Assembly: GCA_007130865.1 (NCBI GenBank)
Contig: SLRR01000235.1
Span: 1-49,462 of the forward strand
From: Spirochaeta sp.
Lineage (GTDB): Bacteria; Spirochaetota; Spirochaetia; DSM-27196; Alkalispirochaetaceae
DNA length: 49,462 nt
Reading direction: 5' to 3'
This document shows, piece by piece, positions 1-49,462 of this stretch; within the stretch, counting starts at the first letter, position 1, and each line of letters starts with the position of its first letter. The translations under genes and the position numbers were made by a program. The notes beneath the pieces are model-generated. The model worked only from the letters and a program-made list of their open reading frames with translations, searched no databases and had not been told where the DNA came from.

Positions 1-245
1 CCCATGATGCACCCCCAGTTAGGTCGGATCTGCAGGTGCAGAGGTCTCCGTCCACCGGTAGGTCCCGCGTCTCCCACCGCGGCGGTTTCTACGATGCCTG
101 TCTCTTCCAGGAGGTTCACGATCTTGGATACGGTGGATTTGTTCAGCCCCAGGAGCTTCGAGATATCCACGCGGCTCAGGCCCCGCTCGAGGTAGATCGC
201 ACGGAGTACGCGCGTAATGTTGACCTTGCTCACGTAATGTCCCAT
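1..245 (-). CDS. ROK-family transcriptional regulator, N-terminal fragment (cut by window edge)
   Basis: Seen: the reverse strand reads M-G-H-Y-V-S-K-V-N-I-T-R-V-L-R-A-I and stays open to the window edge, giving 81 codons of a longer gene. Residues of about 8-50 form a winged helix-turn-helix with the recognition segment KSTVSKIVNLLEETGIV, followed by a GGRRP wing typical of ROK (NagC/XylR-type) repressors. The sugar-binding and kinase-like ROK domain would lie outside the window. The gene is divergent from a sugar ABC transporter and GH65 phosphorylase, so it is probably their ligand-responsive repressor (inference). No clear ribosome-binding site precedes this ATG, but its position fits the length of the N-terminus in the family and a promoter lies just upstream. 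Confidence 0.85.
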   Translation of the reverse strand, partial: MGHYVSKVNITRVLRAIYLERGLSRVDISKLLGLNKSTVSKIVNLLEETGIVETAAVGDAGPTGGRRPLHLQIRPNWGCIM

Positions 246-250
246 ATCAG

Positions 251-267
251 TTGGTTGCCGAAACCAA
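251..267. promoter_or_regulatory. Inverted repeat over the ROK gene promoter (candidate autoregulatory operator)
   Basis: TTGGTT (251-256) and AACCAA (262-267) are perfect arms around GCCGA. The repeat overlaps the -10 box and expected transcription start of the ROK gene. The segment TTGGTTG recurs at 470-476, next to the palindrome in front of the transporter operon. Operator function is inference. Confidence 0.4.
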
Positions 268-294
268 TCTACACCCGCTTCTCTCTCCTGTCAA
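266..294 (-). promoter_or_regulatory. Sigma70-type promoter of the ROK regulator
   Basis: On the reverse strand TTGACA (294-289) is followed after exactly 17 nt by TAGATT (271-266). The expected start near 259 leaves a leader of about 14 nt before the ATG at 245. Confidence 0.55.
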
Positions 295-435
295 ACGTGT
301 TGGTACCGATGCTATGCGACTATTCGCCCGAATGGACACGGAAATATGCGTTAAACAGAACCAAAAGGAGAAATATTCGCGACGGTTTCCGCGCCCGCTC
401 CATAAATTAGAATTGCTGCGAGGTTTCTTTTTTCG

Positions 436-464
436 TTGACAGCTGATTTGGCCCATGCTACGCT
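436..464 (+). promoter_or_regulatory. Extended -10 promoter of the sugar transporter operon
   Basis: TTGACA (436-441), a 17-nt spacer ending in TGC (456-458, extended -10 element) and TACGCT (459-464). Predicted transcription start is near 471, giving a leader of about 46 nt. A consensus-looking TATAAT at 477-482 has no -35 at proper spacing and lies inside the palindrome at 473-487. Confidence 0.55.
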
Positions 465-472
465 GATGGTTG

Positions 473-487
473 GTTGTATAATACAAC
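473..487. promoter_or_regulatory. Palindrome GTTGTAT-A-ATACAAC (candidate ROK operator)
   Basis: Perfect 7-bp arms (473-479 and 481-487) around one central base. It sits directly on the predicted transcription start of the transporter operon, where a bound repressor would block initiation. The flanking TTGGTTG also occurs in the inverted repeat at 251-267. Binding by the ROK protein is inference. Confidence 0.5.
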
Positions 488-516
488 TAATAGGGACACA
501 CAAAACAGGAGGTTTT

Positions 517-1860
517 ATGTTCAAAAGAGTTTTGGTTCCGGCGCTCGTCATGCTGCTCGCGCTGACGACCATGGTCTTTCTCTCGTGCGCAGAGGAAGAG
601 GAAGTGGCGGCTCCGGACGTGGATTACACCGACAATCCCTGGACCGACGGCCAGGACCTCTCCGGGACGACGGTGACGATCTTCGGCGCCTTTGTGGATG
701 AGGACGCACGACGGTTCAACCGATCCATGGAGATTTTTGAAGAAGCTACCGGTATCAACGTGGTATACGAGGGGTCCGGTGACTTCGAGTCGCTCATCAC
801 GGTTCGTGTTGAAGGCGGCAGTCCCCCGGACATGGCGGCGTTTCCGCAGCCCGGTCTTCTCGGAGACTTCGTATCGGGTGGTCACGTGATCGACATGAAC
901 GAGTGGTTCGATATGTCCTACCTGCGGCAACAGTACGAGCAGCACTGGCTTGACATGGCGGAGATGGACGGAATCCAGGCGGGATTCTGGCACCGTGCCA
1001 ACGTAAAGAGCCTCGTGTGGTACCCCAAGCAGGCCTGGGAAGCGGAAGGATACCCGATCCCCGAGACGTGGGACGAGCTGATGGAACTCTCGCAGCGCAT
1101 GGTGGACGAGGGGAAGACTCCCTGGGCCGTGGGCATGGAATCCGCCGGCGCCACCGGATGGGTCGGTACGGACTGGATCGAGGATATCCTGCTCCGCATC
1201 GCTCCGGTTGAGGTCTACGACGACTGGACAACCGGCGATCATCCTTTTGACAGCCCGGAAGTACGGGAAGCGTTTGAAATCGTCGGCGACATCTGGTTCC
1301 GCGAGGGCTGGGTCGTCGGCGGCGTTGACGCGATCGTGGGCGTACCCTTCGGCGATGCTCCCAACGCGCTCTTTACCGATCCCCCCTCGGCGTGGATGCA
1401 TCGGCAGGCGAGCTTTATCCCGGCGTTCTTCCCCGACGGCGTCGAGGTCGGCGTGGACGTGGATTTCTTCTACCTTCCCCCGATCGATACCGAGGTTGCA
1501 CCCAACCCCGTTCTGGGCGCGGGCGACATCTACGGTGTATTCAACGATCGTCCGGAAGTCCGTGCGCTGGCCCGGTTCATGACGCAGGGTATTTCCACCA
1601 AGGCGTGGATCGAAGCGGGAGGATTTGTCTCGCCCCACCGCGATGCGGACCTGGGCTGGTATCCCACCGCGGCGGACCGGCAGTACGCGGAGATCATCGC
1701 CAACGCGGATCCCTTCCGCTTTGACGGTTCCGACCTGATGCCCGGACCGGTGGGCGCAGGTTCGTTCTGGTCCGAGATCACCAACTGGGTGAACAACTAT
1801 CCCGACGTGAGCCTGGAGCAGACGCTGCGGAATATCGACGCCAGTTGGCCCGGGCGGTAA
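517..1860 (+). CDS. Sugar ABC transporter substrate-binding lipoprotein
   Basis: A 447-residue extracytoplasmic solute-binding protein of the family 1 (MalE/UgpB-like) type. Seen: a signal peptide with several Leu/Val ending in VFLSC, a lipobox, so Cys23 is probably lipidated; then an acidic linker and the two-lobe binding fold with motifs such as GGSPPDMAAFPQPG and IPETWDELMELSQRMVDEGKTPW. The start ATG is preceded by AGGAGG at 507-512; longer in-frame starts upstream would place the signal peptide inside the protein. It is first in an operon with two permeases and a GH65 phosphorylase, so the ligand is likely a gluco-oligosaccharide or disaccharide (inference). The ligand cannot be read from sequence. 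Confidence 0.92.
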   Translation: MFKRVLVPALVMLLALTTMVFLSCAEEEEVAAPDVDYTDNPWTDGQDLSGTTVTIFGAFVDEDARRFNRSMEIFEEATGINVVYEGSGDFESLITVRVEGGSPPDMAAFPQPGLLGDFVSGGHVIDMNEWFDMSYLRQQYEQHWLDMAEMDGIQAGFWHRANVKSLVWYPKQAWEAEGYPIPETWDELMELSQRMVDEGKTPWAVGMESAGATGWVGTDWIEDILLRIAPVEVYDDWTTGDHPFDSPEVREAFEIVGDIWFREGWVVGGVDAIVGVPFGDAPNALFTDPPSAWMHRQASFIPAFFPDGVEVGVDVDFFYLPPIDTEVAPNPVLGAGDIYGVFNDRPEVRALARFMTQGISTKAWIEAGGFVSPHRDADLGWYPTAADRQYAEIIANADPFRFDGSDLMPGPVGAGSFWSEITNWVNNYPDVSLEQTLRNIDASWPGR

Positions 1861-1892
1861 TTCCGCTTGAATCAAATCGTATCAAAAAGTTA

Positions 1893-1918
1893 CGGCGGGG
1901 TGCCTGAGCACCCCGCCG
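1893..1918 (+). other. Stable intergenic hairpin between binding protein and permease genes
   Basis: CGGCGGGGTGC (1893-1903) and GCACCCCGCCG (1908-1918) form a perfect 11-bp stem with a CTGA tetraloop. No T-run follows, so it is not a typical terminator. Such hairpins downstream of binding-protein genes commonly protect the upstream mRNA and raise binding protein over permease; that role is inferred here. Confidence 0.6.
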
Positions 1919-1946
1919 GATCCATTTACTCCAGTCCGGAGGTCCT

Positions 1947-3026
1947 ATGAGTGACGCTGCTATTGGGAAGAATAGAGGGTTGCAGATCGCCGTATCGGTG
2001 ATCGCCGCGGTCCTGCTGGTCGTGGTCTTTGCGTGGAGCTTTAATTTCATGCGCGCCGCCGCGGCGCCGCGGCTGGTTATCGCCGTTGTCGCGCTGGTTG
2101 TAGGCGTAGGCGGTATCTGGGGACTGTTTCTCACCGCGGACAATCTGGTGAGCCAGCTTCCCACCAAAGCCAGGGATACCTTGAGGCCCTACGTATTCAT
2201 CACGCCGGCGTTTCTGATCCTTCTGGTGTATATCATCTATCCGACTATCAGGACTGTCTACATCAGCTTCTTCGATTTTCAACGGGGGGGAGTTCCGGAG
2301 AACTTCGGCCTGCAGAACTACGTCCGGGCGTTTACCAACCCGGCGCTGCTGGTGGCTCTGCGGAACAACCTGCTCTGGCTGATCTTTGTGCCGCTCGTCT
2401 CGGTCTCGATCGGACTGGTCGTAGCGGTCCTGGTGGACAGGATCAAGTGGGAGAGGTTCGCCAAGTCTCTGATCTTCCTGCCCATGGCGATCTCCTTCGT
2501 AGGTGCTTCGGTTATCTGGCGGTTTATTTACTACCGAGCGCCCTTCGGGGAGCAGATCGGTTTGCTCAACGCGATCCTTGTCGCTACGGGAAACGATCCG
2601 GTCGGTTGGTTGCGCCTCGAGCCGTGGAACAACTTCCTGCTGATCGTGATCATGATCTGGCTCCAGACCGGGTTCGCTATGGTGATTCTTTCCTCCGCGG
2701 TGAAGGGGGTTCCGTCCAGCTTGATCGAGGCTGCCCGAATCGACGGAGCCGGGGAGTTCCGCATCTTTTTCCAGGTGATCATTCCGTTCGTGAGCGGCAC
2801 GATTCTCACGGTAACCACTACGATCGTGATCCTGGTGCTGAAGGTGTTTGACGTGGTCTTTGTGATGACCAGCGGGCGGTTCAACACGGAAGTCGTAGCA
2901 AACATGATGTACAACCAGATGTTCATCCAGGGTACCTACGGCAGAGGGGCGGCACTGGCGGTGATCATCTTCATCGCGGTGACGCCGGTGATGATCCATA
3001 ACATCCGGAAAATGAACGAGGCCTAG
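1947..3026 (+). CDS. Sugar ABC transporter permease, MalF/UgpA type
   Basis: A 359-residue inner-membrane permease of the binding-protein-dependent transport family. Hydrophobic segments lie near residues 12-33, 42-64, 81-102, 141-164, 172-193, 229-252, 281-304 and 336-350. The cytoplasmic EAA loop that contacts the ATPase is clear at 261-281 (EAARIDGAGEFRIFFQVIIP). The first two membrane segments, ahead of the usual FITPAFLIL start of this family, are an N-terminal extension like that of MalF. The ATG follows GGAGG at 1938-1942. It pairs with the next gene to form the heteromeric channel; no ATPase gene is in this operon, so a shared MsmK/UgpC-like ATPase elsewhere is expected. Confidence 0.93.
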   Translation: MSDAAIGKNRGLQIAVSVIAAVLLVVVFAWSFNFMRAAAAPRLVIAVVALVVGVGGIWGLFLTADNLVSQLPTKARDTLRPYVFITPAFLILLVYIIYPTIRTVYISFFDFQRGGVPENFGLQNYVRAFTNPALLVALRNNLLWLIFVPLVSVSIGLVVAVLVDRIKWERFAKSLIFLPMAISFVGASVIWRFIYYRAPFGEQIGLLNAILVATGNDPVGWLRLEPWNNFLLIVIMIWLQTGFAMVILSSAVKGVPSSLIEAARIDGAGEFRIFFQVIIPFVSGTILTVTTTIVILVLKVFDVVFVMTSGRFNTEVVANMMYNQMFIQGTYGRGAALAVIIFIAVTPVMIHNIRKMNEA

Positions 3027-3035
3027 GGGGAGCAT

Positions 3036-3923
3036 ATGGCGGATACTCTTGTACTGCAGAAACGTAAGAAGACGCCGGAAGAGATCATGCGACGGGTCAT
3101 GCTCAACCTGGCGGTTATCGTCATCGTGGTGATCTGGACGATTCCCACTTTCGGATTGCTGGTCAGTTCGTTCCGGACGCCTCAGGCGATCAACAGCTCC
3201 GGATGGTGGACCGCGGTGTTTCAGCCCTTCACGCAGGGACACTGGACGCTGGACAATTATATCTCCGTGATTACACAGGACGCGATGGGCACGGCGTTTC
3301 TGAACAGCCTCCTGGTGACCGTTCCGTCTACGGTGATTCCGATCACGATCGCCGCGTTTGCGGCGTACGCGCTCTCCTGGATGAACTTCCTCGGGCGGCG
3401 TTTGCTGTTCATCCTCGTCGTTGGTTTAATGGTTGTTCCTCTGCAAACCTCGCTGCTGCCGCTTTTCCGCTTGTACAACGATGCCGGTCTTGCAGGAACG
3501 TACCTGGGGATATGGCTGGCCCACACCGGGTTTGGGTTGCCGCTTGCGACGTATCTACTCTACGGGTACATCTCGCAGATACCCAAAGACCTGATCGAAG
3601 CGGCGGAAGTGGACGGTACCACCCCGATGACCAAGTTTGTGTACCTGGTGCTTCCCATTTCGGTTCCGGCAATCGCCTCCTTCGCGATCTTCCAGTTCCT
3701 CTGGGTCTGGAATGACCTCCTGGTGGCGCTGATCTTCCTGGGAACGCGGGTGGACGTGGCTGTGGTCACTACCCGGCTCTCGGAGCTGGTGGGATCGCGT
3801 GGCCAGGCGTGGTACGTGCTGACCTCCGGCGCGTTCCTGACGATGATCATGCCGCTGGTCGTGTTCTTCGGCCTGCAGCGCTACTTCGTCCGCGGAATGA
3901 TGGCGGGATCAGTCAAAGGCTGA
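3036..3923 (+). CDS. Sugar ABC transporter permease, MalG/UgpE type
   Basis: A 295-residue permease, partner of the preceding gene and starting 9 nt after its stop, with GGGGAG just ahead of the ATG. It has about six membrane segments, beginning near residues 23-43. The EAA loop is at about 186-208 ([20 protein letters not shown]). The carboxy end [12 protein letters not shown] is the classic ending of MalG-type sugar permeases. Translational proximity to the MalF-type gene and the shared operon indicate a single importer with the lipoprotein at 517-1860. Confidence 0.94.
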
Positions 3924-3961
3924 CCCTGCAGGGAAGCGACCCGGCGGTAAGAAACGTAACA

Positions 3962-3999
3962 GGGCGGTGGCCGGTATCCGGCGCGCCGCCCGATTTTTT
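3962..3999 (+). terminator. Terminator-like hairpin between permease and GH65 genes (possible attenuator)
   Basis: GGGCGG (3962-3967) pairs with CCGCCC (3986-3991), and inside it GCCGG (3970-3974) with CCGGC (3978-3982), followed by GA and six T (3994-3999). This looks like an intrinsic terminator, yet the GH65 ribosome-binding site TGGAG begins right at the end of the T-run. It may reduce rather than stop transcription into the phosphorylase gene. Confidence 0.6.
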
Positions 4000-4011
4000 G
4001 GAGTACGATCT

Positions 4012-6405
4012 ATGCAACTCGAGAATAACCTCGCCGCAGCTACGCCGTGGGAAATCCGCGAGGAGCGGTTTGACCCGGAACATGTCGTGACCACCGGCAG
4101 TACCTTCATGACCGGAAACGGGTACCTGGGGTACCGCGGCACGTTCGCCGACGACGGCGCGGAGCAGTACGCCGCGTGTGTCCTGAGCGACACCTGGGAT
4201 AACGCCGACGGCAAATGGACGGAACTCGTGACCGCACCGAACGGCCTCTTCACGGAGCTCTCCCTGGACGGCGTGGTGTGCCCCTGGCGCAGCGAAGCAC
4301 TCCGGCCCGCTGCCCGGGAGTACCGTCGCGCCCTGAACCTCCGGTACGGAGTCTGGTCGGCGCGGGTGGAGTGGACGGACCGGGGCGTTACGGTAGCGGA
4401 GGAACGGTTCAGCGGCCGGACAGATCTTCATTTGATCGCGGCGAGCACGGTAATCTCCGCCTCCCGGCCGGTTTCGCTCAAGATCAGAACGGGTATCGAC
4501 GGGCACGTGTGGAGCCTCAACGGCGACCACTTTTCAGAACTGCAGCTGACTGCCGCGCCGGGAGTCACCCCGGAGCAGCTCGAGGCGCTGGCGGTCACCG
4601 GGGAGCGCCGGTACGACGTGATCGTACGGGAAACGGCGGAACTCCTTCGGGATAACGGTGAGTCCTGTGCGCCGACGGACCTGGAGCAATCCGAGCGGGG
4701 GATTTTCCGGGTTTTCTCGGTGGATCTCGCCGCCGGTCAAGCGGTGAGACTTCACAAGTATGTCGGGGTGGCTTCCACCAACGACCTTCGTTCGACCAAT
4801 GCGATCTCCACCGACGCCGCCCGGGGACCGCGCCCGACTCGCGCGGCGGTACGGGCGATTGCGGGTCAGACCGTAGCCGACGCAGCGAGAACGGGATGGG
4901 ACGCCCTGGTACGGGAGCACCGGAACGCCTGGGATACCCGGTGGGATAAGCTCGATATCGAGATCGCCGGTGATGAGCTTGCCCAGGTGCTGCTCCGGTA
5001 CAATCTTTACCAGAACGTGATCGCTACGCCGGCCCACGCGGATCACCTGCCGATCGGCGCGCGGGGACTCTCCTGTCAGGCGTACCAGGGAGCGGCGTTC
5101 TGGGACCAGGAGATCTTCAATCTGCCGATGTTCCTCTTCACCGACCCGGCGGTGGCGCGGAACCTGCTCGTTTACCGTTATCGAACGCTCGACGGGGCAA
5201 GAAAAAAAGCGCGGGACCTGGGGTACCGGGGCGCGTTCTATGCGTGGATCAGCGGGGATACCGGAGAGGAGATCTGTCCGTCCTGGTTCTTCAAGGACGT
5301 GATCACCGGTCGTCCGATCCGCAACCACTTCAACGACTGGCAGATCCACATCTCGCCGGATATCGCGTACACGATCTGGAAGTACGTTACCGTTACCGAC
5401 GACCGGGAGTATCTTCGCCTGTTCGGAGCGGAGATCGTTTTCGAGATCGCCCGGTTCCTGCACTCCCGCGTGCATTACCGGAAGGACCTCCACCGGTACG
5501 AGGTGATCCGGGTCCTTGGACCGGACGAATATCACGAGAACGTGGACAACAACTATTTCACCAATTACCAGGCGCGTTTCGCCCTTGCTTACGCCCGCGA
5601 GGTATACGACTGGATGCACCGGTATGCCCGGGAGGACCTGAAACGGGTAACCCGCGCGATCGGTCTTCAACAGCGGGAGCCGGGAGAATGGCGCGAGATA
5701 GCGGAGCTGATCCACGTGCCGGAACCGGACCCCACAACGGGTCTGATTGAGCAGTTTGAACGCTTCTTCGAGCTTGAAGACACCACGCCCGAGGTTGTCC
5801 GGGAGCGACTGATCGATCCCGGTGAGTACTGGGGCTGGCCCAACGGCGTTGCCGTGGCGACGCAGGTGTCCAAACAGGCCGACGTGACGCAACTGTTCAT
5901 GCTGCACCCGGAAGCGTGCGACCGGGAGACGATGCGCGTGAACTGGGACTACTACGAACCACGGACGCAGCACGGGTCGTCCCTCAGTTACGGGGTCTAC
6001 GCGATCACCGCGGCGATCGTGAACCACACCGAAGAAGCGTACCGGTACTTTATCCGTTCCTGTACGGTGGACCTGTACAACACCAACCGGGCGTTCAACG
6101 GTGGAACGTTTATCGGCGGGATACACACCGCCGCCTGTGGCGTGGCGTGGCAGATCGTGGTGCAGGGGTTTCTTGGTATGCACGTGGACGAGGCGGGGCT
6201 GCGATTCGCGCCGAACCTGCCGGAACGGTGGAAGCGGGTTTCCGTTCCCTTACGCTACCGTGGCAGCACGATCACCGTCACGGTGGAGGACAATACCCTG
6301 GTGCTGTCGGGCGCATCGGGTAATACCGGCGACGTGCCGGTTCGCCTGGGCGACTCCTGGTACTCGGTACCGCCCGGAGAGGAAATCGTCATCTCCCTGA
6401 CATAG
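4012..6405 (+). CDS. Glycoside hydrolase family 65 disaccharide phosphorylase
   Basis: A 797-residue GH65 protein (maltose / kojibiose / nigerose / trehalose phosphorylase family), which splits an alpha-glucoside with phosphate to beta-glucose 1-phosphate plus the acceptor sugar in the cytoplasm. Seen: an N-terminal beta-sandwich, an (alpha/alpha)6 barrel with GAAFWDQEIFNLP (360-372), general-acid motif VLGPDEYHENVDNN with Glu506, KQADV (621-625), and the phosphate-binding HGSSLS (654-659), followed by a small C-terminal beta domain. The phosphate site argues for a phosphorylase rather than a hydrolase. The ATG at 4012 follows GGAG at 4000-4003; an ATG at 3967 lies in the hairpin and lacks a site. 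Regiospecificity is undetermined. A kojibiose-type phosphorylase operon with its own SBP and permeases is a known arrangement, but beta-phosphoglucomutase, the usual partner, is not in the window. Confidence 0.93.
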   Translation: MQLENNLAAATPWEIREERFDPEHVVTTGSTFMTGNGYLGYRGTFADDGAEQYAACVLSDTWDNADGKWTELVTAPNGLFTELSLDGVVCPWRSEALRPAAREYRRALNLRYGVWSARVEWTDRGVTVAEERFSGRTDLHLIAASTVISASRPVSLKIRTGIDGHVWSLNGDHFSELQLTAAPGVTPEQLEALAVTGERRYDVIVRETAELLRDNGESCAPTDLEQSERGIFRVFSVDLAAGQAVRLHKYVGVASTNDLRSTNAISTDAARGPRPTRAAVRAIAGQTVADAARTGWDALVREHRNAWDTRWDKLDIEIAGDELAQVLLRYNLYQNVIATPAHADHLPIGARGLSCQAYQGAAFWDQEIFNLPMFLFTDPAVARNLLVYRYRTLDGARKKARDLGYRGAFYAWISGDTGEEICPSWFFKDVITGRPIRNHFNDWQIHISPDIAYTIWKYVTVTDDREYLRLFGAEIVFEIARFLHSRVHYRKDLHRYEVIRVLGPDEYHENVDNNYFTNYQARFALAYAREVYDWMHRYAREDLKRVTRAIGLQQREPGEWREIAELIHVPEPDPTTGLIEQFERFFELEDTTPEVVRERLIDPGEYWGWPNGVAVATQVSKQADVTQLFMLHPEACDRETMRVNWDYYEPRTQHGSSLSYGVYAITAAIVNHTEEAYRYFIRSCTVDLYNTNRAFNGGTFIGGIHTAACGVAWQIVVQGFLGMHVDEAGLRFAPNLPERWKRVSVPLRYRGSTITVTVEDNTLVLSGASGNTGDVPVRLGDSWYSVPPGEEIVISLT

Positions 6406-6422
6406 AACGTCACCGACGGAAC

Positions 6423-6470
6423 ATCGCCCTGAGGCAGAATCGCCCTGAGGCAGAATCGCTCCGAGGGCGA
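6423..6470. repeat. Three tandem 16-bp units between GH65 and carotenoid desaturase genes
   Basis: Two identical units ATCGCCCTGAGGCAGA (6423-6438, 6439-6454) are followed by a diverged third (6455-6470, ATCGCTCCGAGGGCGA, 12 of 16 identical). No function is evident. Confidence 0.8.
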
Positions 6471-6497
6471 AGGTCCGCGCTTTACCGCACTCGGTCC

Positions 6498-6515
6498 CCG
6501 GCAGTACTTTGCCGG
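6498..6515 (+). other. Small hairpin immediately before the crtI-like start codon
   Basis: CCGGCA (6498-6503) and TGCCGG (6510-6515) are perfect 6-bp arms ending one base before the ATG. No ribosome-binding site is seen. TACTTT (6505-6510) in the loop could be a weak -10 box giving a nearly leaderless transcript. Confidence 0.4.
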
Positions 6516-6516
6516 T

Positions 6517-8064
6517 ATGTCAGAAGAAGAACCACGGTCCCGGACCGTCGCAGTGATCGGTGCCGGGCTGGGAGGTCTCGCCACGGCGATCCGCCTTGCC
6601 GCATCAGGGTACGACGTGACCGTGTTCGACAGCGGCCCGGGGCCCGGCGGGAAAGCGAACTCCCGCCGGCTCGGTCCGTACCGGTTCGATACCGGTCCGA
6701 GCTTGTTTACGATGAAGCCGGTTTTTGAACGGCTCTTTGCCGCGGCGGGACGACGACTCGAAGACTATCTGACGCTGATCCCGCTTGACGAGATCTGTCG
6801 CTATTTCTGGTCCGACGGCACCCGGGCGCGTACGTTCGCTAACGAGGAGAGTATCGTCGAGGAGTTTAAGCGGGTCTTCGGTGAGCCGCCGGAGCACATC
6901 GATCGATACTTGCGTTATTCCCGGCGGATCCACGACATCACGGCACACCTTTTTCTGGATCACAGTCTGCACGAGTGGAGCACCGTGCGCGCGCCGGGGT
7001 TTCTGCGTTCGTTATTCCAGGTTCACCGGATCGATGCATTCCGTACGATGGCGCAGGCGCACCGGCGATTCTTCCGGGACCCGCGTCTGCAGCAGCTGTT
7101 CAACCGGTATGCCACCTACAACGGTTCCGACCCCCACCGTGCGCCGGCGACGTTCAACATAATCCCCCACGTGGAGTACGGTATCGGAGCGTGGGCGGTG
7201 GAGGGTGGTATCCGGGCTGTTCCCCTGGCAATGGAACGACTCGCCCGCGAGCTCGGAGTGACGTTCCGTTACGGGGAGCGGGTGGATCGGATCGTGACCG
7301 ACCGCATCGGACCGGCCAGGCCCCGGGGAAAACGGGTCGTCCGCGGCGTCAGAACCGATCAGGGAGAGTTCTCCGCGGAGATCGTCGTATCCAACGCCGA
7401 CGTGACCGTGACCTACCGCGACCTTCTGGAGGACGAGCGGGAGCGCGCGTTCCGGCGCTATTCCCGGATGGAGCCGTCCAGTTCGGGAATCGTCTTTCTC
7501 TGGGGCGTGCGTGGTATCCACCGCGAGCTCGGTCTGCACAACATCCTGTTCTCGCAGGATTACCGGGAGGAGTTTCGCGATATCTTTAACCGCCGCCGTA
7601 TGCCGGAGGATCCCACCATATATATCAACATAACCTCCCGCAACGGCGCTCCCCGGGACGCACCGGTGGACGGTGAGAACTGGTTTGTCCTGGTTAACGC
7701 GCCCTGCGATTCCGGACAGGACTGGCGGAACGAGGCGGAGCGCACGCGGCAGGCCGTGATCGAGCGCGTGCAGGGCGAGCTTGGAATCGACCTTTCCGGC
7801 CGGATCCGGGAAGAAGCGTGCATGACACCCGATGAGATCGAGGCGCTCACCGGCGCAACCCGGGGAAGCCTCTACGGGATCTCCTCGAACTCGCGGAGCG
7901 CCGCGTTTCGCCGGCATCCCAACCGCTCGCGGCGGTACCGGGGTCTCTACTTTGCAGGCGGCAGTGCTCATCCCGGCGGCGGCATGCCCCTGGTTGTATC
8001 CGGTGGAGCGATCGTGGCGGACCTGGTATCCCGGTATCATCCTTGCACGGATCTTCCGGAGTAG
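6517..8064 (+). CDS. CrtI/CrtD-type carotenoid desaturase (FAD-dependent)
   Basis: A 515-residue phytoene-desaturase-family flavoprotein. Seen: the N-terminal Rossmann dinucleotide motif VAVIGAGLGGLATAIRLAASG (about 11-31), the GGKANSRRLGPYRFDTGPSLF substrate/FAD region, the YATYNGSDPHRAPAT segment found in bacterial desaturases, and the C-terminal FAD signature LYFAGGSAHPGGGMPLVVSGG. These enzymes introduce double bonds into C30/C40 carotenoid chains at the membrane. The AGGSxHPGGG ending is shared by CrtI, CrtN and CrtD subgroups, so the exact substrate is open. Carotenoids are known from free-living spirochaetes. No other carotenoid gene is in the window. The ATG is the first in frame and lacks a ribosome-binding site. 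Confidence 0.85.
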   Translation: MSEEEPRSRTVAVIGAGLGGLATAIRLAASGYDVTVFDSGPGPGGKANSRRLGPYRFDTGPSLFTMKPVFERLFAAAGRRLEDYLTLIPLDEICRYFWSDGTRARTFANEESIVEEFKRVFGEPPEHIDRYLRYSRRIHDITAHLFLDHSLHEWSTVRAPGFLRSLFQVHRIDAFRTMAQAHRRFFRDPRLQQLFNRYATYNGSDPHRAPATFNIIPHVEYGIGAWAVEGGIRAVPLAMERLARELGVTFRYGERVDRIVTDRIGPARPRGKRVVRGVRTDQGEFSAEIVVSNADVTVTYRDLLEDERERAFRRYSRMEPSSSGIVFLWGVRGIHRELGLHNILFSQDYREEFRDIFNRRRMPEDPTIYINITSRNGAPRDAPVDGENWFVLVNAPCDSGQDWRNEAERTRQAVIERVQGELGIDLSGRIREEACMTPDEIEALTGATRGSLYGISSNSRSAAFRRHPNRSRRYRGLYFAGGSAHPGGGMPLVVSGGAIVADLVSRYHPCTDLPE

Positions 8065-8099
8065 ATATCCTGATATTTTTGGTAAGGAGGAACGGAACG

Positions 8100-9335
8100 G
8101 TGACAATCGGTTTGATCAAGGAACGAGTCCCCGGGGAGACCCGGGTTGCCCTGGTTCCGGCGCACGTCCCGGAGCTGGTCAAGCGGGGAGCCCGGGTGGT
8201 GGTGGAATCCGGCGCCGGTGTGGAAGCGGGGTATCCCGACGGAGAGTACGCGGAGAAAGGTGCCGAGGTCCTGCCGGAGCGAGAAGCGGTGCTCCGCGCC
8301 ACGGATCTGCTCCTGGCGGTTCGGAGCGGAGCTGCCGCGGGCGACGCCGCCGCGGCGGACCTGAACGCGCTCCCGGAGGAGGCCTCGGTGGTGGCGATGT
8401 TGGATCCGTGGCAGGAGCACGAGGCGTTCCAGGTTATCGTCAGACGGCGGCAACGCGCGTTCGCACTGGAGCTGCTGCCCCGGATCACCCGCGCCCAGAG
8501 CATGGACGTCCTCTCCTCTCAGGCCAACCTCGCGGGATACCGGGCGGTACTCCTGGCGGCGACGGAGTTGCCGCGCATGTTTCCCATGCTCATGACCGCC
8601 GCCGGTACGATCGTACCCGCGCGCGTGCTGGTGGTCGGCGTCGGTGTCGCGGGGCTGCAGGCGATCGCCACGGCGCGCCGTCTCGGTGCCGTGGTGAGCG
8701 CGTACGATATCCGGCCCGCGGTGAAAGAGCAGGTGGAAAGTCTGGGCGCACGCTTCGTGGAAATGGAACTGGAGACCGGTGACGCCGAAACAGGCGGCGG
8801 TTACGCCCGAGAGATGAACGAGGAGTTCTACCGGAAACAGCGTGAGCTCATGCGGGAGGTCGTGGCGGAACAGGACGTGGTGATCACCACCGCGGCGATT
8901 CCCGGAAAGAAGGCTCCCGTGCTTGTCACGGAGGATATGGTGCGCGGGATGGCGCCGGGCAGCGTCATCGTCGACCTCGCGGCGGAGCGGGGCGGCAACT
9001 GCGAACTCACCCGGGTGGACGAGATCGTCTTCGTCCCGGCCACGCGCGGTTCCGACGCGTTCGATGCCGACACGGTGGGTTCCGTAAAAGTCGTTGGCCC
9101 CTCCAATATCGTTGCGGGTCTCGCGTACCACGCGAGCCAGCTCTTCAGCAAGAACATGGTGACTTTTCTCGCGACGATCCTCCAGGATGGATCTCTCACG
9201 GTGGACCGGGAGGACGAAATTATCGCCGCAACGATGGTTATGGAGGAGGGGGGCGCCCCCGACGGTGAGCGGGCGAGCCTGCTCGGCGTCCCTCATACCG
9301 GAAACGCACAAACCGGCAATACAGGAGACGAGTGA
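8100..9335 (+). CDS. pntAA: NAD(P) transhydrogenase subunit alpha part 1 (PntAA)
   Basis: A 411-residue NAD(H)-binding dI component of proton-translocating transhydrogenase, which transfers hydride from NADH to NADP+ driven by the proton gradient. Seen: the alanine-dehydrogenase-like N-terminal fold beginning IGLIKERVPGETRVALVP, the RAQSMDVLSSQANLAGY loop (131-147) that contacts the NADP domain, and the Rossmann motif VLVVGVGVAG (176-185) with the acidic Asp203 (AYD) that selects NAD over NADP. A GTG start is chosen because AAGGAGG lies at 8083-8089; an upstream ATG at 8043 would overlap crtI and add unrelated residues. It heads a three-gene operon. Confidence 0.95.
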   Translation: MTIGLIKERVPGETRVALVPAHVPELVKRGARVVVESGAGVEAGYPDGEYAEKGAEVLPEREAVLRATDLLLAVRSGAAAGDAAAADLNALPEEASVVAMLDPWQEHEAFQVIVRRRQRAFALELLPRITRAQSMDVLSSQANLAGYRAVLLAATELPRMFPMLMTAAGTIVPARVLVVGVGVAGLQAIATARRLGAVVSAYDIRPAVKEQVESLGARFVEMELETGDAETGGGYAREMNEEFYRKQRELMREVVAEQDVVITTAAIPGKKAPVLVTEDMVRGMAPGSVIVDLAAERGGNCELTRVDEIVFVPATRGSDAFDADTVGSVKVVGPSNIVAGLAYHASQLFSKNMVTFLATILQDGSLTVDREDEIIAATMVMEEGGAPDGERASLLGVPHTGNAQTGNTGDE

Positions 9336-9337
9336 CG

Positions 9338-9628
9338 ATGGATTTTGTAACGATACTGACGGTATTTGTCCTGGCGATTTTTGTGGGCTTTGAGGTGATT
9401 ACAAAGATACCGCCGATTCTGCATACCCCCCTGATGAGCGGCTCCAACGCGATATCAGGAATAACGATCGTGGGAGCCCTGATCGCCGCCGGCACGGGGC
9501 AGGGTGTGATGACGCAGTACCTGGGATTTGCGGCGCTGGTATTTGCCACGATCAACGTTGTGGGAGGGTTTCTCGTGACGCACCGCATGCTGAGCAAGTT
9601 CAGGAAACGGGAGGGCACCAATGGTTGA
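9338..9628 (+). CDS. pntAB: NAD(P) transhydrogenase subunit alpha part 2 (PntAB)
   Basis: A 96-residue membrane protein with three hydrophobic helices, the part of the transhydrogenase membrane domain that in E. coli is fused to the C-terminus of PntA. The motif VGFEVITKIPPILHTPLMSGSNAISGI is typical. The ATG at 9338 is 10 nt after AGGAG (9323-9327); a GTG at 9332 overlapping the pntAA stop is possible but too close to the site. The split alpha subunit is the form common outside enterobacteria. It overlaps pntB by 8 nt, so the three products are translated together. Confidence 0.94.
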   Translation: MDFVTILTVFVLAIFVGFEVITKIPPILHTPLMSGSNAISGITIVGALIAAGTGQGVMTQYLGFAALVFATINVVGGFLVTHRMLSKFRKREGTNG

Positions 9629-11036
9629 ACTGGGATATCTCCTGGCGGCGGTGCTTTTCATCGGCGGTCTCAAAGGGCTGACGCATCCACGGTCGGCGGT
9701 TCGTGGAAACATTACCGGCTCCCTGGGAATGCTCGTGGCGGTGGTGGTCGTTCTTCTTTCACAGGAGATCTTGAACCTTACGCTGATCGTCGTGGGCATC
9801 GCTCTGGGCAGCGTGGTCGGGGCGGTGCTGGCGCTCACGATCAAGATGACCGCCATGCCGCAGCTCGTGGGTCTCTACAACGGATTCGGCGGGATCGCCA
9901 GTGTTCTGGTGGCTGGTGCCGTCCTCTACCAGGTTCTGGGCATCGGCGCGGGGTCCGGCGGAGGCACCGGCGCGGTGGCGAGCGCCGGCGCCGGCCTGCA
10001 GATGCTCGTGGCCACCTCCGCGAGCGGACTGATCGGTGCGGTGACGTTCTTCGGGTCCCTGATAGCGTTCGGCAAGCTCCAGGGGATCGTAACGGAAAAA
10101 CCGGTACGGTACCCCGGCGAACAGGTCGTGAAAGTCCTGGTAGCGGCGGCGGCTCTCGTGCTCGCGGCGATGGTGGTCCGTACGCCGGAACAGATCGAGT
10201 ATTACTGGGCGCTGGCGGGGATCGCCTCGCTCCTGGGAATCCTTCTGGTGATGCCGATCGGCGGCGCGGACATGCCGATCGTAATTGCGTTGCTCAACTC
10301 TTACTCGGGGCTCGCCGCGGCGGCCACTGGGTTCGTCCTGAACAACACGGTGCTGATCATCGCCGGGTCCCTGGTGGGAGCAAGCGGGATTATCCTGACG
10401 AATATCATGTGCAAGGCGATGAACCGTTCCCTGGCGAACGTACTCTTCGGCGGTGTCGGCGCGGTGCAGGAGTCAGCCGGAACCGGCGACGATATCTACG
10501 AGGGCCGCGTAAAGAGCACCTCCGCCGAGGAAGTGGCGATGATTCTGAAGTCGGCTCGTTCCGTGGTGATAGTACCCGGTTACGGAATGGCCGTGGCCCG
10601 TGCCCAGACCCCGGTGCGAATCCTCACGGAAGCCCTGGAAGGAGACGATATTTCGGTCAACTTCGGGATCCACCCCGTGGCGGGACGGATGCCGGGGCAC
10701 ATGAACGTGCTCCTTGCGGAGGAGAATATCTCCTACGACAAGCTGAAGGAGATGGACCAGATCAACCCGGAGTTTCCCAACACCGACGTGGCGATCGTGC
10801 TCGGTGCCAACGACGTGGTGAATCCCCTGGCGCGGGAGAGCAGCGGATCTCCGATCAGCGGTATGCCGATTCTCGATGTGGACAAGGCGCGCACCGTGGT
10901 GATTATCAAGCGCTCCCTCAGTCCCGGATTCGCAGGAATACCGAATCCTCTTTTTGCGGCGGACAACACGCTGATGCTCTTCGGCGACGGAAAGAAAGTG
11001 ATGGAGGACCTGGTCGGCGCCTATCGTGAGGCGTAA
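9621..11036 (+). CDS. pntB: NAD(P) transhydrogenase subunit beta (PntB)
   Basis: A 471-residue subunit with about nine membrane helices (residues up to about 270) carrying the proton path, then the soluble NADP(H)-binding dIII. Seen: GLTHPRSAVRGN at the amino end, the membrane part with ALLNSYSGLAAAATGF, and in dIII the motif VVIVPGYGMAVARAQ and GIHPVAGRMPGHMNVLLAEENI that hold NADP. The length is normal. It begins inside the last codons of pntAB and ends 2 nt before the stop of the convergent HD-GYP gene, with no terminator visible between. Confidence 0.96.
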   Translation: MVELGYLLAAVLFIGGLKGLTHPRSAVRGNITGSLGMLVAVVVVLLSQEILNLTLIVVGIALGSVVGAVLALTIKMTAMPQLVGLYNGFGGIASVLVAGAVLYQVLGIGAGSGGGTGAVASAGAGLQMLVATSASGLIGAVTFFGSLIAFGKLQGIVTEKPVRYPGEQVVKVLVAAAALVLAAMVVRTPEQIEYYWALAGIASLLGILLVMPIGGADMPIVIALLNSYSGLAAAATGFVLNNTVLIIAGSLVGASGIILTNIMCKAMNRSLANVLFGGVGAVQESAGTGDDIYEGRVKSTSAEEVAMILKSARSVVIVPGYGMAVARAQTPVRILTEALEGDDISVNFGIHPVAGRMPGHMNVLLAEENISYDKLKEMDQINPEFPNTDVAIVLGANDVVNPLARESSGSPISGMPILDVDKARTVVIIKRSLSPGFAGIPNPLFAADNTLMLFGDGKKVMEDLVGAYREA

Positions 11037-11038
11037 CG

Positions 11039-12271
11039 TCAGTTCAGATCCCGGGTGTACTTCTCGGTGATCGTCTGAATGTTGGGGAGGATCGAGAAGA
11101 AGATCTCGATCAGCTCCGGATCGAACTTGGTGCCCTGCAGGCGGCGAAGCTCCTGCAGGGCGTCTTTGTCGCCCCAGGCTTCCTTGTAAATTCTTTTTGA
11201 CAGCAGGGCGTCGTAGACGTCGGCGATAGAGACGATCCGTCCTACCAGGGGGATCTCCTCGCCCCTTTTGCCCCGGGCGCTGCCGTCCGGCATCGGATCG
11301 ATCGCATCTCCCGTGGAGATATCCACGTGGCCGGGGTAACCGGTACCATCCCAGTTCTCGTGGTGGTTGAGCGCCACCACTTGCGCGAGTTCGTCAAAAT
11401 CCGACTGCTTGTCGATGAAGAGCCGTGCCCCGTAGAGGGTATGAAACTTCATCACCTCGTGTTCGTCCGGGGTGAACCGTCCCGGCTTTTTCAGGATCGT
11501 GTCGGAGATCGCCACCTTACCCACGTCGTGCAGCATCGCCGCCATGCGGAGGTTGTCCCGTGTCTTGTCGATCTCCTTGCGGGGAATGTTGTTCTGGTTT
11601 GCCCAGGCCTCGTAGATCTCCACGCTGTATCCCGCGACGCGGTTGACGTGAGGGCCGGTTTCCTTTGGATCCCGGAGCTCCGCCATGCGGATCATGCGGA
11701 GAAGAATCGCCCGGGTCATGTGAGCTCGCTGCAGCGCTACCGTGGCGTTGGTGGCGAAGTGCATGACCAGGAGCTCATCGTCGTGGTCAAAGGCAACTAC
11801 GTTGCCCTGCGAATCCATCTTGTTGATCACCTGGATTACCCCGAGGATCTCCCCGGTATTGGTCTTGAGCGGTACCGCCAGCATCGAGTGGCTGCGATAC
11901 CCGGAGATCACGTCGTAACTCGGATCAAAGCCGTACGGCGCCGATTCCGGAATCTCGTAAACATCCTCGATATTCACCGGCTCACCCGTGGTGGCGGCGT
12001 ACCCGGATACTGTCTGGGTGCTTATCGGAACGGTAAAGACTTTGTAGATCAGCTTTTGTCCCTGCGGCAGCAGGCGCTGCTTGGTGTCGTTCTGCGCGTA
12101 GTTGATCACCAGGTGGTTACCCTGGACCGCGTAGATCGATCCCGCATCGGCGCCGACCACGCGTCGCGCTTCAAGCAGTATACGCTCCAGGAGGATATCC
12201 TCGTCCTGGATCTTGTTCAATTCCGAGTCAAGTGAGATGATGTTTCGTAGTTTTTCTGCGTCGTGGGCCAT
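11039..12271 (-). CDS. GAF - HD-GYP domain protein (probable c-di-GMP phosphodiesterase)
   Basis: A 410-residue cytosolic signalling protein. Residues 20-180 form a GAF-type sensor (LLERILLEARRVVGADAGSIYAV ... LAVPLKTNTGEILGVIQVINK). The HD-GYP domain follows, with metal-binding HDVGK at 248-252, the downstream HTLYGARL segment, HH at 303-304 and an intact GYP (311-313). Intact HD and GYP motifs predict hydrolysis of cyclic di-GMP, with the GAF domain sensing an unknown ligand. The start is placed at the ATG before AHDAEKLRN, where the GAF domain alignment begins; an upstream in-frame ATG at 12325 would overlap yidD. No strong ribosome-binding site is visible, only AGGTGA very close to the ATG. 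The gene is convergent with pntB. Confidence 0.92.
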   Translation of the reverse strand: MAHDAEKLRNIISLDSELNKIQDEDILLERILLEARRVVGADAGSIYAVQGNHLVINYAQNDTKQRLLPQGQKLIYKVFTVPISTQTVSGYAATTGEPVNIEDVYEIPESAPYGFDPSYDVISGYRSHSMLAVPLKTNTGEILGVIQVINKMDSQGNVVAFDHDDELLVMHFATNATVALQRAHMTRAILLRMIRMAELRDPKETGPHVNRVAGYSVEIYEAWANQNNIPRKEIDKTRDNLRMAAMLHDVGKVAISDTILKKPGRFTPDEHEVMKFHTLYGARLFIDKQSDFDELAQVVALNHHENWDGTGYPGHVDISTGDAIDPMPDGSARGKRGEEIPLVGRIVSIADVYDALLSKRIYKEAWGDKDALQELRRLQGTKFDPELIEIFFSILPNIQTITEKYTRDLN

Positions 12272-12319
12272 AGTCACCTGTTGTTCTGCACCGATGCGCC
12301 GTAGATGGGAGCCAATCCG

Positions 12320-12637
12320 ATGCACCTATTTAGATATATCGCCGTTATCCCGGTATTTCTGTACCAGAAGATAGTATCACCCGTACTACCCTCGTCCTGC
12401 AACTATTATCCCACCTGTTCCGAGTATACGCGACAGGCGATCCTCAGGCACGGCATATTTCGCGGCACCGTAATGGGGTTGATGCGGATCGGGCGCTGTT
12501 CCTCCCGGTTCTACGGCGGTACGGATACCGTACCGGACTATTTCAGCCTGCGGGAGCTGCGCCGGGAGTACCGGGAACGGTCGGTGCGACGGGTGCTCCG
12601 GGAAAAACGGACCCGCGAGCGGTCCGACGGCGGGTGA
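12320..12637 (+). CDS. yidD: Membrane protein insertion efficiency factor YidD
   Basis: A 105-residue YidD (DUF37) protein, which assists YidC/Sec-dependent insertion of membrane proteins. Seen: an N-terminal amphipathic/hydrophobic helix (LFRYIAVIPVFLYQKIVSPVLP) and the family signature CNYYPTCSEYTRQAILRHG with its conserved cysteines, then a basic tail. The chosen ATG at 12320 is 8 nt after GGGAG (12307-12311). YidD genes usually sit in an rpmH-rnpA-yidD-yidC cluster; here it stands alone, divergent from the HD-GYP gene and near rpmB/rpmG. Confidence 0.93.
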   Translation: MHLFRYIAVIPVFLYQKIVSPVLPSSCNYYPTCSEYTRQAILRHGIFRGTVMGLMRIGRCSSRFYGGTDTVPDYFSLRELRREYRERSVRRVLREKRTRERSDGG

Positions 12638-12705
12638 ACCGGGCAGGGCGAGTTCCGGCAGGGCGAGCATGCCGCGCAAACGAGGCCGGTCAAAGGATTT
12701 CATAC

Positions 12706-12735
12706 AAAAAAAAGAGGGGTCTGTGACCCCCCTTT
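12706..12735 (-). terminator. Intrinsic terminator downstream of rpmB
   Basis: On the reverse strand AAAGGGGGGTC (12735-12725), a 3-nt loop and GACCCCTCTTT (12721-12711) form an 11-bp stem with one G-T pair, followed by a T-run to 12706. It ends the rpmG-rpmB unit; its stem may also act weakly for yidD on the other strand. Confidence 0.85.
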
Positions 12736-12754
12736 GCTCCCCGAACGTGACTGC

Positions 12755-12994
12755 TCACGTTACGTCTTTAAGCTGCAGACCTTCCTTACGCAGAAACGTA
12801 ACAAGACCGATCTTACTGATCGTGCGAAGCGCTCGCGTACTGAGTTTGAGGCGAACATAACGGCTCAGCTCGGGGACGTACAGACGCTTGGTCTGGACAT
12901 TGGGACTTTGCCGGCGGCGCGTCTTGTTGTGCGCGTGGGAAACGTTGTTGCCCGCCAGCGGTCGTTTTCCGGTAATCGAACATCGACGACTCAT
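12755..12994 (-). CDS. rpmB: 50S ribosomal protein L28
   Basis: A 79-residue L28. Seen: MSRRCSITGKRPLAGNNVSHAHNKTRRRQSPNVQ at the amino end and VRLKLSTRALRTISKIG in the second half, both characteristic. The paired CxxC zinc motifs of the zinc-binding L28 form are absent, so this is the zinc-independent type. The ATG follows AAGGAGA closely; the frame extends upstream but without a site. It lies 13 nt downstream of rpmG and is followed by a strong terminator. Confidence 0.97.
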   Translation of the reverse strand: MSRRCSITGKRPLAGNNVSHAHNKTRRRQSPNVQTKRLYVPELSRYVRLKLSTRALRTISKIGLVTFLRKEGLQLKDVT

Positions 12995-13007
12995 GGGATT
13001 CTCCTTG

Positions 13008-13181
13008 TCAAACCTTGCCCGATTCCTTGAACAGGACGTGCTTGCGTACAAAAGGATCGTACTTCATGAACTCCATCTTGTTGGGAGTGTTCCGCTTGTT
13101 CTTGGTGGTATAGTAGCAGTATCCGCTCTCGGTGCTCTTGAGGCGAACCCGCACAAGGTTTCCTTTTTTCGGTTTAGCCAC
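13008..13181 (-). CDS. rpmG: 50S ribosomal protein L33
   Basis: A 57-residue L33 starting at GTG ([17 protein letters not shown]) with AGGAG upstream. The motif [25 protein letters not shown] is typical. Only one cysteine is present, so the two CxxC pairs of zinc-binding L33 are missing; like L28 beside it, this is the zinc-free form. It is transcribed with rpmB from a promoter in the end of the acyltransferase gene. Confidence 0.96.
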
Positions 13182-13214
13182 TGTAAAACTCCTGTCTGCT
13201 ATTCGGGACGACAA

Positions 13215-13244
13215 TAAATACCACGGAGTGCCCGGGTGGGTCAA
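13215..13244 (-). promoter_or_regulatory. Promoter of rpmG-rpmB
   Basis: TTGACC (13244-13239), 18-nt spacer, TATTTA (13220-13215) on the reverse strand. It overlaps the stop of the upstream acyltransferase gene. The expected leader is about 27 nt and includes the AGGAG site. Confidence 0.45.
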
Positions 13245-14527
13245 GTGTCGGCGGTGCTCTCCCGCGTGGCGTTGAGGATCGCTTTTCCCTGCAGCCGGCG
13301 GACCGCAAAATCCCACTTGAACGTGTTCCCCCGGGGGCTCGCGGTGGAAATTCTGTACAGATTCATAAAAGCGTAAAACTCCAGATGCTCGTTATTCTGC
13401 ACGTTGATTCCTTCAACTGCCCGAAGCGGTAGTTCGATCCGGATTCCCTCCCGGAGCGAGAGCACGAGTTGGTCCCGGTAAAGCGTCATCGTGGCGTTTC
13501 CCAGAGTCTTCAGCGGTTGCGTCTTGAAACCTTCCCGGATGATCACGTCCGGCTCTTCGAGCAGCACCGTATCGGCTGTCGTGGCTGCCGTAAGCGTGTC
13601 CAGGCGTTCCGCAAACTGGTCCATCTGCCAGAGGTTCCATTCCCGCACCGTCTCAAAACGAACGGGGCCGCGTCGCGGTTCGAAGAACCCCCGATTGTTG
13701 AAGAGAACCGAGTGGCCGCAGGAGGTGCACGATACGCGCCGACGATGCGATCGAAGCGTGCCGATACGGCTGCACCCGGGACAGACAAAGAGGATGCGTT
13801 CCAGATATTCCGCCAGTCGGGGACCCCGGTAGGTATACCCCGCGAGGTTCTGAAACTCGAACGCGTCCACCGCAAGGGCTGTTTCCAGCTGCTCACCTAC
13901 GGTTGTCACCGGTAGTGACTTGAGATCGTCCCCGGTAAAGAGCCGTTCGAACGTTATCCGTATACGCCCCCTTCGGGGCCGTCGAGCCCAGCGCGGCCAT
14001 GAAAGGTACGCGCCCTCTATCCGTGCGATATAGACGGGTATCTTGAGTGACTTCACCAGTTTGTCCGTGGCACGCACGATGGGTAGATTGTGACCGTCCC
14101 AGGAGCTCTGTCCTTCCGGGAAGATACCGATCACGCCACCGGCGCTCTTCACGGCGATGATTTTCTTTACCGTATCCAGGTCGGACATCACTTTGGTCTT
14201 CGGGATCGATCCCGCCAGACCCAGTACCCACGAGAGGAGCCGCGAACGGAATTGCGAGTCCGACACAACGTAATGGATCGGCTTGTTGACGAAGACGCCC
14301 ACGATGAACGGGTCTATAACGGAGCTGTGGTTGCCCATCAGTATAAATGGTCCCGACGCGCGGTTGATCAGTTCCCGGTCCACCGTCTCGACCCGGAAGA
14401 CCGCCAGGAGTACGCGACGGGCGATATAACGGAGCAGGCGGTGAACATAGGGGTTGGCGTGAACCTTGCGTCGTTCCCGCCGCCGGTCACGGCGAATCCT
14501 GCGTTGTTGCTTTCTCTCGTTGAGCAC
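13241..14527 (-). CDS. PlsC-like acyltransferase with C-terminal zinc ribbon and extra domain
   Basis: A 428-residue protein. The first 230 residues are a glycerol-3-phosphate/lysophosphatidate acyltransferase domain: catalytic NHSSVID with His67 and Asp72 (HX4D), and the substrate-binding FPEG at 136-139 ([12 protein letters not shown]). The second half holds four cysteines in two pairs (249/252 and 267/270), a zinc ribbon, then about 150 residues with a PH-like beta pattern ending near [14 protein letters not shown]. Simple PlsC proteins are about 240 residues, so the zinc ribbon and tail are unusual. The GTG start is chosen because AAGGA lies 7 nt upstream. It is divergent from lnt and near lgt, a context of membrane-lipid and lipoprotein work. 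The exact acyl donor and acceptor are unknown. Confidence 0.8.
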
Positions 14528-14548
14528 CTGTTGTTCCTTCGGCTTCGG

Positions 14549-14578
14549 TTTCCAAGTCCGGGCTCGCCCGGTTATTAT
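14549..14578 (+). promoter_or_regulatory. Promoter of lnt, predicted leaderless
   Basis: TTTCCA (14549-14554), 18-nt spacer, TATTAT (14573-14578). Only 6 nt separate the -10 from the lnt ATG, so transcription would begin at or next to the start codon; no ribosome-binding site is present. Confidence 0.5.
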
Positions 14579-14584
14579 AGAAAG

Positions 14585-16654
14585 ATGCAGGATAAAACGG
14601 AATACCTGACGGGGCCGGTACTGGCCGGCCTTGTATTTATAGGAGCTGTGGCGGCGCTTTTTGTTGCGTTCGCCCCGGGGATCTCTATAGCACCGGTAGG
14701 TCCCGGCGGCGCGGTGCTGTTGGCCTGGATCGCGCTCCACTTTGCCTGGAGTTTCTCTATCGGTTTACGGCGGAACGATGACCGTGACGTGCTCGTGCGT
14801 TCTCAGGGACCGATCGCGGAAGGTCTCTTTTTTCTGGGAGCGTTCTTTTTTCTTTTCGCCTACATATTTGCGCTCAATGCGAATATGGACTACGTGCAGC
14901 GTTTCATCGAGAGTGGCGGGAACCTTCAGCTGGCCCTGGATACACGGACGGAACGCCTCATCGCGGCGGCGCGATTCCTGCCGCTCATGGTGCTGAACCT
15001 CTTAATCTGGACGCTGGCCGCCCGGGCTACGCCGGTTTCCCGGGAGACGGGTATCCGCGACCGGTTGCGCCGCCTCTCCCCGGCGCTGGTGATAACGGCG
15101 GTAGTCTTGTCCGTACTGTCGCAACCCTCGGCGCTGCGACTGGAAGGTTTTCCGATACTGGGGTGGATCGCCCTGGTGCCGCTCTTCCTGGTTATACGGC
15201 TCCAGGAAGAACAACGCCAACCGGGACGCGCGATCTGGTACGGGATCCTCTACGGAGTTTTCTTTACCCTGATCGGCAATTTCTGGCTCGGCACGTTCAA
15301 CCTGATTTCTCTCCAGGCGGTGGGGGTGATTTTCCTCTTCTTTTACGCGCTGTTCATGCCGATCGTGGTGGGGGCGTTGCGCCTTGTCTCGGCAACTCTT
15401 CTCAAACCGTTGATACTACCGCTGGCGTGGACGGTGTTCGAGCTGGCCCGCAGCAGCGGATTTCTCGGTTATCCCTGGCTGCTGGTGGCGCACAGCCAGT
15501 ATCGGGTGGTTCCCCTGATCCAGATCGCGGAGATCGGGGGGGTGTGGTTGGTGAGCTTCGTGGTGCTTTTGGTGAACAGCCTGTTAACGGAAGCGCTCCT
15601 TGCGTGGGCCGACGGCGACCGTCCGCGGCGCCGGACCGTTCTACGACCGTACGTCCTGGGTGTTACCGCGGTGCTGGCGGTATCCTTCGGTCTGGGATCG
15701 ATTTTGTACGCGATCCCGGTGAACGCCCGGGATACGGTGCGTCTGGCCCTGATTCAGCAGAACAGCGATCCGCGCAAACACAACTATGCGGAGACGATGG
15801 ACTCTCTGGAGCGTCTCACCGATGCAACGCTCCCGTACACACCGGATATGGTGGTCTGGTCCGAGACCGCCTTCGTGCCGAATATACGGCGCTGGTCGCA
15901 GGAAGACCCGCGACGGTACAGTCTGGCGCGCCTGGTACGGCGTTTCCTCGAGTACCAGGAAACGCTGGATACCTGGCTGGTAACGGGAAACGACGACTAT
16001 TCGCGCGTTCTCGACGAGGACGGACAGGAAGTGGATCGTCACAATTTCAACGCCGCGGTGATGTTTGCCCCGGACGGTGAACGGCGCGAGACGTACCATA
16101 AGGTCAAGCTCGTGCCGTTTACGGAGTACTTCCCCTACGAACAGCAGCTTCCCTGGGTGTACAATATGCTGCTCGACTTCGACGTGGCGTTCTGGACGCC
16201 CGGTGACGAACGAACCGTCTTCGAACATCCCCGATTCCGTTACTCCACGCCGATCTGTTTTGAGGATGTCTTTCCCGGCGAGGTGAGGGAGTTCGCCCGG
16301 GCGGGTATGGAAGTAGTGGTAAATCTTACCAACGACTACTGGTCGCTGCAGGAAGTAGCGGCGCAGCAGCACTTTGTGGCGGCACTCTTCCGGACGGTGG
16401 AATTGCGTCGGCCCATGGTACGTTCCACCGCGAGCGGCGTCACCTCCCATATCGACGCGCACGGGCGTATCGTCGCCACCGTTCCGCAGTATTCCGAGCA
16501 GTACCTCGTGGCGGACGTGGAAGTCCCGGATGGAACCAGGACGACGTTATACGAACGGTGGGGTGACTGGTTTCCCCTGCTGGCAGGCATCTTACTCGCC
16601 GGGATCGTCGGGTGGAGCCTGGTCAAGTCGGGACGGTCGCGGCGGGAACGCTGA
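14585..16654 (+). CDS. lnt: Apolipoprotein N-acyltransferase with extended membrane N-terminus
   Basis: A 689-residue Lnt, which adds the third acyl chain to lipoproteins at the outer face of the inner membrane. The nitrilase-like domain has the full catalytic triad: Glu427 (VWSETAF), Lys506 (YHKVKLVPFTEY) and Cys558 (ICFEDVFP). The Lnt membrane part starts near residue 155-175 (LVITAVVLSVLSQPSALRLEG). Before it lie about 155 extra residues with four predicted membrane segments, which typical Lnt of about 510-540 residues lacks. The ATG at 14585 has no ribosome-binding site, but a -10 box 6 nt upstream suggests a leaderless message; a later start within the extension cannot be excluded. lgt is convergent next door. 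Confidence 0.92.
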   Translation: MQDKTEYLTGPVLAGLVFIGAVAALFVAFAPGISIAPVGPGGAVLLAWIALHFAWSFSIGLRRNDDRDVLVRSQGPIAEGLFFLGAFFFLFAYIFALNANMDYVQRFIESGGNLQLALDTRTERLIAAARFLPLMVLNLLIWTLAARATPVSRETGIRDRLRRLSPALVITAVVLSVLSQPSALRLEGFPILGWIALVPLFLVIRLQEEQRQPGRAIWYGILYGVFFTLIGNFWLGTFNLISLQAVGVIFLFFYALFMPIVVGALRLVSATLLKPLILPLAWTVFELARSSGFLGYPWLLVAHSQYRVVPLIQIAEIGGVWLVSFVVLLVNSLLTEALLAWADGDRPRRRTVLRPYVLGVTAVLAVSFGLGSILYAIPVNARDTVRLALIQQNSDPRKHNYAETMDSLERLTDATLPYTPDMVVWSETAFVPNIRRWSQEDPRRYSLARLVRRFLEYQETLDTWLVTGNDDYSRVLDEDGQEVDRHNFNAAVMFAPDGERRETYHKVKLVPFTEYFPYEQQLPWVYNMLLDFDVAFWTPGDERTVFEHPRFRYSTPICFEDVFPGEVREFARAGMEVVVNLTNDYWSLQEVAAQQHFVAALFRTVELRRPMVRSTASGVTSHIDAHGRIVATVPQYSEQYLVADVEVPDGTRTTLYERWGDWFPLLAGILLAGIVGWSLVKSGRSRRER

Positions 16655-16694
16655 GCCGGCCCTGCGGCACGTCGTGAAGGCGTGCCCGCGGCTC

Positions 16695-17762
16695 TTAACG
16701 CCGCTTGAGCTTCTTCCGGGTGTTCCGCCGGACGTTGCGCTCGTGTTGGGACGCGGTGGAATGCCCACCGGCTCCGCCGTTGCCGTTCTCGAACGTCTCC
16801 ACGCCGTGGCGGGACCGGTTGAGAGCGCGGAGGATGAAGAGCACCAGTACCCCTGCGAGCATCATCAGGAGGCTCAGCACCTGTCCGGTGGTGATGTTCA
16901 GCGGGGAGAGGTAGAGCCACCCCGGGTTATCCGCCGGCCCCAACTGGAACACGAAGTCGAGTCCCGCGTCGGGCGTGCGAAAGTACTCCGCGACGTACCG
17001 TGCCAGGGCGTAACCGATCAGGTATACGCCGACCATGAACCCCTTGAACGGTTTCCGGTGACGGAAGATGAACCACATCACCGCCCAGAGCACTATTCCT
17101 TCCAGAGCCGCCTCGTAGAGCTGTGACGGGTGGCGCGGAAGGTTCACGAAGCTCTGCCCGACGATATCGATGCCTGTTTCTTCCGCCACCGCCTGGACCG
17201 CCGGGTGGGAGGTTGGTACCGGTTGAGCGTTGGGAAATCGCACCCCCCAGGGCGCGCTGGTGATGCGACCGTAGAGCTCGCCGTTGATGAAGTTGCCGAT
17301 CCGGCCAAAGGTGTAACCGATCGGAACCGCCGTGATCAGCACGTCCCCCATCTCGAGAACATCGATCTTCTTCACCTTGCAGTACGCTACAAAGGCCACC
17401 ACCGAGCCGACCAGACCACCGTGATAACTCATTCCCTGCAGCCCGGTGAAGTTCATGTTGTCGTCGAAGGGCCAGAACACCAGCCACGGCCGCGCCAGGT
17501 ACCGACCGGTTGTATCGTAGATCAGGGTTGCGAAAACGCGTGACCCCACCAGAAGTCCCAGGATCGTCCAGAAAAAGAGGTTCATCACGTCGTCGCCGGT
17601 GACGACCCGGGCGACGGCGAGTCGCTGTTCCCGGAGCTGGATGTTGGTGAACACGTACGCCAGGCCGAACGCCACCAGGTACATCAGCCCGTACCACCGC
17701 AGGGGTAAGCCGGGGATTATTACCGGTGAGAGCCACTGAGGAAAATCTATATATAGAAGCAA
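16695..17762 (-). CDS. lgt: Prolipoprotein diacylglyceryl transferase
   Basis: A 355-residue Lgt, the first enzyme of lipoprotein maturation, moving diacylglycerol from phosphatidylglycerol to the lipobox Cys in the inner membrane. Seen: FPQWLSPVIIPGLPLRWYGLMYL at the amino end, MSYHGGLVGS (111-120), the signature GRIGNFINGELYG (153-165) with its Arg, Asn and Glu, and RHPSQLYEA. There are about seven membrane helices and a basic, Asn/Gly-rich tail. A TTG start is used because GGAAGGGGA lies about 5 nt upstream and the first residues match the family start. It follows fapA after 17 nt on the same strand, so the two may be co-transcribed. Window lipoproteins are its likely substrates. Confidence 0.96.
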   Translation of the reverse strand: MLLYIDFPQWLSPVIIPGLPLRWYGLMYLVAFGLAYVFTNIQLREQRLAVARVVTGDDVMNLFFWTILGLLVGSRVFATLIYDTTGRYLARPWLVFWPFDDNMNFTGLQGMSYHGGLVGSVVAFVAYCKVKKIDVLEMGDVLITAVPIGYTFGRIGNFINGELYGRITSAPWGVRFPNAQPVPTSHPAVQAVAEETGIDIVGQSFVNLPRHPSQLYEAALEGIVLWAVMWFIFRHRKPFKGFMVGVYLIGYALARYVAEYFRTPDAGLDFVFQLGPADNPGWLYLSPLNITTGQVLSLLMMLAGVLVLFILRALNRSRHGVETFENGNGGAGGHSTASQHERNVRRNTRKKLKRR

Positions 17763-17779
17763 TGCTGTCCCCTTCCGTG

Positions 17780-20755
17780 TCAGCTGCCGTTCAGATCGCT
17801 GATATCAATATTGCCGGTATGGGGATTAAATTCAACCGTGATCGCCTTGCGCGGGGTGGTGACCTCCACCGTTCGCCCGTGGCTCTCAAAGGTCGTACCG
17901 GCGTGTACCTCCTGGTGGACGACGATCCTGCTGGGAAAGTGCTGCTCAAACCGTTCGCGCAGCGTGAAGAGCCGCAGACCGCGTTTCTCCATCAGTTTGA
18001 GCAGTTTTACCTTTTCCTTGCGCAGGGAACCGAGTGACTCCTGGTCTCCCGCTTTCTCGCTGCGGCGCATCTCCAGGTCAACCTGGGTGATCCGACGCTT
18101 GACCTTCTCGATCTCCTTCTCTTCCTTCTCGATCAGGTCCGCCACGAGATAGTCCTGGCCAAAGGACAGCTGAGTCTTGACGCCCCGGGGAGAACCGACG
18201 CTGCTCACCTCGAAGCCGTTCCGTGCCCGGATCGTGCCGCCCACTATGCGTCCCTTGTCGCCCTGGAACGCGATCGTACCGTTGCACTTGATCCGGGACC
18301 GCACGAGGGCGCTCTTTAGAACCAGGTTTCCCACGGCGAGGACGGTGGATAGTTCTACAAAGGGGCTCATGATATTCTTCTTGCTGCGGAGGACCGCTTT
18401 CCCCCCACCCTTGACCCCCTCCTTGATCACGATATCGCCGTCCGAGGAGATCAACGCACCTTCGACCCCGCCGGCGATCTTCACGTCCCCGGAGGTTATT
18501 ACGTAGAAACCGGTGCGTACCGTTCCCCCGATGATGACCGAACCGGGAAACCGGATATTACCCACGGACATATCCACGTCACCTTTGACGGTGTGTGTCG
18601 CGAGCAGTTCCAGGCGTTTGTCCCTGTACTGGATCTCTCCCTCGATCTCCGCCTTGATGAGCACCGTTCCGTCTTCGAGGACTTCCCGGCGCAGATTGGC
18701 CCCGATCTCCAGGGGGGCGTCGGTGTAGGTGCGGGCGGGGACTGTGTTCCCCAGGACGTCGATCCCCTCCACCGCCTGCTGCTGGGCGGGAAGTATCCGG
18801 CACACTTCCTCGTCCTGTTTAACGGTGACGATCTCGTTCCGGGTCCGGAAGTCCGCGGATCCGTCCTTGCGGATTCTAACCGGCGCGCCTCCCCCGGTGT
18901 CTACGGCAAACTCCACGCGGTTCTCGCTCTGGTCCACCGGAGTTGTACCCCGGGCAACCACCAGGTTCTCCACGACCGCACCGGCCCGGGCAGCCTGGAG
19001 CGCTTTGTCTACTGCTTCCGAGTCGAGGCCGTGGGCGATCTTTGCCCGTTCCAGCTCCTGGTTGATAGCTTCCCGCTTCAGTCGTGAGCCGCTGCCGCGT
19101 CCCTCCTGAAGCGTCAGGTATGCTTCCATTTTATCGTCACCGACCGTAACCTGTGTTCTGGCGTCGCGGTGTTGTCGCACACGGAGAAAGACCTCTCCTT
19201 CTTCCTCGCGGTAGTCCAGAACGCCCGCGGCGGTGGTGACGATTACCGACTCTTTCTGCTTCACGTTTTCAAACAGTCGGATTGGAGGTGTTTCACCCGG
19301 CGGTGCCGGGATGATCTGTCCGTATACGTCCTGACCCTGTTCGCCGGGAACCGGCGGGTCCAGGGTACACAGGAGCTGTTCTTCCGTTACGTCCGCGGTT
19401 TTCTCGATAGATTCCGGCGGGAACTCCCGGAACGAGGGAAGGTGCAAATCTTCGTCGTCCGTGGAACCATCTTCCAGCCGTTTCTTGAGTTCTCCCTTGA
19501 TCCTGTCCGTCCTGGCGGGAGGATCAAAGGTGATCGCGTACTCCGCACGGCGATCCGGACCGGGAACCGGAGCGGTACCCTCGCAGAGGAGGTACCCCGT
19601 AAGGTCCAACTCATTGCTCTCGTAAAACGCGTTTATATCGGTCTTGATCCGCTCAAAATCGAGTTTGCGGAGACCACTTTCCTTGATAATCCGCCCCACA
19701 TCCCGGAGACTGAGCGGCTTTCCGCGGCCTTTTCCCTTGTGGACGTTGAGGTATGCTTCAAGCTTGTCGTCGGTGACGTAGATGTCGTACGAGGCGTCCC
19801 GTGAGCTGCTGATGCTCAGACGCGCAGGTTCGCCGGTCTCGATCTGGCCCTGCAGGAGCTTCTCGATCTCTCCGGGGCTCATCAGGGAATCCCGTGAGTG
19901 CTCCAGGTTTTCCGCCGCCTGGAGGACTTCCTCCGCTGCAGGAGGGGTGCAGAACCGGTTACCCGGAGTCAGGTTCAGATAGCACGTTGCGCGGTCGGCG
20001 CTTAATTCCACCGACCAGGTGTGTGGTGCAAAAGGTACGATATCTACCCAGTTGCGTCCGATCCGAACGAACCCCTCCAGACCGGCCCGAATCTCGTCCC
20101 CGGTCTGCTTTACGTTTTTTCCCAGGTGGAACGTCGGGTCCGCCAGTGAGCGGATCGGGATCGCGCGGCCGTACACGTCCCGGCCGGGCAATCCCCCCGT
20201 GCGAGGTGTAACGCGCGCCAGGAGATCGTTTTCCCGGGCATACAGCACGGACTGAACCTGCGGATCGATAAAGACTTTCTCTTCCCGTTCAACCTGTTCC
20301 CGGACGATCTTCTTCTCGGTTTTGTCCTTCAGAAACGGAAGTGCACCCTTACGGGTGACTTCCTTTTCCCGTTCCACTTCTTCCCGGACGGTACGGAAGA
20401 TGAGCGGCGGATCCGCCTCCCCCAGGACGCGTTCCGTAACGGCTTCAAGTCGGTTCGGAACGGGAAGGTCTTCCCATACAGGGGTGTCCGGCGCCGGCTG
20501 TACCGGTGCATGACCTTCCAGGACCAACGCGGATACGGGCCCTTCCGCTCGGGCGTCCGCGTTCCGGAAGAACGTCGCCAGCTTTTCCCGGGGAACGGTC
20601 TCGCGGATTCCCCGTTCCTGAAGTGCCTTGATTACACCGTCCGGCGTCCACTCGTCACCGTCGTCGGTCGCTTCAAAGGTGAGAGTGACGCTTAAATTGG
20701 CTTCGTCCACGGAGATCTTCAGAACCCCGTTCAGTTTTTTTACATTCTGCGCCAT
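17780..20755 (-). CDS. fapA: FapA/DUF342 protein with three N-terminal module copies
   Basis: A 991-residue flagellar-assembly-protein-A family (DUF342) protein; many homologues are about 450-700 residues. The conserved C-terminal part is a right-handed beta-helix (VKGDVDMSVGNIRFPGSVIIGGTVRTGF ... KIAGGVEGALISSDGDIVIKEGVKGG), followed by a charged coiled coil near 875-935 (LIEKEEKEIEKVKRR) and a short beta tail. Ahead of it a module is repeated three times, each with a G-x-DVxG-x-x-(I/V)PA core: GRDVYGRAIPI, GQDVYGQIIPA and GIDVLGNTVPA; a second element, VTDDKLEAYLNV / VGDDKMEAYLTL, also repeats. DUF342 proteins are linked to flagellar assembly or polar localisation in several bacteria. The MinD-like ATPase just upstream supports this, but no flagellar structural gene is in view. 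Confidence 0.85.
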   Translation of the reverse strand: MAQNVKKLNGVLKISVDEANLSVTLTFEATDDGDEWTPDGVIKALQERGIRETVPREKLATFFRNADARAEGPVSALVLEGHAPVQPAPDTPVWEDLPVPNRLEAVTERVLGEADPPLIFRTVREEVEREKEVTRKGALPFLKDKTEKKIVREQVEREEKVFIDPQVQSVLYARENDLLARVTPRTGGLPGRDVYGRAIPIRSLADPTFHLGKNVKQTGDEIRAGLEGFVRIGRNWVDIVPFAPHTWSVELSADRATCYLNLTPGNRFCTPPAAEEVLQAAENLEHSRDSLMSPGEIEKLLQGQIETGEPARLSISSSRDASYDIYVTDDKLEAYLNVHKGKGRGKPLSLRDVGRIIKESGLRKLDFERIKTDINAFYESNELDLTGYLLCEGTAPVPGPDRRAEYAITFDPPARTDRIKGELKKRLEDGSTDDEDLHLPSFREFPPESIEKTADVTEEQLLCTLDPPVPGEQGQDVYGQIIPAPPGETPPIRLFENVKQKESVIVTTAAGVLDYREEEGEVFLRVRQHRDARTQVTVGDDKMEAYLTLQEGRGSGSRLKREAINQELERAKIAHGLDSEAVDKALQAARAGAVVENLVVARGTTPVDQSENRVEFAVDTGGGAPVRIRKDGSADFRTRNEIVTVKQDEEVCRILPAQQQAVEGIDVLGNTVPARTYTDAPLEIGANLRREVLEDGTVLIKAEIEGEIQYRDKRLELLATHTVKGDVDMSVGNIRFPGSVIIGGTVRTGFYVITSGDVKIAGGVEGALISSDGDIVIKEGVKGGGKAVLRSKKNIMSPFVELSTVLAVGNLVLKSALVRSRIKCNGTIAFQGDKGRIVGGTIRARNGFEVSSVGSPRGVKTQLSFGQDYLVADLIEKEEKEIEKVKRRITQVDLEMRRSEKAGDQESLGSLRKEKVKLLKLMEKRGLRLFTLRERFEQHFPSRIVVHQEVHAGTTFESHGRTVEVTTPRKAITVEFNPHTGNIDISDLNGS

Positions 20756-20766
20756 CGATCGCTCTG

Positions 20767-21912
20767 CTACACCTTGAAACCGAGATTTACCGCCTGTACA
20801 ACCTTGGAACGAAACAGGTTGACCTGCTTTCTCAACTGCATGATCTCGTGGTGCTGACTCTTAATCGTTTCCACCAGGTCCCCGGTGGTAAGTGCTCCCG
20901 AATCAAGAAGCTCTTCAATATAGCTCATTTTGTCGTCAAAATCACTCTCGGCTTCACTCTCGGCTGCTTCAAACGAGTCGTCGATCGTCTCCAGGTCGAA
21001 CACACCTTCGTGTGGCTCCGATTCCAACTGGATGATCTTCTCAGCGATTCGGTAAATCGCCTGGGAGAGGATCGACGACGGTTTGTAGCGGATGATCGGA
21101 AGTCGTGACGCCAGGGCGGTATCCTGCAGATCGTCACGATAAACGACGCCCAGGTGGAGGAGGTCCAGGTCCAGGTACTGCTGCGCACTGCGACGGAGAC
21201 GGTTGATCTTCTCCGCGTCCTTGGGGTTCTCCAGCATGTTCATGACGAGTCGAGGCTTGAACCGCCGCAGCGCTTCGCGGAACGCCTTTCCCGCTTTCGG
21301 ATCGCGCTTGTCCAGCTCCCGCGCAATTTCCGGCAGGTAGACCTGGCGGAGGCCGGAACGGTTTTTGAAGAGCTCCTTCACGTAATCCGCGCCGCGGCCT
21401 TTCCGCCCTACCGCGTTCTGAAGAATGTGAAACACCGCGTTCTTCAGAAAGAGATACGCGCTCACCGTGGCGGTCGGAGTCGGGGTGGTACAGATAATCC
21501 CCTGGCTGGAAGTAAGAAAAAAATCCAGCGTCGTCTGCCCGGTGCCGGCGCCCAGGTCCATCACCAGGTAGTCCGCGTCCAGGGACAACAGTTTTCGCAC
21601 CAGCATCCGTTTCTGACCGGTCTTGAGGTTTGCCAGGCCCGGTATCTCCGCATCACCCGGGATAAACTGAAGGTTGGGTATGTCCGTTTGCATCAGGACC
21701 GAGGAAATCTTTTCTCTGGGTGTGCCCAGGAACGATCCGATCGAACCCGTGAGGGTGCGGATCCCCAGGATAAGATGCAGGTTGGAACCGCCAAGATCCA
21801 GGTCCGCCAGGATCACGCGACGGCCGGATTGCGCCAGAGCGATCGCCAGGTTCGCCGCCACCAGAGACTTTCCCACACCTCCCTTGCCGCTCGCCACGGG
21901 AATCACGTGCAT
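20767..21912 (-). CDS. MinD/ParA-family ATPase (FlhG-like)
   Basis: A 381-residue P-loop ATPase with deviant Walker A KGGVGKS (10-16), switch region ADLDLGGSNLHLILG and DLGAGTGQTTLDFFL. The middle carries an insertion (about 185-240, KNAVGRKGRGADYVKELFKNRSGL in character) not found in E. coli MinD, and the last 80 residues are acidic and then coiled-coil. Such ATPases use ATP-dependent dimerisation to position proteins at poles or membranes. The start ATG follows GGAGG by 7 nt and overlaps the stop of the upstream membrane-protein gene (TGATG), and its stop is 11 nt from fapA, so all three are coupled. Role in FapA localisation or flagellar number is inference. Confidence 0.85.
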   Translation of the reverse strand: MHVIPVASGKGGVGKSLVAANLAIALAQSGRRVILADLDLGGSNLHLILGIRTLTGSIGSFLGTPREKISSVLMQTDIPNLQFIPGDAEIPGLANLKTGQKRMLVRKLLSLDADYLVMDLGAGTGQTTLDFFLTSSQGIICTTPTPTATVSAYLFLKNAVFHILQNAVGRKGRGADYVKELFKNRSGLRQVYLPEIARELDKRDPKAGKAFREALRRFKPRLVMNMLENPKDAEKINRLRRSAQQYLDLDLLHLGVVYRDDLQDTALASRLPIIRYKPSSILSQAIYRIAEKIIQLESEPHEGVFDLETIDDSFEAAESEAESDFDDKMSYIEELLDSGALTTGDLVETIKSQHHEIMQLRKQVNLFRSKVVQAVNLGFKV

Positions 21913-22310
21913 CAGGTTTCCTCCATCGATGTGCGGTATAATAACAGGAAAACCAGGAACGCGAAATCGCTGACCGTGATTATCAGAGCCGCTACCAGAG
22001 TCATCCCGGGCAGCGTCGGTATGAGTGGCAGCGGTGAGCGTACCACCGATACGAGGAGTGCCGTCGCGGTAAGCACCTGCAGGAGTGCCATCGTACGTAA
22101 CGGGTTGATCACCGCAGAGGCGCCGCTGAATCCGAGGCGGATCAACAAGAGAACCGCCACCAGCGCCGGAGCGGAGAGGGCGAGTATCAGCATCGTCGCC
22201 CCGGTTGCAGCGGTTCCGTGTAATGCGAGAAATGAGGAAAAAAACAAAACTGCGAATCGTAGCAGCTGGTAGAGGACCGCGACGGCCAGTAATACGACGC
22301 TGATTTTCAC
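21912..22310 (-). CDS. Small four-helix membrane protein upstream of the MinD-like gene
   Basis: A 132-residue hydrophobic protein with about four membrane segments (near 3-28, 37-62, 72-92, 99-126) and no family I recognise. It begins at GTG without a visible ribosome-binding site and 10 nt after a -10 box, so its transcript would have almost no leader. Its stop overlaps the ATG of the MinD-like ATPase, implying translational coupling and a shared function, perhaps as membrane anchor or partner (inference). Confidence 0.7.
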   Translation of the reverse strand: MKISVVLLAVAVLYQLLRFAVLFFSSFLALHGTAATGATMLILALSAPALVAVLLLIRLGFSGASAVINPLRTMALLQVLTATALLVSVVRSPLPLIPTLPGMTLVAALIITVSDFAFLVFLLLYRTSMEET

Positions 22311-22320
22311 TGTAACGCAA

Positions 22321-22350
22321 AGTCTACGTAGTGGTCCTTGCTGAGGTCAA
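22321..22350 (-). promoter_or_regulatory. Promoter of the membrane protein - minD-like - fapA operon
   Basis: TTGACC (22350-22345), 18-nt spacer, TAGACT (22326-22321) on the reverse strand. It interleaves with the ctp promoter on the other strand. Confidence 0.5.
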
Positions 22351-22367
22351 CCTTCAATGACTACATT
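22338..22367 (+). promoter_or_regulatory. Promoter of the C-terminal protease gene
   Basis: TTGCTG (22338-22343), 18-nt spacer, TACATT (22362-22367). Start near 22374, directly before the GGGGAGGAG ribosome-binding site. It overlaps the divergent promoter of the fapA operon. Confidence 0.45.
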
Positions 22368-22385
22368 AAGTGTGGGGAGGAGCAG

Positions 22386-23780
22386 ATGAAGGACAGGATT
22401 CCAAATTCGGGACGGTTGCTGCTGGCGGTAGCGTCCATGGCGTTGATCGTATTTGTACTGGCCCTGGCGGCAGTGCCCACGATCGCGGCTCAGGGGGGAC
22501 AGAATTCACCCGATCAGTCGCTGGCGCTCTTTGAACAGGTTTATCGGTTTATCCAGCGGAACTACGTTGACGAGGTGGATCCGGAAGTTCTGATCGAGGG
22601 AGCTCTGAAAGGTATGTTCGACAGCCTGGAGGACCCCCATTCCGCCTATCTGCAATCGGAGCAAATGCGGGGTCTCACGGATACCACGAGCGGCGAGTTC
22701 GGCGGCGTGGGAATGTACATCAGCAAACCGGTGGATCGTGCCGACGGACGTCCCCGTTATATCGAAATAGTATCGCCGATCGAGGGAACGCCGGCGTATC
22801 GCGCGGGCGTGCAGTCGGGAGATCGCATCAAGGAGGTGGAAGGCGAGTCTACGGCGGACCTGAGTACCGACGATGTGGTGGACCGCCTCCGGGGAGCACC
22901 CGGAACGGACGTGGATATCACGATTCTCCGTGGCACCGACCTGGAGTTCCCCGTAACGCTCACCCGCGCCGTGATCCAGATCCCGACGGTACGGTGGGAG
23001 ATGATCGACAACCGCACCGGTTTTCTGCGGATCATCCAGTTTACTCCTCACACGGCCGATCGTGTTCGGGATGCGATCGAGGAATTCCGTGGAACGGGGT
23101 ACGATTCACTGGTGATCGATCTCCGGTCCAATCCCGGAGGTCTTCTGAACGGTGTAATCGATGTGGCGGATCTTTTCTTTGATGAGGGGGCGATCGTGGA
23201 GACGCGCGGACGGATCCCCTCGGAAAACCGGACCTACAATGCCCGTTCCGGAAAGGTCGTATCCGAGGATATCCGCCTCGCGGTACTGATAGACGACGGA
23301 TCCGCCTCGGCGGCGGAAATTCTTGCGGCGGCACTCAAGGACCACGACAGAGCGACGCTCTTCGGGTCTACCACTTACGGCAAGGGATCGGTTCAGCAGG
23401 TGCGTCGGATCGGTGACGCCGGGTTCCGGCTTACCATGTCCCGGTACTATACCCCCGCCGGTACAAGCATCGATCGCACGGGGATCATCCCCGACGTGGA
23501 AGTTGCAGAGGCACGCCTCTCGGAATCGGAACAACGGGAATACGTGGAGCTGCGCCAGGAGAACCGCATCCTGGAGTTTGTGGAACGGTCGGGGGATCCT
23601 TCGGCGGCGGAGGTCGGTTCGTTCATCCGGGAGCTTCGTGAAGAGGGAGTGGAGATGGGCGATAACCACCTTCGCCGGCTGATCCGCCTGGAGGTAAACC
23701 GTGCACTCAACCGGGACGAGCTCTTTGACCTCGAGTATGACCCGGTGCTGCGGCACGCCCTGGAATACTTGCGTCGGTAG
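22386..23780 (+). CDS. C-terminal processing peptidase (S41 family, CtpA-like)
   Basis: A 464-residue exported serine protease. Seen: signal peptide/anchor (about 10-34), an N-terminal helical part (YVDEVDPEVLIEGALKGMFDSLEDPHSAYL), a PDZ domain (about 105-195, with AGVQSGDRIKEVEG), and the protease core with YDSLVIDLRSNPGGLL, Ser308 (DGSASAAEI) and Lys333 (TYGKGSVQ), the Ser/Lys dyad 25 residues apart as in E. coli Prc and plant CtpA. It removes C-terminal residues from periplasmic or envelope proteins. The ATG has GGGGAGGAG directly upstream. The rsmE-like gene begins 17 nt downstream. Confidence 0.95.
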   Translation: MKDRIPNSGRLLLAVASMALIVFVLALAAVPTIAAQGGQNSPDQSLALFEQVYRFIQRNYVDEVDPEVLIEGALKGMFDSLEDPHSAYLQSEQMRGLTDTTSGEFGGVGMYISKPVDRADGRPRYIEIVSPIEGTPAYRAGVQSGDRIKEVEGESTADLSTDDVVDRLRGAPGTDVDITILRGTDLEFPVTLTRAVIQIPTVRWEMIDNRTGFLRIIQFTPHTADRVRDAIEEFRGTGYDSLVIDLRSNPGGLLNGVIDVADLFFDEGAIVETRGRIPSENRTYNARSGKVVSEDIRLAVLIDDGSASAAEILAAALKDHDRATLFGSTTYGKGSVQQVRRIGDAGFRLTMSRYYTPAGTSIDRTGIIPDVEVAEARLSESEQREYVELRQENRILEFVERSGDPSAAEVGSFIRELREEGVEMGDNHLRRLIRLEVNRALNRDELFDLEYDPVLRHALEYLRR

Positions 23781-23797
23781 TCCCGTATTTTACGGTG

Positions 23798-24586
23798 ATG
23801 AAACACCTGGTATTAGAGAATCTGCCGGCTACCGGAGACAGGGTGACTCTGGAGGGTGAGCGACAGCACTACCTGGTGAACGTTCGGCGTTTGCGGCCCG
23901 GTGATAGCGTGCTGTGCACCGACGGGTCCGATCGGTTGGCATCGGTCACGGTTCGCGCCGTCACCGAGCGTACGATCACGCTTATGGTGGATCACGAGCT
24001 GCGGAACGGTATGCCCCACACGGCACCGTCCGTGGAGGCAGGGAGTATCTCCCGTGGAGCCGAGCTGCACGCGTATCTGCCGCTCCTGAAGGGGCGGCAG
24101 TTTGATCGCGCTTTGCGGCAGCTCGCGGAGCTGGGAGTGCGCCATATCGTACCGGTGTTCACGCGCCACTGCGTGAGCAAGTCCGACATCGCCGCGGACG
24201 AGCGGAAGCGGGCGAGGCGGGAAACGATCCTCCGCGAAGCGTGTCAACAGTCGGGACGGACCGACCTCCCCGTTCTGGGACAGCTGGTGCCGCTGGCGAC
24301 GGACCCTGACGCCGCGATCGCGGGTCCCGGGGTGGTGTTCCACGAGAAGGCTACGACGTATCTCACCGACAGCGACGTGGAACGATTACGCAGGGAAGAG
24401 CCGGTAGTACGCGTGCTCTCCGGTCCGGAAGGAGGGCTGGCGGACGAGGAGATCGCTGCTTTGCGCGGTGCACGGTGGATCGTGCGGGCGCTCCCCACCC
24501 CGGTGCTGCGCGCGGAAACGGCGGCTGTCGCCGCATCGGCTATTGTCTTCCACATTCTATCCCGGTACACTGCCGGTTCCGTTTGA
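23798..24586 (+). CDS. rsmE: 16S rRNA (uracil1498-N3)-methyltransferase
   Basis: A 262-residue RsmE of the SPOUT/trefoil-knot methyltransferase class, which methylates U1498 of 16S rRNA with S-adenosylmethionine. Seen: an N-terminal PUA-like beta domain (ERQHYLVNVRRLRPGDSVLCTDG), the LLKGRQFDRALRQLAELGV helix region, and the knot motifs LSGPEGGLADEEIAAL and LPTPVLRAETAAVAA. An adjacent GTG 3 nt upstream is also possible. No ribosome-binding site is seen; TATTTT at 23786-23791 could be a -10 box for a leaderless transcript in addition to read-through from ctp. Confidence 0.95.
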   Translation: MKHLVLENLPATGDRVTLEGERQHYLVNVRRLRPGDSVLCTDGSDRLASVTVRAVTERTITLMVDHELRNGMPHTAPSVEAGSISRGAELHAYLPLLKGRQFDRALRQLAELGVRHIVPVFTRHCVSKSDIAADERKRARRETILREACQQSGRTDLPVLGQLVPLATDPDAAIAGPGVVFHEKATTYLTDSDVERLRREEPVVRVLSGPEGGLADEEIAALRGARWIVRALPTPVLRAETAAVAASAIVFHILSRYTAGSV

Positions 24587-24598
24587 AGGTAATGGGGC

Positions 24599-25300
24599 AT
24601 GGCGTGTATCGTTCGTACGTTTTTTGGACTCCCCCTGGTGGAGCAGACACCCCCGGATCTTGCCGATTTCTGGGCAGGCTCCCGGGATAAACCGGGTATT
24701 CTCGTATTTGCGGACCGGCGGTTGCTATGGCGACTCGCACGGTCCCGCGTCGTTAAGGCCGGACTGTCCGGCAAGACTGCGGCGATCGTTCCCACGGGAC
24801 GCCCGGCGAGGCGACACGTACGCATTTCCACCGGGTGTGATCCCGGGGAGCATTCCGGTTTTCAGGGACCGATTCGGATGCTTGCCCGTGCCGAGGAGGA
24901 TGGGGCGTCGGTGTTCATCGTGGACACCACTCCCGCCGGGGTCAGGCGGATCGAGGAGAATATCAGATTTACCTTTCCGGGATTGCGGATCGTGGGGCGG
25001 GCGGTGTTCGCGCCGGACCTCGTCTCGTCGATCACAACGGCGATCCGTAAATCCGATCCGCGGATCGTTCTGGTCGGTACCGCTCGCATGCCCGTCTTCC
25101 GCTGGGTTTTCTCCCAGTTCGAGTCCGTAGGTTCCGCCGTGGTGGTTCTGGCGGAAGAAGCGGGGGCCCGCATGGCGGGACGTTCCCGGGGCATCAAGCC
25201 CGGGGCGGTGCTTTTTCTGCCTTTTCGTTTTCTGGAACTTCCGCTGCTGCTGGGGCATCGCCTGGTTCTTGGGCGTCGTCGGAAAAAATCGATATCTTGA
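24599..25300 (+). CDS. WecG/TagA/CpsF-like protein, apparently degenerate
   Basis: A 233-residue protein. The middle (about 95-165) matches the WecG/TagA/CpsF glycosyltransferase fold: a glycine-poor ASVFIVDTTPAGVRRIEENIRFTFPGLRIVGRAVF, then AIRKSDPRIVLVG. Active enzymes of this family carry a PDG aspartate and a GxPxQE segment. Here the corresponding stretches read AIVPTGRP and GTARMPVFRW, so known catalytic features are missing; it may have another function or a different donor. It starts 12 nt after rsmE with AAGGTAATGGGG ahead of the ATG. Its last 107 nt overlap, tail to tail, the fxsA-like gene on the other strand. Assignment rests on fold-like pattern only. Confidence 0.6.
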   Translation: MACIVRTFFGLPLVEQTPPDLADFWAGSRDKPGILVFADRRLLWRLARSRVVKAGLSGKTAAIVPTGRPARRHVRISTGCDPGEHSGFQGPIRMLARAEEDGASVFIVDTTPAGVRRIEENIRFTFPGLRIVGRAVFAPDLVSSITTAIRKSDPRIVLVGTARMPVFRWVFSQFESVGSAVVVLAEEAGARMAGRSRGIKPGAVLFLPFRFLELPLLLGHRLVLGRRRKKSIS

Positions 25301-25727
25301 GATACTCGTACACCTGCGGCAAGGTATCGCGGTGACGTTTGAGGAAAACCCAGGAGAAGAGCAATCGACCCGGTGGATAGTAGATCAACAGTCCCAGGAG
25401 ATCGCCGGCGAAGCCCGGCAGAACGAGTAATATCATCGCGGTAACCACAGCCGCGAGCCGGGCATACCGCTGGGGGTTAAACCAACCGCTCCGCGCTTCC
25501 TCCCGGATAATACGCAACCGGTGGTTGATAGAGTTTCCCAGTACGATCATCGCTACAACAGCTACCGCGCCCTCGATCGCGAGCGCAGCGTACACGCCGG
25601 TGCGACGAGCCACGTTCACCAGGATCCAGCCGTCGGCGAGAAGAATGATCGCAAGCAGGAGAAGGTTTGAGAAGAATCGTGCCAGATGACGGCGGCTTGT
25701 GAATAGAACCAGCCACTCCGCAGTCAC
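25194..25727 (-). CDS. FxsA-family membrane protein
   Basis: A 177-residue inner-membrane protein with hydrophobic segments near 18-37, 45-64 and 91-120. The segment ILLVLPGFAGDLLGLLIYYPPGRLLFSWV matches the hallmark of FxsA proteins, named in E. coli for relieving phage T7 exclusion by plasmid F. The C-terminal 35 residues are acidic and low in complexity (PGDAPAAAEVPENEKAEK) and lie over the end of the convergent WecG-like gene. Start is a GTG 9 nt downstream of the preceding exported-protein gene, suggesting a two-gene unit. Cellular role is unknown. Confidence 0.75.
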   Translation of the reverse strand: MTAEWLVLFTSRRHLARFFSNLLLLAIILLADGWILVNVARRTGVYAALAIEGAVAVVAMIVLGNSINHRLRIIREEARSGWFNPQRYARLAAVVTAMILLVLPGFAGDLLGLLIYYPPGRLLFSWVFLKRHRDTLPQVYEYLKISIFSDDAQEPGDAPAAAEVPENEKAEKAPPRA

Positions 25728-25736
25728 GGCCGACAG

Positions 25737-26243
25737 TCAGCGGACGTTGCGAATATCGTAGGCTACCAGAACGGGAACGGCGGTCCCGTCCTCCTCGACA
25801 AACAGGTCCACCAGGCGCGCCGCCAGGAGGACACGGTTGTTGCGTACGATCAGATTCGGGTCCGGGTCTCGGGGCGGCCGCTCCGTGAGGAGGCCGGCAA
25901 AGACAGGGTCGTCAAGCACCACCCAGGCGCGGTAGATCTCAACCCGTTCCACACCTTGCCACGCTCCGGCCACAAGCTCGATCTCGGCGTAGTACTCGTC
26001 CTCTTCGTCGACGTACACCGCCAGGGAGGACACGACACCGTCCAGGACGAGAATGCGCTGGGAGAGCGTCTCCCATGCCTGGGGATCGTCCACCGCCCGG
26101 GTAAGAGTGGCAAGCGAACTTCTCACGTCGACGCTTTCTCGGAACGTTTCCGGGTCGAAAAGTCCGGGAAGACTCGCTTCCTGTGACGATACCGTACCGG
26201 ACATCAGCAATAAAACCGCCGTAAACAGAAGCACGCGTTTCAT
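25737..26243 (-). CDS. Hypothetical exported protein
   Basis: A 168-residue protein with an N-terminal signal peptide (MKRVLLFTAVLLLMSGTVSS, cleavage likely after SSQ/EA) and no lipobox. The mature part is acidic, with a beta-rich pattern around YYAEIELVAGAWQGVERVEIYRAWVVL and ends with VLVAYDIRNVR. I do not recognise the family. The ATG at 26243 gives a proper signal peptide; upstream in-frame codons lie in a region shared with the divergent SDR gene start. It is followed after 9 nt by the fxsA-like gene. Confidence 0.7.
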   Translation of the reverse strand: MKRVLLFTAVLLLMSGTVSSQEASLPGLFDPETFRESVDVRSSLATLTRAVDDPQAWETLSQRILVLDGVVSSLAVYVDEEDEYYAEIELVAGAWQGVERVEIYRAWVVLDDPVFAGLLTERPPRDPDPNLIVRNNRVLLAARLVDLFVEEDGTAVPVLVAYDIRNVR

Positions 26244-26306
26244 ATCATCCAGTATAAGACGCGAAATGCCGGGATTACAACTATTGAAAAAGCCTCGGAG
26301 GTGCGT

Positions 26307-27077
26307 ATGATTCTGGTTATGGGTCTTCTTACACGAGCGGATGCTCAAAGTACCCGCCTCGCGGACACGCGCGCTCTGGTTGTCGGTGGTAGCGGTGGTA
26401 TCGGACGCGCTGTCTCATACAGCCTCGCTGCGGAGGGTTCGCTGGTTACCGTTCACGGCGGTTCCGACCGGGAGCGACTTGCGAGAACGGTACAGTACAT
26501 CAAGAACCGTGGTGGTCGTGCACGGGGACTCCTGCTTCGCCTGGATCGCGGCAGGGATATTCTGTCCACCCTGGACTCTCTGGGGACGATCGATATTCTC
26601 GTGGTAAGCTTCGGGCCGATCCAGTACGCTTCGCTGGCGGAAACCGACCCCGGCGACTGGTCTCGCATGATCGAACTGAATCTTACGCTTCCGGGGTTGC
26701 TTGTTTCACGTTACCTGCCGAGAATGATAAAAAGTGGTTGGGGAAGAATCGTATTGTTTGCGGGCCCGCGCGCGGATCACCAGATCGGTTTTCGTGAGAA
26801 CGCGGCGTACAGTGCGGCAAAAGCGGGCGTCGTGTCGCTGTGCCGTTCCGCGGCACTGCAGACCGGTGGAGCAAACGTGTCGATCAACGCGGTATCGCCG
26901 GGTTATGTCGACACGGAGTACCTGAAGCCGGAGGATCGCGCCCGGGGGCGCGAACGGTCGCCCCGACGCTCGCTGATTACGCCTGAGCGGGTGGCGCGGC
27001 TGGTGCACCACCTGGTATGCGCGGAGGAACCAGACATAAATGGAGCGGTCATCCCGATCGACCAGGGGCTTTCCTGA
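26307..27077 (+). CDS. SDR-family oxidoreductase-like protein with atypical active site
   Basis: A 256-residue short-chain dehydrogenase/reductase fold. Seen: the cofactor motif VVGGSGGIGRAV (25-36), the conserved Asn of helix 4 (ELNLTLPGLL), YSAAKAG with Tyr168 and Lys172, and the C-terminal INAVSPGYVDTEYL and GAVIPIDQG. The catalytic Ser, normally 13 residues before the Tyr, is replaced by Arg (FAGPRADH), and the usual NNAG is VVSFGP. Either it uses another catalytic arrangement or it binds nucleotide without classical activity. SD GGAGG precedes the ATG by 5 nt; a GTG at 26301 is an alternative. Substrate is unknown. Confidence 0.82.
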   Translation: MILVMGLLTRADAQSTRLADTRALVVGGSGGIGRAVSYSLAAEGSLVTVHGGSDRERLARTVQYIKNRGGRARGLLLRLDRGRDILSTLDSLGTIDILVVSFGPIQYASLAETDPGDWSRMIELNLTLPGLLVSRYLPRMIKSGWGRIVLFAGPRADHQIGFRENAAYSAAKAGVVSLCRSAALQTGGANVSINAVSPGYVDTEYLKPEDRARGRERSPRRSLITPERVARLVHHLVCAEEPDINGAVIPIDQGLS

Positions 27078-27089
27078 GTCGAATACGGT

Positions 27090-27118
27090 TTGACAATTCT
27101 TTTACCCGCATCTACTAT
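27090..27118 (+). promoter_or_regulatory. Sigma70-type promoter of the STAS / PspA-like / regulator operon
   Basis: TTGACA (27090-27095), exactly 17 nt, TACTAT (27113-27118). Start near 27125, 27 nt before the ATG, which supports the ATG at 27152 over the GTG at 27122. Confidence 0.65.
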
Positions 27119-27151
27119 TAGGTGGATCAACGGTGGAGTGCACAGGAACAT

Positions 27152-27703
27152 ATGGGTAATAATGACATTGTACCAGGGTTCGATGAAGAAAAAGATGAAA
27201 GTCTGAAGATCCGGCTCGAGAAGGTCGAGAAAGCGGAAGGCTGTCTCGTCCTGTACCTCACCGGATATATCGACACGTACAACTCCAACTTCTTCCAGAA
27301 ACGGGTCAACCGCGCGGTAGAAGCCGGATTTACCCGGTTGATTTTCCATTGTGGCGGACTCAACTACGTCTCCAGTACCGGCATCGGGTCCTTTACGGCG
27401 TTTCTGAAAGCGGTCAAGCCAAAAGGTGGTGACCTGGTACTGCTCGAGATCCAGCCCAAGGTTTACGAGGTGTTTCAGCTTCTGGGATTTTCCCAGTTCT
27501 TCCATATCAAGGATAATCTGGACGACGCGGTGGACCATTTCATGAAAGGTGGAAAGGTTCAGCGCTCCGAAGTGTTCCCGAAGATCTTCAAGTGCCCGAT
27601 CTGCTCCACCAAGCTCAAGGCGTCAAAACCGGGGCGTTTCCGATGCTCCAATTGCAAGACCATTCTCGCGATCGACGCGGCAGGGCAGGTCTTCCTGGGC
27701 TGA
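27152..27703 (+). CDS. STAS-domain protein with C-terminal zinc ribbon
   Basis: A 183-residue soluble protein. Residues of about 20-125 form a STAS domain of the anti-sigma-factor-antagonist type (VLYLTGYIDTYNSNFFQKRVN, then LIFHCGGLNYVSSTGIGSFTAFLK), with the SSTG motif whose Ser is the phosphorylation site in SpoIIAA-like proteins. The C-terminus (FKCPICSTKLKASKPGRFRCSNCKTILAID) has two CxxC pairs, a zinc ribbon. This pairing is unlike the short, single-domain SpoIIAA. AGGAA at 27144-27148 precedes the ATG. No anti-sigma kinase or sigma factor is nearby. It heads an operon with a PspA-like and a winged-helix protein. Confidence 0.88.
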   Translation: MGNNDIVPGFDEEKDESLKIRLEKVEKAEGCLVLYLTGYIDTYNSNFFQKRVNRAVEAGFTRLIFHCGGLNYVSSTGIGSFTAFLKAVKPKGGDLVLLEIQPKVYEVFQLLGFSQFFHIKDNLDDAVDHFMKGGKVQRSEVFPKIFKCPICSTKLKASKPGRFRCSNCKTILAIDAAGQVFLG

Positions 27704-27715
27704 TGGAAGCGATCC

Positions 27716-28375
27716 GTGTCTGGTCACCGGTTTACGGGTCAGCGTATCCTGAACTTTTTCCGCCGGAGTAACCCCGGGGAGCAGCTCAACCGCATCTACC
27801 TCGACATGCAGAGACAGCTCGCGGACGCCCGCCGCGTCACAGCTGTAGCCGTGGCGGCGGAAAAGCGGCTTCTTCAGAGCCTGCAGACGCAGGAGCAACG
27901 CGTTCAGGAGTGCGAGGAACGCGCTTACCAGGCGTTGCAGCGGGGGGATGAGGATCTCGCCCGCCGCGAAACCGACCGGTGGAGCTCCGAGGAAGAGTAT
28001 CATCGCGTCCTCGCCCGGGAACTGGCGCGGCGACGGGAGGCTCAGGCTGACCTGCAGAGCACGCTGCAACAGTTGCAACAACGAACCGAAGAGGCGCAGC
28101 GGAAGAAGACGATCCTTCTTGAACGTCTTCGAGAACCGGACGCACGGAAACAAATTCACGAATTTCTGGACCAGGTCGGGGATGTATCGTCTCTCGATGC
28201 GTTTGCGATCCTGGAAGATCTGACCCGTCCCATACCCGAGCGGGATCCTGTGGCGGAAGTGGACGCCCTGACGGCTCCGACGGCAACGGAAAAGCTTGAG
28301 GAACTGAAGCGCCGCCTCCGGGAATCACCGGGGACGACACCGGAAACAGCACCGGGCGAGGAGCCGCCCAGGTGA
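27716..28375 (+). CDS. PspA/IM30-like coiled-coil protein
   Basis: A 219-residue, almost wholly helical protein. An amphipathic start (RILNFFRRSNPGEQLNRIYLDMQRQLADARR) and heptad-rich segments with AYQALQRGDEDLARRETDR resemble PspA/Vipp1 membrane-stress proteins, though the match is only moderate. The last 50 residues are Pro/Thr/Glu-rich and low in complexity. Start is GTG with GGAAG about 6 nt upstream, 12 nt after the STAS gene. Its stop overlaps the GTG of the next gene (GTGA), implying coupling. A role at the membrane under stress is inferred from the family resemblance. Confidence 0.65.
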   Translation: MSGHRFTGQRILNFFRRSNPGEQLNRIYLDMQRQLADARRVTAVAVAAEKRLLQSLQTQEQRVQECEERAYQALQRGDEDLARRETDRWSSEEEYHRVLARELARRREAQADLQSTLQQLQQRTEEAQRKKTILLERLREPDARKQIHEFLDQVGDVSSLDAFAILEDLTRPIPERDPVAEVDALTAPTATEKLEELKRRLRESPGTTPETAPGEEPPR

Positions 28376-29001
28376 ACCGGGTCACGCTGTTCCTCGTGGA
28401 TCGCTCCGCTTCGGCTGTGGAGTTTGCGGAGGTTGCCCGTGGGTTGCGGGATTGGCGACTGGTGGAAATGCACGACCGATACCGCGAGTTTCCGAAGGGC
28501 CTACTCACGTCGGAGCACCGGGCGGTACTTATCCCGGTGGAGCTCGTTCTGGAGGACGTCGCCGCGATTCCCGACGGTTTGCCCTGGATCGGGTACGGTG
28601 CGTCCACCGATATCCTTCGAGCGTTCTTCCTGGGCGGGAGAGACTACTTTGCCGACCCCTGGGGCGCCGCCGAGGCTCTCGCCCGGCACCGCCGGATCGT
28701 TACCGGGAGCGGGTGGGGCCCGGGTGACGGTACGCAGGCTCTCGGCTCGGTTTTTGTTCAGAACGAACAGACGGTGGTTCTCTCCGATATGGAAGCGAGG
28801 CTTTGGGCTCTGTTGAACCGTCACGCCGGCCGTGTGCTGGACCGGGGTGTGATCGCCGATGCGATAGGCCGACGCAAGGGAAAAAGCACGCATTCTCGAG
28901 GTGTCGATATGCTGATCAGCAGACTTCGATACAACCTGGGCCACGACGGCGACCGTATCGAGACGGTTCGCGGGCGCGGATACCGCTTGCGCCGGGGGTA
29001 A
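28372..29001 (+). CDS. OmpR/PhoB-type winged-helix regulator with a non-phosphorylatable receiver-like domain
   Basis: A 209-residue protein. The C-terminal 95 residues are a winged-helix DNA-binding domain of the OmpR/PhoB class: VVLSDMEARLWALLNRHAGRVLDRGVIADAIG, then the recognition part SRGVDMLISRLRYNLGHDGDRIETVRGRGYRLRR. The N-terminal half has the alpha/beta rhythm of a receiver, but the phospho-acceptor Asp is absent (AVLIPVELVLED) and the KP motif reads ADPW, so it should not respond to a histidine kinase. It could read a partner protein, such as the two genes before it (inference). GTG start overlaps the previous stop. Confidence 0.82.
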   Translation: MNRVTLFLVDRSASAVEFAEVARGLRDWRLVEMHDRYREFPKGLLTSEHRAVLIPVELVLEDVAAIPDGLPWIGYGASTDILRAFFLGGRDYFADPWGAAEALARHRRIVTGSGWGPGDGTQALGSVFVQNEQTVVLSDMEARLWALLNRHAGRVLDRGVIADAIGRRKGKSTHSRGVDMLISRLRYNLGHDGDRIETVRGRGYRLRRG

Positions 29002-29012
29002 TCACGGAGTCG

Positions 29013-29032
29013 TGTGGATAACATGTGGAAAG
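29013..29032 (+). promoter_or_regulatory. Pair of DnaA-box-like sites, upstream pair
   Basis: TGTGGATAA (29013-29021) is a perfect reverse complement of the DnaA box TTATCCACA; TGTGGAAAG (29024-29032) matches 7 of 9. Starts are 11 bp apart, one helical turn, same orientation. The 286-bp gap between genes (29002-29287) also holds two inverted repeats, an AT-rich stretch at 29125-29150 and a second pair of boxes. Confidence 0.55.
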
Positions 29033-29041
29033 TATGCGAAA

Positions 29042-29088
29042 AACATAGTCCCGTGAGCATTTTTATGGAAACACGGGACGAGCATGTT
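29042..29088. repeat. Long interrupted inverted repeat between the DnaA-box pairs
   Basis: GTCCCGTG (29048-29055) and CACGGGAC (29072-29079) are perfect arms around a 16-nt AT-rich loop; AACAT (29042-29046) and ATGTT (29084-29088) extend the symmetry outward. No T-run follows, so it is not a standard terminator. Confidence 0.6.
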
Positions 29089-29178
29089 ACCATGTGAACG
29101 CACGGGTCGCCGGAGGCCCTGCCGTAATTATATACCGTATAATGATTTAGTGTTCGTCAATACCGTTTTTCCGGGAAG

Positions 29179-29199
29179 GATGTGTCAATTTTACACATC
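29179..29199. repeat. Dyad GATGTGT-N7-ACACATC
   Basis: Perfect 7-bp arms (29179-29185, 29193-29199) around CAATTTT. It could be a regulator site for the gene starting at 29288; no specific protein can be named. Confidence 0.5.
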
Positions 29200-29236
29200 G
29201 GTCCTACGCTTTTGTACGTGCCTAATTCCGGAAGAC

Positions 29237-29256
29237 TGTGGAAAAGCTGTGGAAAA
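29237..29256 (+). promoter_or_regulatory. Pair of DnaA-box-like sites, downstream pair
   Basis: TGTGGAAAA at 29237-29245 and again at 29248-29256, each 8 of 9 to the DnaA box complement, again 11 bp apart and in the same orientation as the pair at 29013-29032. They end 31 nt before the GTG of the following gene. Confidence 0.5.
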
Positions 29257-29287
29257 CCTGTGACCGGTATGTTAATCTCGGTACACG

Positions 29288-30235
29288 GTGAAACGAACGT
29301 TACTTACACCGGTACTGCTTATTCTGCGCGCTCTTGTTGCCACGGGAGTGGTTCTTGCGGGTGTTCTCGTGATCGATGGCGCGTTCCCGGCGGCGGCGGA
29401 GATCCCACCGGCTGCCCTGGCAGGCCTCCTGGCGGGCCTGCTCTGGACGTACCTGCGCGCCACGGTACAACCGGTGACACCCTTCTTGATGGTATCGCTC
29501 AACGGGCTGGTGATCGCGCTGCTTTTCGCAGCGAGCGCGTACTTTCAGTTGCCCCACAGATTCACCCCGACCGATGGTGACACCGTTTTGCCGAGTCTCC
29601 GTTCAGAAGCGGACTGGTCTGAAACGATAGTATACGGACGCACCTATTCACTGTACGTTTCGAGACGCCAGGGGATCGAGTTGAAGGACGTCATCCTGGT
29701 CCGCCACGGCACGACTCCGCGAATGCAGGTGTATCCGGAGATGTACCTCAACGAAGCGGACCGGCAACTGGTGGGAACGGGAGAGCGACCGCTCTCCACC
29801 GAGGGGCTTTCCGGCACCAGGCAGCGTGTTGCGCCGCAGGTTTTTGTCCGTCTCGGAGAAGACGCGCGGCGAGCGATAAAACTCATACACGGGCCCGTAC
29901 AGAGCCTCGCGACGATCGTCGCTCTTGCAGGTCTTGCCTTCGCTTTGACGATGATCTGGACCGTGGTGCGCCTTACCCGGTGGCCGTTGGCTAACGGTGT
30001 TCTCGCGCTGGGAGTAATCGTCCTGATCCTCGCGCTGCCCCGGCTCGTGGATTCGGCGGCGACGATGCCGGTGCTCGGGGATCACGTTCAGGGGATCGTT
30101 ACCGGCCGCTGGCGTGCGTATGTCCCGGGAGCTGCCTGGAGCGGCCTGGCGATCGTTCTGCTCGTGGCGGGATTCTTTCTGCCCTCGTTCCGGCGGTGGC
30201 AGCGCGAGACGCTTCCGGTCGGAGCGGGACGATGA
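29288..30235 (+). CDS. Hypothetical membrane protein, first of a three-gene operon
   Basis: A 315-residue protein with about six membrane segments: three near the amino end (about 7-30, 40-55, 62-83), a central extracytoplasmic region of some 120 residues (SEADWSETIVYGRTYSLYVSRRQG ... EMYLNEADRQLVG), then segments near 208-231, 237-254 and 280-300. I do not recognise a family; the two-sided membrane layout with a beta-rich middle recalls LptF/LptG only loosely. It starts at GTG with no clear ribosome-binding site, 31 nt after the DnaA-box-like pair. Its stop overlaps the ATG of the next gene (ATGA). Confidence 0.75.
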   Translation: MKRTLLTPVLLILRALVATGVVLAGVLVIDGAFPAAAEIPPAALAGLLAGLLWTYLRATVQPVTPFLMVSLNGLVIALLFAASAYFQLPHRFTPTDGDTVLPSLRSEADWSETIVYGRTYSLYVSRRQGIELKDVILVRHGTTPRMQVYPEMYLNEADRQLVGTGERPLSTEGLSGTRQRVAPQVFVRLGEDARRAIKLIHGPVQSLATIVALAGLAFALTMIWTVVRLTRWPLANGVLALGVIVLILALPRLVDSAATMPVLGDHVQGIVTGRWRAYVPGAAWSGLAIVLLVAGFFLPSFRRWQRETLPVGAGR

Positions 30236-31989
30236 GCGCCGGGAAAATCTTCTCGTCGCTGCTGGCGGTGCTTCTGGTGCTGCTCGTGGGATGGTCGATC
30301 TTTGACGCGGTCGGTCGCCTGGCGGTGGATCCGCCGCTTGCTCATTTGCGCTTTGCCGCCTATTTCCGTGCCACGCTGCTGGCGATGTTTGAGCACTTTT
30401 CCTTCATCGTCGTCCTGAGCGCGATCCTGACGTTCTCACTGTTTCTTTCACCCTCGCACCTGGGAAGCGCCGGTACACGGTTGATCGCGGTGGCCCGGCC
30501 GGTACTGTATGTCGTGCTCACCGCGGGAATATTGAACGGTCTCTGGTTCAGCCTGCTTGCACCGCGGGCGGAGCTCCGGATGCAGCAGATCGTCCACCAG
30601 AGCCGAACCGCTCGGGATTCTCTGGTGGAGGCCCGGGAACTGCTGGACCGGCAGGATTGGGATAACGCGGAGACACAGCTTCTCCTGTACCAGGCGATTG
30701 TGGGGGAAACGGAGGCGGTGGCGGACCTGTTGCGCCGCGCCCGTGCAGGTCAGCTGGAAGTAGAGCAACGATTGCGCGCGGACCGCAGCGGGATAGAGAC
30801 GGGTGCGATACAGTGGGTCTCGGAGGCGGCGTCCATGTCCGTGGCGGAACTGGTTACCCGTGCTCGGGACTATCTCCGGGAGCGGGATTACTTCAGCGCA
30901 CACCATTATGCCACGCTTGCTGTGGAGCAGAGCCGTACCCCGAGGCAGGATGCGCGCAGTATCCAGGCGGAGGCCCTGAACGCGATCGAACGGGGATCGC
31001 TGGCACAGGACGAAGCGGAAGCGCGGCAGATCTACCGGGACAAGGTCGCGGCGTACGAAGCGTTCCGCCGGGGCGAGACGATTCCGGAACAGGCTCTTGA
31101 AGCGTTCTACCGGTTCCAGGATCTCGAGCGGATTATCCCGGACGACCCCGACGTACGACGGTTCGCGCCGGAGGCACGGCGTCGGGCGGAGGAGATAAGC
31201 TTCTTTATCGAAGATGCCCGAACAAATCAGGCGCTGCCCGGTCGGAATAATCTCGTATTCATCAACCGTCGCACCGCCGGAGGGGTGGAACTCGTAGCGG
31301 TAGATCACCTGGTACGGGTACCGGCAGGAGATTTTTTCTACGGTGTGGAGATCATCCGCACCGTCACGAACGAGTCTCTCCTGGAGGTGGAGTTGCACGT
31401 CCAGGCGCCGTACGGAAAGGCGATCGGCGATCGCCTGATAATGCGCGCGGTGCCGAGAGAGCGAGAGGATCTCGCCGGCCCTGCCGGATTGCGTGGTCCC
31501 GTCTTTCTTGCAGGTTCCCCGGACAGGCTGAACGGTTCTCTGGTGCTGCATCGGCCAGTGGACGAATTCGCCCGGTACGCGGGAGGACCGGACGCAATAG
31601 CGACGCTTACCCTGCCGGAACTGATCGAGATCACGCCGGTGGTCACGCGGCTCGGTCGAACGCCCCGTGATTTTTACGCGGAGATGATCCGACGTCTTTT
31701 CCGGTTGGGGGGATTTTTCGTCGTGTCCCTGGTTGCGATCGCCCTGGGATGGAAGTTCCGCAGCCAGTACGTGGGACGGCCATCGATTGGAGTCTTGTTA
31801 CTGGTACCGCTCATGGTGTGGGTAGTGTGGTGGACGCTCGGTACGGCGCGGCAGTTTGTGGAGGCTGCCGCGGAGTTTCTGGTGGCGACTATGCCCCTGG
31901 CAGCGGCGACAACAGTAGCCTCCGCGAGTCTGGTGTTCGTGATTATCCTGGCGGTCCACGCGGTGGTCCGGCAGACGATCGAGATATGA
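30232..31989 (+). CDS. Hypothetical membrane protein with helical-repeat and beta regions
   Basis: A 585-residue protein of unknown family. Seen: about three membrane segments in the first 110 residues, a long helical region (about 120-330) with TPR-like stretches (ELLDRQDWDNAETQLLLYQAIVGE; DYFSAHHYATLAVEQSRT), a beta-rich domain (about 330-470, NNLVFINRRTAGGVELVAVDHLVR), and three membrane helices at the end. The start overlaps the previous stop, and its stop overlaps the next ATG (ATGA), so all three proteins are coupled and probably form one complex. Size and layout suggest a membrane scaffold; function is not assigned. Confidence 0.75.
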   Translation: MSAGKIFSSLLAVLLVLLVGWSIFDAVGRLAVDPPLAHLRFAAYFRATLLAMFEHFSFIVVLSAILTFSLFLSPSHLGSAGTRLIAVARPVLYVVLTAGILNGLWFSLLAPRAELRMQQIVHQSRTARDSLVEARELLDRQDWDNAETQLLLYQAIVGETEAVADLLRRARAGQLEVEQRLRADRSGIETGAIQWVSEAASMSVAELVTRARDYLRERDYFSAHHYATLAVEQSRTPRQDARSIQAEALNAIERGSLAQDEAEARQIYRDKVAAYEAFRRGETIPEQALEAFYRFQDLERIIPDDPDVRRFAPEARRRAEEISFFIEDARTNQALPGRNNLVFINRRTAGGVELVAVDHLVRVPAGDFFYGVEIIRTVTNESLLEVELHVQAPYGKAIGDRLIMRAVPREREDLAGPAGLRGPVFLAGSPDRLNGSLVLHRPVDEFARYAGGPDAIATLTLPELIEITPVVTRLGRTPRDFYAEMIRRLFRLGGFFVVSLVAIALGWKFRSQYVGRPSIGVLLLVPLMVWVVWWTLGTARQFVEAAAEFLVATMPLAAATTVASASLVFVIILAVHAVVRQTIEI

Positions 31990-32798
31990 GGCGGTATCTG
32001 GGAAGGATCGCCGGTGCGTCCCTGGGAGCGATGGCGGGGATACCCGGGTTGGTTTTCGGTCTTCTTTCCGGCTGGCTCGTGGACCAGTACCGGGCGGAGA
32101 CACCTTCCCGACAACGCATGCTTGAGTTTATCCGCTATCCGGAACGCGAGCGCCGTCGCCGGACGGCACAGACCTATACAACCGTGGTTCTCCTTGCGTC
32201 GGCGCTGACCGCCGAGGGAATGCCGGACGAGATCCGTCTTGTACGAGCGGCGGATACGTTTCGGCCGGGTAAGACCGGACATAAACGTGCCGAATGGAAC
32301 GCTCGCAACCGGTTGCTGCGGGAGGCGGTGGAGCTCCGGGCCGAGATCGATCCGGAACGGGTAGCCCGGGCGGCGCGAGATCACTTCGGTGAAAGCGGAG
32401 ACGGTTGGAGCGGCGTGGACACGCTCCTGACCATGATGGTGGACGCGGTACTGCCGCCGGAGCAGGCGGTTACTTCCGGTACCGGTGAGGTTTTGCAACG
32501 GATAGGGACCGCGCTGAACGCCGGGCCACAGGCCCGGCGGTATCTGCGGGAGCGGCTTGCCACGTTGGATACACGGAGTTGTCTCGTGCTCGGAATCGAT
32601 CCCCGGGCAACCCGGGAAGACGTGCGCCTTGCGTATCGTCGCCTGGCTACCAATCTGCACCCTGATACGGCGGGCGAACTCGACCCGACACAGCAGGGTG
32701 AGTTACGCGAGGCGTTTCTGCGGGTACGTCAGGCGTACGACACCGTTACAGCGCAGCTCGATGCGCGTCGGGACGAACGCTTTACTCCGAAACAGTAA
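31986..32798 (+). CDS. DjlA-like membrane-anchored J-domain co-chaperone
   Basis: A 270-residue protein: one N-terminal membrane segment (GRIAGASLGAMAGIPGLVFGLLSGWLV), a central helical TerB-like domain (TTVVLLASALTAEGMPDEIRLVR), and a C-terminal J domain (about 205-265, LVLGIDPRATREDVRLAYRRLATNLHPDTAGEL) with the HPD motif needed to stimulate DnaK. The order membrane segment - TerB - J is that of DjlA. It should recruit DnaK to the inner face of the membrane. ATGA overlap with the preceding gene ties it to that unknown membrane protein, a possible client. Its last 17 nt overlap the end of murA on the other strand. Confidence 0.85.
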   Translation: MRRYLGRIAGASLGAMAGIPGLVFGLLSGWLVDQYRAETPSRQRMLEFIRYPERERRRRTAQTYTTVVLLASALTAEGMPDEIRLVRAADTFRPGKTGHKRAEWNARNRLLREAVELRAEIDPERVARAARDHFGESGDGWSGVDTLLTMMVDAVLPPEQAVTSGTGEVLQRIGTALNAGPQARRYLRERLATLDTRSCLVLGIDPRATREDVRLAYRRLATNLHPDTAGELDPTQQGELREAFLRVRQAYDTVTAQLDARRDERFTPKQ

Positions 32799-34083
32799 CC
32801 CGCTCCATGTGCGCCCCCAGAGCACGCAGCCGTCGGGTGAGGTGCTCGTAACCGCGTTCGATCTGGTACACGTTCAGGATCACGCTCCGGCCTTCCGCGC
32901 AGAGCGCAGCCAGCACCATCGCCATACCGGCACGCACGTCGGGAGACGTCAGTTGCGAACCGCTGAGCCGGGCCGGGCCGCTCACCACCGCCCGGTGGGG
33001 ATCGCAGAGCACGATCCGGGCGCCCATGGCGATCAGTTTGTCAACGAAGAACATGCGTGACTCGAACATCTTCTCGTGAATCAGGATAGTCCCCTCAACC
33101 TGCGTGGCGACCACAGTCATGATACTTGTCAGGTCCGGGGGGAACCCAGGCCAGGGGCTGTCGTCGATCTTGGGGATCATACCCCCCAGATCGGGTACAA
33201 CCCGAAGGTTCTGTCGGGCCGGTACGTGAATGGAGGAACCCTCCGTTTCCCAGCGTATTCCGAGTTTTGCAAAGGCGATCCGCGTCATCTTGAGGTGCCG
33301 CGGATCCGCCCCCTCGATCGTCAGTTCCCCCCGGGTCACCGACGCGAGACCGATGAAGCTTCCCACCTCCATGAAATCCGCCCCCAGCTTGAACTCCGCT
33401 CCATGCAGCTTCTCAACGCCGGTGATGCGAAGAATGTTGGAACCGATTCCGGTGATGCGGGCGCCCATCGCGTTGAGCAGGTTGCACAGATCCTGTACGT
33501 GGGGCTCGCTGGCGGCGTTTTCGATCACCGTCTCTCCTTCCGCTGTGACCGCTGCCATGATCGCGTTTTCCGTGGCGGTCACGGAGGTTTCGTCGAGAAA
33601 CAGCTCGTTCCCCACCAGCTTATGCGCGGTCAGGACGAAGACACCATCCGTTTTGACCAGCGCGCCGAGACCTTCCAGTGCAACGAAGTGCGTATCCAGG
33701 CGTCTCCGCCCGATCACGTCACCTCCCGGAGGGGGGAGTGTTACCGATCCGGTTCGAGCCAGGAGAGGCCCTGCGAAGAGGATCGACGCCCGGATCTTCC
33801 TCGCCATCTCCGGGGAGATCTCCGACGTATTCAATCCGGCACCGTTAAACCGCCACGTGCCGCAATCACCCTGGGGAGAGCGTTCCTGCCTGGCTTCGCA
33901 ACCCAGGCTGCGCAGGATCTCCGCCATGACGTGGACGTCTTCAATATCCGGAACGTTCCGGAGGACTACTTCTTCGCCGGCAAGCAGCGTCGCTGCGATG
34001 CAGGGGAGCGCGGCGTTCTTGTTTCCGCTTGCGCGTATCGTACCATTGAGCGGGTAACCCCCGTCGATCACGTACTTGTACAT
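32782..34083 (-). CDS. murA: UDP-N-acetylglucosamine 1-carboxyvinyltransferase, Asp-type (fosfomycin-insensitive form)
   Basis: A 433-residue MurA, which transfers enolpyruvate from PEP to UDP-GlcNAc in the first committed step of peptidoglycan synthesis. Seen: GNKNAALP with Lys22, the RKIRASILFAGPLLAR stretch, and the active-site loop PPPGGDVIGRR, where the Cys that normally acts as acid and binds fosfomycin is Asp122. The same Cys-to-Asp change is known in mycobacteria, chlamydiae and Borrelia and gives resistance to fosfomycin with activity kept. The chosen ATG follows AAAGGA; longer forms add unrelated residues. Neighbour relation: short convergent overlap with the djlA-like gene. Confidence 0.96.
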   Translation of the reverse strand: MYKYVIDGGYPLNGTIRASGNKNAALPCIAATLLAGEEVVLRNVPDIEDVHVMAEILRSLGCEARQERSPQGDCGTWRFNGAGLNTSEISPEMARKIRASILFAGPLLARTGSVTLPPPGGDVIGRRRLDTHFVALEGLGALVKTDGVFVLTAHKLVGNELFLDETSVTATENAIMAAVTAEGETVIENAASEPHVQDLCNLLNAMGARITGIGSNILRITGVEKLHGAEFKLGADFMEVGSFIGLASVTRGELTIEGADPRHLKMTRIAFAKLGIRWETEGSSIHVPARQNLRVVPDLGGMIPKIDDSPWPGFPPDLTSIMTVVATQVEGTILIHEKMFESRMFFVDKLIAMGARIVLCDPHRAVVSGPARLSGSQLTSPDVRAGMAMVLAALCAEGRSVILNVYQIERGYEHLTRRLRALGAHMERVTVSE

Positions 34084-34114
34084 CGATTTATCCTTTCGCA
34101 ATAACCAGGGTCTG

Positions 34115-35236
34115 TCAATTCTCGGAAAATCGTTGGGCTGATCGGTCCAGTCCCTCGATACGAACAGGATCATCGATCAGCGGATTCGCCTCCAGTACCA
34201 GGCGAAACCGGTAGAGATGTGGACCGAGAGCCAGTTCCCGATCAAACTCCCAGCCCGGTGCGCCGAGTCGGAGGGGCGGAATGGTAAAACGGGGTAAACG
34301 GACTTCCTCCGCGGGGAGGAGGTCCGATGCGGGAGGCGATTCCTCCAGAGGGACCAGCGCTTCGCCGATGCGGGCAACGATGTCCGGCGAGAGTGGTGCA
34401 ACAAGACTCTGCTCCAGCACGTTCAACCGTAGATCCACGCGTTGAACGATCGCCGTGGACCCCAGGAGCTTCAGGTCCGGTTGAGTCCACCGAAACGCTT
34501 CCAGAATCAGCTCGCGTCGACCGTCGCTGTTGAAGACGCGGGAGTATCGCACCAGTTCCGGTACACCGTCGCCGGTAAGGTCGCGCAGAACCGTTCGCGT
34601 CACAGCGGAAAGCGGTTCCAGCAGGTGGAACGGCTCCGGATCGTCGCGATCCGTCCTGTCTTCCGCGGATGAACGGAGGAGGACAAAGAGCGACCACTCG
34701 GCGCGGTCACAGATGAGTACCGCTTCGAACCCATCGTGTTCCCCGGCGGTTGCGGCGGAGACGGAGAACCGGTAGGGCCGTACTTCTTCAACGGAACAAT
34801 CGGGACCTGCTTCCTGAAGTAGCGGTGTGGAGTCACCCAGATGCCGCGGCTCTCCGCCCGGTTCCGCGAGTACGCTGGCCACGTAGAGCGCCTCCGGGGA
34901 GCGTGCCAGTCCGAATACCCCTCCCCGGGGAGCCCGCAGCAGCGCGGGTTCGTCTTCCTCCCTCCGGACCAGCGAAAAACCCACCGGAAGGATCGCTTCA
35001 AAGCGTTCCGCCAGTTCCTGCAGGGACAGATCCGGAGGCTCCACCGTAACGGCAGGATCACGGCGGGCTGGAAACCGTTCATCCTCCGGGGGTATCCTCT
35101 CCGGATCGGCGGCCGACTCCTGCGGGAGCGACCGGTGTGTACCGGGCATACCGGGGCAGGCGGTAATTATGAGAGTCCCGGCAACCAGGGAGAGGGCTAT
35201 CGCTAACCGAAAGGCAGAACCGAGTACGTACCGCAT
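34115..35236 (-). CDS. Hypothetical lipoprotein
   Basis: A 373-residue protein with a signal peptide ending in LIITAC, a lipobox, so Cys26 should be lipidated. Then comes a Pro/Glu/Arg-rich linker and a folded part with VLRDLTGDGVPELVRYSRVFNSDGRRELILEAFRW, which looks like an FG-GAP/calcium-loop type beta segment (DLTGDGVPEL). The C-terminus (WEFDRELALGPHLYRFRLVLEANPLIDDP) is beta-rich. I do not know the family. Start ATG is chosen to give a clean signal peptide; upstream in-frame codons would overlap thrC. It is divergent from thrC and 31 nt upstream of murA, possibly in the same transcript. Confidence 0.75.
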   Translation of the reverse strand: MRYVLGSAFRLAIALSLVAGTLIITACPGMPGTHRSLPQESAADPERIPPEDERFPARRDPAVTVEPPDLSLQELAERFEAILPVGFSLVRREEDEPALLRAPRGGVFGLARSPEALYVASVLAEPGGEPRHLGDSTPLLQEAGPDCSVEEVRPYRFSVSAATAGEHDGFEAVLICDRAEWSLFVLLRSSAEDRTDRDDPEPFHLLEPLSAVTRTVLRDLTGDGVPELVRYSRVFNSDGRRELILEAFRWTQPDLKLLGSTAIVQRVDLRLNVLEQSLVAPLSPDIVARIGEALVPLEESPPASDLLPAEEVRLPRFTIPPLRLGAPGWEFDRELALGPHLYRFRLVLEANPLIDDPVRIEGLDRSAQRFSEN

Positions 35237-35238
35237 AC

Positions 35239-35267
35239 TTGCACCAAAGGTACCGTCCGAATACAGT
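35239..35267 (+). promoter_or_regulatory. Promoter of thrC
   Basis: TTGCAC (35239-35244), 17 nt, TACAGT (35262-35267). Start near 35274 gives a short leader with GGGAG before the ATG. On the opposite strand TTGCGC-N18-TACCTT could serve the divergent lipoprotein. Confidence 0.45.
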
Positions 35268-35282
35268 TGTGCGCAACACTGT
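35263..35282. promoter_or_regulatory. 20-bp imperfect palindrome between thrC and the divergent lipoprotein gene
   Basis: ACAGT and ACTGT outer arms enclose a TGCGCA core; 16 of 20 positions are symmetric. It overlaps the thrC -10 and start region, a fitting place for a repressor. The binding protein is unknown. Confidence 0.4.
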
Positions 35283-35296
35283 ACGGGAGAATCACC

Positions 35297-36652
35297 ATGA
35301 AGTTTGTCAGTACGCGGAACCCCGATGGACCGGCGGTTTCCTTTGGAGAAGCACTGTTCCGGGGAATAGCACCGGACGGCGGTTTGTATCACCCCGTGGA
35401 CGTTCCTGACCTGCGCGCGCTCATCCGCAGCCTGGGCGAGGATGCTTCCTTTGTCGATTGCGCCGCCGCTATGATCCAGGGGTTGTTCGGTGACGAGTAC
35501 GATGCGGAAACGTCCCGGGCACTTGCGCTGAAGTCGTTCTCCTTTACACCGGAACTGCGTGAGCTTCTACCCGGCCTGCAGTTGCTCGACCTCTTCCAGG
35601 GGCCCTCCTGTGCTTTCAAGGATTACGGCGCATCCTTCCTAGCGGCGGCAATGGAGGCGGAGTTGCAGCGGGGCGATGCCGGTCCGCGGGATCGTGCTGT
35701 CATCCTGACCGCCACCAGCGGCGACACCGGCAGTGCCGTGGCCAACGCTTTTTCCGGCCGTGAGAATATCGACGTGGTGATCCTTTACCCTTCCGGGCGT
35801 GTCAGTCCGCTCCAGGAGAAACAGCTCACCACCCTGGGCGGGAACATTCACGCCCTGGAGGTGCGAGGGTCGTTCGACGACTGTCAGCGCATGGTGAAAG
35901 AAGCGTTCGCCCAGGAGGCGCTCCGGGAGCGGCTCTCCCTGACCTCGGCAAACAGCATCAACGTGGGGCGGCTCATACCGCAGAGCTTTTATTACGTGTA
36001 CGCCTTTGCCCAGCTCAAGGACCGGGACGAAGACGAACTGGTGTTCTGCGTTCCCAGCGGCAACTTCGGAAATCTTACCGCGGGAATCCTGGCCTGGACA
36101 TGGGGGATGCCCGTGACCCGGTTTATCGCCGCTTCCAACGCCAATGACGTGGTCCCCCAGTATCTCGAGAGCGGCGTTTTTTCACCGCGACCTTCCGTCA
36201 GCACCCTGGCCAACGCGATGGACGTGGGGAATCCCAGCAATTTTGAGCGTCTGATGCACATCTTCGATCCCGGAGCGAAAAACGAACAGACCGCACCGCT
36301 CCCGACGCCCATGTCCGGGATCCTCACGGGTTGTGCCGTGTCCGACGAGAAGATTTCCGCCACGATGAAGCAAACGTATCGCACTACCGGGCAGATCGTG
36401 TGTCCCCATACCGCCGCAGGCGTATACGCGGCACAGCGCTACCTGGAGTCGGAACGAGCCGGGAATACCCTGGTGGTAACCCTCGCTACGGCGCATCCCG
36501 CCAAGTTTGTCGAGGTCTGTCGTGACGCGATCGGCCTGGAGCCGGAAATGCCGGAACGGCTGAAGCGTTTCCTGAAGCTGCCGAAACGTTCCGTGGTGGT
36601 GGAGAACACCCTGGAGGCGCTCTCCCGGGAGCTGCTCGACCGATTTGGATGA
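35297..36652 (+). CDS. thrC: Threonine synthase
   Basis: A 451-residue PLP enzyme that converts O-phospho-L-homoserine to threonine in the cytosol. Seen: MKFVSTRNP at the amino end, GLFRGIAPDGGLYHP-like start of the fold, the PLP-lysine motif PSCAFKDYGASF with Lys108, TATSGDTGSAVANAF that holds the PLP phosphate, and ITLTSANSINVGRLIPQ-like LTSANSINVGRLIPQSFYY. Length and motifs fit the longer ThrC class (E. coli/yeast type). GGGAG lies 7 nt before the ATG; an earlier in-frame start would overlap the divergent promoter. It ends 95 nt before the convergent HD gene. Confidence 0.96.
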   Translation: MKFVSTRNPDGPAVSFGEALFRGIAPDGGLYHPVDVPDLRALIRSLGEDASFVDCAAAMIQGLFGDEYDAETSRALALKSFSFTPELRELLPGLQLLDLFQGPSCAFKDYGASFLAAAMEAELQRGDAGPRDRAVILTATSGDTGSAVANAFSGRENIDVVILYPSGRVSPLQEKQLTTLGGNIHALEVRGSFDDCQRMVKEAFAQEALRERLSLTSANSINVGRLIPQSFYYVYAFAQLKDRDEDELVFCVPSGNFGNLTAGILAWTWGMPVTRFIAASNANDVVPQYLESGVFSPRPSVSTLANAMDVGNPSNFERLMHIFDPGAKNEQTAPLPTPMSGILTGCAVSDEKISATMKQTYRTTGQIVCPHTAAGVYAAQRYLESERAGNTLVVTLATAHPAKFVEVCRDAIGLEPEMPERLKRFLKLPKRSVVVENTLEALSRELLDRFG

Positions 36653-36660
36653 CTCCGAAT

Positions 36661-36750
36661 GTGCAGGCTCATCGCTCCGTGCCGGCTGACCGCTCGGCAC
36701 CGGCTGATCGATCACCCCAGGCTGACCGCTCGTCGCGGCCGGATAGCTCA
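36661..36750. repeat. Five degenerate 18-bp tandem units between thrC and the HD-domain gene
   Basis: Units at 36661, 36679, 36697, 36715 and 36733 share the core CNGGCTGACCGCTC-like pattern (for example GTGCCGGCTGACCGCTCG). The fifth contains the stop codon of the HD-domain gene. The array lies between two convergent genes and looks like a decayed minisatellite. Confidence 0.7.
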
Positions 36751-37881
36751 GCGCCGGACCGACTCCACGAACAAATCGAGTCTCCGCCGGTGTTCCCGAC
36801 TTTGCGCGTCCCAGCTGCCGGAGCGACGGTGGCGTTTCAGGTACTGCCGATATACCGTGCACGCCCGGTAGTAGCCGTCGGGTCCGCGGTAGGTGGAGCT
36901 GAGATCGCACCGGTAGAGCTCCAGGAGCAGCGGAAAGAGCGGCGACGCCATGAGGGGATCGCGCCGGTGACCGGGGAGACGTTCCAGGGCTCCCGGAATC
37001 ATATGATGCCGGATCAGCCACCGTACGTCCCGCACAAGATACTCGTTGAATCCGAGACGCCGGAGAATCTTCCCCGCCACGTCCGCGCCGATCTCGGCGT
37101 GCCGGTCAAACCGGCGGCCCTCGCGCTCGGTGGAAAACGGTTTACCGCTGTCATGCAGCAGTAGCGCCAGGCCCACGTTCAGGTCCCTGGTCTTGCGGTA
37201 CCGCAGCGTTTCCAGGGTATGACGCCAGACGTTGCCCTCCGGGTGGCCTTCCTTGCTGTGGTCCGTGCCGTCCATTTGCAGGAGTTCCGGCAGGACTGAT
37301 TCGATATACCCGTTGTTCATCAGTATTTCCAGCCCTCGCCACGCGTAAGGTCCCGTCATGACCTGGGAGAAGAGCAGTCGGTGGAACTCGGCGGGCAAGG
37401 TGGGATCGGGATGCCACGGTTCCAGCGGTGACTCCGGAACGAAGGGAAAGCGCGCACAGACGACCGCCGCCTCCAGGGGACCGAGACCGTCTACGGGAAC
37501 GGGATCCAGTCTCTCATCATAGGAACCGTTGCTCTGTTTGAGACGGGTCCGGGCTTCCTTGAGCAGGGGATACAGATCATGCGGGTCCTGGAACACCCGG
37601 CGCGTCGGGTCCCAGGTGAATTGCAGGAGCGGATGGTCCGACCGGTCAGGATCATCGCTCGTGCGGATCAGAAGATCTCCCTGGTCCCGGGGGACCAGGG
37701 CGTCCCAGGCGGGCAATCCCGGGAACTCCAGCGTTTCAAAGATACGCGCCAGTTCGGTCAACTCCGCATCCGTCTCCAGAGTTGTGCACGGTCCCGAGGC
37801 CATCCCGAAAAATTTCTCCAGGGCACTCACGCCTAGGAGTCGGTACTTCAAGGTGGACGGTTCGGGAAGGAGCGGTGTCAT
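36748..37881 (-). CDS. HD-domain protein related to tRNA nucleotidyltransferase C-terminal region
   Basis: A 377-residue protein. The C-terminal half has an HD hydrolase domain: EGNVWRHTLETLRYRKTRDLNVGLALLLHDSGKP with the HD pair, then RHAEIGADVAGKILRRLGF and WLIRHHM. The arrangement with GLEILMNNGYIESVLPELLQM before it resembles the part of PcnB/CCA-adding proteins that follows the nucleotidyltransferase domain. The nucleotidyltransferase head with its GxGxR and DxD motifs is absent, replaced by about 150 residues of unknown type. Likely a metal-dependent phosphohydrolase. A -10 box 7 nt before the ATG and no spaced ribosome-binding site suggest a leaderless transcript. Confidence 0.8.
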   Translation of the reverse strand: MTPLLPEPSTLKYRLLGVSALEKFFGMASGPCTTLETDAELTELARIFETLEFPGLPAWDALVPRDQGDLLIRTSDDPDRSDHPLLQFTWDPTRRVFQDPHDLYPLLKEARTRLKQSNGSYDERLDPVPVDGLGPLEAAVVCARFPFVPESPLEPWHPDPTLPAEFHRLLFSQVMTGPYAWRGLEILMNNGYIESVLPELLQMDGTDHSKEGHPEGNVWRHTLETLRYRKTRDLNVGLALLLHDSGKPFSTEREGRRFDRHAEIGADVAGKILRRLGFNEYLVRDVRWLIRHHMIPGALERLPGHRRDPLMASPLFPLLLELYRCDLSSTYRGPDGYYRACTVYRQYLKRHRRSGSWDAQSREHRRRLDLFVESVRR

Positions 37882-37888
37882 CTCCGTA

Positions 37889-37917
37889 AAGATAACTCGG
37901 AGCCCCGTCAGGGTCCA
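37889..37917 (-). promoter_or_regulatory. Promoter of the HD-domain gene, predicted leaderless
   Basis: TGGACC (37917-37912), 17 nt, TATCTT (37894-37889) on the reverse strand; 7 nt separate the -10 from the ATG. Confidence 0.45.
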
Positions 37918-37926
37918 CCGGACGGA

Positions 37927-38559
37927 TCAGCTTCGGACCTGTATTACCGGCTTATTGCCGCCGGAAAACCACAACAGAACGGGAAACTCCAGTAGCCACA
38001 CGTTCTGGAACTCGGTCACGTCCACCTGAGTTGTCCCGCCGGTGCCGACGATCTCGGCGGAGGAAACGTGGGGCATCACCTCCTTATCCAGGATGATCCT
38101 GTACTTGGCGCTGGCCAGGAAAAACGCCGCTTCATCGGCCTCCTCCTCGTCGCCAGGCGGTAGATGAATGTACAGGCTGCCGTCCCGGATCATCGGAACA
38201 AACGCACCTTCATCGGATCGAAACGAGCGGTCCGTCGTGGTTCGCAGGGAGAACCCGAAGTCGAACTCGGTGATCACCGGCTCGAATCGAGCGGATACGC
38301 CTGCGGGCAGGTCCTCCAGAACTTCTTGCTCGCTCATTCCGAACTCCTCGGCGAAGTCCTCGTCGGTCATCGCTTCGCCACCGAACGCCTCTGCGAACGA
38401 GAAAATTCCCCGTTGGAGCGTGACCCGCACGTAATTGTCCACACTGTCACCGGGACCGGAGCCGATATGCTGTACCACTTCCAGGCATCCCGTCAGAAGG
38501 AGCGTTGCCGCTGCCAGTATTACCGTGTATACCACGGGACGTATTCGACTGTTATTCAC
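37927..38559 (-). CDS. Hypothetical lipoprotein
   Basis: A 210-residue protein with signal peptide and lipobox LLTGC (Cys25), then a mature part with an acidic, aromatic-containing character (SFAEAFGGEAMTDEDFAEEFGMSEQEVLEDLPAG) and beta strands near the end (VWLLEFPVLLWFSGG). I do not recognise it. The pattern of a long TM-less acidic protein attached by lipid suggests an envelope component. GTG start with AAGGA just upstream. It is divergent from the EIIA-DAC gene and shares its upstream region. Confidence 0.75.
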   Translation of the reverse strand: MNNSRIRPVVYTVILAAATLLLTGCLEVVQHIGSGPGDSVDNYVRVTLQRGIFSFAEAFGGEAMTDEDFAEEFGMSEQEVLEDLPAGVSARFEPVITEFDFGFSLRTTTDRSFRSDEGAFVPMIRDGSLYIHLPPGDEEEADEAAFFLASAKYRIILDKEVMPHVSSAEIVGTGGTTQVDVTEFQNVWLLEFPVLLWFSGGNKPVIQVRS

Positions 38560-38664
38560 TGTTCCTTACCTCTCGCCGCTATTGTAACGGACTGCGCCGG
38601 AGTTTTCCCGTAATTAACCACCGGTGTGCCGGGTAGCAGGTTCGTGAAATCTTTCTTCGGAATC

Positions 38665-38673
38665 TGCTATTAT
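38665..38673 (+). promoter_or_regulatory. Extended -10 element of the EIIA-DAC gene, predicted leaderless
   Basis: TGC (38665-38667) followed by TATTAT (38668-38673); the ATG starts 8 nt later at 38682. The -35 at 38645-38650 (TGAAAT) is weak, as is usual with an extended -10. No ribosome-binding site is present. Confidence 0.5.
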
Positions 38674-38681
38674 TACGTAAG

Positions 38682-40022
38682 ATGCATCCAAAGATAGCCG
38701 TGCCGTTTACAATCCGTATTCTCCGGAGCATGAGCCGCGACGAGGTACTCCGTGTACTCGCGGAGGCGGTCGTGGCGGAACGCCAGGTCTCGACGGAACG
38801 CGTTTTCCGGGTTGTACTGGAACGGGAGTCCTCGCTCTCGAGTCGCGTATCGGAACGAATCGCGATGCCTCACGCGATTCTTGAAGAAATGGAAGACACT
38901 GTCCTGGCGTTAGGGATCTGTCCGGACGGTGTCGACTGGGACGGAAGAAACGATCCGGTGCAGTTGGTGGTGTTGCTGGTGGGACCGGAGGAACAGCATC
39001 TTCCAACGATGGCGTCGGTGGCCCGTTTTCTCCAGGTACCGGGTATCCTCGAGACGATCGTACAGTCCGGTTCGGAGTCGGCCGTACGCGCGCTGCTTGA
39101 CGGGGACGAGCGGTTTGCGGCTCCCGTGGAAGCGCGGACGTTGAGCGTTACCGCCGCGACCGTACACCACGCAGCGGAACTCGCCCGGGTACTGCCAAAC
39201 GTGCTGGTAGTAATATCCACGTCCAATCCCGGCATAATCCGCATGCTGGGGCCTCTGGCGGAACCGCCCCTGGTGTATCGTACGTACGTGGTGGGGCCGG
39301 GCCTGGATTCGGTGTCGGGAACGCAGCCCGCCGCCGGATCGGAACAAGATCACGCGGTGAAGGTGGTTTCGGCGGACCGGTTTCCCGAGGATCCTTACGG
39401 CCCTGCAGCGCTGACTCTTCTGCCGCTGCTGACAAGCGGCGTGATCCATCCCGGTTCAGAGGCGATACTTGTCTCCGGTCATAGTGAGAACGGGGGGCTG
39501 GACGCGGTTCGGCTCGTGGACGTATCCCGGGAACTCCAGGTTCCGGAGGGGTTTACCGAGTCACATCTGCCGCGGGGCGTTCGTCTGGAGGTGGTTCTTC
39601 GGGCTTTACACCTTGCGGCGGAACTGGGATCCCAGGGGCGGGAAGGAAAGTCCGTGGGTACGATCATCGTTATCGGCGACGATAAACGCCTCGCCAACTA
39701 CACGCAGCAGATGATCCTGAACCCTTTTACCGGGTATTCCGAGACGGATCGGAATATCCTCGATCCGGGGTTAAGTGAGACGTTCAAGGAACTGGCCAAG
39801 ATCGATGGAGCGTTTATCGTGAGCGGAGATGGTACGCTGCAGGCGGTGGGCACGCATCTGGCGGGGCGACCGGACCCGCAGGAGATGGAGGCCGGGCTGG
39901 GTGCCCGTCATGCCGCGGCGCTGGGAATAACCGCCTCGGCGGATGTTCTCGCGATTTGCCTCTCGGAGTCCACTGGGACGATTACGTTGTATCACAAAGG
40001 TCGCCACTTGATGCGGCGCTGA
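38682..40022 (+). CDS. PTS EIIA-like domain - PK_C-like domain - diadenylate cyclase (c-di-AMP synthase)
   Basis: A 446-residue three-part protein. Residues 1-140 are an EIIA domain of the fructose/mannitol/Ntr type (SERIAMPHAILEEMEDTVLALGI) with the phospho-acceptor His64 in the MPH motif, and VQLVVLLVGPEEQHLPTMASVARFL. Residues of about 150-300 form an alpha/beta unit (ATVHHAAELARVLPNVLVVIST ... LTSGVIHPGSEAILVSGHSENGGLDAVRLVDV) resembling the PK_C-like domain ahead of the cyclase in archaeal-type DacZ/CdaZ. Residues 300-446 are a DAC (DisA_N) domain with DGA at 375-377 (KIDGAFIVSGDGTLQAVG) and GARHAAALGIT at 407-417; the usual RHR reads RHA. It should make c-di-AMP from two ATP, if the altered motif allows. 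PTS phosphorylation of His64 may control it (inference). Confidence 0.85.
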   Translation: MHPKIAVPFTIRILRSMSRDEVLRVLAEAVVAERQVSTERVFRVVLERESSLSSRVSERIAMPHAILEEMEDTVLALGICPDGVDWDGRNDPVQLVVLLVGPEEQHLPTMASVARFLQVPGILETIVQSGSESAVRALLDGDERFAAPVEARTLSVTAATVHHAAELARVLPNVLVVISTSNPGIIRMLGPLAEPPLVYRTYVVGPGLDSVSGTQPAAGSEQDHAVKVVSADRFPEDPYGPAALTLLPLLTSGVIHPGSEAILVSGHSENGGLDAVRLVDVSRELQVPEGFTESHLPRGVRLEVVLRALHLAAELGSQGREGKSVGTIIVIGDDKRLANYTQQMILNPFTGYSETDRNILDPGLSETFKELAKIDGAFIVSGDGTLQAVGTHLAGRPDPQEMEAGLGARHAAALGITASADVLAICLSESTGTITLYHKGRHLMRR

Positions 40023-40037
40023 GAAGGTTTGTAGAAG

Positions 40038-40150
40038 CTTGTTGATAAAGAGCACATATCCCTTGACCCCACAAAGAATTGCCCGTGAAAACCGATCCAC
40101 GTGCGCGTAAGTTGCTGTACTGTGTGGTGTTAGCGTGATTTATCAACAAG
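40038..40150. repeat. 12-bp inverted repeat flanking 89 bp downstream of the EIIA-DAC gene
   Basis: CTTGTTGATAAA (40038-40049) and its exact complement TTTATCAACAAG (40139-40150). TTATCAACA differs from the DnaA box by one base. The core TTGTTGA or its complement occurs again at 40321-40327, 40357-40363 and 40415-40421. No gene is seen between the arms. Confidence 0.6.
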
Positions 40151-40161
40151 GTTCTGAATAC

Positions 40162-40187
40162 AAAAAGAGGGCCTCCAGCGGAGGCCC
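40162..40187 (-). terminator. Intrinsic terminator of the small lipoprotein gene
   Basis: On the reverse strand GGGCCTCC (40187-40180), loop GCT, GGAGGCCC (40076-region complement at 40176-40169) and then TCTTTTT to 40162. Perfect 8-bp stem with T-run. Confidence 0.85.
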
Positions 40188-40204
40188 CGATTGGTGCCGG
40201 ATCG

Positions 40205-40336
40205 TCAGTCCAGCGGCTGTTCCGCAGGCGGATCCTCAAAGTCACCGTTCTCGATCGGCTCACAAGCCGCGAAAACCAGGGTGAACGCCGACGCGATCAC
40301 AGCCATTACGACAAGTTTCTTCAACAAGCTCTTCAT
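40205..40336 (-). CDS. 43-residue lipoprotein
   Basis: A small gene: MKSLLKKLVVMAVIASAFTL starts a signal peptide that ends in VFAAC, a lipobox, so Cys25 would be lipidated; the mature peptide is only 19 residues and acidic (CEPIENGDFEDPPAEQPLD). The ATG has GGAGG 8-9 nt upstream, and a perfect intrinsic terminator lies 18 nt after the stop, so it is a complete single-gene unit. Small lipoproteins such as entericidins have similar size and layout, but the sequence is too short to assign. It may act as an envelope stress or structural peptide. Confidence 0.8.
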   Translation of the reverse strand: MKSLLKKLVVMAVIASAFTLVFAACEPIENGDFEDPPAEQPLD

Positions 40337-40434
40337 TGTCCTACCCTCCTCGTAGTTTGTTGATTCCAATGGTACGCGGGGAGTGTCAAATCAGTTTCCG
40401 CGATCCATCAAGATTTGTTGAAGATTTATGCGAG

Positions 40435-40463
40435 ATGACAGGTGTCCGGTAATTCACTACAAT
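40435..40463 (+). promoter_or_regulatory. Promoter of the mgtC-like gene, predicted leaderless
   Basis: ATGACA (40435-40440, 5 of 6 to consensus), exactly 17 nt, TACAAT (40458-40463). Seven nt later is the ATG at 40471, so the transcript would begin at the start codon. No ribosome-binding site is present. Confidence 0.6.
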
Positions 40464-40470
40464 CGGCCGC

Positions 40471-41178
40471 ATGTTGACTGAACCAATGCTGGATTCCTTA
40501 TTGAAGCTGCCGATCGACTCCGGATGGGTAATGGTGATGCGCCTGGGTTTCGCTATGGCAGCGGCGGCGGTGGTCGGCCTGGAGCGTTCCTGGAGCAACC
40601 AGCCGGCCGGGTTTCGTACACACATGGTACTCGCTATCGGTGCTGCCGGGGCGATGATGCTGTCGATGTTCCTGCCTATGCAGTTGGTTGATTATTCCCG
40701 AAGCGGCGATCCGGGCCGTATGGCGGCGCAGGTGATCAGCGGCATCGGATTTCTCGGTGGTGGTGCGATCCTCAAGTTCGGGTTCAACGTGCGGGGACTA
40801 ACCACGGCCGCTTCGATATGGACGATGTCCCTGATCGGTATGGTCTTTGGTGCGGGGATGTACGTGCTCGGCCTGGCGATGACGGTTCTGCTTTTCTTTG
40901 TTCTTCATACGATGGAGCTGGTGGAGGATCGATTCCTGGTGCGACGGGAGCTCCGGGTGATCACTGTGGTGTTCGACGCGGATGCGCTGGGTCCCAAGCA
41001 TATTACCCGGGCGATCCGCGATACGGTCGACGTGAAACGGATTTCCATCGAGGAAGCGGTGGAGGACGGTGAGACGCAGATGACAATCCAGTGTCGCATT
41101 TCGGAGCGGCAGAGTATCCGTAAACTGTTCGACCTGTTGAAGAGCCAGGGCAAGGTGAAGCGGATCAAGATCGATTAG
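40471..41178 (+). CDS. MgtC/SapB family membrane protein
   Basis: A 235-residue protein. Residues of about 15-150 hold the MgtC/SapB domain with four to five membrane helices: RLGFAMAAAAVVGLERSWSNQPAGFRTHMVLAIGAAGAMML, then GDPGRMAAQVISGIGFLGGGAILKFGFNVRGLTTAASIWTMSLIGMVFGAG, all hallmark segments. The C-terminal 80 residues are a soluble ACT-like domain (LRVITVVFDADALGPKHITRAIRD). MgtC proteins influence ATP synthase, Mg2+ adaptation and virulence in other bacteria; no Mg2+ transporter or riboswitch is adjacent here. Start ATG fits a leaderless message. Confidence 0.93.
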   Translation: MLTEPMLDSLLKLPIDSGWVMVMRLGFAMAAAAVVGLERSWSNQPAGFRTHMVLAIGAAGAMMLSMFLPMQLVDYSRSGDPGRMAAQVISGIGFLGGGAILKFGFNVRGLTTAASIWTMSLIGMVFGAGMYVLGLAMTVLLFFVLHTMELVEDRFLVRRELRVITVVFDADALGPKHITRAIRDTVDVKRISIEEAVEDGETQMTIQCRISERQSIRKLFDLLKSQGKVKRIKID

Positions 41179-41244
41179 CATGCGGCCGCTCGGGCCGTGC
41201 GTTTAATCCGCCGCCCCGGCCGCGCGCTTGCCCCTCCGCCGTGT

Positions 41245-41949
41245 TTACCGGCGGTTTCCCAGAAACCGCAGGAGAAAAAGAAAGAGGTTGATAAAGTCCA
41301 GGTAGAGCTTCAGGGCTCCCATGATCGAGACTCTGATGTAGTCGGCCTCGTCCGCGGACGCGCTCAGCTGTTGACTCCAGTTTTTGATGATCTGTGTGTC
41401 GTATGCGGTAAGTCCCATAAAGAGAAACACCCCGAAGAAGGAGATAACGTACTCGATCGTGGCGCTTCCGAGAAACATGTTCACCACCGATGCAATAATC
41501 AGTCCGATAAGCCCCGCGAACAGGTACTGACCCAGTCCTCCCAGGTCCCGGTTGGTTGTGACGGCGTAGACGCTCAGAGCACCGAACGTGGCGGCCGTGA
41601 CGAAGAACGCCTGAGCGATACTGGCTGCGGTGTACGCGAGAAAAATCACCGAAAGCGTCAACCCCGTGAGTACCGCGTACGCGGCGAACGCAAACGTTGC
41701 TACGCCGGGACTCATGACGTGGACCCGGGCGGACAGGAACAACACCAGTCCCAGCTGCCCGATGATCAACATGAAGAAGAGGCCCCGGTTGAGAACGATC
41801 GAACGGACAAGCTGCGGATTTCCCGCAACGTACATCGCCACGACACCGGTTATCGCCAGTCCCAGCGTCATCCAGATATAGACGTTTCGCAGAATGCTCC
41901 GTTCCGCGGTAGCGGCCCGGAACTGTTGCACATTTTCCTGTAAGGGCAT
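41245..41949 (-). CDS. Bax inhibitor-1 (BI-1/YccA) family membrane protein
   Basis: A 234-residue integral membrane protein with seven predicted helices. Seen: RSILRNVYIWMTLGLAITGVVAMYVAG at the amino end, the middle YTAASIAQAFFVTAATFGALSVYAVTT and GLTAYDTQIIKNW with the AYDTQ segment typical of the family, then ALKLYLDFINLFLFLLRFLG at the end. Members act as pH-sensitive Ca2+ leak channels or interact with FtsH (YccA). GGAGG lies 8 nt before the ATG. Its promoter reads TTGACT-N16-TAGTTT on the reverse strand. It is convergent with the mgtC-like gene. Confidence 0.95.
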   Translation of the reverse strand: MPLQENVQQFRAATAERSILRNVYIWMTLGLAITGVVAMYVAGNPQLVRSIVLNRGLFFMLIIGQLGLVLFLSARVHVMSPGVATFAFAAYAVLTGLTLSVIFLAYTAASIAQAFFVTAATFGALSVYAVTTNRDLGGLGQYLFAGLIGLIIASVVNMFLGSATIEYVISFFGVFLFMGLTAYDTQIIKNWSQQLSASADEADYIRVSIMGALKLYLDFINLFLFLLRFLGNRR

Positions 41950-41978
41950 CTTATATTCCTCCGTGAGATTGTGCTGAT

Positions 41979-42006
41979 AAACTACTACCTTGTAGACAAA
42001 AGTCAA
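41979..42006 (-). promoter_or_regulatory. Promoter of the BI-1 family gene
   Basis: TTGACT (42006-42001), 16-nt spacer, TAGTTT (41984-41979) on the reverse strand. Start near 41972 leaves about 23 nt with the GGAGG site. Confidence 0.45.
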
Positions 42007-42066
42007 GATAAAAAAAAGTAATTAACCACAACAGTCGGGAATCGTGATACACTTTTTACAGAACGT

Positions 42067-42522
42067 ATGCAAACGTCCGTAACCGAATCGATGCAGTCCG
42101 TGACCCCCAAATTCGATACCTCCCTGCACCGCGCATTCTGTCTCGAGAGTCCCTACGCCACAGTGATCGCCGATCGGGACGGCGCGATCGTCGAATGGAA
42201 CCGAGCCGCCGTGCGCCTGACGGGGATCCCCCGGACCGACGCAATCGCGCACTCCGTGTGGGAGCTGTTCGGCCGTATCGCCCCGGCGCGAATTCCTTAT
42301 GAGACCGCCGTGGAAGCCGGTCGGAACACGTTCCTGGAGCTCGCGGAGGTTGCGTTCCACCAGGACCCTGCGGTGGACTCCGCCGATTCCGTGCAACGCC
42401 GGGTCGGGATGGTTCTCTCCACCATCGGGCACATGTACCGTCTTACGGTGGACTTCTTTCCGATCTGGGTGGATGACACACCGGCGATCGTGGCGTTCGT
42501 GGTCAGCGCAGAGCCAGCGTGA
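42067..42522 (+). CDS. Stand-alone PAS-domain protein
   Basis: A 151-residue protein made of one PAS domain: RAFCLESPYATVIADRDGAIVEWNRAAVRLTGIPRTDAIAHSVWEL, then YRLTVDFFPIWVDDTPAIVAFVVSAEP. No kinase, cyclase or DNA-binding output is attached, so it may sense a ligand or dimerise with another protein. No ribosome-binding site is seen; TACACT at 42048-42053 would give a leader of about 7 nt. Its last 20 nt overlap the end of the aminotransferase gene on the other strand. Confidence 0.8.
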   Translation: MQTSVTESMQSVTPKFDTSLHRAFCLESPYATVIADRDGAIVEWNRAAVRLTGIPRTDAIAHSVWELFGRIAPARIPYETAVEAGRNTFLELAEVAFHQDPAVDSADSVQRRVGMVLSTIGHMYRLTVDFFPIWVDDTPAIVAFVVSAEPA

Positions 42523-43765
42523 GACGTTGCAGTCCCTCCGAGATCGCGACGGTACTGTTCAGCGCGGTTACCACGAACCAGGGGTCGATCTCCCCGGTCA
42601 GGCTTCGGTCGAGCCCGTACAGATAGCCCGGGTGTACGTACACCCCGTAGTCCCGAACCAGTGTGCGGGCGATCTCCTCGTCGTCAACAGTTCCGAACCG
42701 CAGCGAGGAGAACTCCGCGTCGATGCGGAAGATCTCGTGAATACCTCCGCTCTCTCCGGCGCCCCGTCGATTACCCGGCAGTGATACCCCGGCCAGGTTG
42801 GACAGACTCTGTCGGAGTGTCGCGCGCATTCGCGCTATCGGTAATGTGAGGCTCTCCCGGTCCTCCCGGGCTTCCGAACGGAGGAACTCGATCAACGCGG
42901 CTTCGCCGAACCCCGAAACGGTCAGGTACGAGTCGTGCAGGGTGTCCAGTGCCTCTATGGTAGCGGCTACCTCCCCGGGGTCCCCGTGGACCGCGATCCA
43001 GCCGGCCTTGAGCTCCGGTGCGGCGCACAGCTTTGAGAGACCATTCAAGGTGAAAACCAGGGGGCGTGCATCGCGGTCGGTTGTGTCGGAGATCGTGGAG
43101 AGAAGGGTCGCCGGGCGCGGCAGCGGCTCTTCGATCTCCAGGTACGCGCTGAACACCTCGTCGCTGATTATCGGCGTTCCGGTCTCGCTGCACATCGCGA
43201 GGAGGTGTACCAGATCTTCCCGGCGATACACTGCACCGCTCGGGTTGTTCGGAGAGATTACGACGATCGCCAGCGGCCGTCGGGCGAGGACGCGATGGAG
43301 TTCACCGAGATCGAGATGGAACCCGTTCCGATGATCCAGGTTGTACCGGAGGGGCGTCAGAAGAGCACCATTTGCAAGGTGTTCAAAGAGCGGATAACCC
43401 GGGTTGGGGAGCGCCACGGCAGGTGACTCGGACCAGCGATCATGGTGGTATCGACGGGACCCACCGGCGCGGAGCAGGCGGAAGATCAAATCATAGGAGA
43501 TGCTCGATCCCGAGGTAAGCACGATCTGCTCCGGTGTCGTTTCCAGTCCGTCCCGGGTAAGAAAGTCCGCAACAGCAGCGCGTGCCGCAGGATTCCCCCG
43601 CCCGGAAGGGAGATACTCCGGGTGCACCCGCCACCTGTTCCAGGCGCGATTGTAGGATTCTTCCGGGAACCGAAACCCCGCCGCGCGGAAGTCGGTGTTT
43701 ACCAGGTCCAGGTAGTCACCGGAGGCTTCCCGCCGTCGCCGTTCTTCTTCCAGCGGTGTCGTCAT
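42503..43765 (-). CDS. Class I/II PLP-dependent aminotransferase
   Basis: A 420-residue fold-type I aminotransferase. Seen: LPSGRGNPAARAAVADFL with the N-terminal substrate loop, LTSGSSISYDLIFRLL that binds the PLP phosphate, ISPNNPSGAVYRREDL with the conserved Asn, ISDEVFSAYLE with the PLP-ring Asp, and the Schiff-base Lys245 in NGLSKLCAAPELKAGWIAV. It resembles aspartate/alanine-type aminotransferases more than HisC. Substrate is undetermined. It is divergent from hisA across overlapping promoters. A -10 box 8 nt from the ATG predicts a leaderless message. Confidence 0.9.
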   Translation of the reverse strand: MTTPLEEERRRREASGDYLDLVNTDFRAAGFRFPEESYNRAWNRWRVHPEYLPSGRGNPAARAAVADFLTRDGLETTPEQIVLTSGSSISYDLIFRLLRAGGSRRYHHDRWSESPAVALPNPGYPLFEHLANGALLTPLRYNLDHRNGFHLDLGELHRVLARRPLAIVVISPNNPSGAVYRREDLVHLLAMCSETGTPIISDEVFSAYLEIEEPLPRPATLLSTISDTTDRDARPLVFTLNGLSKLCAAPELKAGWIAVHGDPGEVAATIEALDTLHDSYLTVSGFGEAALIEFLRSEAREDRESLTLPIARMRATLRQSLSNLAGVSLPGNRRGAGESGGIHEIFRIDAEFSSLRFGTVDDEEIARTLVRDYGVYVHPGYLYGLDRSLTGEIDPWFVVTALNSTVAISEGLQRLTLALR

Positions 43766-43773
43766 GGTCGGTC

Positions 43774-43803
43774 ATTGTGGCGCGTGCATGGAGCGATTAC
43801 AAT
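43774..43803. promoter_or_regulatory. Overlapping divergent promoters of the aminotransferase and hisA
   Basis: Forward: TTGTGG (43775-43780), 17 nt, TACAAT (43798-43803), start near 43810 for hisA. Reverse: TTGTAA (43802-43797), 17 nt, CACAAT (43779-43774), start near 43767 for the aminotransferase. The -35 of each lies on the -10 of the other, so the two should compete for polymerase. Confidence 0.5.
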
Positions 43804-43841
43804 AGCGGCATGGTTCAGGTACGGAAAGGGGGTGCGTCGTG

Positions 43842-44579
43842 ATGCTCGTCATACCCGCTATCGATCTAATAGGCGGTCGGTGCGTGCGGTTACGACAGGG
43901 TTCGTATACAGACACTACCGTATACGACAGTGACCCGGAGAAGGTGGCCCGCTCCTTTGTTGAGGCCGGGGCCGAACGGATTCACCTGGTGGATCTGGAC
44001 GCGGCGCGTTCCCACGGTGATAACTGCGCTACGATCAAACGTATCCGGCAAAGCGTTTCCTGTACGCTGGAAGTGGGTGGTGGCGTCCGGGACAGGGACG
44101 CGGTAGATCGCCTCCTGGACCTGGGGATCGATTTTGCGATCGTCGGGACCGTACTCGCCCGGGATCCCGATGCCGTAGCCCGGTGGACTGCCGACTCCGA
44201 CCGGGGCAAGCGGATGATCGCTTCGATCGACGCCCGGGAAGGGATCGTCCAGGTAGCGGGCTGGCAGGAAGGCACCGAAGTCAACGCCCGGGTCCTGGCC
44301 CGAACCGCCGGGGAGATCGGCCTGTCGGCGGTGGAGTACACCAATATTGCCCGGGACGGGATGCTCAGCGGTCCCGATGTAGCGGGAACGAGGAACGTCG
44401 CCAAAGCCGCGGGGATACCGGTGATCCTCTCCGGTGGAATCGCGTCGACTGCGGATACGGACCTGATCATCCGGGAGGGACAGGGCCTGATCCAGGGTTT
44501 CATCGTCGGACGCGCGCTTTACGAGGGGGCGTTCGACCTGGCGCAGGCGATCGCGATGACGCGGCGGGAAGAACAGTAG
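43842..44579 (+). CDS. hisA: Phosphoribosylformimino-5-aminoimidazole carboxamide ribotide isomerase
   Basis: A 245-residue TIM-barrel enzyme that performs the Amadori rearrangement of ProFAR to PRFAR in histidine synthesis. Seen: VIPAIDLIGGRCVRLRQG with catalytic Asp8, the phosphate-binding LEVGGGVRDRDAV and VILSGGIAS loops, and IASIDAREGIVQVAGW with the second catalytic Asp130. Length is normal. The ATG at 43842 follows AAAGGGGG (43826-43833); a GTG directly before it is the alternative. It is followed after 7 nt by a HisE-like gene. No other his gene is in the window. Confidence 0.96.
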   Translation: MLVIPAIDLIGGRCVRLRQGSYTDTTVYDSDPEKVARSFVEAGAERIHLVDLDAARSHGDNCATIKRIRQSVSCTLEVGGGVRDRDAVDRLLDLGIDFAIVGTVLARDPDAVARWTADSDRGKRMIASIDAREGIVQVAGWQEGTEVNARVLARTAGEIGLSAVEYTNIARDGMLSGPDVAGTRNVAKAAGIPVILSGGIASTADTDLIIREGQGLIQGFIVGRALYEGAFDLAQAIAMTRREEQ

Positions 44580-44586
44580 TACCAGG

Positions 44587-45273
44587 ATGCAAAACGACAC
44601 CAGAACATCAGGCAGCAGCAGAGAGACCTCCCCGCTGGTGATACAGGGCCGGGACGGCACGGTGATAACCGTCCTGGCGTGTAACCGGAAGAGCCGCACC
44701 AAGAGCCTGGAGCAGGGCGAGTTATGGGTGGTCTGGCCCGAGACCGGACGGGTGCTTCCCTGGAGGGACGGATCCGTGAAATGCGGAGAGTTTGTCCGTC
44801 ACGACCCCGGCAACGACGAGCGCCCCTGGTACGAGGTGGGCGTGGACGCTCTTCCGATGGAAAGATCGTCCGCGCGCGCTACCGCGCCCGATACGGGGAA
44901 GACTGGCCCGATTGTGGGCCGAACGGGTGAGACCACGTCAGGGCACAGGATCGACCACGACGTAAAGAGCGAATCCGTCACGGATCGTACAGTGCAGGAA
45001 CAGGCGATACTGAAAGAGCTGGCCGATGTGATCGCCGAACGCCGTCGGACTATGCCGGAGGGATCGTACACCACGCATCTTTTCTCCCGGGGAGCGGCAA
45101 AGATTCGCAAGAAGACGGGAGAAGAAGCGGTGGAGCTGATTCTGGCGGAGAGCCGTGACGAGATCGTGGCGGAGGCGGCAGACCTGATCTACCACACGAT
45201 CGTTCTGCTTGAGCAGGAGGGGATCAGAATCGAGGAGATCCTGCAGGAGCTGGCGCACCGCCACGGGACGTAA
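44587..45273 (+). CDS. Phosphoribosyl-ATP pyrophosphohydrolase (HisE) fused to a decayed HisI-like domain
   Basis: A 228-residue protein. The C-terminal 95 residues are a clear HisE: LKELADVIAERRRTMPEGSYTTHLFSRGAAKIRKKTGEEAVELILAES ... EAADLIYHTIVLLEQ, with the acidic metal-binding residues. It cleaves PRATP to PRAMP. The first 100 residues align in order with HisI (GRDGTVITVLACNRKSRTKSLEQGELWVVWPETGRVLPWRDG), but the SRSR, KGxTSG and cysteine/aspartate metal ligands of PRAMP cyclohydrolase are missing. This half probably has no HisI activity, so a separate HisI may exist elsewhere. It follows hisA by 7 nt and is co-transcribed. Confidence 0.85.
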   Translation: MQNDTRTSGSSRETSPLVIQGRDGTVITVLACNRKSRTKSLEQGELWVVWPETGRVLPWRDGSVKCGEFVRHDPGNDERPWYEVGVDALPMERSSARATAPDTGKTGPIVGRTGETTSGHRIDHDVKSESVTDRTVQEQAILKELADVIAERRRTMPEGSYTTHLFSRGAAKIRKKTGEEAVELILAESRDEIVAEAADLIYHTIVLLEQEGIRIEEILQELAHRHGT

Positions 45274-45317
45274 CCTCACTCACCGGGGATACCACCGTAA
45301 CCGGTCGCGTCCGCCGA

Positions 45318-45647
45318 TCAGTACAGGTGTCCGCCGTTCGGCACGGGGCGATCCGGCCCGATCAGAATCACCGTACCGTCACTGTCGGGGACGCCCAGTA
45401 CGAGGCATTCCGACTTGAACCCGGCGATCCGCCGTGGCGGAAGGTTTGTCACCGCCAGGATCTGGCGACCCGGCAGGTCCTCCGGTTTGTAATGGTCGGT
45501 GATCTGCGCGCTGGACCATCGATGGTCGCCGTCTCCAAAGTCGAGATGCAACTTGATCGCCGGGTTGCGCGCCTCCGGGAAAGGCAGCGCTTGAAGCACC
45601 GTTCCCACTTTCACTTCCGTTGCCTGAAACGCTTCAAACGGGTCCAT
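45318..45647 (-). CDS. csaA: tRNA-binding-domain protein CsaA
   Basis: A 109-residue CsaA of the EMAP-II/Trbp111 OB-fold class. Seen: FEAFQATEVKVGTVLQALPFPEARNPAIKLHLDFG, SSAQITDHYKPEDLPGRQILAVTNLPPRRIAGFKSECLVLG and the ending GPDRPVPNGGHLY, all typical. CsaA forms a dimer that binds tRNA or unfolded precursors and was described as a secretion-related chaperone in Bacillus. It begins 11 nt after the stop of leuB on the same strand, an operon partner by position. It is convergent with the HisE gene. Confidence 0.95.
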   Translation of the reverse strand: MDPFEAFQATEVKVGTVLQALPFPEARNPAIKLHLDFGDGDHRWSSAQITDHYKPEDLPGRQILAVTNLPPRRIAGFKSECLVLGVPDSDGTVILIGPDRPVPNGGHLY

Positions 45648-45658
45648 GCGGTTTGCTC

Positions 45659-46843
<1,185 letters not shown>

Positions 46844-46903
46844 TCAGAGGAGATGTCCTTTCGACGCCCCGCATTGAGAACACCCGGTGGCCCCTTGGAG
46901 GGT

Positions 46904-46936
46904 AAAAAGAAACCCGCCGGCATTGCCTCCGGCGGG
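46904..46936 (-). terminator. Intrinsic terminator of the LysM/lipoprotein operon
   Basis: On the reverse strand CCCGCCGG (46936-46929), 8-nt loop, CCGGCGGG (46920-46913) and TTTCTTTTT (46912-46904). The stem is the last unit of a tandem array at 46917-47034, so several hairpins precede the true terminator. Confidence 0.85.
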
Positions 46937-47034
46937 TCTGGTTAAACCGGCATTGCCTCCGGCGGGTCTGGTTAAACCGGCATTGCCGCCGGCGAGCCTC
47001 ATTAAACCGACGGCGTGCCGGCGGGCTTGTTAAA
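46917..47034. repeat. Tandem 30-bp hairpin repeats in the gap between leuB and the LysM gene
   Basis: Two identical units (46917-46946 and 46947-46976), a third differing at a few positions (46977-47006) and a decayed fourth of 28 bp (47007-47034). Each has a CCGGC...GCCGG-type stem and ends in GTTAAA or ATTAAA. They fill most of the 273-bp gap 46781-47053; no gene is seen there. Confidence 0.85.
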
Positions 47035-47053
47035 CCTCGTGAAGGTCCCTGTA

Positions 47054-47776
47054 TTAAGGTTCCCAGACACCCTCGCGCCGTTCTCCGGCGAGACTGGGAA
47101 TCTCAAACTTCATCCCCGGATGGATCAGGTGCGGGTTGTCGGGATCGTGCAGGATATGGCGGTTGGCCTCGTAGAGGGGGCGCCATTTGGTGCGATCGCC
47201 GTAGACGAAATCGTATCCCGCGATCTTGTTGAACGTATCCCGGTTCTCCGGAATCAGTCGTACCACGTAGTATCGGGGCAATACTTCTTCCGTCTCGCGT
47301 GCGGCTCGGACCGGTTGCAGCGGGGAGATCGTGTCCCGGACCAGGCGGAACTTGGGAAAGCTCTCCTCGTACCGTTCGTTGGCGTAATCTTCTTCCGCCT
47401 CCGCCATCGTCGAGGAAGCAAGCTCGTACTCGTCCGGGTAATGCGTAGCGGCGTTGATGCGCTCGGCGTATGCCATCTGCTCCCGTGCGCGGTTGCGCAT
47501 GCTGTTAGCCCGGAAACCCCAGACCGCCTTTTCCGCCCACTCTTCAGCGAGTTCCCGTTCCCGCTGCGCTTCTTCGGTCAGCTCCATCGCCTTATCGTAT
47601 TCTCCCTCGTCGATCGCGCGTTCCGCCTGGATGCGGAGATCCCGGGCGCGTCGAGCGTGCGGGTTGTCTTCCAGCAGATTCTGGGCGCTCACGGGAACTA
47701 CCGTTACGATAAGCGCGAGCAGTGCAAGGAGGATGGACAGTTTCGAAATTGATCGGATGCTACGCTTGTTATTCAT
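47054..47776 (-). CDS. Exported protein with C-terminal LysM-like domain, TmpB-like
   Basis: A 240-residue protein with signal peptide (LSILLALLALIVTVVPVSAQ), a helical Glu/Arg/Ala-rich middle (about 35-160), and a C-terminal region of about 75 residues with LysM-like content (YVVRLIPENRDTFNKIAGYDFVYGDRTKWRPLYEANRHILHDPDNPHLIHPGMKFEIP), which should bind peptidoglycan. The combination matches treponemal TmpB-type proteins (family knowledge). The ATG has GGAGG 6 nt upstream and overlaps the end of the upstream lipoprotein gene by 8 nt, so translation is coupled. Likely an envelope-peptidoglycan linker. Confidence 0.82.
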   Translation of the reverse strand: MNNKRSIRSISKLSILLALLALIVTVVPVSAQNLLEDNPHARRARDLRIQAERAIDEGEYDKAMELTEEAQRERELAEEWAEKAVWGFRANSMRNRAREQMAYAERINAATHYPDEYELASSTMAEAEEDYANERYEESFPKFRLVRDTISPLQPVRAARETEEVLPRYYVVRLIPENRDTFNKIAGYDFVYGDRTKWRPLYEANRHILHDPDNPHLIHPGMKFEIPSLAGERREGVWEP

Positions 47777-48437
47777 CTTCTACCTCCATATCGTCCTGCA
47801 TCCTCTGGATACGTTCCGCGGAATCTTCGAGGCTGGAGTCGAGATCCTCCAGCGACCGGAGTGCCCGCTCCCGCTGATCCCGCGCTGCAGCATACGCAGC
47901 GGCGAAACCCTCACGGGCGTCCTCGTACGCTTCGAACGCGTCTTCGTACTCCTCTTCCTCCAGGAGCGTTTCCGCTCGGGTCAGGTCATCTTCGGCACGG
48001 TCATAGCGTTGGCGCTGCGCCACTTCGGCGCGGACCGAACGTGCCCGATCCCGTTCTTCCCGTACCTCACCACGAACGCGGTCTGCCCGCGAACGGGATC
48101 CTTCGGCGATCACCCGCCGGTATCCCTCGGAGGCTTCATCGTAGAGCGCTACCGCCTGTTCCGGTGCCTGTTCATCGGCTTCTCGTGCAGCGGTAAACGC
48201 TGTCTCCGCGGCGGCGTACGCCTCCGGAGCTTCCGGTCCCAGCTGGAACCGCTCGACGATTGCGCGCAGTTCTTCTGCGGTAGCGCGGTTTTCCGCGGCC
48301 AGGTCCACCTCTACAGGCGGATCCTCTACTACCGGTTCCGGTGCGCGTTCAGGCTCCGGTTCCGGATCGGGTGCGCCGGCACAGCCTACTGCTACCAGAG
48401 CTATTCCGATCAGCAGGATCTTTATCGTGTACTTCAT
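47769..48437 (-). CDS. Coiled-coil lipoprotein, TmpA-position
   Basis: A 222-residue lipoprotein: signal peptide ending LVAVGCAG (Cys19), a Pro/Glu linker (APDPEPEPERAPEPVVED), then a long Ala/Glu/Arg-rich helical region with repeats such as YDRAEDDLTRAETLLEEEEYEDAFEAYEDAREGFAAAY, TPR-like or coiled coil. It precedes the LysM protein with an 8-nt overlap. The layout, a lipoprotein translationally coupled to a LysM exported protein, is that of tmpA-tmpB in treponemes, but sequence similarity to TmpA itself cannot be claimed from inspection. GGGAG lies 7 nt before the ATG. Confidence 0.8.
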   Translation of the reverse strand: MKYTIKILLIGIALVAVGCAGAPDPEPEPERAPEPVVEDPPVEVDLAAENRATAEELRAIVERFQLGPEAPEAYAAAETAFTAAREADEQAPEQAVALYDEASEGYRRVIAEGSRSRADRVRGEVREERDRARSVRAEVAQRQRYDRAEDDLTRAETLLEEEEYEDAFEAYEDAREGFAAAYAAARDQRERALRSLEDLDSSLEDSAERIQRMQDDMEVEDE

Positions 48438-48489
48438 GTGAGATCTCCCTTTTTGCCTGTCGGCTGAGTTGCGGGGCGATATATTGGGG

Positions 48490-48498
48490 AGTATAGCA
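48490..48498 (-). promoter_or_regulatory. Extended -10 promoter of the TmpA/TmpB-like operon
   Basis: TGC then TATACT (48498-48490) on the reverse strand, start near 48483. A -35 is not obvious, in keeping with an extended -10. Confidence 0.45.
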
Positions 48499-48600
48499 CA
48501 CGCGGAATCAAAGTTACAGGGAATTATGAAGCAACCCCAAAAACCTCGATGAGGGGTCGGGTATCAAGAACGCGGGCAAAGGGCCGATAGGTGAAGAGAG

Positions 48601-49335
48601 GTGGTAGTGTTAAAACCCCGTAGTCCAAGCAACGTACCATTACTCCTGGGGGCGGCAGTATTCTTTCTGCTGCCTGTCGGCGGTGTGCCCGGTCAGGTGG
48701 TCCCCCCGGTGCTTATCCAGGAGGACGCGGTTATTCCCCCGGAATACGAGGATTCGATCCGGGACCTGGTGGAGCGTTACGAGGACCTTCGCGAACAGCT
48801 GCGTGCCGAGATCCGGCGCAGCGCCGATATGTATACCCGGGCCGAGCTCGACGATGCCGTACGCGACGTGGAACGGGATCTGCTTGACGCACAGGCTCGC
48901 CTGGTGGAGCTGGAGGCGCGTCTGAAGGAATCGCTTCTTCTGCAGCGTCGGGCGGAAGAGAAAGCGCGGCGGTTCAAGACGACCCTGGCCAAGACCGAAC
49001 GGGGTCTGCTCCGGGAGCTGGAAACGACGGAACGGATCGTGGACGCTATGGACGTGGAGCGGGTCTTCCAGGTAGGACCTACCTTCTCACCCTCCGGTAC
49101 GGTGGGAGCCCTGGGTATTATCAACCTGCCAGGGACTCCTCTCAGCGTAGTAGCGGGCACCGATTATCACTTGCGTGAACAGGAGTGGACCTCCAAATTC
49201 GGTGTAACGTTCAGCTTCTTCTCGCAGCAGTCGATCGTGGATGCCTGGATTCGTCTGCGCGGCCGGGAACGCGACAAGGCAGAACTTACCGCGGACGAAC
49301 TCCGAGCGATTCGCGCTCGGAACTCTCGGGACTAA
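48601..49335 (+). CDS. Exported coiled-coil protein of unknown function
   Basis: A 244-residue protein. An N-terminal hydrophobic stretch (VPLLLGAAVFFLLPVGGVPGQ) looks like a signal peptide. Residues of about 50-150 are a strong coiled coil (SIRDLVERYEDLREQLRAEIRRSADMYTRAELDDAVRDVERDLLDAQARLVELEARL). The last 90 are beta-rich, with FQVGPTFSPSGTVGALGIINLPGTPLSVVAGTDYH and SKFGVTFSFF, which could be a membrane-spanning strand pair of an outer-membrane or surface domain. I know no family. Start at GTG is uncertain; a GTG 6 nt later is possible. Confidence 0.7.
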   Translation: MVVLKPRSPSNVPLLLGAAVFFLLPVGGVPGQVVPPVLIQEDAVIPPEYEDSIRDLVERYEDLREQLRAEIRRSADMYTRAELDDAVRDVERDLLDAQARLVELEARLKESLLLQRRAEEKARRFKTTLAKTERGLLRELETTERIVDAMDVERVFQVGPTFSPSGTVGALGIINLPGTPLSVVAGTDYHLREQEWTSKFGVTFSFFSQQSIVDAWIRLRGRERDKAELTADELRAIRARNSRD

Positions 49336-49379
49336 GACTCCCCGGTACTGAGCGGTCGTTTCCCAACAAACTCACTCCG

Positions 49380-49388
49380 TGCTACACT
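49380..49388 (+). promoter_or_regulatory. Extended -10 element upstream of the last partial gene
   Basis: TGC (49380-49382) and TACACT (49383-49388). Start near 49395 would give a leader of about 31 nt with AGGAG at 49411-49415. Confidence 0.45.
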
Positions 49389-49425
49389 CTGATCACCAAC
49401 AATAAACGCGAGGAGTAACCCTACC

Positions 49426-49462
49426 ATGGATAACAATGCAGTAGCGGCTGTTGCGAAATCGG
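49426..49462 (+). CDS. Start of an unidentified gene (cut by window edge)
   Basis: ATG with AGGAG 10 nt upstream and open to the end: MDNNAVAAVAKS. Twelve residues are too few to identify. Confidence 0.6.
   Translation, partial: MDNNAVAAVAKS

Follow-up and report, generated by a model that had tools for sequence, protein, structure and literature searches.

RESULTS AND DISCUSSION

The window, by which we mean the whole 49,462-nucleotide stretch of Spirochaeta sp. DNA that was analyzed, carries a gene that joins a PTS EIIA domain, a PK_C-like domain, and a diadenylate cyclase (DAC) domain in one reading frame. The account of this protein that we favor, and consider fairly likely, is that of a soluble cyclase, belonging to the DacZ superfamily and bearing an EIIA-Ntr/Fru-type head, which would be tuned by phosphate on the EIIA domain and by a ligand of the PK_C-like domain, would act beside CdaA, and would have a potassium/osmotic output. 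The gene and the features referred to below are as follows.

38644..38673, + strand: sigma70-like promoter candidate (weak) near the start codon; possible leaderless transcript
38682..40022, + strand: predicted EIIA-DacZ_P-like-DAC diadenylate cyclase gene (446 amino acids, stop included)
38727..39098, + strand: PTS_EIIA_2 domain, residues 16 to 139
38871..38873, + strand: His64, predicted phospho-acceptor
39105..39581, + strand: PK_C-like (DacZ_P-type) middle domain, residues 142 to 300
39630..40004, + strand: DAC catalytic domain, residues 317 to 441
39804..39812, + strand: DGA motif, residues 375 to 377
39906..39914, + strand: RHA motif (RHR equivalent), residues 409 to 411
39963..39971, + strand: Ser-Glu-Ser, equivalent of the (V/I)SEE metal/ATP motif, residues 428 to 430

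A single-frame gene found in several phyla

The frame begins with ATG, is open throughout by our ORF check, and has GC contents by codon position (0.70/0.45/0.69) like those of coding DNA; four congeneric genomes carry orthologs at 61 to 68% identity. A preliminary description of this DNA, made from the letters alone, held that the gene stands alone behind its own leaderless promoter. The first part is borne out. The surrounding genes are unrelated metabolic genes, apart from those for an HD-domain protein two genes upstream (36748-37881, − strand; its residues 220 to 298 match PF01966) and, downstream, an MgtC-family protein (40471-41178, + strand) and a Bax1-I family protein (41245-42006, − strand). 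As for the promoter, the end of GTGAAA-18-TATTAT lies 8 nt upstream of the ATG, and the congeneric ortholog L004 has TACAAT likewise 8 nt ahead of its ATG, but with two promoter-like sites found against 0.8 expected, the site is suggestive only.

The genome assembly is fragmented (303 contigs), and the frame might in principle be a chance or chimeric fusion between separate EIIA and DAC genes. We give this explanation practically no weight, because relatives with the identical single-frame architecture rule it out: protein and DAC searches of 100 related spirochaete genomes revealed an additional DacZ-like cyclase in roughly half of them (counted by eye, with some matches being fragments), single-contig genomes included, normally beside a stronger CdaA-like match, and many named genomes from a number of phyla share the architecture. 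Among named genomes, a scan confirmed 379 relatives, of which 80 were kept; the family occurs in Spirochaetota, Fibrobacterota, Kiritimatiellota/Verrucomicrobiota, Planctomycetota, Hydrogenedentota, and one Myxococcota bin. In one single-contig relative (G012:C1:1238392-1246855; L135), the CdaA-like and EIIA-DacZ-like genes lie ∼7 kb apart, and two genomes (G013 and G045) each have two DacZ-like cyclase matches plus CdaA. Gene neighbors appear to be lineage-local: we found none conserved across the family. An association with defense was considered and dropped, since it came down to a single weak PADLOC match to the cyclase's own DAC part.

Kinship with DacZ

The preliminary description read the protein as a soluble diadenylate cyclase made up of an EIIA head, a PK_C-like alpha/beta middle part, and a DAC domain, and the domain, profile, and fold matches support this reading. 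The DAC domain matches PF02457 at 74.4 bits (Pfam cutoff, 27 bits). Among the NCBIfam DAC models, it scores 80 bits with DacZ, followed by CdaA and DisA (34 bits each), CdaM (31 bits), and CdaS (27 bits). An AlphaFold2 model of the whole protein, built with 74 relatives, is confident (mean pLDDT, 85); searched with Foldseek, it matches EIIA-Ntr (1a6j) and DAC proteins (DisA, CdaA, and DacM).

The middle domain of this copy is diverged and has no direct Pfam match even at an E value of 10; its weak score is explained by the long branch on which the genus of the window lies in the family tree (a quick tree with several such branches). Its identity comes from fold and relatives: a separate model of residues 142 to 316 (pLDDT, 78) has pyruvate kinases as all 15 of its best PDB matches by Foldseek, and a profile built from the family's middle domains matches residues 346 to 455 of pyruvate kinase (E value, 1.7e-4). 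When 75 family members were scanned, 66 matched Pfam DacZ_P (PF21755, "Probable sensor domain DacZ_P"), some of them above its cutoff, and 25 matched PK_C; the DacZ_P match falls between EIIA and DAC. Fructose bisphosphate (FBP) looks unlikely as a ligand, since the loop that aligns with TQGAKSAR of pyruvate kinase, which we take to be FBP-related, is not conserved in the family profile.

DacZ and its kin are represented by NCBIfam NF041371 and by the Pfam models DACZ_N, DacZ_A, DacZ_P, and DacZ_T. Two relatives score 122 and 124 bits with the DacZ model, one of these matches also covering the middle domain, and an annotated Haladaptatus DacZ reaches 449.8 bits with NF041371. The window protein scores 80.2 bits against a curated cutoff of 430, which on sequence grounds makes it a member of the DacZ superfamily and not DacZ proper. 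The DacZ of Haloferax is active as a cyclase and depends on Mn, and the authors of that study proposed a single family for DacZ and CdaZ, with a PK_C-like domain that they noted in some bacteria as well (PMC6741144).

The preliminary description knew of no standard class of cyclase with an EIIA head. We depart from it here and treat the EIIA-DacZ_P-DAC architecture as a known kind, because its DAC domain is DacZ-like, DacZ_P is so frequent among its widespread relatives, and a DacZ/CdaZ family with a PK_C-like domain had already been proposed; we draw this from Pfam, and Galperin 2023 probably lists the architecture. The Pfam DacZ_A, DacZ_P, and DacZ_T domains reportedly derive from that article ("All DACs in a row"). 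A literature search for DacZ_P or EIIA-DAC returned nothing, Galperin 2023, the likely DacZ_P/A/T source, lying outside that search; the parts of the family are already cataloged.

Catalytic motifs

Motif counts come from an alignment of about 110 family members. The DGA motif is identical in all 110 sequences, Arg409-His410 in 108 of 108, and Ser428 and Ser430 in 106 of 106. Almost no relative has Arg as the third residue of the RHR equivalent: the residue is Ala in 77, Thr in 24, Val in 4, Arg in 2, and Leu in 1. RHH occurs in two haloarchaeal proteins that carry the DacZ annotation, one of which was confirmed to score above the DacZ cutoff. Full RHR thus does not define the DacZ branch.

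The motifs had been read correctly beforehand, along with the suggestion that RHA could mean altered activity. Taken to its end, that suggestion makes the protein a degenerate, inactive cyclase that serves as a c-di-AMP/ATP receptor or as a PTS signaling scaffold, and changing RHR to AAA does abolish activity in Mycobacterium tuberculosis DisA (PMC3328451) and M. bovis CdaM (PMC13022847). Those mutants, however, also lost the first Arg and the His, which are invariant here together with the other catalytic residues, and the third position is Ala, Thr, Val, or Leu in nearly all relatives and His in annotated haloarchaeal DacZ. In Leptospira CdaA, activity was abolished when either the Asp of DGA or the first Arg in GXRHRXA was substituted (PMC12974146), both of which the window protein keeps. 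We consider an inactive protein improbable: since RHA is the norm of the branch, it gives no reason to expect lost activity, and the protein is predicted to be a working cyclase.

The EIIA head and its PTS

The PTS_EIIA_2 domain scores 72.5 bits with PF00359 (Pfam cutoff, 27 bits), and its best PDB matches by both sequence and fold are EIIA-Ntr (PtsN) and fructose/mannitol EIIA. His64, already picked out in the preliminary description (AMPH), lies within the EIIA active-site block (AMPHA) and is conserved in 99 of 109 family members; Arg48, Glu49, Ala61, and Pro63 are its near-invariant active-site neighbors. Such conservation is as expected if phosphorylation matters.

The gene inventory of the genome makes the idea of a PTS input plausible. 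Family searches found five HPr, four EI N-domain, and ten EIIA_2 matches, approximate numbers given a 303-contig assembly with 5.4% contamination, and no match to the sugar permease PTS_EIIC (PF02378, the EIIC class searched); the PTS of this organism looks mainly regulatory. HPr is present in 35 of the 36 genomes carrying the EIIA-DAC cyclase family. The window enzyme would be a second cyclase, because the same genome has a canonical CdaA-CdaR (L001). A single 40-kb contig of this genome (G000:C33) bears CdaA-CdaR, an HPr-EI fusion frame of 857 amino acids, and a gene whose product carries two RCK_C domains (L001, L035, L128, and L141).

Loss of His64 in Fibrobacterota

One unexpected lead of the analysis is the loss of His64 in ten sequences, all from Fibrobacterota (L108, L110, L112, L113, L115, L117, L118, L120, L122, and L125), nine with Gln and one with Tyr. 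Their DAC residues are intact, and HPr is present in all ten genomes, so loss of the PTS was rejected as the cause. The quick tree calls for four changes of state at His64, some of which may be reversions; at least three fall on branches with good support. Fibrobacterota usually have the cyclase gene between acyltransferase and phosphoglucose-isomerase-like genes, followed by UPF0047 and SLOG genes (L117:6859-11757 and the L116 equivalents), and the His-bearing members L111 and L116 share this context.

These sequences show that one lineage can do without a phosphorylatable His. Gating by phosphate cannot be universal across the family, because the ten lack His64 despite having HPr, and phosphorylation is probably not required for catalysis, because they keep the cyclase residues. 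If catalysis proceeds without it, then the phosphate, where His is kept, would more likely hold the enzyme back or redirect it than activate it. The same losses, with DAC intact and HPr at hand, fit another reading, in which an active DacZ-type cyclase uses its head only to dock onto TrkA-like or other proteins, has no phospho-switch, and makes c-di-AMP at the target; EIIA-Ntr does often act through protein contact (PMC13104625). Pure docking, however, would not demand that His64 and its active-site neighbors be kept, as they are in all the other lineages, and we regard this reading as rather unlikely, preferring a head whose phosphate tunes the cyclase. With these natural His-to-Gln changes, forms that can be switched may readily be compared with forms that cannot.

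Proposed function

We infer the following scheme from the domains, conserved residues, and gene inventory. Two DAC domains would meet face to face and make c-di-AMP from two ATP. Phosphate derived from PEP would pass from EI to HPr to His64, where it may alter packing of the head and thereby tune dimerization of the cyclase; this gating is plausible on sequence evidence. A small metabolite bound by the PK_C-like domain would supply another signal. Without phosphate the enzyme is probably in its active or default form, and it would work alongside the genome's own membrane CdaA.

Its most likely output is potassium/osmotic control through RCK_C/TrkA proteins, because the genome encodes several RCK_C (TrkA_C) proteins, unphosphorylated EIIA-Ntr (PtsN) controls TrkA, YcgO, and KdpD in Escherichia coli (PMC13104625), and KtrA binds c-di-AMP through its TrkA_C domain (PMC7288161). 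No neighbor conserved across the family points to potassium or the PTS, and the c-di-AMP riboswitch RF00379 is absent from the genome. Since c-di-AMP and EIIA-Ntr act separately on potassium transport, the protein could join two known routes of potassium control. More speculatively, and in our view doubtfully, it might be a one-protein switch that reads lower glycolysis twice, through PEP phosphate on EIIA and through a metabolite on the pyruvate kinase-like domain, and writes the result as c-di-AMP, with Fibrobacterota repeatedly dropping the phosphosite and keeping the cyclase, in places beside a phosphoglucose isomerase gene.

Comparison with known systems

A fused EIIA head would provide a concrete, testable input, the PTS phosphorelay, to the rate of c-di-AMP synthesis by a DacZ-type enzyme. 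The window protein resembles the DacZ/CdaZ (DacY) enzymes of archaea and some bacteria in its DacZ-type DAC domain, its soluble nature, the PK_C-like domain directly ahead of DAC, and the lack of Arg at the third RHR position; it differs in its additional N-terminal EIIA_2 domain. CdaA, with CdaR, likewise makes c-di-AMP through a DAC domain, as predicted for the window protein, and occurs in the same genome, but it is membrane anchored, has a GTRHRAA motif, and lacks EIIA and PK_C domains. Proteins with DacZ_P (PF21755) include 66 of the 75 family members, whereas the window's own copy is too diverged for a direct match. EIIA-Ntr (PtsN) and fructose/mannitol EIIA have the fold and the active-site His block in common with the cyclase head; those proteins stand alone or are fused to permeases, whereas the EIIA domain in the window is fused to a cyclase.
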